A stretch of 38,851 nucleotides of DNA from the NCBI GenBank assembly GCA_944384825.1, contig CALWUT010000020.1, positions 1 through 38,851 of the forward strand. The letters are read 5' to 3'. The notes beneath the pieces were generated by a model. That model did no database searches. It saw only the letters and a list, made by a program, of their open reading frames with translations, and was not told where the DNA came from. This DNA comes from an uncultured Clostridia bacterium (GTDB lineage Bacteria; Bacillota; Clostridia; Oscillospirales; Acutalibacteraceae). Below, piece after piece: positions 1 through 38,851 of the stretch. The translations under genes and the position numbers were made by a program. Each line of letters starts with the position of its first letter. Within the stretch, counting starts at the first letter, position 1.

Positions 1-1136
1 GTTGTATAATTACTGTCTGTTAGTTTTTTATATAGTAACTGAAATGCTTTATCGTTTCTATTATTCACACTTGAAATATTCGCTTTAAGCATACACTTGG
101 CATATGCCCCCTCGTCATTTTCTGTTCCGTCTTGGTTACATCTTACAAGCGAGAAATTATTTATTGTAGGGTTTGAATAGCTTTGGGCTGTATAAGCAAT
201 ATTCGTGCTTACTGTTCTGTTTCGTGTATCTGTTATCTTGACTACGCAATTACCGCTTCCAGTTAGTGGATTTGTTGTAAAATTCGATTGGTTAAACGAT
301 TGCCCGTTTATTTTAATTTCGTAATTTTTTATCGTGCTTGAATATACCCCACTTGCAGAAACAATTCCTTTTATTGTGCTTTTCCCTTGTACATAACATC
401 CGAATTTATTTTCTATTCCTGCTGTGTTCTCTGCTAAATTTACACTGTTTATTGTGGGAATAATATTATCTGGAACGTAAACAGTAAAGTCTTTTGACGA
501 ACTACCTATATACGTACTTCCAGAGTATGTATAGACATAAATTTTTGCCGTACCAGATGTAGAATTGGGTATAAAATCGCAATCGCTGAGTGCTGGAGTA
601 AAAGTACAGCTTGTTGTAATATTTTCTCCAACTCGAGAATGTTCTCCGTCTGGTCTTACATAATCAACTTTGTGCGTAAACGAATCTGACGCCCTGCTTA
701 TGTTTACAGTTACGCTATTTCCCAACGTTCCACCGCTTATACTCGATATACTGCTTGCTCTGGGGATTGTTGTCAGCCACTCTCCGTACCATTGCTCACT
801 TGACGATAAAGGGGTATCCATGCTAATCCATGCCGAAGTATCAAGATACTTGCTTCCGTCTGCATTATGCCCGACTGCAACATCACGATTAAAAAGTGTT
901 ATTCCACTACTTGTAATTTTTTGACTTGGTGAAACACTTGCCGAGTACGTTGTACCATTGATTTTGCAGTACACAACGCCCGTTCCATAGGTCTGATAGC
1001 CGCTATTCGTCCTCCAAAAGTTTACTTTTACCGTCACATTAGAATAATTTCCCTCTACACTCTGCCAATTTTGATATATTTTTATATTATATTTTACATG
1101 GCTGTTACTCGTTGAAAATGTGCTTGATGTTCCCAC
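1..1136 (-). CDS. Phage tail fibre / receptor-binding protein, DUF859-like (3' end outside window)
   Basis: This is an open frame on the minus strand that runs off the left edge, so only the first 378 or so residues are visible. The start is GTG at 1136, seven bases after an AAAGGAG Shine-Dalgarno site. The protein is rich in Ser, Thr, Asn and Gly. The N-terminal part (SSTFSTSNSHVKYNIKIYQN) and the repeated beta-rich modules resemble the DUF859 siphovirus minor structural proteins of streptococcal-type phages. It lies directly downstream of the Dit and tail endopeptidase-like genes, where receptor-binding or fibre proteins normally sit, so host recognition is the likely role. The family call is by remembered resemblance, not by search. 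Confidence 0.7.
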   Translation of the reverse strand, partial: MGTSSTFSTSNSHVKYNIKIYQNWQSVEGNYSNVTVKVNFWRTNSGYQTYGTGVVYCKINGTTYSASVSPSQKITSSGITLFNRDVAVGHNADGSKYLDTSAWISMDTPLSSSEQWYGEWLTTIPRASSISSISGGTLGNSVTVNISRASDSFTHKVDYVRPDGEHSRVGENITTSCTFTPALSDCDFIPNSTSGTAKIYVYTYSGSTYIGSSSKDFTVYVPDNIIPTINSVNLAENTAGIENKFGCYVQGKSTIKGIVSASGVYSSTIKNYEIKINGQSFNQSNFTTNPLTGSGNCVVKITDTRNRTVSTNIAYTAQSYSNPTINNFSLVRCNQDGTENDEGAYAKCMLKANISSVNNRNDKAFQLLYKKLTDSNYT

Positions 1137-1178
1137 AATGTCGCTCCTTTCAGTCGCTCTAATGAATAATGAATAATT

Positions 1179-1219
1179 AACAAAGAATAATTTTTTATAA
1201 TTATTCACTGTTCTTTGTT
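1179..1219 (-). other. Bulged stem-loop between tail genes
   Basis: On the minus strand an 8-bp stem GAATAATT/AATTATTC with an ATAAAA loop is extended, across a bulge, by AACAAA/TTTGTT. It sits in the 98-base gap between the tail protein at 1235-2863 and the fibre gene. No T run follows, so it is not a good intrinsic terminator. It may tune readthrough or mRNA stability. Confidence 0.4.
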
Positions 1220-1234
1220 ATTTGTTCATTGTTG

Positions 1235-2863
1235 TTACTTTTTGTTTTTATAAAACGATAAATTACCATTTGTTCTTGGTTCAAAAGTAAAATTACCAAG
1301 TTGCAAACTGTTTAAAAATTCTCCGTCTGTTATGTAAAGTCTACCGCCACTCATATACGCAATTTCAAGATTATTGCTTATAAAAGAAATTCTGTCATTT
1401 GAAATTTTAAGAAGTAGGGAATTATCAACTTGTCCTAAAATAATATTTCCGTCTACAAATCTTATGTATTTTACAATTTCATTGAATTGTTGTTTTGTTT
1501 CACCATCCATGCCATTTATTTGGCTTATTATCTCTGTAAACTGCATTGTAAAATCATCTTTAGTTTGACTAAATCTCGTACTTACTTGATTTTGATATTC
1601 ATTAAAATCTGACTTCTTTGTATAATTTTCTGATACTTGAAATAATATGTTTTCAGGAAGTTGCTGAATAAAGCTGTTAGTCTCAACTTTTTCATTTACT
1701 ATCCCTGTAAGCTCTTTATTGGGAACATAATGCGTTTCTATTGTCCCAACTCTAGTTATTAAGTCATTTGATGTACTATTTTGCCCAATACTAATATCAG
1801 TTAGGCTTTTAAAACTATCGCCTAACTGTATTTGTGTTTTTGAGGGGTTTTCTATATCAATGCTTAATTTTTTTAGTAAATAAATTTTATTTATGTTATG
1901 CGTACTGCTTTTAACCCTTACATATTCGCCTAATCTAAAGGAATTTATGTCTTTATTTAGTGTGCTTAAATCAATAGCCGATACATCAAGAGTTATCAAA
2001 AACATGATGTTATCGGCTAAATATTCTTCTGCCTTTTTTAATAAATTTTGAGGTAGTGTTATATCTTCCCATATTACAACTTCAAATATTTTCCCGTATA
2101 AACTAGCTGCTTCTTCATCAATTAAATAATCTTTATTATCGTTTATACTTTTAATTGTTAGTCTTTCGTCTGTTTCATTTCCCTCGCTATCTTGAAGTTT
2201 GGCACCCAAGGGAATAATTCCTGTTTTTATATTACTTCCGTCTATTTTTTGAGTTAAATCATTAAGATTAACTGCAAATTCTATCGTTTGAGTAGATGTA
2301 TAGGGAAAATCTGATAAATAATCTAAATAATTTCCATCATTTTCAAATCTTACAACTAAATACCCACCATGCGTTTTTATCAATCTGCTTTCTATAACTT
2401 CAAAACTTGTAAGATATTCTATACTTGAACGATTTATATAATTATTGGGGTCTGTAACTGTGACATTCCCTAATTTGAATTTTTGAAAATCATTAACTTG
2501 TGAATTATGACTATTAATTATACTTTCTAAAAATTCTGAAATATCTCCTTGATACTCAAAAGGGCGGTAAATACTATCCAACAAATATGCTCTAATGCCC
2601 TCAACTGTAATATTTCTTGATTTATAAATATTCATTGTATCATCTAAAACCCTGCCTTTGAAAATTATAACGTTGTCTTGATACACACTAATTATAGATT
2701 TTAATTTATTTATTTTTTCAAAGTAAGGGTGATTGTTATATATTGTAAATGTGAGAGTACCATTTTTGTTTAGTTCAAGAGTTAGCTTTGGATTTCCAAC
2801 CTTTAAAATCTGATTTTTGCTATCGTGTAAAATATAATCATCACACTTTATAATGTATCTCAT
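1235..2863 (-). CDS. Phage minor structural / tail endopeptidase-like protein (Tal type)
   Basis: This 542-residue protein begins with the beta-rich N-terminal domain typical of siphovirus tail-associated proteins (phage minor structural protein, N-terminal region; prophage endopeptidase tail family, gp18-like). After about residue 400 it has a coiled or helical stretch and a short C-terminal domain. It overlaps the upstream Dit gene by 4 bases (ATGA arrangement), which implies translational coupling. Such proteins form the tail tip below Dit and may carry the lytic or adhesion module, but no recognisable peptidoglycan hydrolase motif is visible here. The family is assigned from N-terminal pattern and gene order. 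Confidence 0.75.
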   Translation of the reverse strand: MRYIIKCDDYILHDSKNQILKVGNPKLTLELNKNGTLTFTIYNNHPYFEKINKLKSIISVYQDNVIIFKGRVLDDTMNIYKSRNITVEGIRAYLLDSIYRPFEYQGDISEFLESIINSHNSQVNDFQKFKLGNVTVTDPNNYINRSSIEYLTSFEVIESRLIKTHGGYLVVRFENDGNYLDYLSDFPYTSTQTIEFAVNLNDLTQKIDGSNIKTGIIPLGAKLQDSEGNETDERLTIKSINDNKDYLIDEEAASLYGKIFEVVIWEDITLPQNLLKKAEEYLADNIMFLITLDVSAIDLSTLNKDINSFRLGEYVRVKSSTHNINKIYLLKKLSIDIENPSKTQIQLGDSFKSLTDISIGQNSTSNDLITRVGTIETHYVPNKELTGIVNEKVETNSFIQQLPENILFQVSENYTKKSDFNEYQNQVSTRFSQTKDDFTMQFTEIISQINGMDGETKQQFNEIVKYIRFVDGNIILGQVDNSLLLKISNDRISFISNNLEIAYMSGGRLYITDGEFLNSLQLGNFTFEPRTNGNLSFYKNKK

Positions 2864-3528
2864 AGCATTCCCTCTTGATATGAAAATGTTACTGTTCCGG
2901 AACTTCCCTCTTTAAATATAAATATGTTTTCTCCCTCTTTTAAAACGATAGACGTATTCAAATGTTCACCCTCGCCCCAAGAATAATCAGTATTTTCAAA
3001 ATTCATCAAAACATTATTTGTTGTTATAATGGTAGGGATAGTTGGCATTTTAAGATTATTTATTATTACTTTATATGGCAATGTCCCTATTTCTACAGTA
3101 ACTTCTGTTATTTCTTTTTTGTATTTATATGGTTCACAATTCGTATTAACAGTTATCTGATTATTCTTTTTGGCTCTATCTAAGCTATTAATTTTACATC
3201 TGCCAATTAAATAATAATCTTCAAAAGAGGGTAAAACTATTTTAGTCCTTTGTCCATGTAGAAAATTTGAAATTTCATTATAAATTTTAGTTGTACTTTT
3301 TATTCCGTTTGGTACAGTAAAAACAAGATTTAATTCCCTGTTTTTATAGTTTATCTGCCCTAAAATTTCTGTTAAATCAATGCTTCCATCACGACCTATA
3401 ACGTCCACATAATTTGTTTGCACCTCTGGTATTTCAAGTTCAAAAGGGGAAAGAATAAGTCCAAAATCATTGTAAGTTTCTATTGCTTTATTATCAATTA
3501 ATCTTGTAAATATCACGTTATTATTCAT
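2860..3528 (-). CDS. Distal tail protein (Dit)
   Basis: This 222-residue protein has the Dit/phage tail family N-terminus, with a conserved VIGRDGSIDLTE segment near residues 43-54, the usual (D)GR turn of this family. Dit forms the hexameric hub at the tip of the siphovirus tail, connecting the tail tube to the Tal or receptor-binding proteins. It starts directly after the tape measure stop and overlaps the downstream tail gene by 4 bases. The length fits the short, belt-domain-only Dits without inserted carbohydrate-binding modules. Confidence 0.85.
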   Translation of the reverse strand: MNNNVIFTRLIDNKAIETYNDFGLILSPFELEIPEVQTNYVDVIGRDGSIDLTEILGQINYKNRELNLVFTVPNGIKSTTKIYNEISNFLHGQRTKIVLPSFEDYYLIGRCKINSLDRAKKNNQITVNTNCEPYKYKKEITEVTVEIGTLPYKVIINNLKMPTIPTIITTNNVLMNFENTDYSWGEGEHLNTSIVLKEGENIFIFKEGSSGTVTFSYQEGML

Positions 3529-6333
3529 CTAATTACCCCTCATTTTTAAAATATTCAGATTTCCTAAATTATCGTCTATATGTGGTGATAGTTCGCCAAC
3601 AATTACCCCTGTGTCAAGTACAAGTTTTTGATTTGAAATATTAGGTAAATACTGTTTTAATAGTTCAAATATTGCCGTTATTAGCGAATTTAATTTACTG
3701 TTTGTGCTGTCACTTACTGCTTGTTTTACATAATCTTGAAGCGTGTCAATAGGTGCGATTGCTTCTGCTCCTGCTTCTCCTGCGACCATTAAATTACCTT
3801 TAAATGGATTTATTCCAAATATTGTGGGCTCATTTAAAATTGCTCCTTTTTTATACCAATCTATACCAAAGCTCGGCACTGACGGAGGATTTAAACTAAA
3901 TGAACCACTTACTCTAAAATGAGGTAGTTTTAGTTTGGGTAAACTCCACGAAAAATTAAATAAATTTTTCATTCTGTCAATTAGGTTTTTTACTGAATTA
4001 AAAGCGTTTTGAATTGGCTGTGTGATTGCATTTTTTATACTGTTCCAGATGCTTGTAGTTGTAGATTTTACGCTGTTCCAGGTATTGACGATAAAGTTTT
4101 TTATATTGTTAAAAATATTATGGATTGTACTCCATATGCTATTAATAACACTAGAAATAGAGTTTTTTATACTGTTCCAAACACTCGTGGTGGTACTTAA
4201 AATATTATTAAATATAGAAGTTAAAAATCCTGAAATACTGCTAAAAACGCTTTGAATAACACTCCATATACTATTTAAAGTATTTGTTACATTGATTTTT
4301 ATGGTATTCCAAGTGTTTATAAAAAAATTAGATATATTTTGCAAAATTGGCATTAAAGAGACTAGTATTGAGTTCCAAATATTGATTAAAAAACTACTTA
4401 TTGTATTAAAGGCATTAAAGACATACTGTTTGCAATTTTCCCAAATCATCATAAATGGAAGCAGAATAATCTGTGCTAATGTGCTTATTACAGTCCCTAT
4501 CAGCATAAATCCAACTGTTATATATTGTCCTATTGCAGTAAAAAAGTTTTGTATTCCATTGAAGATATTTGTAAACCATTGAGAAATATTATTCCATATA
4601 TTTGCCAGCCAAGATGTAATATTATTCCATGTGTCCGTCAGCCACTGTGATAAACCTATCGATTCAAGCAAACTGGAAATAAAACTCCAAATTCCCTCAA
4701 AATATCCGCTGATATATCCCAAAATACTCTCTACTGCACCAATAAATATATCTTTAATTCCCTGCCAGAGCGTGCTAAATCCACCGAGTATTTTTTCACT
4801 GTCAAGCGTAAAAACGCCAAGTAAAACCTGTCCTACTCCTGCTAAAACGTCAATTACTCCACCTATAATTTTAATAATGCTATCTAAAGATTTGACTAAC
4901 CCATTAAACGCTCCCATTATGCTTGTGATTACTGGAATAAGCGAAGCTACTATAACACCGCCAACAATGTAAAATAAGTCCTTTAATCCTCCGAGTTTTT
5001 CCCATACATTTTGTATTTGTTCCCACAAATTCTGAAAGGATTGCAGAATACCCGTTTTTTCTATCCACCCTGTGAAAGTTGCTATAACCTTATCCCATTC
5101 TTCACGTAAAAATACAAATACTCCTATTACTGCACTTACTACTGCAAGAATAGGGGAAAATCCTACGCTTGCAACTGCTGATAATGTACTCCCGATAGTT
5201 GGAAGTGCACCTGCAATACTGCTAACTACTGAAAATAAACTACCTAAGGCACTTGTTAATTTTCCTATAACTATTAAAACCGGTTCTGCAGCTGCTAGGC
5301 TAAGTATGGCTTTACCGATTGCTTCAAGTTGTTTCGGGTTTGCATTATCTAAATATTCTCCAAACGCTTGCAATTTTTCATTGACAACAGTTAAAACTGG
5401 CACAACTGCTTTTGTAAGGCTTACAAATACTTTTGGTAATACTTCTAAAGTTTTAGTAAAACTACGAATAACTTCTTGTAAAACTGGGTATGCTTCTTCG
5501 CTGTTCCACATTTCAACGGACATATTTCTAAATTTACTTCTTAGACTGTCAAGTGCTCCTGCGAGAGTTCCTTTCATTTCGCCTGCGAGTCCTCCATAGG
5601 CTGCGGTCATACCATTCACACCATTAGTTCCGTTGTTCATTCCGTCTAAAAGTTTTGGAAGTGCCTCATTTGCTAAAAGTTCGCTACTCGACATCATGTC
5701 GTAAATTTCTTGCTCCGTTACTCCATAGGCGTTACCTAAAATTTTTACCGCAGGCACGCCAAGTTCTATCATACGATTCAATTCTTCAAGCTGAATTTTA
5801 CCTTTTGATGACATTCTTCCGATTGCTTCTGATAAAGTGGTAATGCCTTCTTGTCCTGCACCTGTGGCGATCGCAGCGTTTGTGATCCCGTCAAGATAGG
5901 GAATAGTATCTTTGGCGGCAACGCCCATAGCTACTAACTGTTTCCCTGCTTGTAAATATGTATCATAGGAAAAAGGTGTTGTTTTGGCAAAAGTGTAGAG
6001 GTCGTTTAGCATTTTTTCTGCTTCCTCGGCACTTCCTAAAAGCACTTTAAAAGCTGTTCTTGTGTTTTCTTTGAGTTTTAAAAAATCAATAGAGGTCTTT
6101 GCTGTGGCTACTCCTAAAGCTGTGATTGGTGCAGTAATTCCGATAGATATTGTCTTACCCCAACTAGACATTGTATCCCCAATATTTTTTAAAGTATTCC
6201 CAATTCCAGAAAATACATCTTTTAGGTTATTTGTAAGGTTTTTAGCTTGGCTTTGAACATTTTTAAGTCCATTTTTAAAATTATTGTCATCAAGAGATAC
6301 CCTTGCTACTAAACTTAATACTTCTTCTGCCAT
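3529..6333 (-). CDS. Tape measure protein
   Basis: This 934-residue protein is the longest in the prophage. Residues from about 80 to 230 carry the tape measure domain, including TFAKTTPFSYDTYLQAGKQL. A hydrophobic, glycine-rich middle (about 300-500) follows. Residues about 540-760 contain degenerate repeats rich in W, N, I and S (for example NIWNNISQWF, TTTSVWNSIKNSI), typical of tail-length rulers. It sets tail length and is ejected on infection. The start is ATG after AAAAGGTAGG. The reading frame is intact through many A/T runs, which contrasts with the single-base shifts found elsewhere in the prophage. Confidence 0.93.
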   Translation of the reverse strand: MAEEVLSLVARVSLDDNNFKNGLKNVQSQAKNLTNNLKDVFSGIGNTLKNIGDTMSSWGKTISIGITAPITALGVATAKTSIDFLKLKENTRTAFKVLLGSAEEAEKMLNDLYTFAKTTPFSYDTYLQAGKQLVAMGVAAKDTIPYLDGITNAAIATGAGQEGITTLSEAIGRMSSKGKIQLEELNRMIELGVPAVKILGNAYGVTEQEIYDMMSSSELLANEALPKLLDGMNNGTNGVNGMTAAYGGLAGEMKGTLAGALDSLRSKFRNMSVEMWNSEEAYPVLQEVIRSFTKTLEVLPKVFVSLTKAVVPVLTVVNEKLQAFGEYLDNANPKQLEAIGKAILSLAAAEPVLIVIGKLTSALGSLFSVVSSIAGALPTIGSTLSAVASVGFSPILAVVSAVIGVFVFLREEWDKVIATFTGWIEKTGILQSFQNLWEQIQNVWEKLGGLKDLFYIVGGVIVASLIPVITSIMGAFNGLVKSLDSIIKIIGGVIDVLAGVGQVLLGVFTLDSEKILGGFSTLWQGIKDIFIGAVESILGYISGYFEGIWSFISSLLESIGLSQWLTDTWNNITSWLANIWNNISQWFTNIFNGIQNFFTAIGQYITVGFMLIGTVISTLAQIILLPFMMIWENCKQYVFNAFNTISSFLINIWNSILVSLMPILQNISNFFINTWNTIKINVTNTLNSIWSVIQSVFSSISGFLTSIFNNILSTTTSVWNSIKNSISSVINSIWSTIHNIFNNIKNFIVNTWNSVKSTTTSIWNSIKNAITQPIQNAFNSVKNLIDRMKNLFNFSWSLPKLKLPHFRVSGSFSLNPPSVPSFGIDWYKKGAILNEPTIFGINPFKGNLMVAGEAGAEAIAPIDTLQDYVKQAVSDSTNSKLNSLITAIFELLKQYLPNISNQKLVLDTGVIVGELSPHIDDNLGNLNILKMRGN

Positions 6334-6342
6334 TTAATTCAC

Positions 6343-7085
6343 CTACCTTTTTTTACGCTTGTTTTGTGGTCTAAATCCTTTCAAAATATTATTTGCATTA
6401 TTTACTATCTTGTTTGTTTCCTCTTTATTTTTGGTGCCATATATGTGATTTAATAATGTATTAGAAATATTGTTTACACCAATAGAATTTTTCCAATCTC
6501 TAAAGCTTTTTTTAGGTTTAAAATGTAAATACAACTCCCATAATTGCTGATTATTTTTATCAATATAAACACTCAATACAGTTTCAAATATTCCTACTGT
6601 TTCATGTCCTATATTTAAAAAAGAAATAGGGTCGCTATATTTTGAATATAGTAACCCTATAAATTTACTTAGTTCGCCTTTCCCTTTATTTACACTTTGG
6701 CAAATAAGGTTTGTATATGCTTGAAAAAATCCATAAAATCCTTTTGCATAAATAAATCCTTAACCATGCCGATATAATCTTTAAAAGGCAACTCGCTTAT
6801 TTCTTCCTTGCTTAAATTACTTACGCTTTCCAATAACTCGTTTAATTCTTCCTCCACATCACAAAGACCGTCAATTACAGTAGAAACAAATACAGAAACT
6901 ATTTTACCTACTTCTGCAATATCTTGATTTTCTCCATGACTCACAATATTATTTATTGATTTTGAAAGTTCATTATCGCTAAATATAGCTTGCAGTTTAT
7001 TTATTCCTAATTTCTTAATAAACTTTGAGATTTTAAATATATCCTTTCCCATGAGTGTTCTTATTTTATATTTTTTCCCTGACAT
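6343..7085 (-). CDS. Tail assembly chaperone gpGT, made by -1 frameshift
   Basis: The second tail chaperone frame has no good start of its own: the only near one is a TTG at 6576 without a Shine-Dalgarno site. Reading the gpG gene (7085 to 6723, 121 residues) and slipping back one base at T_TTT_TTC (6729-6723) opens a continuous frame of 126 more residues to the stop at 6343. The fusion is 247 residues. The shifted part begins QAYTNLICQSVNKGKG and ends in a basic tail (NKRKKR). This is the gpG/gpGT arrangement conserved in siphoviruses between the major tail and tape measure genes. The fusion chaperones the tape measure protein during tail assembly and is not part of the virion. Confidence 0.85.
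6626..6660 (-). other. Long stem-loop inside the gpGT frameshift extension
   Basis: On the minus strand the arms ATAGGGT/ACCCTAT (7 bp) enclose a 2-base mismatch and a second stem CTATAT/ATATAG with a TCAAA loop. It lies about 62 bases after the slippery heptamer, which is farther than usual frameshift stimulators. It could still act on ribosomes in the -1 frame or stabilise the mRNA. Confidence 0.6.
6690..7085 (-). CDS. Tail assembly chaperone gpG
   Basis: This is the unshifted 131-residue product, starting at ATG 13 bases after the major tail protein gene. It is mostly helical, acidic in the middle (CDVEEELNELLESV) and ends QTLFAKV. Position and length match gpG-type chaperones, which coat the tape measure protein while the tail tube polymerises. 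It is the main product of the frameshift pair described at 6343-7085. Confidence 0.85.
   Translation of the reverse strand: MSGKKYKIRTLMGKDIFKISKFIKKLGINKLQAIFSDNELSKSINNIVSHGENQDIAEVGKIVSVFVSTVIDGLCDVEEELNELLESVSNLSKEEISELPFKDYIGMVKDLFMQKDFMDFFKHIQTLFAKV
6723..6729 (-). promoter_or_regulatory. Programmed -1 ribosomal frameshift heptamer T_TTT_TTC
   Basis: The codons are GAT TTT TTC AAG in the gpG frame, so the heptamer fits X_XXY_YYZ exactly. The -1 frame is open from here to 6343, 127 codons including the stop. The gpG stop follows 10 codons downstream. Confidence 0.85.
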
Positions 7086-7097
7086 TTAGTTCACTCC

Positions 7098-7691
7098 TTA
7101 ATTTTGCTCTGTAACTTCATCTTGTGGATAATAAATTTCGTATGGTAAATGTTCTAAATCGTCTTGCTCAAAACTTGCAGTGCATTCAAAAGTTATCTTA
7201 TATGTAGCTTGCGTTTTGTTTTGCCCTTGAAGTTCTAAAGCACTTGTACATATTGCGTTGGGAAGTATTACTATAATTTGTTTTCCGCTGACTAAAGTCC
7301 CGACATAGGCAATATTTTCTAAATAATCATCATTTGATATAGAACGCTTGCTTATATACTTTTTATAGCCTGTTATGCTTGCGGTTGCATCTTCTTCAAG
7401 GTGTAAGCTGTCTTTTATAACACCTTCTGAAAACTCTGTCATATTGCTTTCCATTGTTGCTGTTTCTGCTACTTTTATCTTTGCTCCTTTGACTGGGACG
7501 CTCGCTCCGTCCATTTCAGCATCCACATATTCTGGTGTAATAGATAGCGTGATACCGCCATTTGTTGCTCCAAGGACAGTCCCATTCCACCCTGTTTCTT
7601 CTTCATACTTTAAATTTTTATAAATTGCTCCTGCACTGAATAATAAATTTTCTGGTGTCGTTGAAGTAATTCCATGTGATTTTAAAGCCAT
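7098..7691 (-). CDS. Major tail (tube) protein
   Basis: This 197-residue protein has the pattern of siphovirus tube proteins: a beta-rich body with AGAIYKNL near the N-terminus, an EGVIKDSL segment mid-protein, and a C-terminal SFEQDDLEHLPYEIYYP. It lies between the tail terminator-like gene and the gpG chaperone, the canonical position. It polymerises as hexameric rings around the tape measure to form the tail tube. The start is ATG shortly after the stop of the upstream gene. Confidence 0.88.
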   Translation of the reverse strand: MALKSHGITSTTPENLLFSAGAIYKNLKYEEETGWNGTVLGATNGGITLSITPEYVDAEMDGASVPVKGAKIKVAETATMESNMTEFSEGVIKDSLHLEEDATASITGYKKYISKRSISNDDYLENIAYVGTLVSGKQIIVILPNAICTSALELQGQNKTQATYKITFECTASFEQDDLEHLPYEIYYPQDEVTEQN

Positions 7692-7693
7692 TT

Positions 7694-8080
7694 TTATTCA
7701 CTCTCCCAATAATTTATTTGTAATCTTATTTCAAGCTTTTTAAGTCCTTCTACTTCTGTTCTTCTAGGTGTTTTGCTTAGATAACTAATGGATAAACCAA
7801 TAGCCATACCATTGTCTGATATAGCTATCTGGTAATTTTTAAACTTTTCTTTTATCATGTCTTTGATTTCAATTAATTCTTTTTCTGCTTTTCTTGTCCA
7901 TACTTCAAGGAGAATTTCTCCGCTTGTACTTCCGTCTTCAAATTTATAATCATACTCGTAATATTCGCCTGTAACATAAGGATATATAACATCTGAACTG
8001 TCATTTATCATGTAATAGTAATTTATCCCTAAAGCCGTCAATTCCTCATAAACGCATTTGAGGACTTCTTTTTCACCCAT
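7694..8080 (-). CDS. Tail terminator / tail completion-like protein
   Basis: This 128-residue protein lies between an HK97 gp10-like gene and the major tail gene, where siphoviruses encode the tail terminator that caps the tube and joins it to the head. Its mixed alpha/beta pattern and length (family usually 120-150) are consistent. It overlaps the upstream gp10-like gene by 8 bases. The call rests mainly on gene order and size. Confidence 0.7.
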   Translation of the reverse strand: MGEKEVLKCVYEELTALGINYYYMINDSSDVIYPYVTGEYYEYDYKFEDGSTSGEILLEVWTRKAEKELIEIKDMIKEKFKNYQIAISDNGMAIGLSISYLSKTPRRTEVEGLKKLEIRLQINYWESE

Positions 8081-8513
8081 TTTTACTCATTGCCCCCAAT
8101 ATCTTTTTTGCTTGATTCTTGATTAATGGTTTTTTAGTGAGAAGTGCCTTATATAGCATTCTTTGAGGTTTAATTCCTCTTGTGCGGTAAAACTTGCCGT
8201 CTTTTTGCGATTTATATATCCACCCACCTTTACGTCCATTACCCTCTAAAGCATACTCTCCTGTGCCAAATTCTTGCCATACTGAATATTTAAGACTTGA
8301 ACCTATATATGCCGTTTTTTCACTTTTATTGACAAAACTATCTGTCAAGAAGCTCCTTGATAAATTTCCTGTATCAATAGGAGAATTAATAGACGCCTGA
8401 CTTGAAATGCTTTCTTTAACTTCAAGTAAAAAAGTATTTGCTTTTCTTTCAAAACTAGAAAGAATTTTATCTGTATAGTCTTTTAATTCAACTACAGTAG
8501 CCAAGTATTTCAC
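8073..8513 (-). CDS. HK97 gp10-family head-tail protein
   Basis: This 146-residue protein contains the HK97 gp10 hallmarks: an N-terminal helix, then SPIDTGNLSRSF (about residues 44-55) and VWQEFGTGEYA (about residues 82-92). The family acts in the neck or tail completion of siphoviruses. It overlaps both neighbours by a few bases, as expected in a tightly packed late operon. The motif match makes this one of the firmer structural calls. Confidence 0.87.
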   Translation of the reverse strand: MKYLATVVELKDYTDKILSSFERKANTFLLEVKESISSQASINSPIDTGNLSRSFLTDSFVNKSEKTAYIGSSLKYSVWQEFGTGEYALEGNGRKGGWIYKSQKDGKFYRTRGIKPQRMLYKALLTKKPLIKNQAKKILGAMSKNG

Positions 8514-8836
8514 TCTCCAACATAATGTAAGTATATTTCCATATGATGATTAATGCCCATTGGAACATCTACCAATTTGACTTCATATATTTTTCCGTCA
8601 ATTTCTAAACAAATATTATTTTCTTCGGGTAATTCTTCATAATCGCAAATAAAAATATGAGTTGTATCTTGAAGCTTAGCATTATACACCGCAAATGTGC
8701 TTTCACCACTTATATAGTCTAAATATCCTGTTATCGTCTTAAAATACTTAAATTCCGTTACAGTTTCGCCTAAATCGTTTCTTTTTGTTTCTTTTATTTG
8801 AATTATAGCCCTAATGTTTCCGCCTATTTTTTTCAT
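8510..8836 (-). CDS. Head-tail joining (head closure) protein
   Basis: This 108-residue, beta-rich protein has the length and order of phage head closure proteins (SPP1 gp16 / HK97 adaptor type). It contains the typical pattern of an N-terminal strand, a mid GYLDYISGE segment and a C-terminal VDVPMGINHHMEIYL strand. It would close the DNA-filled head below the connector ring. It overlaps both neighbouring genes by 4 bases. Confidence 0.75.
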   Translation of the reverse strand: MKKIGGNIRAIIQIKETKRNDLGETVTEFKYFKTITGYLDYISGESTFAVYNAKLQDTTHIFICDYEELPEENNICLEIDGKIYEVKLVDVPMGINHHMEIYLHYVGE

Positions 8837-9360
8837 GTTTTTGCCTTCATGTATGGACTACAAAACCCCATTATTGAAATAGGGTAACCACTCACTGTGT
8901 TTGTTTTATCCATATTAAAATAAGTAACGGAATGCCTTGATAGACTTTCGCTTGCAATTCCTATTTTATCTGCATTGTCTAAATTCCACTTCAACATTCC
9001 TAAACTACCCTCTAAAATGTCTTTTGGGTATTCAATTTTAGTAACTAGATTATAAATATTTTCTGATAACTGACTATCAACATATGTATTTCTGTTTTTA
9101 ATTTCGGTAACTACATAAAGTCCATTATTCGATATGCTTTGACTAATTTCTACTGTATCACCGACTTTTATATTATCGTTATAACTAAAGAGCACGTTTC
9201 CTTTGCTTTCGCTTTCAAAACGTACTCTCGTATTTTGGAATTTATTGTTAGTATAACCTCTGATTGCTGATTCGATAGCATTCATTTTTTGTTTTAAAGT
9301 TTCTTCGGGAATATCCTTAAATTCTTCCATTTTTTTAAGTTCTTCTATTGTCCATAACAA
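8833..9360 (-). CDS. Head-tail connector (gp6/gp15-like adaptor)
   Basis: This is a mostly helical N-terminus followed by a beta domain, in the adaptor position directly after the capsid gene region. I place the start at TTG 9360 because GAGGTG lies seven bases upstream. An in-frame GTG at 9375 would overlap the preceding gene and has no Shine-Dalgarno site. The N-terminus then reads LLWTIEELKKMEEF. Adaptor proteins form the ring under the portal. Confidence 0.75.
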   Translation of the reverse strand: MLWTIEELKKMEEFKDIPEETLKQKMNAIESAIRGYTNNKFQNTRVRFESESKGNVLFSYNDNIKVGDTVEISQSISNNGLYVVTEIKNRNTYVDSQLSENIYNLVTKIEYPKDILEGSLGMLKWNLDNADKIGIASESLSRHSVTYFNMDKTNTVSGYPISIMGFCSPYMKAKT

Positions 9361-9371
9361 AACTTTGCACC

Positions 9372-9539
9372 TCACTTTTTATTTACAATATATCCGTTTT
9401 CTTTAAACCAATTTAAAATCCACCCACTTCGCACTTCTGCTTTTCCATATGCAAATTGAACACCCGCAACTGTTCCATTGTAGTTTTTAACGGGTGTTTC
9501 TACTATATAAACATCACTTTGAACTGTTTTAACCGCCAT
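9372..9539 (-). CDS. Small phage protein of unknown function (55 aa)
   Basis: A short frame with an AAAGGAG site seven bases before its ATG at 9539. It encodes MAVKTVQSDVYIVETPVKN followed by a C-terminal part containing SGWILNWFKENGYIVNKK. It lies between the capsid remnant and the connector, a place where siphoviruses often carry a short unannotated gene. I do not recognise a family. The strong ribosome binding site and tight packing support that it is translated. Confidence 0.7.
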   Translation of the reverse strand: MAVKTVQSDVYIVETPVKNYNGTVAGVQFAYGKAEVRSGWILNWFKENGYIVNKK

Positions 9540-9556
9540 TTTTAATTCTCCTTTGT

Positions 9557-10134
9557 TTATATTATTTTTATATTTCTTAAAACTCCTGCGTTTCTGCTAT
9601 TTTTGAGGGCTACTGCTCCTATCATCTCAACTTCGCCTGTTTTTACTGCTCCAGGTTGTGAGAAATCGGGGAGATAGCTATCAATTACTTTATCTCCTGT
9701 AACTGTTACACCTAAAAACCCGTCGTATCCGTCAAATTTGGCAGCATAAATGTCTGTTAAGCCTGTAACTGCCACTTTGCTTTCACTTTCTCCAAATTCT
9801 CTTGACTGTATGCCTATAATAGGTGTTTCAGTTACAGTTTCTCCACTTACAGAATACTTATTTTTTAAGTCTATAATTCTTACTTTATTTTCTCCAATTG
9901 TAGTTACAACCCTGCCAAACGCTTCTTCGCTTTCCGTTTTATATCCTAAAACTCTTGCAACTGTCTGTATTTTGGTTTTCATATCTCCATTTACCATTAT
10001 TGCTGTTGCATTTGTGCTATTTATAAGTTTTAATAGTAGCTCATAGAATACATCTGCATTTTCTTTTACTCCTTTATACGTTTTTTACGTGTATCGTACA
10101 CGACTAAAGTTTTCGCTTCTTTTATGTCTTGCCT
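9557..10134 (-). pseudogene. Major capsid protein, C-terminal remnant
   Basis: The intact stretch 9557-9997 (146 residues from an internal ATG with no ribosome site) matches the C-terminal half of HK97-fold major capsid proteins: an MKTKIQTVARVLGY segment, then VRIIDLKNKY and a final VALKNSRNAGVLRNIKI. The same protein continues upstream without a start (KTYKGVKENADVFYELLLK). If one A is added to the A6 run at 10081-10086 it extends further as RQDIKEAKTLVVYDTRKK up to 10134. There it ends against the hicAB terminator. At least the first third of the protein, plus scaffold or protease, is absent. This copy cannot make a capsid. Confidence 0.82.
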
Positions 10135-10145
10135 TTAAAAAGACA

Positions 10146-10172
10146 AAAGAAAAACCACCTCTTAGGTGGTCT
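10146..10172 (-). terminator. Intrinsic terminator after hicAB
   Basis: On the minus strand ACCACCT, an AAG loop and AGGTGGT form a perfect 7-bp hairpin followed by TTTTCTTTT. It lies 22 bases after the hicB stop. It would end hicAB transcripts and separates that cassette from the capsid remnant. Confidence 0.85.
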
Positions 10173-10193
10173 GTAATCTAAAATATTTTTATA

Positions 10194-10544
10194 CTAGTTA
10201 GCAAGTTTAAAAAGTGCGTATTGATTTAAGCTAACTCCTTCTCGCTGAGCCTTTAATGCTAAATTTTTGTGTAAGGTTTTAGGAATCCTTATAACAAATT
10301 TTCCGCTATATTCTTCCTTTTCAGAAGCTAAAGGCAAAGGAACTTTCATATTTTCCTCTATCATTTCTGATATATGAAGCTCCATAGCTTCACGAATATT
10401 TTTATAAGCTTCTTCAACTGTTTTTCCGTCGCTCATACAACCTGGAAATTCGTCTACCGTTGCAAAAAAATAATGTCCGCTTTCATCATTTATTTCTTGA
10501 ATAGATATTTTATATGGAAGTTTTAAATATTCACTTGCATTCAT
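10194..10544 (-). CDS. hicB: HicB-family antitoxin
   Basis: This 116-residue protein has the HicB fold: a partial RNase H-like N-terminus with FFATVDEFPGCMSDGKTVEEA (about residues 26-46) and a C-terminal ribbon-helix-helix segment (KFVIRIPKTLHKNLALKAQR) that binds DNA. HicB neutralises HicA and represses the operon. It overlaps hicA by 4 bases, with toxin first and antitoxin second, the usual hicAB order. The cassette has its own promoter and terminator and sits inside the capsid locus. Confidence 0.92.
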   Translation of the reverse strand: MNASEYLKLPYKISIQEINDESGHYFFATVDEFPGCMSDGKTVEEAYKNIREAMELHISEMIEENMKVPLPLASEKEEYSGKFVIRIPKTLHKNLALKAQREGVSLNQYALFKLAN

Positions 10545-10777
10545 TTTGTTTCATCTCCTAATAATTTTAAGATTTGTTTTATATAAATTGCTTTCAAGGG
10601 ATTTTGTACCGGCAGAGTTAAAGTTTCATTCGTAATTTTATTTTTAAATCTTTTGTGAGAACCTTTCTGTCTAGTTTCGTAAAAATCCATATAATTTAGT
10701 ATTTTCTCTATCTCTGAAAATTTTATTCCGTTAGGCTGATTTTTCATTTTTTCAATTATTTTTTCTATACTTGACAT
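10541..10777 (-). CDS. hicA: HicA-family toxin (mRNA interferase)
   Basis: This 78-residue protein has the double-stranded-RNA-binding-like HicA fold. The catalytic histidine is in GSHKRF (about residues 39-44), and the C-terminal IYIKQILKLLG helix is typical. HicA cleaves mRNA and tmRNA when HicB is degraded. The start is ATG after AAGAGGTG. The active-site His is present, so the toxin looks functional. Confidence 0.92.
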   Translation of the reverse strand: MSSIEKIIEKMKNQPNGIKFSEIEKILNYMDFYETRQKGSHKRFKNKITNETLTLPVQNPLKAIYIKQILKLLGDETK

Positions 10778-10799
10778 TTGTTCACCTCTTATATTATAT

Positions 10800-10829
10800 A
10801 TAATATCATATATAGTATCATTTGGTCAA
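10800..10829 (-). promoter_or_regulatory. hicAB promoter
   Basis: On the minus strand TTGACC, 18 bases, then TATTAT lie just upstream of hicA. The spacer and -10 region consist of overlapping AT palindromes (ATGATACTATATATGATATT), a plausible operator for HicB. Confidence 0.6.
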
Positions 10830-10843
10830 TAGATATTTTAAAA

Positions 10844-11779
10844 TTAATTTTTTAAATACTCTTTTTTCCATTTTTCATAAGTTTTATATGGTATTATTTC
10901 GCCTGTTATATTATCTTTTCTTTTTGTATTTTTATCGTCTAAATCGAAGCGTGGAACGCTTGAAAGTCTACATCTACAATTAATGTCTTGCTCTGCTATT
11001 CCAAACTGATGAGGTGCAAAAACTTCTCCCACACTACTCTTAAAATATTCGTTATATTCTATCGTTTGTCCGTCAAGCTCAAGATGAGTTTGGCGTGTCC
11101 TTGTGTCAAGAGTTGCGTCCCAACGCTTGAGTAAATCCGCACCCTCATTTATACTTTCTTGTATATTATCAAGCTGTGCTTGCGTTGAAATTCTACCACC
11201 CTCTGTCCTTGCAATTCTATAGGCATTATTAAAGCTGATTTCCGCCAATTTTGAGATATTTCTCGCTATTTCCATATAACTATTACCCTGTGCAATTCCT
11301 CTTGAAATTTCAGCTATTACATGGCTTTTAAGACTATCAATATCAGCGTACAACCTTTCTGAAAATTTAAGCCCTGCGGTATCTGTCATGATTGCTTTTA
11401 CAAGTTGTTTTGCGTTTATTGGTGCATAAATTGGAATTTCATAAAATGCTTGAAGATTAAAAACATTTCCTAAATAACTATCCTTATACATCTCTTGCAA
11501 AAATTCTGTTACATTGGTTATGTTCTTTTGAGATAGTAAATTAAGACTTGCATTTATTTGAGTTTTTAATAATTCTTGATACTCAAGTTGGTAAATCTTT
11601 GAATTAATTAAGCTCTGCTTAGCTCCTGTTTCTTTTAACTGTGATATAGATTGTTTTAATTCTTTAATCGTCTTTTTTATATCTGCTAAAGCTTGACTGT
11701 AGGCTGTTTCAAGATTTTGGAGCATTTTTTCTTCGTGCTCTAAAAGAATTTTATTTATTTGCTTTTCGTATTTATTCAA
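10844..11779 (-). CDS. Minor head protein, SPP1 gp7 / Mu F family
   Basis: This 311-residue protein starts with long helices and ends with the phage Mu protein F-like domain (about residues 150-280): IARTEGGRISTQAQLD, then RWDATLDTRTRQTHLELDGQ and the cysteine-bearing DINCRCRLSSVPRF. These proteins bind the portal and help procapsid assembly and DNA exit. It overlaps the portal stop by 4 bases. In related phages scaffold and capsid genes follow at once. Here hicAB follows instead. Confidence 0.9.
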   Translation of the reverse strand: MNKYEKQINKILLEHEEKMLQNLETAYSQALADIKKTIKELKQSISQLKETGAKQSLINSKIYQLEYQELLKTQINASLNLLSQKNITNVTEFLQEMYKDSYLGNVFNLQAFYEIPIYAPINAKQLVKAIMTDTAGLKFSERLYADIDSLKSHVIAEISRGIAQGNSYMEIARNISKLAEISFNNAYRIARTEGGRISTQAQLDNIQESINEGADLLKRWDATLDTRTRQTHLELDGQTIEYNEYFKSSVGEVFAPHQFGIAEQDINCRCRLSSVPRFDLDDKNTKRKDNITGEIIPYKTYEKWKKEYLKN

Positions 11780-13245
11780 GGCTCGCCACCCTCGTTTTCA
11801 AGACCGAATATTTCATCAGAGAGTTTATTTATCGACTTTCTTGTATTAATATTTTCCTGTAATTTAGTTTGTACTTCGTCAAAATCAAGCTCTAATATAC
11901 TGCAAATTTGCTTTACTATTGTTTCTTCTGGGAGTTGTCCTGTTGCATTTAAAATAGTGTTTATTTGGGTTTGTTTAGTTTCTGCTTCAATTTTTTCTAC
12001 TTCTGCATTGTCTAAACTATTTGTCGTAATTTGTCTAGTAAAGTCTAAAACAATATCTCTTTGCATATAATTAGTTTTATATTTATCATTTATCTCATTT
12101 AAAATAATTTCTATTATAGGTTGTAAAAAAGACCTTAGTCTGCGTTCCATTTTGTCGCATTTAAGGTCTAAAAGTGCATATCTGCTTTTAATTACTATGT
12201 TTGTTATGTTTCCGTCACCAATTTGTGAGGAATTAAATCCCATTCCAAAACGATATATATTTTTTTCGTCAAGCTCCAGCTTAGCTTTTCTTGCTTCGTA
12301 GGGAATAGAGATTGTTTTTATATCCAAATCCCCTTGTTCTCCAACACCTACTATTTTTTTAACTCTGATATTATTTTGCAGTTCGTTAAAGTCATTTCCT
12401 TGAAAACCTTTTACAACGTAAATTCCCTCTGCGACATCTTGTAAATTATTTGAAAGACCACAGCTCATTAAGTCATAGTCATCTATAATTGCTTTAATTG
12501 GTTTTAAGTCACTATACTTGTCCTCATTATTATCAAGTCTAAAAAAGGGGATAAAGCCAAATTTATCACCTTTTATTTTTATATTATTATTTTCAATTTC
12601 TCTCCACATTTTATGAGGTCTAGGGTTTATAGGTTTTGATATATCAGCAGTTAGCTTATTATCTTTTATTATATAGTAAAAAGTTTGCTCTTTATCGTAA
12701 ATTTCTACCGCAATAACTTTTTTATTTGTAACTTCGTCAATTCGTTTTATAAAATAGTTTATTATGTATTCTGTTTCTTCTGTTAGAGGATTTATAACCT
12801 CTATTATTCCAAGTCCGTCAGCATATTTAAAATGGGTTCTAAAGTCTTTACCTAGCTGTGCATACATATATGAAAATCCTATTTTACTTGCATTTTCAAC
12901 CAATTCTGAAAGTTCAGATTTAAAACTATCATCAAAATATATTTTTAATTCATTATTTAATTTTTCCTGTTCTGAATAAACATCAAATCCGCTTAATAAA
13001 TAGCTTGTTTTTTGGTCTATAAGTTCCGTATAAAAAGCGTGACTGATTTTTATATTGCTTCTAGTTGTATCTTCCACAAGCTGTCCGTCTGAATTGAAAT
13101 AAAATACTCTATAATTCTCAATATCATGCTTGGCATTATAATAGTCTTTATCTTTTTTGGCTCTCTTTTTTATTTTGCTCCCTAAATCATTGTCAATAAT
13201 TTTTTTAATATTTTGTTCTATTTTGCATTTTTCAAATATACTCAA
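11776..13245 (-). CDS. Portal protein, SPP1 gp6 family
   Basis: This 489-residue protein matches the SPP1-type portal length and pattern: an N-terminal region with ISHAFYTELIDQKTSYLL (about residues 64-81), a mid region with FIPFFRLDNNEDKYSDLKPI (about 228-247) and a stem/crown region with GDGNITNIVIKSRYALLDLK (about 342-361). The portal dodecamer is the DNA entry vertex and the docking site of terminase. The start is TTG after GGGGAAGTG. The frame is intact. Confidence 0.93.
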   Translation of the reverse strand: MSIFEKCKIEQNIKKIIDNDLGSKIKKRAKKDKDYYNAKHDIENYRVFYFNSDGQLVEDTTRSNIKISHAFYTELIDQKTSYLLSGFDVYSEQEKLNNELKIYFDDSFKSELSELVENASKIGFSYMYAQLGKDFRTHFKYADGLGIIEVINPLTEETEYIINYFIKRIDEVTNKKVIAVEIYDKEQTFYYIIKDNKLTADISKPINPRPHKMWREIENNNIKIKGDKFGFIPFFRLDNNEDKYSDLKPIKAIIDDYDLMSCGLSNNLQDVAEGIYVVKGFQGNDFNELQNNIRVKKIVGVGEQGDLDIKTISIPYEARKAKLELDEKNIYRFGMGFNSSQIGDGNITNIVIKSRYALLDLKCDKMERRLRSFLQPIIEIILNEINDKYKTNYMQRDIVLDFTRQITTNSLDNAEVEKIEAETKQTQINTILNATGQLPEETIVKQICSILELDFDEVQTKLQENINTRKSINKLSDEIFGLENEGGEP

Positions 13246-13267
13246 ATATTATCACTTCCCCATATAA

Positions 13268-13299
13268 AAAAACATCCCTAATAACTCAAAGATGTTTTT
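13268..13299 (-). terminator. Intrinsic terminator after fic
   Basis: On the minus strand the arms AAAAACATC and GATGTTTTT (9 bp, 14-base loop) are followed by more T. It lies 7 bases after the fic stop and just before the portal gene, so fic is a separate transcription unit embedded in the late operon. Confidence 0.7.
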
Positions 13300-13306
13300 A
13301 TAGTTT

Positions 13307-14035
13307 TTATTCTGCAAGTAAATTTTTATACTGTTTTATACTTAAGTCTAAAATCATTTCATAAAATGGCTCTAAGTTTCCTTTGGTGTGGTATTCATCT
13401 AATGTCTCATAATACTTTAATCTGTCCTTTTTCTTGATATTTACAGCCAAAAAGTTATTTGAAAGTAACTGATAGTTCATCATAAGTCTTGATGTTCTTC
13501 CGTTTCCATCTTCAAATGGATGTATCTTAACAAATTCTCCATGAGTATATGCCGCTAACTTCACACCATTATCCTTATATTTACTAGTCAATGTACTCCA
13601 AAATTCTTTTATTTGACTATACATTTCATTTGGAAGTGGTGGCTTATGTTTTGCACCTTTAATCCAAACCTGTACGTTTCTATAAATCCCACCTGTAAAT
13701 ATATTGCTCATCAATATATTATGTATATTTTTTGTTATTTCTTCGTTCAGACTTTTCTTCTCATTAATACATTCTTTTACGTAATTAAAAGCGTTCTGAT
13801 GGTTTACTATTTCATATATTTCCCTAAGAGATTTTTCCCCAACTGATATTTTATCGTCTAGAATTGTTTTAACTTCCTGTAATGTTAATGTATTTCCCTC
13901 AATAGCAGTTGATTCGTGAGTATATTCTATTTCAAAACTTTCTAAATAATTTTTGAATGCATACGAAGAATTATACAAGCTACTTTTTAAAAATTTTTTT
14001 CTTAAATCAAGCAATATATCGTATTTATCTTTCAC
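13307..14035 (-). CDS. Fic-domain AMPylase-type protein (class II)
   Basis: This 242-residue protein carries the complete Fic catalytic motif HPFEDGNGRTSR at residues 172-183, with the catalytic His and the anion-binding loop intact. An inhibitory motif STAIEGN (residues 42-48, pattern S/T-x-x-x-E-G/N) lies N-terminal, placing it in class II, where the inhibitory helix is in the same protein. Fic enzymes transfer AMP or other nucleotide moieties to protein side chains. The start is GTG 14035 after AGGAGG. It is inserted between terminase and portal with its own terminator, so it looks like a moron carried by the phage. Target unknown. Toxin, host-modifying or anti-defence roles are all possible. 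Confidence 0.9.
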   Translation of the reverse strand: MKDKYDILLDLRKKFLKSSLYNSSYAFKNYLESFEIEYTHESTAIEGNTLTLQEVKTILDDKISVGEKSLREIYEIVNHQNAFNYVKECINEKKSLNEEITKNIHNILMSNIFTGGIYRNVQVWIKGAKHKPPLPNEMYSQIKEFWSTLTSKYKDNGVKLAAYTHGEFVKIHPFEDGNGRTSRLMMNYQLLSNNFLAVNIKKKDRLKYYETLDEYHTKGNLEPFYEMILDLSIKQYKNLLAE

Positions 14036-14072
14036 ACATATCGCCTCCTATAGTTATTATATCATAGTTTAA

Positions 14073-15332
14073 CTAATATAGCCATTTACCTTTGGTTATC
14101 TGTCTTAAAAGGCTTGCTAAACTATCTGGACTATCATCATGTGGAGCATTTTCTGTATAATCTAAAATTTCATTTATATATTCGGGAGAAGTACACTCTA
14201 AGAACGTAATATTTTTCCAATTTTGCTTTAAATACGTACTTATTTTAATAAATTTATTCATACTTTCTTGATAATCACCTACTATAAAACCTCTGTTTCT
14301 AAGTTCTTTTGCTAGGTACCCTTTATCTGCGTTTCTTTCACAATAAATCGTACCTACTTTGTAAATACGCATATAATTCGAAATGATATTCAAACAATCG
14401 TCAACATGCTTACTCCAACGCATTCCAAACACAATAAATTTATCTCCATGCTGTTTTAAAACTGTAAAAGCTGTTCCGTCTGCACCGCCATAACTTGCGT
14501 CTATGTGAGCAATTCCACCGAGCATTAAGTCGTTATCATTAGTAAATATGGGATTGCTAAACATACAATCCTCGTCTGCAATATGCTTTAGTTCATAGTT
14601 TGCACAAAACAAAGAGGGAGACATTACCCCTCTTATCTGTTCCAGTTTATCTCTTGTTATTAAATGCGTTTGGTAACAGTCATATTTTTGAATGTTCGGC
14701 ATAATTGAAATACAATCCTCTTTATGCCAAGGTGTACCTGTATTTACAATTCTTCCACTACGATTTTTTATATTTTGCAGTTCCATATATGAAAGTCTTG
14801 TAAGCTCTCGCTCCGGTTTGCTTATTCTATCTTTCAAGTTTACAATATCGTCTGTAATTACTGTATCGGCATGCTTCCCTGTGATAGATGTTTTTATTCC
14901 TAAACCTAAAATTTGACTTGTACCTTTGGTATGTGTAGCTAAATTGGTACTTAAATTAAAAGCTGATACCTCTCTAAAAACTAAATCTATCCCATAAATT
15001 GCTTTTACTAAAAATAGATAAAGTTTACTATTCATTATTTTATATATTTGCTTGATTACTTCTTTGACATCACTATCTGTTTTTCTAAGAATAATTATGT
15101 TTTTGTTCGGCTCTAAAATTAGCATTAATGATACTGCAATCGTCAAACAAGTTGTTTTGTAGCTTCCTCTGTGAGCAAGTAGGGTATAGTCTTTATTGCT
15201 GTTTATTCCCATAATGTTTTTTATCCACTCATTGTGAAGTATAGTTAAGTCTCTAAATCCAACTTTTTGTCCTATAATGTACGGCTCATCAGTAATTAAA
15301 TCTAAATACTCAAATTTATTTATTTCATTCAT
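14073..15332 (-). CDS. terL: Terminase large subunit
   Basis: This 419-residue protein has an N-terminal ATPase with an atypical Walker A, AHRGSYKTT (about residues 53-61), and a Walker B region with TVITDDIV (about 159-166). The C-terminal RNase H-like nuclease begins at HIDASYGGADGTAF (about 271-284) and has a later acidic residue cluster near ENAPHDDSPDSLASLL (about 392-407). It pumps and cuts DNA at the portal. It overlaps the small subunit by 8 bases. The length is typical of the shorter Firmicutes phage TerL proteins, and all key regions are present. Confidence 0.92.
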   Translation of the reverse strand: MNEINKFEYLDLITDEPYIIGQKVGFRDLTILHNEWIKNIMGINSNKDYTLLAHRGSYKTTCLTIAVSLMLILEPNKNIIILRKTDSDVKEVIKQIYKIMNSKLYLFLVKAIYGIDLVFREVSAFNLSTNLATHTKGTSQILGLGIKTSITGKHADTVITDDIVNLKDRISKPERELTRLSYMELQNIKNRSGRIVNTGTPWHKEDCISIMPNIQKYDCYQTHLITRDKLEQIRGVMSPSLFCANYELKHIADEDCMFSNPIFTNDNDLMLGGIAHIDASYGGADGTAFTVLKQHGDKFIVFGMRWSKHVDDCLNIISNYMRIYKVGTIYCERNADKGYLAKELRNRGFIVGDYQESMNKFIKISTYLKQNWKNITFLECTSPEYINEILDYTENAPHDDSPDSLASLLRQITKGKWLY

Positions 15333-15728
15333 TTTTTATTCTCTTCTTTGAAGATAAATATTCTTGAATTTCTAAAATAGTGTTATCCTGTGAGGTTATT
15401 TGTATTTTCTCTGCTGGTTTTTCTCCAGCAAGTTCAATTAAATCTTTTAGTATTCTGCTATCACCCTTTTTTACTCCTGTTACAAAAACTGAAATTACTA
15501 AAGCTAGAAGATTATTTTTATCTTTTTCACCTTTGTAAATATCCATTTTATCAACCATTTTTTTAAGTTCAGGAAGCGTTATTCCTGAATATAATACATC
15601 TTTTATAACTTTCTGTGCGTTTTTTTAATCTGTTTATTTTTGTTAGCTTCTTTTGCTCCTTTTCTTGAAATTTCTTTGCGTTCTCTTTGCGTACGTTGAT
15701 TTTGAGGTATTAAATTCTCATTATTCAT
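15325..15728 (-). pseudogene. terS: Terminase small subunit, split by a frameshift in an A7 run
   Basis: The downstream 77 residues (15325-15558) resemble the C-terminal half of TerS, with GDSRILKDLIELAGEKPAEK. The N-terminal half starts at ATG 15728 with MNNENLIPQNQRTQRERKEI but stops early. One extra base in the A7 run at 15620-15626 (minus strand) would join both into a 134-residue protein of normal TerS length. In the present sequence a -1 slip on that run would also restore it. TerS recognises the packaging site. This may be a real mutation, a slippage-expressed gene or a sequencing indel. The gene follows folE by 11 bases. Confidence 0.75.
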
Positions 15729-15739
15729 CTTGACACCTA

Positions 15740-16315
15740 CTATGTTTTTAGACTATTTAAAAAGGATATCTTTATTTCGTCATTGTCAGAAAATATACCA
15801 CTAAAATTTGTTGTAATCGTTTCAGAACTTCCGTTTTTTATTCCTCTTGCTGTTACACAACTGTGTTTAGCTTTTATATGTACTGCAATATCTTCACTTT
15901 TAGTTAAAATTTTCATAACTTCTAAAATATCGTTGCCTATGCGTTCTTGTAATTGTAATCGTTTACATATCATCTCACTTGCTCTAACTATCTTTGAAAG
16001 ACCTAAAACAAAATTATTTGGTATATATGCAACACTTATTTTCATATCGTAAATCAATGCAATATGATGCTCACATAAGCTAAACGCTTCAATGTCTTTA
16101 ACTACTACCATATCCTTTGAGTTTGTTTTATTATTAATAGGAAAAATTTTATCAACGCTTTTTGCGATTTCTTTATTTGAGATATTTTGATATTGTGTGA
16201 GTTCTGAAAGCATTTTTAAATATCTTTTTGGTGTGTCTTCAAGTAACTCTATATTGAGCGATTTAAAAAGATTTATTATCGATTTTTCTCCTTTTTTATT
16301 ACTTCTCACGAGCAT
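15740..16315 (-). CDS. folE: GTP cyclohydrolase I (preQ0 pathway step 1)
   Basis: This 191-residue protein has the FolE zinc site: Cys81 and His84 in LCEHH and Cys153 in KHSCVTARG. It also has the substrate-binding LQERIGNDI segment (residues 122-130). FolE converts GTP to 7,8-dihydroneopterin triphosphate. In this operon it supplies QueD. It overlaps the queE stop by 17 bases and is preceded by GGGAGG close to its ATG. The last residues are short and polar with no extra domain. Host folate genes are not nearby, so a dedicated role in 7-deazaguanine synthesis is the natural reading. Confidence 0.92.
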   Translation of the reverse strand: MLVRSNKKGEKSIINLFKSLNIELLEDTPKRYLKMLSELTQYQNISNKEIAKSVDKIFPINNKTNSKDMVVVKDIEAFSLCEHHIALIYDMKISVAYIPNNFVLGLSKIVRASEMICKRLQLQERIGNDILEVMKILTKSEDIAVHIKAKHSCVTARGIKNGSSETITTNFSGIFSDNDEIKISFLNSLKT

Positions 16316-16994
16316 TTACCTCCCATAAAATTTTATGTAATTGAACTTGCATTCTTAAATTTTGATAATTATTTTTAATAATATACTCTGCAATTTCAGT
16401 GGGAGAGAGCATATCATAACACGGAGATACCATTACATTTGTATTTCTAAATCTGTTTGCAATTTTTCTCGCTGCTTCAATATTTTCAATCGATTTTACA
16501 ATAACTTTTATGCAGTCATTTTTATTCAACTTTTCATATCCTAAATGGCTACTTACTATATATTCATAATCTTTTAGATATTCAATTTTAAAGTCAGCAC
16601 TAAAACATACTTTTTGCTCTTGATGATATTTACTTAGTAATTTAATAAATATATCTAAATACTTTCCGTTTGTTTCAATCTCAATAATCTCTGTTCCGTT
16701 TTTAAGCAGCCAATCAATCAACTTTTTTAATTTAGTATGATTTTGACAATGAGGTTCTCCACCAGTTATAATTACAAACTTCCTATTTTTTAATTTCTTC
16801 AATAGATTGTCGTTAAGATTTATATAATCTATATCCAAATAGTATGATACTTCATTATGATACTTCGTATCGCAATATGAACACCTCATATTACAACCAC
16901 TAAATCGTATAAAAGTAGCGAGCGTTCCTGAACGCAAACCCTCGCCCGATATTGAACTAAATATTTCACATATCTCTAAATTTTTATCGTTCAT
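16299..16994 (-). CDS. queE: 7-carboxy-7-deazaguanine synthase (radical SAM)
   Basis: This 231-residue protein has the QueE N-terminus (FSSISGEGLRSG), the CX3CX2C cluster motif CNMRCSYC with Cys34, Cys38 and Cys41, and the SAM-binding ITGGEP (residues 76-81). It turns 6-carboxytetrahydropterin into 7-carboxy-7-deazaguanine. It overlaps the queD stop by 11 bases. The length is usual for QueE. All key residues are present. Confidence 0.94.
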   Translation of the reverse strand: MNDKNLEICEIFSSISGEGLRSGTLATFIRFSGCNMRCSYCDTKYHNEVSYYLDIDYINLNDNLLKKLKNRKFVIITGGEPHCQNHTKLKKLIDWLLKNGTEIIEIETNGKYLDIFIKLLSKYHQEQKVCFSADFKIEYLKDYEYIVSSHLGYEKLNKNDCIKVIVKSIENIEAARKIANRFRNTNVMVSPCYDMLSPTEIAEYIIKNNYQNLRMQVQLHKILWEVNAREK

Positions 16995-17313
16995 AAATAG
17001 CTGTGTTCCCTTCGCTTTCTTGTACTGTTACTCTGTAACATTGTTGTCCTATCTCATCACAAATAAACTTTGCTATGTTTTCTGCTGTGGGTTGTTCTAC
17101 TATATTGTTTAAATTCTTATGGTCTAATTTATCCATAATAGATTTTTTCATATCCATAAAATCATAAACCATGCTATTTTCATTGAGTTTATCAGACTTT
17201 AAATAAATATATACTATCCAATTATGACCATGTAAGTTTTCACATTTACTATTATAACTTAATTTAAGCTTATGACTTGCCGAGATTTCAAGCTTTTTAA
17301 TTATCGTATACAC
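16984..17313 (-). CDS. queD: 6-carboxytetrahydropterin synthase
   Basis: A short member of the QueD/PTPS family (about 109 residues). Zinc ligands are seen in SASHKL and NLHGHNW (His16, His30 and His32 counted from the TTG at 17319), the catalytic Cys in KCENLHGH, and the pterin-anchoring Glu near the C-terminus in VQESEGN. QueD converts dihydroneopterin triphosphate to 6-carboxytetrahydropterin. I place the start at GTG 17313, eight bases after AGGAG. The TTG at 17319 overlaps the queC stop but lies only two bases from the Shine-Dalgarno site. It is coupled to queC upstream and queE downstream. Confidence 0.93.
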   Translation of the reverse strand: MYTIIKKLEISASHKLKLSYNSKCENLHGHNWIVYIYLKSDKLNENSMVYDFMDMKKSIMDKLDHKNLNNIVEQPTAENIAKFICDEIGQQCYRVTVQESEGNTAIYER

Positions 17314-17315
17314 TT

Positions 17316-18239
17316 TCAAAACTCCTTTTTACTTCTATCGTCAATTAAAGTATGATAGGGAAGTTTACTCATTATCAAAGCATCGTACTTTACACCATGT
17401 TTTTTTAACCACTCTTTTGTATCTTTTCTGTCTACTCCCAATCTAGCAGTAAATAACAGCTTATATCCATCTAAATTGTTTAGTTTGTCAATATTACTTT
17501 TAATCGGAATTTTTTTTAAAATTGGTTTGCTGCTGCATTCACATAAAATACCGTCAATATCTATTGCTGTAACTTTATTGCTTTTTTGCAAATAAAATAT
17601 AAGTCTACTCAATCTATCTCTGTCTTTTGGATGAATTTTATTCAAATTTTCGTGTATAATTCTTTCACTTAATTTAACTCCTGTCTTCAGACCCATATTT
17701 TCTAATAAAACAGTCCTACGTAAACACGCAGGACAATCACCGCAAGGCTTATCATTAATAGGATTGTAACAGGAAAAAGTATCGAGTAGCTTTTGTTTGT
17801 CAGAAAAATCCTCTATCATCTGTTCTTTTGATTTATTCCAATACGGACTTTTTACAATTACCTTTTTGCCATTTAATTTTTCGTTTGCATATCTGCTTAG
17901 AATTTTAGACATTTTTTCACATTCGTACTCTGATTTATCAATATGGCTATCATACTTATTTGCTCCAAGATAAATTATATCTGGTGAGTAAAACATACTG
18001 GCAAGCGTAACTAAGCATAAATTTCTATTATTTATATAAAAGTTATCGCTTATATTTGTACTTTTACCTGTTGTATTGATAGTGATTTTTTCAAATTTAA
18101 CTCCTAACTTTTTTAATGCCTTCAATTCTTGTTTTGCATATTTTTGTCCGAAGTCTACATACAAATTTATTCCTTCCGTAATTTCTTTGGACATTATATA
18201 GCTATCAATTCCACCTGAAACTAATTTAACAACCTTCAT
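17316..18239 (-). CDS. queC: 7-cyano-7-deazaguanine synthase fused to a C-terminal HAD-like domain
   Basis: Residues 1-210 are a complete QueC: the PP-loop SGGIDS (8-13) and zinc cysteines in FSCYNP and CGDCPACLRR (Cys157, 166, 169, 172). It makes preQ0 from 7-carboxy-7-deazaguanine, ammonia and ATP. Residues about 222-307 form an extra domain with AIDIDGILCE (Asp227, Asp229), LLFTAR (264-266 TAR) and LIDDRS (Asp300, Asp301). This is the compact HAD-phosphatase pattern seen in capsule-associated and nucleotidase-like HADs. Normal QueC ends near residue 220-230, so this is a fusion. I start at ATG 18239, in the TAATG overlap with dpdA and after GGGAG. The HAD role is unknown. Confidence 0.93.
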   Translation of the reverse strand: MKVVKLVSGGIDSYIMSKEITEGINLYVDFGQKYAKQELKALKKLGVKFEKITINTTGKSTNISDNFYINNRNLCLVTLASMFYSPDIIYLGANKYDSHIDKSEYECEKMSKILSRYANEKLNGKKVIVKSPYWNKSKEQMIEDFSDKQKLLDTFSCYNPINDKPCGDCPACLRRTVLLENMGLKTGVKLSERIIHENLNKIHPKDRDRLSRLIFYLQKSNKVTAIDIDGILCECSSKPILKKIPIKSNIDKLNNLDGYKLLFTARLGVDRKDTKEWLKKHGVKYDALIMSKLPYHTLIDDRSKKEF

Positions 18240-18964
18240 TACTTCAACTCCCAATATTTCTGCATTTTTATCCATTCTTTTAAGCTATACTCCATAGCAT
18301 TTTTGTAGTCTGCTATTCTTGCGTTTTCTTTTACATAATATTTAATTTTTTCGTCTATAAATTGCGGTACTTGCGTAGCTCTGCAACAATTTAACCATGT
18401 TGTGCTGTCTACGCTATAAAAACGTGATGATAAAGTTTTTCTGTCCGTTGACCCTAAAATATGTACTTTCGTTTTATTTTTAATAGCTATATCTTCAAAC
18501 CACCTATAATATTTTTGTATATTAGACTTTACTTTTTTATCGGTCATTCCACCAATAGCTATATAATCATAATTTTCACATAAATTTATATATTCATCTT
18601 TACCTCTTGTTATATGCCAAACTGGGATACATTTCTTACCTGTCTCATATTGGAGTATCTTTCTGTATTCTAAAACTTTTTCATATCCTACGACATCGTC
18701 TATGTCAAGTTCAAAAAAGTATTTCACATCATATTTGTTTATAAAATTTATATAATTTTTTAGATAACTATCAAAATCAAGATTTTTATGTTTTTTGGAG
18801 TTCATAAACGTGTATGCTCCGCTATCAAGCAAAAACATTTCGCTATTTTTAATAAATGGTATCTGCCATTCTTTAAAATAAAAATAACTTTCTAAAAGAA
18901 ATTTTGGTGTGTTTCTCTTCACTATTTCTTTATACGTAGATGTGCCGGCAATAAATATTTTCAT
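18239..18964 (-). CDS. dpdA: DpdA-like DNA 7-deazaguanine transglycosylase (TGT superfamily)
   Basis: This 241-residue protein resembles the phage tRNA-guanine-transglycosylase-like family: LLDSGAYTF (45-53), an acidic ELDIDD (85-90), WHITRG (116-121), YIAIGGM (134-140) and VDSTTW (185-190). It is far shorter than bacterial tRNA TGT (about 370-390 residues) and lacks a recognisable CxCxxC zinc motif, though Cys193-Cys194 lie where a metal site could be. In phages DpdA exchanges guanine in DNA for preQ0 or a derivative. Linkage to a complete preQ0 operon supports that role. It is coupled to queC, and its ATG overlaps the end of the ParB-like gene in its unshifted frame. Confidence 0.82.
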   Translation of the reverse strand: MKIFIAGTSTYKEIVKRNTPKFLLESYFYFKEWQIPFIKNSEMFLLDSGAYTFMNSKKHKNLDFDSYLKNYINFINKYDVKYFFELDIDDVVGYEKVLEYRKILQYETGKKCIPVWHITRGKDEYINLCENYDYIAIGGMTDKKVKSNIQKYYRWFEDIAIKNKTKVHILGSTDRKTLSSRFYSVDSTTWLNCCRATQVPQFIDEKIKYYVKENARIADYKNAMEYSLKEWIKMQKYWELK

Positions 18965-19463
18965 GGTGTAAATTCATGTCCACAAGCTGGGCAAACAACC
19001 TTTTTCCCTTTTTAGTTTTTTCGCTTTCATGCTCTGTAAATAAGCTATCAATATCCACTTCCTTACCAAAAATATAATCAAGTTCAAAATCTAAAAAGCC
19101 TAATTCTTCTAAATTAAATCCAAAGTTTTTTAGTTCGATTAATTCATCTTTTAATAACTCGTCATCCCAGTTTGATTTTTCGTGTATTTTGTTATCGGCT
19201 ATCCTAAACGCTTTTATCTGTTTATCTGTTAAATTTTCGGCTCTTATACAAGGTACAGTTTTTAAATTTAATTCTTTACTTGCTAAATATCTTGTGTGTC
19301 CGCAGATTATTACGTTATCTTTGTCAATTACGATAGGGACTAAAAATCCGAAATTTTTAATAGAGTTTACAAAATACTTAACTGCTTTTTCGTTAATTCT
19401 AGGGTTGTTTTCGTAAGCATTTAACTCTTTTAATTCAATTTCTTGGGTATTAATATCAATCAC
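18961..19463 (-). CDS. ParB/Srx-fold protein with out-of-frame zinc-knuckle tail
   Basis: Residues 1-90 match the ParB N-terminal nuclease-like fold, with IVIDKDNVIICGHTRYLASK (44-63) holding the GHTR motif. The current frame ends at 18930 inside dpdA with an unlikely tail (HHENIYCRHIYV). A -1 shift at G_GGA_AAA (19008-19002) gives the tail KVVCPACGHEFTP, a CxxC zinc knuckle common at the end of phage ParB-like proteins. It stops in ATGA, overlapping the dpdA start. So the frame is either mutated, mis-sequenced or frameshifted in translation. Start GTG 19463 has GGAG only one base away, so the exact start is uncertain. Its link to DNA modification suggests a DNA-targeting or nicking partner of DpdA, which is inference. 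Confidence 0.78.
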
Positions 19464-19471
19464 ACTCCAAT

Positions 19472-19498
19472 AAAAAATAGCCCCCTAAAAAGGAGCTA
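19472..19498 (-). terminator. Intrinsic terminator just upstream of the ParB-like gene
   Basis: On the minus strand TAGCTCC, a TTTTTA loop and GGGGCTA (one G-U pair) are followed by six T. It lies 9 bases before the start of the ParB-like gene, so it either stops antisense transcripts from the toxin block or acts as an attenuator in the leader of the modification operon. Confidence 0.7.
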
Positions 19499-19558
19499 AA
19501 TAATATATTTTAAAAATAAGCAGAGGGACACATATAGAAAGTATATTTCTACTCTACT

Positions 19559-19567
19559 ATTTTACCA
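19559..19567 (-). promoter_or_regulatory. Candidate extended -10 promoter for the modification/late operon
   Basis: TGGTAAAAT on the minus strand fits TGnTATAAT with one change. No good -35 box is present. If used, the transcript would carry a leader of about 90 bases that includes the terminator at 19472-19498. Confidence 0.3.
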
Positions 19568-19637
19568 CATCTTGACATCTCATCTTATCTCAAAATCTCT
19601 CATAATTGTGTCATTTTGTGTCATCATTTAAAAACAC

Positions 19638-19674
19638 TTGACTTTTAATCATATGTACGTTATAATGTACATAT
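19638..19674 (+). promoter_or_regulatory. yefM-yoeB promoter and palindromic operator
   Basis: TTGACT (19638-19643), a 17-base spacer and TATAAT (19661-19666) form a near-consensus promoter. A perfect inverted repeat ATATGTAC/GTACATAT (19651-19658 and 19667-19674) flanks the -10 box. This is the expected autoregulatory operator of a YefM/YoeB complex. Confidence 0.85.
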
Positions 19675-19696
19675 ACTATATAAGAGGTGATTAGTA

Positions 19697-19945
19697 ATGA
19701 CAAACACAAATGCTACAAATTTTAGAAATCATGCTTTTGAATATTTTAATCAGGCTATTGAATTTAATGATATAATAAATGTAAATACAAAAAATGGGAA
19801 TGCTATTGTAATGAGTGAATCTGATTATAATAGTCTTATAGAAACACTTTATTTAAACCAATTTCCCGGAACTGTAAAAGATATTATGGAAGGGAAAGAA
19901 ACTAAAATTTCAGATTGTGTACCTAGTGAAGAGGTAGAGTGGTAA
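19697..19945 (+). CDS. yefM: YefM/Phd-family antitoxin
   Basis: This 82-residue protein has the Phd/YefM fold pattern: N-terminal ATNFRNHAFEYFNQAIEF, a strand with INVNTKNGNAIVMSESDYN (about residues 27-45) and a disordered acidic C-terminus that would wrap the toxin. It follows AAGAGGTG. Its stop overlaps the toxin start (TAATG). It is transcribed opposite to the phage late operon. Confidence 0.9.
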   Translation: MTNTNATNFRNHAFEYFNQAIEFNDIINVNTKNGNAIVMSESDYNSLIETLYLNQFPGTVKDIMEGKETKISDCVPSEEVEW

Positions 19946-20208
19946 TGTATAAGATTTTCTATACTAAAAATGCACTTAAATATGCAGATAATTTAAAAAG
20001 TGCAGGACTCAGTTCTAAAATGAAAGCACTAATAAATATAATACAAAATAATCCTTATCAAAATCCACCACCATACGAGAAATTAGAAAATAATCTAAAA
20101 GGACTTTATTCAAGAAGAATAAATATAAAGCACAGACTTGTTTATGAAGTCATAGAAGAAGAAAAAATCATAAAAATATTAAGTTTATGGACTCATTATG
20201 AATTTTAA
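19945..20208 (+). CDS. yoeB: YoeB/Txe-family toxin (ribosome-dependent RNase)
   Basis: This 87-residue protein (from ATG 19945) shows the YoeB pattern: KNALKYADNL near the N-terminus, PPYEKLENNLKGLYSRRINI in the middle, then KHRLVYEV and a C-terminal LSLWTHYEF that carries the catalytic His and Tyr/Phe region. YoeB cleaves mRNA at the ribosomal A site. An in-frame GTG six bases upstream is less likely because the ATG sits in the TAATG overlap. Confidence 0.92.
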   Translation: MYKIFYTKNALKYADNLKSAGLSSKMKALINIIQNNPYQNPPPYEKLENNLKGLYSRRINIKHRLVYEVIEEEKIIKILSLWTHYEF

Positions 20209-20211
20209 TGA

Positions 20212-20559
20212 TTAAAAACTCCTCTTTACGCTAGGGGGAGTTTTTTCTATTCTTTTCTGTGCTGTTTTGTAAACTTTTTTATCATCTCTAACTGAAATTA
20301 CTATTATTTCCATTACTCCGTCTTTTCTCTCTATTTTATAAACAACTCTTATACCTATTTTCAGTAGCTTTATTTTAAGTAACCCTGCTAACTTAATTCC
20401 CGATTGATTTTCAAGAGGTTTACCATATCCGCCCTCATTTTTAGGCAGAGGATTCTCTAAAACTTTTCTTATGGCTTTAATGACTAATTTTTGCTGTGAA
20501 TTATCCAAACTCTCTAAATCTTTATAAGCGTCTTCTGAATATTTTAAAATCCATTCCAT
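20212..20559 (-). CDS. RelE/ParE-family toxin
   Basis: This 115-residue protein has the RelE superfamily pattern: WILKYSEDAYKDLESLD at the N-terminus, then GIRVVYKIERKDG and IVISVRDDKKVYKTAQKRI. RelE toxins cleave mRNA in the ribosome, whereas ParE members poison gyrase. The basic C-terminal region favours RelE. It follows a Phd-type antitoxin with a one-base overlap and converges on yoeB. Confidence 0.87.
   Translation of the reverse strand: MEWILKYSEDAYKDLESLDNSQQKLVIKAIRKVLENPLPKNEGGYGKPLENQSGIKLAGLLKIKLLKIGIRVVYKIERKDGVMEIIVISVRDDKKVYKTAQKRIEKTPPSVKRSF
20214..20245. terminator. Bidirectional terminator between two toxin genes
   Basis: AAAAACTCC and GGAGTTTTT form a 9-bp stem with T runs on both strands. 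It lies between the converging yoeB and relE-like genes and overlaps the end of the latter. Confidence 0.85.
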
Positions 20560-20876
20560 TATTCGATTTCAACCTCAACTTCATCAATATCTTCATTGGT
20601 TATGTTAAGTCTTTGCATAACTTCTTCTTCTGAAATCGTTTTATAATTAGGACTACTCATTCTTTTGTTAGCTTCTGCATAAAGTCTGTAATTTTCTAAT
20701 TCTTCAAGCATATTTTCATACTCTTGTGGATTCAAAAGTACACAAGTCGGAACGTTATTTCTTATTACTATTTTTGCACCCTCTTTTGATACTTCATCAA
20801 AAACTTTTCCAGCTTCGCCCTTATTAAACCTTGATATTGGCACGATAGAGTTCATAATATCTCTTGCAGTATTCAT
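20559..20876 (-). CDS. Phd/YefM-family antitoxin
   Basis: The first 21 codons of the longer frame cover the promoter, so I start at ATG 20876, preceded by TTAGGAGATGAT. The 105-residue protein then begins MNTARDIMNSIVPISRFNKG, a typical Phd N-terminal DNA-binding pattern. A GAKIVIRNNVPTCVLL strand pair follows, and it ends in a very acidic tail (DEVEVEIE). It pairs with the RelE-like toxin downstream. Confidence 0.88.
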   Translation of the reverse strand: MNTARDIMNSIVPISRFNKGEAGKVFDEVSKEGAKIVIRNNVPTCVLLNPQEYENMLEELENYRLYAEANKRMSSPNYKTISEEEVMQRLNITNEDIDEVEVEIE

Positions 20877-20910
20877 AATATCATCTCCTAAAATTATTGT
20901 TTCTAATATT

Positions 20911-20939
20911 ATTATATTATATGCAAGATAATTTGTCAA
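20911..20939 (-). promoter_or_regulatory. Consensus promoter of the phd-relE pair
   Basis: On the minus strand TTGACA, exactly 17 bases and TATAAT match the consensus at every position. It lies 34 bases upstream of the antitoxin start, within AT-rich repeats suited to an operator. Confidence 0.88.
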
Positions 20940-20976
20940 TTTATAAGCTGTAAAATTTACTATATTATTTTACGGT

Positions 20977-21007
20977 AAAAAGAAAATTCCTCTATAAAAG
21001 AGGGAAT
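20977..21007 (-). terminator. Intrinsic terminator after the secreted Cys-rich gene
   Basis: On the minus strand ATTCCCTCT, a TTTAT loop and AGAGGAAT form a stem with one bulge, followed by TTTCTTTTT. It lies directly after the stop at 21012. Confidence 0.75.
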
Positions 21008-21011
21008 ATTT

Positions 21012-21311
21012 TTATTTGCAACATTTAGAACAAGGTTTTAAATCTGCTTCTTTGATTTCTTCTTGGCTTACTTTTACTTTAGAATTTTTTAAGCAAGCAC
21101 AATTTCCTTTGTGATAGCATTTGCCTGTTTTTGTTCTATAAAGCTGTTCTGACTGCTTTTCTTTTTCCGATACCGTAATGCTACTTGTTGCTTGCTTATT
21201 ACTTACATCTGTAGCCTCTGCCGACAAACCACCAAAAGACGTTAACCCTATAACTCCGCATAAAATTCCCCCGACTACTCTGCTGACTAATTTTCTTTTT
21301 GTGTTTTTCAT
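21012..21311 (-). CDS. Secreted small cysteine-rich protein
   Basis: This 99-residue protein has a clear Sec signal peptide: a basic N-terminus (KNTKRKL), a hydrophobic core (VVGGILCGVIGLTSFGG) and an Ala-rich cleavage region near LSAEA. The mature part ends in a compact Cys-rich domain, YRTKTGKCYHKGNCACLKN then LKPCSKCCK. Its Y-x-x-x-(T)GK-x-YH-x-x-x-C and C-x-x-C spacing resembles the small Ada-like metal-binding modules found in exported Firmicutes proteins. A zinc or other metal site is likely. It has its own promoter and terminator inside the prophage cargo block. Function is unknown. Host lysogenic conversion is a reasonable guess. Confidence 0.75.
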   Translation of the reverse strand: MKNTKRKLVSRVVGGILCGVIGLTSFGGLSAEATDVSNKQATSSITVSEKEKQSEQLYRTKTGKCYHKGNCACLKNSKVKVSQEEIKEADLKPCSKCCK

Positions 21312-21411
21312 TATACATTCTCCTTTTTATAAATATACACCACCGCCTATTTCCTCTAATAAATCTACCTTTTTAAGTGGCTTTGCAACATTAAAAAGTG
21401 CTTACATTTAT

Positions 21412-21440
21412 ATTATAACACATTTAAAGGCACCGGTCAA
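21412..21440 (-). promoter_or_regulatory. Promoter of the secreted Cys-rich gene
   Basis: On the minus strand TTGACC, a 17-base spacer and TATAAT. The transcript would have a leader of about 95 bases before the ATG. That leader contains an open stretch without a start codon, and I see no riboswitch pattern in it. Confidence 0.8.
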
Positions 21441-21514
21441 TATCTTTTACACAAACCTTGTGGCATATTTGTACCACATACGCCTCATAATGTTATCAAG
21501 GGGGGGAATAGCTG

Positions 21515-21838
21515 ATGTTATATATAGACGAGAGTTTTATAAAAGATAGAGTAGTTCAGTTAAGAACTCAAAAAGGGGTATCTGCCAGAGATATGAGTTT
21601 ATCTATTGGTCAAAATAAAAATTATATAAATCGAATCGAGAACGGAACTACACTTCCATCTTTAAATGGTTTAATTTTAATTTGTGAATACTTTGGCATA
21701 ACTCTTAAAGAATTTTTCGACGTAGAAAACAAAAGCCCTAATACGCTGAATAAACTGATAGAAAAAGTCAAACCACTTGGCGAAGAAGCTATGAACAGCA
21801 TAATTACTCTCATTGATGAAGTAAAGAAAAGCAAATAA
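21515..21838 (+). CDS. XRE-family transcriptional regulator
   Basis: This 107-residue protein has a helix-turn-helix at about residues 10-65 (VVQLRTQKGVSARDMSLSIG, then NYINRIENGTTLPSL) and a short helical C-terminus ending in KKSK. It starts after AAGGGGGG. A nearby inverted repeat TGTGG-N10-CCACA (about 21460-21479) lies upstream and could be its operator. It is divergent from the secreted Cys-rich gene and upstream of the candidate type I toxin, so it may regulate either. It is too short to be a CI with a cleavage domain. Confidence 0.88.
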   Translation: MLYIDESFIKDRVVQLRTQKGVSARDMSLSIGQNKNYINRIENGTTLPSLNGLILICEYFGITLKEFFDVENKSPNTLNKLIEKVKPLGEEAMNSIITLIDEVKKSK

Positions 21839-21904
21839 GTTTAAAAGAGTAAGCTATTTAAGATATGGCGGGCTTTTACCCTCGAAAGAATGGGGGGTGG
21901 TTTT

Positions 21905-21988
21905 ATGCTCCAGCAAGTATTTTTAATACTATCTCTGATACTGGTAACATTAAAAATTATAAAAACATTTTTGAGCATAAAAAAATAG
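21905..21988 (+). CDS. Candidate type I toxin: 27-aa hydrophobic peptide
   Basis: The ORF encodes MLQQVFLILSLILVTLKIIK and ends FLSIKK: one membrane-spanning helix with a basic C-terminus, the usual form of holin-like or Fst/TxpA-type toxins. It follows GGGGGTGG six bases upstream. It lies inside a 24-bp long-range RNA helix and is overlapped at its 3' end by an antisense transcript with a consensus promoter. The combination supports a type I module, although the peptide itself is too short for a firm family call. An in-frame ATG five codons upstream is less likely because it lacks a good ribosome site. Confidence 0.6.
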   Translation: MLQQVFLILSLILVTLKIIKTFLSIKK

Positions 21989-22060
21989 CTAGACACCCGC
22001 TAAAGTATCAGCTATTTTACAAAACAATTCCGAGCTAACCGTATCTTAAATGGTTTGCTC
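21978..22060 (-). ncRNA. Candidate antisense antitoxin RNA
   Basis: A promoter at 22067-22095 would start a minus-strand RNA near 22060. It would end at the hairpin AAATAGCT/AGCTATTT and the T run (plus-strand A run 21979-21985), about 83 bases. It is fully complementary to the 3' part of the toxin RNA. Its first 24 bases nearly copy the 5' arm of the long helix, so it could displace that arm. Exact ends are inferred. Confidence 0.55.
21983..22018. terminator. Bidirectional terminator shared by toxin and antisense RNA
   Basis: AAATAGCT and AGCTATTT form an 8-bp stem with a 19-base loop. On the minus strand seven T follow; on the plus strand four T follow. It lies at the toxin stop codon, so sense and antisense RNAs would overlap at their 3' ends. 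Confidence 0.7.
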
Positions 22061-22066
22061 TTATTT

Positions 22067-22095
22067 ATTATATGCTCAAATAAAATTTTTATCAA
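22067..22095 (-). promoter_or_regulatory. Antisense RNA promoter
   Basis: TTGATA, a 17-base spacer and TATAAT on the minus strand. It has no downstream ORF in its direction before the terminator, which fits a small RNA. Confidence 0.75.
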
Positions 22096-22100
22096 TGCTT

Positions 22101-22358
22101 TTATGCTGTTTTGATTTCTACTCCGTTATTCCATAATTCATTACAAGATAAATCTATCTCATCATTCCATTTAATTCCATACCCTTGGCAATCCACCATT
22201 ACTTGATTGAATAAAGAGTTGTTGGATTTTAAATCTTTGAATATACTCCATTTATCAAATAAAGGTTTTATATCATATTTTTTTATAGCACCATTTTCAA
22301 AAACTACAATTAAATTGTAATCTTCTATCGGCTTTACTTCTTTAACTTTAAAAAACAT
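22101..22358 (-). CDS. DUF2442-family protein
   Basis: This is an 85-residue protein (from ATG 22358, seven bases after GAGAGGTG; a GTG three codons upstream lacks spacing). The pattern KVKEVKPIEDYNLIVVFENG then KKYDIKPLFDK and the C-terminal GIKWNDEIDLSCNELWNNG is characteristic of DUF2442. The family usually sits next to DUF4160 proteins, as here. The pair has been suggested to be toxin-antitoxin-like. The biochemical role is not established. Confidence 0.87.
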   Translation of the reverse strand: MFFKVKEVKPIEDYNLIVVFENGAIKKYDIKPLFDKWSIFKDLKSNNSLFNQVMVDCQGYGIKWNDEIDLSCNELWNNGVEIKTA

Positions 22359-22375
22359 AGTATTCACCTCTCTTG

Positions 22376-22630
22376 TTATTTTAAAGGGGGAAGTTTTTTA
22401 AACTCCTGTGTATTCCATATGTTTAAAAGTTCGTCTTTATGTTCTTTCATCCATTCTTTTACCATTGATAAAGCTCTATTTGGCAAATCTCCCTCCATCA
22501 TTTCTAAAGTTTTTATATCTATTATTCCGACATACTCTCCGTATATAACGTGAATATGCGGGGGATTATGTTCACTTTGCATAAAGAACATTTTTATTAT
22601 AAGTCCGTAAAATGCAGAGATTATAGGCAT
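22376..22630 (-). CDS. DUF4160-family protein
   Basis: This 84-residue protein matches DUF4160: MPIISAFYGLIIKMFFMQSE at the N-terminus, then HNPPHIHVIYGEYVGIIDI with the conserved PPHIHV, and a C-terminal EWMKEHKDELLNIWN helix. It precedes the DUF2442 gene by 9 bases in one unit, following GAGGTAAG. This is one of several small two-gene modules in the prophage cargo block. Function unknown, with toxin-antitoxin behaviour suspected from genomic pairing only. Confidence 0.88.
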   Translation of the reverse strand: MPIISAFYGLIIKMFFMQSEHNPPHIHVIYGEYVGIIDIKTLEMMEGDLPNRALSMVKEWMKEHKDELLNIWNTQEFKKLPPLK

Positions 22631-22673
22631 ATAACTTACCTCGTTTTCATTTTAATCTTTTAATAATATTATA

Positions 22674-23054
22674 CTACAAATTAAAGCTTTGAGCAATCGC
22701 ATAAAATCTGTGGCATTGAGATACACTGTAACCAATTTTTCTTGAAATATCAATCCAGCGAAGCCCAACAAAATCACGGTAATAAACAACCTTATATGAA
22801 AGTTCGGGAAGTTTTGAAAGATCATCTAAAACTTCATCTATTCTCATTTGTAGGTGATATTTTTTGGTTTCAAGTTCTAATAGTCTTTCAATTTTAAGCT
22901 CTATAAGATTATTTTTTAATCCATTTGCTTTTGGAAAATAAGAGTATTTCACACCTTGAATATCAAGGCTACTTTTAAGTTCCTGTATTTTTTGTTCTAA
23001 AAGTTTTATTTGAAACTTTGTCTGTCTAGCTTCATCAAGCTTTGATATTACCAT
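22674..23054 (-). CDS. DUF1492/ArpU-like phage late transcription regulator
   Basis: This 126-residue protein has an N-terminal coiled region and a C-terminal sigma-70 region-4-like helix-turn-helix (YKVVYYRDFVGLRWIDISRK, then GYSVSQCHRFYAIA). This is the pattern of DUF1492 and ArpU/RinA-type regulators that sit at the end of the early region and switch on late genes. It is the last gene of the early operon here, followed by the cargo block. It starts with ATG after TTGGAGCG. Confidence 0.82.
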   Translation of the reverse strand: MVISKLDEARQTKFQIKLLEQKIQELKSSLDIQGVKYSYFPKANGLKNNLIELKIERLLELETKKYHLQMRIDEVLDDLSKLPELSYKVVYYRDFVGLRWIDISRKIGYSVSQCHRFYAIAQSFNL

Positions 23055-23079
23055 TAGTTACACGCTCCAATCATAACAG

Positions 23080-23451
23080 TTAATTATTCATTGTTTCAGT
23101 TTCTTGGATTTTAACTCTTACTCCTTTATCTTTTTGGTATTCATGTGTTATCGAGTTTATATATTTTCCTGTATCATCTCGTATAATATAACCCTTTAGA
23201 CCGTCAATAATCAGTTTCGCTATGTATCCATGATTGTCTAAATCCAGCTTAGAGTGCCACTTAAAGGCTATATTTACTGGCTTTTCAAACATCTTTTGTG
23301 CTACATTCTGAGATTTCATAGAAAGTCTTACGATTTCATGTATCTTTTGAGATTGTTTTCTTCGTGTTCCCCAATGAAGTCCACCGTAAATGCTGTTCAA
23401 ACTTAGTTTCGAGTTAACTTTTATAGGGAGCGTAAACTCTATTTCTTTCAA
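23080..23451 (-). CDS. RusA-family Holliday junction resolvase
   Basis: The RusA active-site region is visible as KLDLDNHGYIAKLIIDGLKG and IRDDTGKYI, with the conserved DxDN, Lys and second Asp pair. RusA cuts four-way junctions made during phage recombination and replication. The start is placed at TTG 23451, six bases after AAGAAGGTG. The in-frame GTG at 23460 lies within the Shine-Dalgarno itself. The protein is about 123 residues, normal for the family. Confidence 0.9.
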   Translation of the reverse strand: MKEIEFTLPIKVNSKLSLNSIYGGLHWGTRRKQSQKIHEIVRLSMKSQNVAQKMFEKPVNIAFKWHSKLDLDNHGYIAKLIIDGLKGYIIRDDTGKYINSITHEYQKDKGVRVKIQETETMNN

Positions 23452-23464
23452 TCTTTTCACCTTC

Positions 23465-24346
23465 TTAAAATTGGTTTAGTCCTAGAAAATCATTCATAAA
23501 ATCTGATGATTCTTGAGCTTTTTGACTTCTTCTACTCTCGCCAAGAACTGCGACAGGGTGGCACATTTGCAAAATTCTGTCGTATATTCGTCTGTAACTT
23601 GTATTTTCGTCTGTTTTCATGTCTTTATATTTTAGATTAGTAGTGATAATCAAAGGTTTTCCCGAACGATAACGAGTATCAATAATCTCATAAATTTTTT
23701 CCAGGGAATAGGGGGTGTCACGTTCTACACCTAAATCATCAATTACAAGAAGTGAAACATAAGAAATTTTATTTAAAATATAATTTTTTCCCTCTTGGCT
23801 ATATCCAAGCTTTGTTATAAGGCTTGGAATATTAGTTATTAAAACGCTTCTGGCTTGCGAGATTACTGCGTTTGCAATACACCCTGCATAAAAGGTTTTG
23901 CCTGTGCCGACTTGCCCGCAAAATATAAGTCCCTTGCCAAGTCTATACATATAAGAAAAATTATGTGCATACTTTTTACATGCTCTTGATATATTTGGAT
24001 TTTTATTATCATCATATGAAAAGGTGTATTTTAAATAATTTTCATCAGTAATTCCTTCTTTTCTGAATCTTTCTATTAACATTTGAGTTTCAATTTGCTT
24101 TTGTCTTATATTTTCAGCTTCTTCTTGCTCTTTCCTACACTTGCAGAGTACAGGGAAAGGGTGATTTTTATATCGCTCGTAAAACTTGCTTGTTTTATCA
24201 AAATCTAAAAATTTTTCTCTTGGAGTATGACACTTTCCACAGATTAAAAGCCCCTCTGAATTTTTATAATCTTCTTCGCAAAAATCTTCATTATTTCTAG
24301 CAATTCTCACAGTATTATCAATCACACTAAATACTGTATTATTCAA
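23465..24346 (-). CDS. DnaC-like helicase loader (AAA+)
   Basis: This 293-residue protein has an N-terminal zinc-ribbon-like segment (GLLICGKCHTPREKF, and later LCKCRKEQEE), then the AAA+ core with Walker A FCGQVGTGKTFYAG and Walker B VSLLVIDDLGVER, and a sensor region with PLIITTNLKYKDM. It belongs to the DnaC/IstB-like ATPases that load the replicative helicase at the phage origin. It starts with TTG after AAGGGGG and follows the replication initiator, the normal pairing. Confidence 0.92.
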   Translation of the reverse strand: MNNTVFSVIDNTVRIARNNEDFCEEDYKNSEGLLICGKCHTPREKFLDFDKTSKFYERYKNHPFPVLCKCRKEQEEAENIRQKQIETQMLIERFRKEGITDENYLKYTFSYDDNKNPNISRACKKYAHNFSYMYRLGKGLIFCGQVGTGKTFYAGCIANAVISQARSVLITNIPSLITKLGYSQEGKNYILNKISYVSLLVIDDLGVERDTPYSLEKIYEIIDTRYRSGKPLIITTNLKYKDMKTDENTSYRRIYDRILQMCHPVAVLGESRRSQKAQESSDFMNDFLGLNQF

Positions 24347-24358
24347 ATTATTACCCCC

Positions 24359-25159
24359 TTAAATCCAATCGTTTATATTTGTGCTGTTATCTGCTTTCGG
24401 CTTTACTTCTGCATTTCCTTTGACTAAATCTTGATAAGAACCCTCTAAAACTTTAAGAAAATTATCCTCTGTTATGAGCCAATCAAAATTAGCTTTCCAG
24501 CCTTGATTACCTGATTTACCACATAAAAACGAGCTTTTTTGTGTGTTTTCAAAAACTTTTTTAAAATCTTCTAGCGAATAGCCAAGACTAAACATCAGAG
24601 CAATTATTTTTTTCGTCTTTTGCATAATTAAATACGTCAGTATTTAGTTTATTGTTTATAGTTTTATGTTTAGGGATATCAGAGACGCACTTTTCATGCG
24701 GTATTTGAGAGTTATTGGGTATAAAATAGGTTGTACAATTGGGTATAATTTGGGGTATATTCATCATACCTTTGTCATTGTTTTTGGGTATATTATTGGG
24801 TATGATAAATATACCCTTTTTTCAATATTTTCCTGTTTTCCAAAGCTATAAATTATCTGCTTTTTTTCAGGCATATTGATTTTATAACTGCTTGGCTTGC
24901 TTTTTTTACCAGCTTTATATTCAATTAATCCTAACTCAATAAGCCTGTTTCTATTATTTCTAAAAGTAATTTCACTTGTCATGTGCATTTCAAGCATTAG
25001 TTCAAGATTAGAAACTTTTATCCATTCACACCAACCTGAAGCATTTACTCTGCGTAATATCCTCATCAATATGCATTCCTGAATTGCGGTCAACGGATTC
25101 TGCTGTTCCCAAACATAAAAAGCATTCAAAAATTTTATGTAGTTATCTACTTTAGGCAT
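24359..25159 (-). pseudogene. Phage replication initiator, broken by two compensating frameshifts
   Basis: The N-terminal part (24764-25159) is a winged-helix domain (LEMHMTSEITFRNNRNRLIE then LGLIEYKAGKKSKPSSYKI). The C-terminal part (24359-24625) has GWKANFDWLITEDNFLKVLE, the conserved end of replisome-organiser proteins. Between them a frame exists with IPN-type repeats (IIPNCTTYFIPNNSQIPHEK and so on) linking to NTDVFNYAKDEK. One base lost in the A6 run at 24817-24822 and one gained in the A7 run at 24607-24613 explain the breaks. Corrected, it is one protein of about 266 residues. Iterons lie inside it. As written, no full initiator is made. Confidence 0.75.
24715..24816. repeat. Iteron cluster, putative phage replication origin
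   Basis: Five direct copies of a GGGTAT(A/G) core begin near 24717, 24741, 24753, 24786 and 24798, with an inverted copy (ATACCC) at 24811-24816. Spacings of about 12, 24 and 33 bases keep them on one face of the helix. They lie within the replication initiator gene, a common place for siphovirus origins, and encode its IPN repeats. Confidence 0.65.
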
Positions 25160-25264
25160 ATTATTTCGTTTGTATATCTGTTTACGTTTGCCTTAGAAAG
25201 TCCGCCACTTAATACATTTCTATATCTTTAAACGTTTTCTTCGGCTATCATTCAGCTTATACAA
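25147..25264 (-). pseudogene. Small phage ORF with two single-base deletions
   Basis: A strong AAAGGAGGG site precedes TTG 25264. The frame as written stops after 14 codons. Adding one A in AAAG and one T in ATTAAG, both short homopolymers, gives exactly 39 codons plus stop. The corrected protein would begin MYKLNDSRRKRLKDIEMYLS and end NVNRYTNEIICLK, stopping just inside the initiator start. The family is unknown. The match of length, start and operon position argues that this is a real gene that is broken or mis-sequenced. Confidence 0.45.
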
Positions 25265-25288
25265 ATTTTGCCCTCCTTTAAATCATTT

Positions 25289-25666
25289 TTAAAATGGTAA
25301 ATCTTCATTGGAAACATCTAGTAAATCTATATCAGTTTCTTCATTCCTTTTGAATGCACAAAAATTCACTTCTCTTACAACCACCTCATACGCTTTTCTT
25401 TTTATACCTTGCTTATCTTCGTATTCTCTCGTTTCAAATCTTCCGTCTATAATAACCGGCTCTCCTTTTTTAAAATGTTTACATATAAACTCTGCGGTCT
25501 TGTTCCATGCCACACAATCTATGAAATCAGCTGTTTTTTCACTATCTGCGGTAGTTTTAGAGCGTCCTACCGCAAGTGAAAATTTAACTACATTATTACC
25601 ATTTGGAGTGATTTTCAGTTCGGGAGTGTGAGTAAATCTACCCATACAAGAAAAATTATTCAGCAT
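25289..25666 (-). CDS. ssb: Single-stranded DNA-binding protein
   Basis: This 125-residue SSB has the OB-fold pattern: NNFSCMGRFTHTPELKITPN, FSLAVGR, FIDCVAWNKTAEFICKHFKK and GRFETREYEDKQG. The acidic C-terminal tip NEDLPF recruits replication and recombination partners. It coats ssDNA and probably works with the DUF1071 annealing protein encoded just upstream, whose end it overlaps by 11 bases. Shorter than host SSB because the flexible linker is reduced, as usual in phages. Confidence 0.94.
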   Translation of the reverse strand: MLNNFSCMGRFTHTPELKITPNGNNVVKFSLAVGRSKTTADSEKTADFIDCVAWNKTAEFICKHFKKGEPVIIDGRFETREYEDKQGIKRKAYEVVVREVNFCAFKRNEETDIDLLDVSNEDLPF

Positions 25667-26525
25667 TTTCTTTTTCCTCTTTCTTTTTAAAGTTTTTTAG
25701 CTTATTTATTGCTTGATTTGCTTGTGATTCTGTTAATTCAAATAATTCCTTTACTTTGTATTTTGTCAGTATTCCTTGTTTAATTTTTTCGGCTTGTCCA
25801 TTATATTTTTTTATTTCACTGACGAGTAAATTTATAGTTTTATCGTCCGCTGTGTTTTTCTTTTCTTCCTTTATTTCTTCTTGTACTTCGGGTAAATCTT
25901 CCCCTGAATAAATATAAAGCCCTAACCCAAACATAGCTAAATTCTTAACTAAACACCGCATAATCGTTTTGTTGATGTCAAACATCGTGGCAGGCTCAAC
26001 AACAATACCTTTTTTGTATCTGGTATCGTAAGTATAAGGTTTATTTTTCATAGCTTTGTTGCTACTATCCATAACGGGAAGCCACATGGAATGGGTAAGA
26101 CCATCAATCGTGATTTCTGTAAATACCATATAGCCTGTGTTTTCATCGTAAACATAGGGAAGCTGATTTTCTCCAAAAAGATGTATTTTATATGTGAGAG
26201 TAGGGAAGCGTTTTTTAGCTTCCGCCCATGCATAAGTCCACGACAAATATGACAAATTATTTTTCTTTTCTATATGTTCATTTACATTAACCTCATAAAG
26301 TTCTTTAAACACGTTTTCACCTCTTGACAATTCTTTATTTTCTGGTAAACTATTACTTGAACTAACGTTGTTCAAACAATAATTATTGTTGCTCTCCAAA
26401 GAGGTTATGTCTTTGGAGGCTTTATCTATTTCAGGGGTAATTTCGCTTGCTTTCTTTATGGCGTTTTTGCCCTGTTTTTTATTTATTTCGTTTACTGTTT
26501 CATCTAAAATATTTTTGTCACTCAT
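25656..26525 (-). CDS. DUF1071 single-strand annealing protein
   Basis: This 289-residue protein has a low-complexity N-terminus (about 1-75), then the DUF1071 core: NLSYLSWTYAWAEAKKRFP (about residues 88-106), IDGLTHSMWLPVMDSSNKAM, and VEPATMFDINKTIMRCLVKN with GLGLYIYSGEDLP. DUF1071 proteins are proposed Rad52-like annealing factors (Sak type) for phage recombination. The C-terminal 70 residues are Lys/Glu-rich and helical. It is cotranscribed with ssb, which supports the recombination role. It starts with ATG after GAAAGGAA. Confidence 0.85.
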   Translation of the reverse strand: MSDKNILDETVNEINKKQGKNAIKKASEITPEIDKASKDITSLESNNNYCLNNVSSSNSLPENKELSRGENVFKELYEVNVNEHIEKKNNLSYLSWTYAWAEAKKRFPTLTYKIHLFGENQLPYVYDENTGYMVFTEITIDGLTHSMWLPVMDSSNKAMKNKPYTYDTRYKKGIVVEPATMFDINKTIMRCLVKNLAMFGLGLYIYSGEDLPEVQEEIKEEKKNTADDKTINLLVSEIKKYNGQAEKIKQGILTKYKVKELFELTESQANQAINKLKNFKKKEEKENAE

Positions 26526-26539
26526 TTTTATATTCCTTT

Positions 26540-26653
26540 CTAATATTCATTTGAAAACAGTATTGTTGTTATATTTGCGTACATTTCTTTAATTACATAA
26601 ACTTTTCCTTCACTCGTCTTATAACAAGCTAAAGTGCGGTTATTTTTATTTCC
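26540..26653 (-). other. Open stretch continuing in frame after the Gp157 stop
   Basis: Directly after the TGA of the Gp157 gene the same frame stays open for 37 codons and reads sensibly (for example TLACYKTSEGKVYVIKEMYA) to TAG at 26540. No ATG, GTG or TTG precedes it, although TGAGGA could serve as a ribosome site. It is either a small gene that lost its start, a readthrough extension, or chance. Confidence 0.3.
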
Positions 26654-27163
26654 TCACTTTATGATTAGATTTTGATTTTCTATAAGCTGTGCATAGGGAC
26701 AATCAAGATTACCTTTTTCAATTTCTTCTTTAATTAGCTTCTTGTCGGGTGTATATGTTATCTTTTTATTGATAAAATTCTCTTTTTGATTTTCTATTGC
26801 CCAACCTATAAATTTGTCAGATATTTTTGTTTGTGTACTTTTTCTTATAGATATGGTATGTATAGGTGTTTCAATTTTGTTTTTGCCTATATATACCATT
26901 TTGTCCTTTAAATAATTTTCGAGTTTTTGGATGTTTTTTGATTTAACTTCCAATCTATGTTTTAGCCTTTCTAACTCATTTTCTATCGCTTCACAATCCG
27001 AAGTTAGTTCTCCAATAACTAAAGCGATGTTATTTGCCTTTTCACTAAATGTTTCATTAATATTTTCTAGTCTAGTAATAAGTTCATCAGATAGTTCATC
27101 TTGGTTTTGGCAATCTGTTAAAATTTCGGCATATTCATTTGTTATTTCATATAACGTACTCAT
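26654..27163 (-). CDS. Siphovirus Gp157-family protein
   Basis: This 169-residue protein has the Gp157 layout: N-terminal STLYEITNEYAEIL, a long coiled-coil (about residues 40-95) and a C-terminal IETPIHTISIRKSTQTKI followed by a PDKKLIKEEIEKG segment. The family is widespread in early operons of Streptococcus and related phages next to annealing proteins. Its exact function is not established. It starts with ATG after AGGAAGCG. Confidence 0.9.
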   Translation of the reverse strand: MSTLYEITNEYAEILTDCQNQDELSDELITRLENINETFSEKANNIALVIGELTSDCEAIENELERLKHRLEVKSKNIQKLENYLKDKMVYIGKNKIETPIHTISIRKSTQTKISDKFIGWAIENQKENFINKKITYTPDKKLIKEEIEKGNLDCPYAQLIENQNLIIK

Positions 27164-27165
27164 TT

Positions 27166-27390
27166 TTACGCTTCCTTTCGTAAGAATGGATAATTTTCAA
27201 TTTCAAGTTCTAATTGTCTATGTTTTTTGGCATCTTTACTTTCTAAATATTCCTTTACAAGTTCGTCTAAAAGTTCTTTTTCAATTTCTTCATGGCACTT
27301 TTTACAGTAAACCGCACTTCCAAATTTATATAAAACTTCATCTTTAATGACATCTTTAAAACATCTGTCACATAATACTTTAATTTTCAT
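27166..27390 (-). CDS. Small zinc-ribbon phage protein
   Basis: This 74-residue protein has two CxxC pairs (LCDRCFKD at residues 6-13 and YCKKCHEE at about 28-35), then a charged helical C-terminus. A structural zinc site is likely. It follows AAGGAG and lies 2 bases upstream of the Gp157 gene. Early siphovirus operons often include such genes of unknown role. Confidence 0.75.
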   Translation of the reverse strand: MKIKVLCDRCFKDVIKDEVLYKFGSAVYCKKCHEEIEKELLDELVKEYLESKDAKKHRQLELEIENYPFLRKEA

Positions 27391-27439
27391 ATTTTGATTG
27401 TTCTCCTTAAATATTTTTGATACAATAAACTCGACTTTT

Positions 27440-27462
27440 GTTCCGAGCGTTTAACTCGGAAC
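27440..27462 (-). other. Perfect stem-loop in the early operon
   Basis: GTTCCGAG and CTCGGAAC form an 8-bp stem with a 7-base loop. No T run follows on the minus strand, so it is not an intrinsic terminator there. It may be a processing site or mRNA stabiliser between the two small zinc-protein genes. Confidence 0.5.
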
Positions 27463-27483
27463 CTTTCTAATTTAAATGACATC

Positions 27484-27684
27484 TTAAAAGCAATTCCCAT
27501 TTTCGTTTTCTGCTTCTTTTTTAAAACTGTCCATACAGTATTCGCAATATAGCTCTCCTTTTATTTCCCAAATATCCTCGCCTGCATAAATGTCTTGTCC
27601 ACATTCTGCACAGTATCCTACTGTTTCAGGCTCTGGTGGCTCCAACCAATATCTGGGTTCTTGTAATGCGTACATCCTTTTCAC
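27484..27684 (-). CDS. Small zinc-ribbon phage protein, first early gene
   Basis: This 66-residue protein has CxxC pairs in YCAECGQD (about residues 24-31) and YCEYCMDS (about 46-53), an acidic body and a final NGNCF. The layout is common in small first-in-operon early genes of Clostridia phages. It starts with ATG after AAAGGCGGTG, downstream of the leftward early promoter. Function unknown. Confidence 0.75.
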   Translation of the reverse strand: MKRMYALQEPRYWLEPPEPETVGYCAECGQDIYAGEDIWEIKGELYCEYCMDSFKKEAENENGNCF

Positions 27685-27751
27685 CGCCTTTCAATTCTGA
27701 TTTGGGTTGATTTTTATTGCAAAATTAAATTAAAATTAATCCTACAATAAT

Positions 27752-27780
27752 ATTATATTATAAAACTTATAAAAGCCCAA
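27752..27780 (-). promoter_or_regulatory. Leftward early promoter with candidate repressor sites
   Basis: On the minus strand TTGGGC, a 17-base spacer and TATAAT. A TGTAG/CTACA pentamer recurs in the 194-base divergent region, at about 27742 (overlapping the start point), 27811 and 27829, and could be half-sites for the divergent repressor. No clean promoter for the repressor gene is visible beyond a TATTAT near 27833. Confidence 0.6.
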
Positions 27781-27877
27781 CAGTTTTTATTAAGTTATTT
27801 ATAATAACTGTAGATTTATTCTCATTTTTGTAGTATTATATATTTATCAAATCTTGTAAGTTAGAAAAGAGGGGAAA

Positions 27878-28216
27878 ATGATGTTTAAAAGGCTTAGAGA
27901 AGCTCGCAAGTTTTTGGGATTAAATCAAACAGAATTTGCCGAAAAAATTGGAATTACGCAAGCAGCATATTCTGCTATTGAAAGTGGTGGCACTCCTTTA
28001 TCAGGCAAGCGAATTAAAACTATATGTGCAATTTTTGATATTTCTGAAAAATGGTTAAGAACAGGGGAAGGTGATATTCTTGACTCTTCTCACTACATAA
28101 GTAAACTAAAAAATATTAGTAAGGATTTAACGGAAGAATCTCAAAAATACCTTGTGATAATGGCAGAAAATCTTTTAAATCTACAAAAAAGTTTTATTAC
28201 ACCTAAAGATGAATAA
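27878..28216 (+). CDS. CI/Cro-like phage repressor (XRE)
   Basis: This 112-residue protein has a textbook helix-turn-helix: RLREARKFLGLNQTEFAEKI, GITQAAYSAIESGGTPLSGK, then KTICAIFDISEKWLRTGEGD. It is divergent from the early operon, the standard position of a lysogeny repressor. It has no LexA-like cleavage domain (the rest is a short helical tail), so induction would not be by RecA-stimulated cleavage of this protein. It starts with ATG after GAGGGG. An ATG pair lies at 27878 and 27881. Confidence 0.88.
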   Translation: MMFKRLREARKFLGLNQTEFAEKIGITQAAYSAIESGGTPLSGKRIKTICAIFDISEKWLRTGEGDILDSSHYISKLKNISKDLTEESQKYLVIMAENLLNLQKSFITPKDE

Positions 28217-28261
28217 AACTTAAAGAATAAATATTTATTATCAATTTTTATTTACGCTTTC

Positions 28262-28393
28262 TTATTTGAATATTTTTAAACATATTCTTCTAAATGCTTC
28301 TATTGTTTGTTTTCTAAGTTTTTTTATTTGTAAACTTTGGTATATAACGCACCAAATTAACACTGCGTTGATTATCAATAATGTCGTTTCCAT
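28262..28393 (-). CDS. Small membrane peptide (43 aa)
   Basis: A short minus-strand ORF preceded by GAAAGGAAG. It encodes METTLLIINAVLIWCVIYQS, one membrane-spanning helix, followed by a basic amphipathic tail (KKLRKQTIEAFRRI and so on). It converges on the repressor gene. The strong ribosome site favours it over the overlapping plus-strand frame. It could be a small phage membrane protein or a toxin-like peptide. The family is not recognised. Confidence 0.55.
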   Translation of the reverse strand: METTLLIINAVLIWCVIYQSLQIKKLRKQTIEAFRRICLKIFK

Positions 28394-28667
28394 TTTTATT
28401 TCTTCCTTTCATTTTGTTTTAGAATATAAAAAATCCATGAATACTTTTGGTACTCATAGTAAATAATTTGTAAATATAAATTATTCCCTCGGTAGTAGGA
28501 TATAAAAAATTTTTTCTAAGAATTTTCTAAGAATTTATTTTTTATAGAAGTTTTTATAAAGTAGCTATTTTCCAATGTTACACATATATAGACATTTAAA
28601 ATCGCATGAAATATAGCACTCAGCAGCATTATATAAAATCAAATAAACCTATATAATAAATGCTACA
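28394..28667. other. Intergenic region at the prophage end
   Basis: AT-rich, no gene seen. It holds a short tandem duplication of TTCTAAGAATTT around 28515-28537. A segment near 28610-28622 (ATATAGC then CTCAGC) resembles a tRNA D-arm and may be a decayed part of the tRNA remnant that follows. Confidence 0.4.
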
Positions 28668-28717
28668 CTACAATGGCATTCAAGAGGTCAGCAGTTCGAT
28701 TACGCTTATCTCCACCA
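28668..28717 (+). repeat. Degraded tRNA-Ala 3' part, putative attachment-site scar
   Basis: The sequence reads as the anticodon arm, T arm and acceptor 3' strand of a tRNA: loop ATGGCAT gives anticodon GGC (Ala), then AGGTCAGCAGTTCGATTACG and CTTATCTCCACCA. The anticodon stem has two mismatches and the T stem two, and no normal 5' half precedes it, so it is not a working tRNA. Phages often integrate at tRNA 3' ends, so this is probably an att remnant. Confidence 0.6.
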
Positions 28718-28721
28718 AACA

Positions 28722-28770
28722 AAAACCGCACGGATACTGGCTTTCTAAGGTGTCTATGCGGTTTTTATTT
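28722..28770 (+). terminator. Intrinsic terminator after the tRNA remnant
   Basis: AAAACCGCA and TGCGGTTTT form a 9-bp outer stem, with an inner GATAC/GTGTC pairing, followed by a T-rich run. It looks like the original terminator of the tRNA gene copied with the remnant. Confidence 0.8.
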
Positions 28771-28888
28771 TTTCTCGATTTCTGTTTTTCTAAAAAATAA
28801 ATATAAACTATTTTGTAGAATGATGTTTTTATTTGTTAGAGTGTAAAAACATTATCTCTGTTATCACTTTCAATGAATTGCCTTGGTT

Positions 28889-28975
28889 TTAAAATATGAA
28901 CATAAATATACCTGTGGTTTCAATCTCAGAATGTCTTAGCCACTTTTGTATTTTCTTTAGACTCCATACAAATAT
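28889..28975 (-). pseudogene. Tyrosine integrase, C-terminal fragment
   Basis: A minus-strand frame reads VWSLKKIQKWLRHSEIETTG and stops soon after (IFMFIF). The IQKWLRHSEIETT segment matches the conserved HxxxxTT end of tyrosine recombinases (LGHSxIxTT), with His present, but the terminal Tyr helix is changed and everything upstream is missing. It lies 170 bases from the tRNA remnant, so it is likely the relic of the integrase that used that site. Confidence 0.65.
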
Positions 28976-29005
28976 ATTCTATACTTTTTTATACTCTTTT
29001 AATAT

Positions 29006-30331
29006 TTAGTTTTTAACAAAATATGCTTTTATGTTTTCTTCGGCTGGCACAAATTTTATAGTAACACTTTTGTTTGTGTCTTTTCCCATTGTTTTTGAAA
29101 AAAGGCTATAAATTTTATCTTCGAGTTTGTGTCTGGCACGCCCTTGCATGATCTTATCTTCAAAGATATAATTTGCCATCTCTTTTAAACTTTCTTCTTC
29201 AAAGGTTACACTTGCTAATTTAAATGGACCGTTTTTATCAGTTAAAACTTTTGTTACATCTTCGGCTAAATCACTAATGATTCCTCGGCAAGCTTCGATG
29301 GATAGATATTCAAATTCAATAATGTTAAGTCTTTGCGCACCCCCACCCGCTGTACCGCCAATTCCGAAGTTTTTTTCTAGTTCTTCTCGTGTTTCATTGG
29401 TTGTAATTAAAAACAAAACTTTGCTACAATCAACTTCTTTATTCATAAACTTATATCTACCTGTTGAAGCAATTGAGCGAATAATTTCATCGGCACTATT
29501 ATCATATGAAGGAGCATTCCCTATGCTAGTTTGATTAGGTATTGCATAACCACCAATATTTATCATTGTTCCAGGTTTAGCACTTTTTTGCTTCATTTTT
29601 TCGTATTCATCAATTATAACGATAGATTCGCACCAATCAAGGACGTGTGCAAGCATTGGTGATTCTTCTTCTTTTGCAATAATACCATCACTGCCTGTAT
29701 ATGCATTTTTTTCGCGTTTTATGCCCACATTCTTTGAAGAAACGGTTTTAAAAAGCTGTGTGCCAAGGTCGGATTCGCTGGTAATACTTTCGCTATGACA
29801 GAAAATACAAGTTCTTTCGGGGTGTTTCAAAAATGCGTCTGCGATTGCATAGCACATTTTTGTTTTGCCTATTCCAGGACTGCCAATTAAGTAAACAACG
29901 TTTCCTCGCAATTCTTTAATATCATTTTCGTTCCGTTTCACATTGTCAATTCTTGCAATAACACCGCTTAAAGCATCAAATATTTGTTCTTTGGCTTTTT
30001 CTTGTCCATATACTCGGATTTCAGATTTATTTTCAACTATATCTTCAAGATTTTTTATGATTTCATTTGGATCTTTGAACCCTTTAAGCTCTTCACGATC
30101 AATTTCATTATTATATTCATTAATTTTAGAAGTTATAAAATTACGAATACCTCTTACTAAAAAATTATCCACTATAATTTCTTTAATTATGTAACCGACA
30201 GTACCTATTCTAAATGATGAATTTGTCGTTGGTGCAGTCTTGGCTGCAAAAGTTTGAATTGAAAATGTGCTTGTGAATATTATTGTCAACGCGGCAAGAG
30301 ATGCTATGGTTTTTGTTTTAGTCTTGTTCAA
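29006..30331 (-). CDS. Exported AAA+ ATPase (Clp/torsin-like)
   Basis: This 441-residue protein has a Sec signal peptide (KTKTKTIASLAALTIIF, cleavage likely after TFAA near residue 30). The rest is a Clp-type AAA+ module: VYGQEKAKEQIFDAL (108-122), Walker A GSPGIGKT (150-157), Walker B IVIIDEYEKM (Asp241, Glu242), sensor 1 FLITTNET (307-314) and a C-terminal small domain with QGRARHKLED near 395-404. AAA+ proteins need ATP, so an exported one is odd. Torsins in the eukaryotic ER lumen are the known parallel. The start is TTG 30331 after GGGGA. No partner protease is adjacent. Substrate unknown. Confidence 0.85.
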   Translation of the reverse strand: MNKTKTKTIASLAALTIIFTSTFSIQTFAAKTAPTTNSSFRIGTVGYIIKEIIVDNFLVRGIRNFITSKINEYNNEIDREELKGFKDPNEIIKNLEDIVENKSEIRVYGQEKAKEQIFDALSGVIARIDNVKRNENDIKELRGNVVYLIGSPGIGKTKMCYAIADAFLKHPERTCIFCHSESITSESDLGTQLFKTVSSKNVGIKREKNAYTGSDGIIAKEEESPMLAHVLDWCESIVIIDEYEKMKQKSAKPGTMINIGGYAIPNQTSIGNAPSYDNSADEIIRSIASTGRYKFMNKEVDCSKVLFLITTNETREELEKNFGIGGTAGGGAQRLNIIEFEYLSIEACRGIISDLAEDVTKVLTDKNGPFKLASVTFEEESLKEMANYIFEDKIMQGRARHKLEDKIYSLFSKTMGKDTNKSVTIKFVPAEENIKAYFVKN

Positions 30332-31444
30332 CTTTAAATCCCCACTTCAATATTTTATAGTGAAATTCATGTAAAATTCAGAAAAATCGTATTTACACAA
30401 ATTTCAAAACTGTTTTAGTTTAAAATTGAGTAAATGTCAAGTAAGTAATTTTGTTCATAGTAATAGTAATTTATATTTTACATATTTACAACTGTCTTAT
30501 ACAATAAGTAATATAGATTTGAATGAAAGGTGTAAGGTGAGACATGCCTGGCTAAAAATCTTAAATTAAAATCAGTTAAAGCATCTCTTGATTTGTCTCA
30601 AAATGATGTGGCAGAGGCTCTTAGGGTAAGCAGACAAACCACTATCCGCCCAAACAAATAAAAATCTTGAACTCACTAAAATTCTCTCTTATTATGTATT
30701 ATTTCTATTTTCTAAAAATATCTAATTTTGAATGTACCCAAACTTCTTCTCCGCTTGAGACGAATTCGATCCCTTCAATATCAACCAGTGAGAAGGATTG
30801 AAAATTAACCCTCCGAAAGAAATTTTTTCAACTGTTTCTCATGTGATGAGTTTGAGTATCACTCTAACTTCGTGTCCGGTGGCGACGCATTTCAAAAATA
30901 CGAAACCAGCGATCCTAAATTGTGTAAGAGGGGTAAACATTAATGCTTTCCGCAAAAATACTTATAAAAACGAAAAACACATCTATCGCAATTTTCAGAA
31001 GATGTGCGTGCTTTTAAAATACTCAAAAACAGTTTAGATATATGCAAAAAACGCCCTCAACAAATTTCTTGAAAACTGATGGGTTTATTTTATAGTAAAA
31101 CATAGAAAAAGCGATATCTGCTCCATCACAAGACTTAAAAAAAATTTTGAAATGTATACCGCTTTTCATTTCCTTATAACATATTATTGCGTGAAAAATT
31201 TATACTTGAATAGTTATTTGTTACCGAGTGAAAAACTTGGTAAATTTTTTAGTTCTGCTGAATTAATTTTTTAATCTAAAAATATAGAATAGTCGTGTCT
31301 TCTTTGTCAATTTGAACTATAATACTTTAAGTAGTAACAATCTACTCTTAATATCCTGTATTTGAAGAACGTATTTACGGCGATGAAAGTGTAGCATTAA
31401 GCATTTTATATTCTTAATCATTTACTTTTAATTATCCTAAAACT
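30332..31444. other. Decayed intergenic region with gene relics
   Basis: No intact gene is seen in this 1.1 kb. It holds a truncated XRE gene (30544-30661). On the minus strand at about 30722-30925 lies an interrupted frame with FLKCVATGHEVRV, which faintly recalls DUF951 proteins, but the match is weak. The rest is AT-rich with several stops in every frame. Confidence 0.5.
30544..30661 (+). pseudogene. Truncated XRE regulator
   Basis: The frame AKNLKLKSVKASLDLSQNDV, then AEALRVSRQTT, matches the start of the short Firmicutes XRE regulators (usually about 65 residues). It is cut after the recognition helix. The original ATG is separated by an apparent 4-base insertion (ATG-CCTG-GCT), and AAGGTGAG lies just upstream. 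Confidence 0.6.
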
Positions 31445-32203
31445 TTAATTATTAGAATAATCAAGTTTATTACTACTTTGATTATTTTTTTGTAGTTTAA
31501 TGTACTTGTATTTAGTTAAGCCATTTTTCAAAAATATATCCTTTACGCGTTCAGAAATAAATATCCTTCTTAATGTTTTACAATCAGAACATATATCAAA
31601 GTTATCAGGAATTTTATTAGGATCTAATTTAGATTCAAAGTAAACTAAGCGTTTCACATTTACCTTCCATAAATTATTAATAACTTCGTTTGTTGTACGA
31701 TTTATTGAGTACATAGGTATATATTCTACATCTATTACTCCGATTTTATTTAATTCTTGTTTTATGTTATCCGTTATTACTAATCCTTCAAACTCACGCA
31801 TACCATTTGTATCTTTTATTACAAATATATCATTTGTATCGTCGTTGTTAATTACTTCATAATGATTTACTGATGAGTAGTTACAGCTAAAGCATCTAAT
31901 TATATTTAGTAAAAGTGCTTTTTCATTTCTGTTTATTTTAGAAAGTGCTAACAATAATTCGGAAGTTATTAATTTATCATCTAATAAATTAACATTTCTT
32001 ATAAGACTATCAATAGTTACATTTAAACTTTTTGATATTTTTATAATAGTTTCTAAACTTGGTATCTTTTCTCCTCTTTCAATTTGTCCGAGAAAATTAG
32101 TTGAGATTTCAGATTTTTCTGCAAGGCAAGCTTGTGTCATTCTATTTAAAATTCGTTCTTCTCTAATTCTATTGCCTAGATGCTTATAGTCCATATTTTC
32201 CAC
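31445..32203 (-). CDS. XRE regulator with C-terminal immunity-like (DUF1629-like) domain
   Basis: This 252-residue protein has an N-terminal helix-turn-helix (RIREERILNRMTQACLAEKS, then STNFLGQIERGEKIPSLETI, about residues 12-57). A linker follows, then a domain with FVIKDTNGMREFEGLVIT and a late CSDCKTL and RIFISERVKDIFLKNGLTK. The last segment resembles DUF1629/Imm11-type immunity proteins, which bear a similar SERVK-xx-F pattern. If correct it couples DNA binding to a toxin-sensing or immunity fold. The HTH is firm; the second domain is tentative. It stands alone upstream of tRNA-Ala. Confidence 0.8.
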   Translation of the reverse strand: MENMDYKHLGNRIREERILNRMTQACLAEKSEISTNFLGQIERGEKIPSLETIIKISKSLNVTIDSLIRNVNLLDDKLITSELLLALSKINRNEKALLLNIIRCFSCNYSSVNHYEVINNDDTNDIFVIKDTNGMREFEGLVITDNIKQELNKIGVIDVEYIPMYSINRTTNEVINNLWKVNVKRLVYFESKLDPNKIPDNFDICSDCKTLRRIFISERVKDIFLKNGLTKYKYIKLQKNNQSSNKLDYSNN

Positions 32204-32505
32204 CCCTGTGTATTATATTATTTAAAATATTTAACAATATAAACATGACATAAGGCTTAATTATATTGACTATAAGTGTTAGTATTTAATTTATTCATGC
32301 TCAACCGCTCAACAGGAAAAAATCAAGATTGAAGTAAACTCATAAATGATTAAAACCAGGTAATCTGATGTTTAAGCTTAATAATATCGATTAAATTCTT
32401 TTCCATTACATTGATTTACTAAATAGTTTGTAAAAAATATTTATAAAAACATGAAAATAAGCTACATGGATATTTTAAAATTTAATAACCATGTAACTTT
32501 AAGAT
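32204..32505. other. Intergenic, no gene seen
   Basis: About 300 AT-rich bases between the XRE-type gene and the tRNA-Ala gene. I see no ORF with a ribosome site and no clear promoter for the leftward gene beyond AT-rich sequence. Confidence 0.5.
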
Positions 32506-32581
32506 TGGTGGACTTAAGGGGATTCGAACCCCTCGCCTCCGCATTGCGAACGCGGCGCTCTACCAAATGAGCTATAAGCCC
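32506..32581 (-). tRNA. tRNA-Ala (anticodon CGC)
   Basis: The cloverleaf is complete over 76 bases with CCA encoded. The acceptor stem GGGCTTA/TAAGTCC contains the G3-U70 pair that marks alanine tRNAs. The anticodon loop TTCGCAA gives CGC. The T arm is GAGGGGTTCGAATCCCCT. It is not the source of the remnant at 28668, whose anticodon is GGC and acceptor differs. Confidence 0.95.
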
Positions 32582-33473
32582 ATAACATTGTTTTATATTC
32601 TTTCCCCTTAATTTTACATTTGCTTTTTTGTTTTGTCAACTTAATTTTTAAAAAATTAACGTTTTTTTAATTATTCTTATTTTTATAAAACTGACTTAGG
32701 ATATAACTTATGTATGGTTGTAAAAGTAAAATATAGAAGATTTTTTATCATCACAGAGAAAAAATAATAATCCTGTTTCATGATACTGATGCAATACTTT
32801 AAAATTCTAAAGGTTATAAATAAACTTTGGTTACAACAATTATTTAAAATCGCATTAAATTAAAAGTTCTGCAATTTAACCACCTGAAAGAAGAGTAAAA
32901 AATCATTGTGAACGGAATACTGGAATGTTATAGAAACGCAAAATGGAAAGGAAGAAGAACAATGTAAATTTTAATTATAATCAATCCCGTATTCATAGCG
33001 TAGAAATCTCTAAAATTTATAAGTAAAGGTTGAATTTTGTATTCTCACCAAGTGGTAAAAGGCTTGACAAAATTTATAAGATAAGATATATTATAGCAAA
33101 TGTGTTGAAGAAGATAAAAATCAAAAAATAGCAAATGATTAAATTTACAATCTGTATTTTTTTACAAGAATATTACAGTAAATCTGTCAGTTACAGCTGT
33201 GGAAATAGCAAAACAAAAGTTTCGAGTATCTTTTTTCAGTAATGAAATATTGCTATAGCAGTACATATTAATTTAACAGATATTTTAAATAATAAAGAAC
33301 ATAGTTATCTTTTTAAGTTAAATACATATATAAGCTCGTCAAATTATTTCCCGAAATCTCCTAAACTTTTTTGTAAAGCGGATATACGATGTTTTTTGAG
33401 TTACAAGCTTAGGCAGTCTTGGTAAAAGCTTTTAAGTTAATTTCCAAGAGTAAAATATTAAAGAAGGTGTAAT
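32582..33473. other. Long intergenic region
   Basis: Nearly 900 AT-rich bases without an intact gene. A strong promoter lies at 33064-33092 pointing right. A stretch near 32900-32960 has coding-like composition but is interrupted in all frames. Confidence 0.5.
33064..33092 (+). promoter_or_regulatory. Near-consensus promoter without adjacent gene
   Basis: TTGACA, 17 bases and TATATT. The next gene in this direction starts about 380 bases later (C39-like protease), so it implies a long leader, a lost gene or a small RNA. Confidence 0.65.
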
Positions 33474-34220
33474 ATGATGAAAAAATTTATCTGCTTTTTG
33501 GCAATTATATTTATTGGAAGTACTCTGAATCCCAACATTATGGCTAATCAAGAAGAAACTAATATACAAACTGAAAAGATTATAAACGTACCATATATAA
33601 ATCAAGACGAAATTGTTTCAGGTTGTGAAGCAGTATCCGCTACAATGCTTTTACAATATTACGGATATGAAATAACGGCAAAAGACTTTACAGATCAATT
33701 TTTGATTAAAAAAGATTGGTATATAACTAAAAATAAGAATAAAATAATTTATGGCCCTGATCCTAATTCAGCTTATTCAGGCAATCCGTATAAAAAAAGC
33801 GGAGAAAATTGTGGTTTTGGATGTTATGCACCTGCACTCACAAAATCATTAAATAAAGCTTTAGATAAACAGACTCATGAGGCAATAGTTACAACTGGTA
33901 CATCACTTAATGATATTTTAGAAAACTATGTTAACAAAGATATTCCTGTAATTATTTGGGCAACCATGGATATGAAACGTGCAAAAAAAGGAATGTCATG
34001 GACAATAAATTATACTGACGAAAATTCAGTATATAATAAAGGAGATAAATTTACTTGGGTAAGCGGAGAGCATTGTCTGGTTTTAGTAGGATACGATGAA
34101 GACAATTATCGTTTTAACGACCCTTATAAAAATCACGGATTGATTTCTTACAAAAAGAATATTGTAGAAAAACGTTTTACGGAACTTGGTAATCAGTCAG
34201 TAGCTATTTTAAAAAAGTAA
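33474..34220 (+). CDS. Secreted C39-like cysteine peptidase
   Basis: This 248-residue protein has a signal peptide (residues 1-24, KKFICFLAIIFIGSTLNPNI with cleavage near MAN). The mature protein is a C39_2-type papain-like fold: VPYINQDEIVSGCEAVSATM holds the catalytic Cys51, SGEHCLVLVGYD holds His200, and YRFNDPYK holds Asp216. All three catalytic residues are present. It lacks transporter domains, so it is a free-standing exported protease or amidase-like enzyme, not a bacteriocin exporter. The start is ATG after AGAAGGTG, with two adjacent ATG codons possible. Confidence 0.87.
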   Translation: MMKKFICFLAIIFIGSTLNPNIMANQEETNIQTEKIINVPYINQDEIVSGCEAVSATMLLQYYGYEITAKDFTDQFLIKKDWYITKNKNKIIYGPDPNSAYSGNPYKKSGENCGFGCYAPALTKSLNKALDKQTHEAIVTTGTSLNDILENYVNKDIPVIIWATMDMKRAKKGMSWTINYTDENSVYNKGDKFTWVSGEHCLVLVGYDEDNYRFNDPYKNHGLISYKKNIVEKRFTELGNQSVAILKK

Positions 34221-34229
34221 TAATCATGT

Positions 34230-34324
34230 TTAATAAAGCTTTATTAACTTTTATTTGTATTAATTATAAGGATTAAATTTTTTAAAATTTTCTAGTCTTC
34301 TTCAGAAAAAGCTGAAAGCTTTTT
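34230..34324 (+). terminator. Terminator hairpins after the C39-like gene
   Basis: A perfect 18-base palindrome TTAATAAAG/CTTTATTAA (34230-34247) is followed by T-rich sequence. A second hairpin AAAAAGCT-GAA-AGCTTTTT (34306-34324) is a better intrinsic terminator. Confidence 0.6.
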
Positions 34325-34693
34325 GCTTTGTGTATATTCTCTTGTTTAGTAATCTAATTTTGTGTAATCATTTTTCTATATTATATTTATACATGAGGTG
34401 GAATTTCTTTATAAGCTCTTTCTATACCATACAGCTAAAGACAAATACTTGTTGTGTATATACAGCATCCCTGCAATTCAAATTAATGGTTTGATTTAGT
34501 CAAAAAACTGTTATTAAGGGGCACCGATACAAAACGCTTCAAGAGCGGCGGTTGCAAGTGATAATATAGACGCAAATATCTGATTTAAGGGAGCCTTTAA
34601 GCTTTCTTGAAGCATAATAGGTTAATTGCACACTTACAATTCGGATGAAATGACTTAGATTTAAATATTTTAACTCTATTTTTCTAAATTAAG
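34325..34693. other. Intergenic, no gene seen
   Basis: AT-rich sequence with a more GC-rich patch near 34518-34600 (CACCGATACAAAACGCTTCA and following) that is not an ORF and does not fold into a tRNA. I cannot assign it. Confidence 0.4.
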
Positions 34694-34720
34694 AACTCCA
34701 CTACTCATCGTAGTGGAGTT
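34694..34720. terminator. 11-bp hairpin after tRNA-Tyr
   Basis: AACTCCACTAC, a TCATC loop and GTAGTGGAGTT form a perfect 11-bp stem. It lies 6 bases after the 3' end of tRNA-Tyr on the minus strand and probably terminates the Thr-Tyr transcript. Confidence 0.75.
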
Positions 34721-34726
34721 TAATTA

Positions 34727-34811
34727 TGGTGGGAGATGGTGGATTCGAACCACCGAAGCGTGACGCAACAGATTTACAGTCTGCCCCCTTTGACCGCTCG
34801 GGAAATCTCCC
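34727..34811 (-). tRNA. tRNA-Tyr (anticodon GTA)
   Basis: An 85-base tRNA with encoded CCA and the long variable arm of bacterial tyrosine tRNAs. Acceptor GGGAGAT/ATCTCCC, anticodon loop CTGTAAA giving GTA, T arm GGTGGTTCGAATCCACC. It lies 15 bases downstream of tRNA-Thr in one unit. Confidence 0.96.
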
Positions 34812-34826
34812 AAATAATTTTTTTAA

Positions 34827-34902
34827 TGGAGCTGGTGAAGGGACTTGAACCCCCGACCTATTGATTACAAATCAATTGCTCTACCAACTGAGCTACACCA
34901 GC
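34827..34902 (-). tRNA. tRNA-Thr (anticodon TGT)
   Basis: A 76-base tRNA with encoded CCA. Acceptor GCTGGTG/CACCAGC, discriminator U, anticodon stem ATTGA/TCAAT with loop TTTGTAA giving TGT, D arm with AGCTCAGTTGGTAGAGC. First gene of a Thr-Tyr pair. Confidence 0.96.
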
Positions 34903-35177
34903 CCACGTTTACTTATTGCACTAATTAGTATAGCATTATAATTTTGATATGTCAACTACTTATTTAATCTTGTTAAATTTAGATAATTTTACACTTTGAT
35001 TTCAATTCTAATAATCAATTTAGATAAATCATTTATAATAATTAACATAAGTTTTTAGTGAGTTTTAATATCATCTTGTGGCAGCAAGTCATATATTGTA
35101 TTAGTAATATTTAAAGATAATTCTAAAACAACTGGAAAAATTTCAAATTGCATCTGATTAAATTAAGGGGGAATTTT

Positions 35178-35705
35178 ATGTTGAAAAGTAACCAGCGTTT
35201 ACTTAATGATTTTAACGAGCTTTCATTTTATACCGTAGAAAAAGGTGATACTCTAAGAGGGATAGCTCAGAAAGTTTTAGGAGATCCGGAAAAATTTCGT
35301 AAGATAATGGAGCTTAACGGTCTTACTCAACCTGTCATTTTTCCGGGACAAATTTTAAGAATACCTGAAAATGTAAATTCAAATATAGTAATTTACAGAG
35401 TTAAAAGAGGAGATAAACTATGGAATATTGCGGAAAAATTTTTAAATTACGGACCTCGCTATGAAGAAATTATGAGTTTAAATGGTTTAACTAATGATAT
35501 GATTTATCCAGGTCAGATTTTAAAAATTGCAGTAGATGAAACTGTTTCTCCTGTAACTTATAATGTTAAACCAGGGGATACGTTGTGGAAAATAGCAAGA
35601 GAGTTTTTGGGAGATGGCAAACGCTATATGGAAATTATGAAAATAAACAATCTGGAAAATGGAGATTTAAGAGTAGGACAAAAACTTCATTTGCCTAAAA
35701 TTTAA
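35178..35705 (+). CDS. Triple-LysM protein without signal peptide
   Basis: The protein (175 residues from ATG 35178, after AAGGGGGA) is built almost entirely of three LysM domains: FYTVEKGDTLRGIAQKVLGD, IYRVKRGDKLWNIAEKFLNY and TYNVKPGDTLWKIAREFLGD, each closing with a PGQ(I/K)L-type strand (VGQKL in the third). LysM binds N-acetylglucosamine-containing polymers such as peptidoglycan. No signal peptide, lipobox or membrane segment is visible, so it may be released by another route, act inside the cell or spore, or have an unusual export signal. It stands alone upstream of alaS. Confidence 0.9.
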   Translation: MLKSNQRLLNDFNELSFYTVEKGDTLRGIAQKVLGDPEKFRKIMELNGLTQPVIFPGQILRIPENVNSNIVIYRVKRGDKLWNIAEKFLNYGPRYEEIMSLNGLTNDMIYPGQILKIAVDETVSPVTYNVKPGDTLWKIAREFLGDGKRYMEIMKINNLENGDLRVGQKLHLPKI

Positions 35706-36013
35706 AGTTGCTTAATAAAATGCAGAAAACTTTTATAGACATTTATAAAACAATAAACCTAGATTTTTGATTTTTAATTCAGAAATTTGGGTTATTTATT
35801 TCGTAAAAAGAATTTTGTAAGTAATAAATTTTAGATTGAGCATTATAGAAGGTTTACTAATCTTTTCCATATTGAATTTATAATTTAAATTACAAGGATA
35901 TATTTTAATTTATTATTTTCTAAATTTTAATAATATTTTATTTTTTAATTAAAAAGTAGATTTTACAAATTAAACTTTATGGAATTTTTGTAGAGTATTA
36001 AAATTGTTTTTTA
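35706..36013. other. Intergenic before alaS
   Basis: Very AT-rich. An imperfect hairpin AATAAACC/GGGTTATT around 35750-35800 with T-rich flanks may terminate the LysM transcript. No ORF and no T-box elements are seen. Confidence 0.45.
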
Positions 36014-36042
36014 TTGATTATGTTTTTCCTTTCTTCTATAAT
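36014..36042 (+). promoter_or_regulatory. alaS promoter
   Basis: TTGATT, 17 bases and TATAAT, 42 bases upstream of the alaS start. The leader is too short for a T-box riboswitch. Confidence 0.85.
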
Positions 36043-36083
36043 AAAATAAAAATGATTGGCCTAACAGTTAAAGGAGAAATAAT

Positions 36084-38660
36084 ATGAATAAATTGTCTTC
36101 AGCGGAAATAAAGAATAAATTTATAGATTTTTTTAAAAGTCATGGTCATCTTCAAATAAACGACTCATCTATTATTCCTAAAAATGATCCTACTCTTTTA
36201 TTTATAAATTCCGGTATGGCACCAATAAAAAGCTATTTTACAGGAGAAGAGCAGCCTCCGTGTCCTCGCCTTTGCAACGTTCAGCCTTGTATAAGAACCA
36301 TCGATATCGATTCTATTGGAGATAAACATCATTTAACAAGCTTTCAGATGTTAGGCAGTTGGTCTTTCGGAGATTATTTTAAAGAGAAAGCAATAGAATT
36401 AGCTTATAAGTTTTTAACTGAGTATCTTAAAATTCCGGAGGAGCGTTTGTATGTTACGGTTTTCTCCGGAGATAAAGAAATGGGACTTTCATTTGATGAA
36501 GAAGCTTATAAAGCATGGAAAAGGGTTGGGGTACCGGAAAGCAGAATAGTAAAATGCGGAAAAGAAGATAATTTTTGGGGGCCTACTGCAGAAACAGGAT
36601 CATGCGGGCCTTGCACAGAAGTATTTTATGACACCGGAGACGGATTAGAGTACGTTCCCGGAGGAGACTTTGATACTAAAAATAGGTATATAGAAATATG
36701 GAATGCAGGCGTTTTTATGCAGTTTAATAAAAATGCAGATGGAACATTCAGTAGATTAAGATTTAATAGTGTGGATACCGGTGCTGGGCTTGAACGTCTT
36801 TCAATGGTGCTAGGAGGATATAAAAGTGTTTATGAAACCGATTTACTGTTTCCGATTAAGAAATGTATTCTCCGAGAGTTAGAAAATTCTCATATTCTTC
36901 CGGAAAAAGATTTGCTTATTCTTACAGATCATTTGAGAACTATATCATTGATACTTTCGGAAAAAGTAGTTCCTTCTAATGAAGGAAGAGGATATGTTCC
37001 AAGGAAGCTTATCAGAAGATGTATGATGATAATTTCTAAGCATAAAGTAAGAAATTTTGACTTTGCCAAAATTGTGAAATTCATACTTGAAAGTTATTAT
37101 GAGTTATTTCCTAATTTTAACAGAAATTTTGATTTTATACTTAAAGAGTTGAAAAATGAACATGATCAGTTTAAAAAAGTTTTATCAAGCGGCATTGAAA
37201 GACTGGAAAGCATTTTTTCTTCAAGTAAAGAACTATCGGCAAATGATGCTTTTGATCTTGTTACTACTTATGGCTTTCCTTTAGATTTAATAAAACAATA
37301 TTTAGAAGAAAAAAATTTTATTTTAGATGAAATAGGATTTGAAAATAAAATAAAAACTCATAAAGAAAAATCCAAGAATTTAAATTCAGAAAATGCTCGC
37401 AATGAAATCAGAGAATTGTTTGAGCTATTGAAAACATGTAAGCCTACTTTATTTAGAGGATATGAAACCTTAGAATCTGAAGCGAACGTGATTCATATAA
37501 TTAATAAAAGAGAAATAATAGAAAAAGCTGTTCAAGGAGAAGATATTTGTCTTGTATTAAATGAATCCTGTATGTACGCTGAGTCGGGAGGACAATGCGC
37601 TGATACTGGATATATTTTCAATGAACACTTTAAAATGCAGGTAGGAGATGTGCAAAAAACATCTTCAGGAGTATTTGCACATTTTGGAACTATTGAATTT
37701 GGTGAGTTAAATGAAGGTATGAAAGTTAGAATTAAAGTCAATAAGTTAAGAAGAAAAGAAATTTCGGCTAACCATACTGCAGTTCATCTTCTACAAAGCG
37801 CACTTAGAAATATATATGGCAATGATATTCATCAAGCAGGGTCAAAAGTCGAAGATGAAAAACTTCGCTTTGATTTCAATTATGATAGTACATTTAAAGA
37901 AGAAGAAATAGAAAAAATTGAACAATATGTAAATGAATATATTAGAAGCAACTTTGATAGAAAGGTTGAGGTAAAAGAACTTTCCGAAGCTTTGAAAAGC
38001 GGTGCAATTGCACTTTTTGAAAGTAAATATAGAGATAAAGTTAGAGTAGTATCGTATGGAGATATTTCAAGTGAGCTCTGTGGAGGAACACATATTGAAA
38101 AAACAGGAGATATAGGCTTATTTATTATAGTTTCTGTTGAAGGAATTGGTAAAGGATTAAAGCGTATTACAGCTATTACGGGAAAAGAAGCATTAGATTA
38201 TGTTCAAAATCTTAGGAGGAATATAAATACTATTTCTAAAACTTTAAAAGTAAAGCCTGAAAAAATTATTGAAAAAATTTCTTCAGATATAAGTAAAAAA
38301 AATATCGGAAAAGAAGATAAAAAGTTTTCATTAAGCGAGAAAGATTTAATATATATAAATACTTCGCTAAGTGTGAAGCTAGGATATTTAATTTCAAAAG
38401 AAGTAAATAAAAAATTAAATAATGAAGTACTAAAAATTGCAGATGAAATAGATGGAATCGTAGTTTGCATTGCAGGTGACGAAAAAAAGCAAATAATTAT
38501 TGCAGTAGGAAATAAAATTTCAGAAAGACTTAATGCGAATGAATTGATAAGTAAATTAATGAATTTAGTAAATGGAAAAGGTGGAGGAAATAAAAGAATT
38601 GCTACTGGAGGAACTTCAACGAACACACAAATAATAATAGAAAATTTGGAAAATATTTAA
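36084..38660 (+). CDS. alaS: Alanyl-tRNA synthetase
   Basis: This 858-residue enzyme charges tRNA-Ala. The class II aminoacylation core occupies about residues 1-430: motif 1 region FFKSHGHLQINDSSIIPKND, motif 2 around TSFQMLGSWSFGDYFKEKAI, and a motif 3 region with DTGAGLERLSMV. The editing domain has the zinc-type HTAVHLLQSALR and CGGTHIEKTGDIG. The C-Ala domain ends in GKGGGNKRIATGG. The N-terminus is divergent from the Bacillus type (for example GEEQPPCPRLCNVQPCIRT), a form I associate with some Clostridia, without being able to confirm it. It starts with ATG after AAAGGAG. Confidence 0.97.
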   Translation: MNKLSSAEIKNKFIDFFKSHGHLQINDSSIIPKNDPTLLFINSGMAPIKSYFTGEEQPPCPRLCNVQPCIRTIDIDSIGDKHHLTSFQMLGSWSFGDYFKEKAIELAYKFLTEYLKIPEERLYVTVFSGDKEMGLSFDEEAYKAWKRVGVPESRIVKCGKEDNFWGPTAETGSCGPCTEVFYDTGDGLEYVPGGDFDTKNRYIEIWNAGVFMQFNKNADGTFSRLRFNSVDTGAGLERLSMVLGGYKSVYETDLLFPIKKCILRELENSHILPEKDLLILTDHLRTISLILSEKVVPSNEGRGYVPRKLIRRCMMIISKHKVRNFDFAKIVKFILESYYELFPNFNRNFDFILKELKNEHDQFKKVLSSGIERLESIFSSSKELSANDAFDLVTTYGFPLDLIKQYLEEKNFILDEIGFENKIKTHKEKSKNLNSENARNEIRELFELLKTCKPTLFRGYETLESEANVIHIINKREIIEKAVQGEDICLVLNESCMYAESGGQCADTGYIFNEHFKMQVGDVQKTSSGVFAHFGTIEFGELNEGMKVRIKVNKLRRKEISANHTAVHLLQSALRNIYGNDIHQAGSKVEDEKLRFDFNYDSTFKEEEIEKIEQYVNEYIRSNFDRKVEVKELSEALKSGAIALFESKYRDKVRVVSYGDISSELCGGTHIEKTGDIGLFIIVSVEGIGKGLKRITAITGKEALDYVQNLRRNINTISKTLKVKPEKIIEKISSDISKKNIGKEDKKFSLSEKDLIYINTSLSVKLGYLISKEVNKKLNNEVLKIADEIDGIVVCIAGDEKKQIIIAVGNKISERLNANELISKLMNLVNGKGGGNKRIATGGTSTNTQIIIENLENI

Positions 38661-38735
38661 AGTGATAATTTTATAACAAATATTAATTACAAAATTGTAG
38701 AAAGCTAACAAGTAAAAAAAATTCAAAAAAAGGTA

Positions 38736-38768
38736 TTGACAAAGATAAAAGGGGTGTGCTATTATAAT
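38736..38768 (+). promoter_or_regulatory. Strong promoter of a probable rRNA operon
   Basis: TTGACA at 38736-38741 is followed by TATTAT at 18 bases or TATAAT at 21 bases, with TG just before TATTAT as in extended -10 promoters. A GC-rich start region (GGCGC) follows, typical of growth-rate controlled rRNA promoters. Confidence 0.75.
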
Positions 38769-38771
38769 AAG

Positions 38772-38851
38772 GCGCTAAGGGAACAAAAGATAAAGCGCAA
38801 TGGACCTTGAAAATTAAACAACGCAGAATGTAAGAAGTTAAGTTGTAAACT
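38772..38851 (+). other. rRNA leader with hairpin and boxA-like element
   Basis: GCGCT/AGCGC forms a small stem (38772-38798), then GGACCTTGAAAATTAAACAA closely resembles the boxA-containing leader found before Firmicutes 16S rRNA genes. No rRNA is inside the window; one is expected just to the right. Confidence 0.65.

Follow-up and report, generated by a model that had tools for sequence, protein, structure and literature searches.

The locus described here raises the question of which modified base its genes would build and place in DNA. It lies in a prophage within the window, the whole stretch of 38,851 nucleotides that was analysed, and the host is a small-genome bacterium carrying this dormant virus. 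The order on the minus strand, from head to tail, is ParB, DpdA, QueC, QueD, QueE and FolE, followed by the terminase genes; the successive cassette genes overlap by 35, 37, 4, 11 and 17 nt, and all six of their frames are open.

18930..19463, minus strand: ParB-like protein (ParB_N, 177 aa), first cassette gene (phrog_620, 9.3e-51; Pfam PF02195)
18239..18964, minus strand: DpdA-type transglycosylase, 241 aa (phrog_887, 4.5e-44)
17316..18275, minus strand: whole QueC-HAD gene, one ORF with two domains
17676..18275, minus strand: QueC-like ATP-pyrophosphatase domain, residues 1 to about 200 (PF06508, 1.1e-15), of the 'DK' group
17316..17585, minus strand: predicted C-terminal HAD phosphatase domain, residues about 231-319 (phrog_1238, 2.8e-11; phrog_415, 4.8e-7)
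16984..17319, minus strand: QueD, 111 aa, TTG start (PF01242, 2.3e-27; TIGR03367, 85.4 of 89.25 bits)
16299..16994, minus strand: QueE, radical SAM, 231 aa (TIGR03963, 2.3e-47, 161.5 of 260.1 bits; phrog_2076, 2.5e-33; Pfam radical SAM, 6.4e-10)
15740..16315, minus strand: FolE, GTP cyclohydrolase I, 191 aa (PF01227, 2e-48)
15325..15558, minus strand: probable small terminase, 77 aa, named from position only and without a PHROG match
14073..15332, minus strand: large terminase subunit (phrog_38, 3.3e-67)

The arrangement proposed by the sequence-only reading, in which overlapping FolE, QueD, QueE, QueC and DpdA genes have ParB in front and terminase behind, is borne out by the coordinates and by family matches far beyond chance. 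Because of these families, the gene order in relatives, the fold of DpdA and the purifying selection, the locus is very probably a prophage-borne cassette for 7-deazaguanine synthesis and insertion into DNA. In the predicted pathway, FolE, QueD and QueE would convert GTP to 7-carboxy-7-deazaguanine (CDG), the divergent QueC would activate CDG with ATP and turn its carboxylate into the final C7 group, and DpdA would exchange guanine in phage DNA for the modified base, which may in turn block the restriction enzymes of the host. The default for the C7 group is a nitrile (dPreQ0); given an active site of the DK type and the fusion to HAD, it may also be an amide or an undescribed derivative.

The fold of the 241-residue DpdA had been named as the main test of the proposal, and the structure model (pLDDT 90.7) is indeed a TGT-like barrel. 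Of the 50 Foldseek matches listed, ranks 1-18 are tRNA-guanine transglycosylases from the PDB (best E 5e-6). Their TM-scores are 0.49-0.62 when taken by query and 0.35-0.45 when taken by target, and from rank 19 on the list turns to other barrel enzymes. At the level of sequence, the profile search against the PDB gave no credible match, NCBIfam gave none, and Pfam gave only DUF6610, below its cut-off. The alignment of the protein with 36 relatives contains 35 columns that are invariant in all 37 sequences, including D47-S-G-A, E85/D87/D89, KKCIPVWH (110-117), H117 and H168, and S184-V-D186-S, where D47 and D186 are presumably the catalytic Asp pair of TGT. The DpdA2 subfamily is marked by the loss of the His found at position 196 of DpdA. 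Relatives of the protein were also matched in Enterobacter phage EC151 (7e-7) and Salmonella phage 7-11.

Across phages, 45 of the 52 DpdA loci have a ParB-like match somewhere in the fetched stretch. Synthesis genes and QueC without a YhhQ-type transporter are found in 22 of the 52, and the transporter without synthesis genes and QueC in 19, Vut_1 being confirmed in both of the transporters tested; these loci would thus either make the precursor or import it. The presence of QueF was considered as a means to tell the possible products apart and failed, since no QueF is above the cut-off in 38 DK records and the two matches above it in 23 YxDC records lie, by their coordinates, inside FolE genes.

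It had been claimed that the catalytic motifs of the first four enzymes are all intact; on inspection this stands for FolE, QueD and QueE, judged by what we take to be their motifs, and does not stand for QueC. When the protein is compared with canonical QueC as described in PMC13329287, the two have in common SGGxDS (here SGGIDS, 20-25), the zinc cysteines C(x)8CxxCxxC (169, 178, 181 and 184), RN, the base-reading Asp and the Tyr that follows the first zinc Cys, and they differ in that HIDK (111-114) stands where YPDC is expected, FxQxYxxQE replaces YxQxHxxE (F-x-Q-x-Y for Y-x-Q-x-H), NNRN (82-85) replaces VPxRN, and an HAD domain follows at the C-terminus. The protein was accordingly rejected as a canonical QueC: the three motifs are absent and its 36.3 bits do not reach the NCBIfam equivalog cut-off of 150.3, although it does reach the Pfam gathering threshold (58.2 against 22).

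A search of IMG/VR with the single window QueC found no relatives, and a six-row profile of DK proteins found 49 loci, so that most of the QueC there are DK by construction; most of the YxDC loci were obtained through the scan with DpdA. In a tree built without the motif columns, the split between DK and YxDC proteins has an SH-aLRT of 100, and at this fully supported split the QueC of phages in which dPreQ0 has been measured falls outside the DK group. The predicted mark has therefore to be restated: a 7-deazaguanine cassette stands, while dPreQ0 is not secured by the sole QueC of the prophage, which is divergent, lacks the substrate-stacking Tyr and is fused to HAD.

The second half of the QueC gene product had been missed before. 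Its sequence predicts an HAD phosphatase of the phrog_1238 / phrog_415 type, in which D239-x-D241-G, T276, K304 and D312-D313 are taken by us to be the HAD motifs (DxD, Thr, Lys, DD). None of the Pfam HAD models is reached and the structure model of this half is poor; the protein of the one close relative compared (L005) is also fused, and dN/dS of the domain against it is 0.06. A separate HAD gene next to QueC is a recurrent feature of DK phages. An HAD-only search found 22 of 24 HAD ORFs touching a QueC, with models seeded with genes beside QueC, and for this reason the adjacency was tested again over whole records, now with PHROG profiles independent of that seeding: 16 of 31 matches lie within 310 nt of QueC, against a random expectation of 0.9, the limit having been fixed after the gaps were seen (largest near gap 304, next 824). 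Counted per record, the adjacency is present in 17 of 32 DK and 1 of 18 YxDC records (Fisher p 0.0007), the 17 and the 1 being hand-counted and the records not independent; in clusters at 70% identity it is 14/29 against 1/9 (p 0.06), so that after clustering the difference between the groups is only suggestive.

Among the readings of the mark, the one to which most weight is given, though tentatively, is that the DK QueC is a tolerant preQ0 synthase and the mark is dPreQ0, with the HAD partner as a helper that would clear AMP/PPi or a damaged intermediate. One argument for it is that the DK enzyme must usually perform the post-CDG step, since a second QueC above the cut-off is present in only two of the 38 DK records (G298, clear; G327, marginal); the genome of L005 has, besides its DK QueC, a weak N-terminal QueC match. 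All six aligned DK proteins keep SGGxDS, the four zinc Cys, RN, the Asp of YPD and K150 unchanged, canonical QueC 2pg3 (1.7e-9) tops the PDB profile matches ahead of Cap9 9nto (4.3e-7), QueC 3bl5 (4.8e-7) and QatC (1.5e-4), and DK QueC genes, usually near those for DpdA, QueE and FolE, stand in the same order as in YxDC loci. Against this, to our knowledge an HAD phosphatase has no role in preQ0 synthesis. Moreover, Tyr-x-Asp is kept in 8/8 control phage QueC, including those of CAjan, HVTV-1 and a Rosebushvirus, a sample biased that way because six of the eight were chosen from matches to a YxDC query, and PMC13329287 reports this Tyr as essential in the E. coli enzyme (Y131A inactive, Y131F partly active).

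It is rather unlikely that the DK QueC couples a small amine or alcohol, in many cases a phosphorylated one, to CDG; HAD would then take off the phosphate, and the base inserted by DpdA would be a 7-carboxamide or ester not described before. The fully supported separation of the DK group and the HAD adjacency far beyond chance, with fusion in this prophage, point this way, as do the inositol-phosphate synthases that make up 6 of the 10 scanned neighbour proteins (6 of 8 DK records), the best Foldseek match of the QueC-HAD model (Cap9 9nto, E 5e-9) and the use of other amines by QueC-family enzymes described in PMC13279940. The sequence profile, however, ranks canonical QueC first and not Cap9; by the count made on ORFs, an HAD next to QueC is missing from 15 of the 29 DK clusters, one locus (L098) has the inositol synthase without an adjoining HAD, one YxDC QueC (L053) also adjoins an HAD, and neither an inositol synthase nor a glycosyltransferase is encoded in the window cassette.

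A third reading, in which the mark is dADG because QueC goes no further than the amide, or dCDG because the base goes in as CDG, is unlikely. The residues that QueC has lost sit at the substrate motif, and Salmonella phage 7-11, whose DpdA is related to that of the window, shows a trace of dADG; yet the ATP site of QueC is intact, HAD would be left without a role, and phage 7-11 is listed among the phages that have DpdA without preQ0 synthesis genes (PMC6884629).

It is improbable that the cassette is a decaying relic of a dead prophage without present function. The capsid is broken, as had been noted, since only the C-terminal half of the major head protein is left (phrog_212 positions 173-295 of 301), and the prophage, which has approximately 3 kb of genes more than L005, may therefore never package DNA by itself. 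The open frames argue against decay, as does the dN/dS of 0.06-0.13 for ParB, DpdA, QueC, HAD and QueD against this one relative, although these values mostly reflect the time before stranding; the idea that the cassette is kept thus holds for selection in the phage lineage and is not carried by dN/dS past the partial loss of the capsid gene.

The host genome was covered for TGT, QueA, QueC, QueD/PTPS and QueF. It has one TGT and one QueA, so that the absence of a tRNA-type TGT holds within the window and not for the genome, and it has no full-length QueC of its own and no PTPS match except the prophage QueD; the lack of QueF was confirmed across the whole genome, where the best match scores 14.9 bits against a Pfam cut-off of 27.3. 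With TGT and QueA present and no QueC, QueD or QueF of its own found, the host seems to salvage a late precursor of queuosine, and the pathway is probably supplied by the prophage. This gene content would suit a cassette that feeds host tRNA queuosine rather than DNA, a very improbable reading, since no QueF above the cut-off is there to make preQ1, a conserved DpdA is co-encoded, and the CAjan DNA mark needs dpdA (PMC6884629).

Taken together, a DK QueC that lacks the essential Tyr and is recurrently coupled to a phosphatase means that the rule used in annotation, to expect dPreQ0 wherever preQ0 genes occur with DpdA, may not hold for many phages. If the product is preQ0, the published QueC signature is dispensable and a role must still be found for the HAD partner; if it is new, there is one more anti-restriction base. 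Should the CDG ligation be true, phages from human faeces, sewage and many metagenomes would hold a hypermodified-base family whose HAD partner is fused here, separate in many phages, and accompanied by inositol-phosphate synthase in a Menderavirus-like group. Nothing on DK-like QueC, a QueC-phosphatase link or Menderavirus DNA modification was found in the available parts of the literature searched, PMC9025141 included. That search also found no analysis of DNA from any phage with a DK-type QueC. A 2023 paper on further phage 7-deazaguanines, outside the search, may treat DK phages.

Among known systems, the phage DpdA/DpdA2 preQ0 cassettes (CAjan and Rosebush, PMC6884629; EC151, PMC8310023) share FolE, QueD, QueE, QueC and DpdA with the window, which differs from them by its DK-group, HAD-fused QueC, its compact 241-aa DpdA and its overlapping operon beside the terminase of a defective prophage. 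The window cassette has no amidotransferase and so matches the second group of DpdA phages, predicted to carry preQ0 or ADG (PMC6884629); the DNA of EC151, which has a DpdA relative and pathway genes, is described in PMC8310023 as strongly resisting the type II enzymes applied to it, DraI excepted. According to PMC13279940, Cap9 of type IV CBASS attaches CDG to an amine of a protein, and a like action is proposed for QatC of Qat. Membership of CBASS was rejected, since Cap9 retains YxDC, which is absent here, and the neighbours are que genes and terminase. QatC, with threonines at the YxDC place and the zinc variant C(x)19CGxCxxRR, was rejected on the C(x)8 spacing, the que neighbours and the NCBIfam score (24.3 of 280 bits). 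Stenotrophomonas Menderavirus phage Moby shares the DK QueC, an adjoining HAD gene, a TGT-like gene, QueE and FolE with the window, and differs in its 159-kb genome, its separate HAD gene and its inositol-phosphate synthase; isolated DK phages such as Moby allow the product to be tested directly.

Six minus-strand genes run from 19463 to 15740 with mutual overlaps of 4 to 37 nt, are followed by terminase, and were assigned by Pfam, PHROGs and NCBIfam as ParB, DpdA, QueC, QueD, QueE and FolE. Scores lie below the NCBIfam equivalog cut-offs for QueC (36.3 against 150.3 bits), QueE (161.5 against 260.1), QueD (85.4 against 89.25) and FolE (154.6 against 181.6), with by far the greatest shortfall in QueC. 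These genes very probably form a DNA-modifying 7-deazaguanine cassette. The host genome (1.18 Mb, 23 contigs, 98.6% complete) contains one tRNA-guanine transglycosylase (TGT) and one QueA, with no PTPS beyond the prophage copy and no QueF above the cut-off. Besides the prophage QueC, PF06508 is matched there in its first third only, in frames of 358 aa (over the cut-off with neighbours) and 479 aa (under it), which are taken as other ATP-pyrophosphatases.

The structure model of DpdA has a mean pLDDT of 90.7, and Foldseek returned 20 matches at E up to 0.001, of which ranks 1–18 are TGT and the other two an aldolase and PdxJ; the TM scores against TGT entries are 0.49–0.62 by query and 0.35–0.45 by target. 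The sequence-only reading had staked its DpdA assignment on a TGT-like barrel, and no other fold emerged, the top 18 matches all being TGT. The DpdA sequence profile gave chance matches only against the PDB. Among 37 aligned sequences (the window and 36 of the 50 relatives from pattern scans), 35 columns are invariant, including D47-S-G-A and S184-V-D186-S, and a search of 295 genomes turned up no relative of this DpdA in the remaining 294. In L057 (8677-10875) the DpdA frame is 732 aa long and includes both a LAGLIDADG and an intein splicing domain.

Relatives of DpdA were gathered by tblastn (12 phage records) and by pattern scans (6 genome and 44 IMG/VR loci), and the 52 loci analysed are two of these phage records and all 50 pattern-scan loci; L010 and L052 are one contig, several more are near-duplicates and several contigs are fragmentary. 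Synthesis genes with QueC, free of a YhhQ-type transporter, occur in 22 loci and the transporter alone in 19, and the remainder have transporter and QueC (3), synthesis genes and no recognised QueC (3), transporter and a synthesis-gene match (3) or neither (2). A ParB-like match is present in 45 of the 52. The fetched stretches of L011, L020 and L036, whose contigs may be incomplete, yielded DpdA, QueC and the transporter and no QueD, QueE or FolE, a pattern that would fit the import of a precursor lying before preQ0 in the pathway. The DpdA cassette of L051 (10690-13881) includes a methyltransferase along with the N-terminal domain of an S-adenosylmethionine synthetase, a hint that the deazaguanine there is methylated. 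Small phosphoribosyltransferases recur in the phage deazaguanine cassettes, some of them between QueC and QueD:

L012, 1822-2184, small phosphoribosyltransferase
L016, 5995-6360, small phosphoribosyltransferase
L025, 2339-2713, small phosphoribosyltransferase
L071, 8808-9353, small phosphoribosyltransferase
L105, 7706-8173, small phosphoribosyltransferase

Pfam places L012, L071 and L105 over the cut-off for this family and L068 and L078 under it. These enzymes could return the guanine that DpdA sets free to GTP for use by FolE. The FolE frames of L041, L042, L026 and L044 are overlong (270–279 aa) and also score against phosphoribosyltransferase models; fusions of the two enzymes, start-site artefacts or model drift are possible.

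The QueC of the window is divergent: HIDK replaces YPDC, FGQKYAKQE replaces YxQxHxxE and NNRN replaces VPxRN; SGGIDS, the Tyr-containing C(x)8CxxCxxC site, K150 and the YPD Asp are kept. In E. coli QueC, Y35A, R99A, Y131A and Y189A are reported to be inactive and Y131F partly active (PMC13329287). Another source describes a Tyr that stacks on the base and an Asp that recognises its Watson-Crick edge; the description apparently concerns Cap9, and B. subtilis QueC has the same pair (PMC13279940). Asp-based base recognition is thus probably kept in the window QueC, the stacking Tyr is lost, and a Lys stands at the position of the motif Cys. The whole-protein model is of no more than fair quality (pLDDT 67.0; mostly 80–90 over residues ~10-200, poor in the C-terminal phosphatase (HAD) half) and its best PDB match is Cap9, unlike the QueC sequence profile, which ranks canonical QueC 2pg3 first. 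Against the published signature, YPDC is present and the four zinc cysteines are absent in the phage QueC of L021, L022, L026, L030-L033, L035, L037, L041, L042, L044, L045 and L054.

This divergence is shared by a group of phage proteins. A profile of six rows from this group (DK) found 49 further loci, and the loci used contain 79 QueC-like ORFs, classed by a motif rule, with some phages counted twice (e.g. the isolated Stenotrophomonas phage Moby, as L056 and L099): 47 of the DK class (no [YF][PASF]DC, and DK[SDNTG] within residues 70-170), 26 with [YF][PASF]DC (YxDC) and 6 other. The stretches fetched around the DK ORFs hold QueE in 38 cases, FolE in 34, DpdA in 31 (counting the window's type only) and QueD in 29. 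The window, 8 controls and representatives of the QueC proteins, 67 rows in all, were placed in a tree by a quick search without bootstrap and with the motif columns omitted. It has one split at SH-aLRT 100 between 37 rows (33 DK, 4 other) and 30 rows (28 YxDC-labelled, 2 other); the window falls inside the former, on a long branch with L005, a close relative of its prophage. Tyr-x-Asp is kept in all eight control phage proteins (CAjan, EC151, Cellulophaga phi3ST:2, phi-pp2, Opia, JenK1, pf16 and HVTV-1), six of which were chosen among matches to a YxDC query and are biased toward that motif.

Residues ~231-319 of the QueC gene product match phrog_1238 (2.8e-11), whose ‘phosphoheptose isomerase’ label looks like a misannotation, and phrog_415 (4.8e-7), and no Pfam HAD model. 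Among the loci, the fusion recurs only in L005. Separate HAD genes of 81–137 aa touch or overlap DK QueC in L063, L065, L071, L072, L073, L082, L085, L093 and L097, and also QueC in L111 (other class) and L053 (YxDC). A second type of 122–147 aa adjoins DK QueC in Moby, L087, L095, L096, L099, L100 and L102-L104, with a longer frame in L081; the independent phrog_415 profile also matches Moby and six more of these records. For adjacency, 50 whole records (32 DK, 18 YxDC) were scanned with independent PHROG profiles. In 23 DK virus records, 16 of 31 HAD matches lie within 310 nt of the QueC match, against a mean of 0.88 under random placement and none of 20000 draws as high, where the limit was fixed after the gaps were seen, the fused L005 was left out and relatedness is ignored; the other 15 lie at 824 nt (one), 2–6 kb (four) and >17 kb (ten). 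The YxDC records have two HAD places, one beside QueC (G348, the record of L053) and one far from it (G342). The HAD of L078 matches a PNKP phosphatase domain (PF25109, 2.6e-16), and the phage loci L065 and L111 each carry two QueC-family genes that differ from one another, together with an adjoining HAD.

Inositol-phosphate synthases (PF01658) account for 6 of the 10 neighbour proteins scanned from eight DK records, one each in Moby, L087, L095, L096, L098 and L103, with no match in the tested neighbour genes of L068 and L104. In L098 an adjoining HAD is absent despite the synthase.

Collinearity between the window and L005 extends from the recombination genes as far as QueE, with 78–84% DNA identity, and dN/dS is 0.11 for ParB, 0.13 for DpdA, 0.08 for the QueC part, 0.06 for the HAD part and 0.07 for QueD, at a dS of 0.68–1.35 that nears saturation for some genes; the HAD part is as constrained as the QueC part. 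About 3.05 kb of the window (19633-22682) are without a match in L005. Both strands of this stretch carry small genes of toxin-antitoxin-like type, several in all, one assigned by an antitoxin match (20559-20939) and the others by inspection. The major head protein is truncated to its C-terminal half beside a HicB-like antitoxin gene (9557-10544), likely by an insertion/deletion event. The interval between terminase and portal holds a gene of the Fic/DOC family (13307-14035).

The marks measured in phage DNA are dPreQ0 in CAjan and Rosebush and dPreQ1 in HVTV-1 (PMC6884629); Opia, whose species is identical in the record, was used as a proxy for Rosebush. QueF above the cut-off was found in none of 38 DK records. 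The dPreQ0 predicted from the sequence is a tentative assignment, at a little under an even chance, and an undescribed C7 conjugate is rather unlikely. As far as searches on DK-like QueC, a QueC-phosphatase link and Menderavirus DNA modification show, the DK group and its coupling to HAD are without a description in the literature; the kind of cassette in which they are found is already known.
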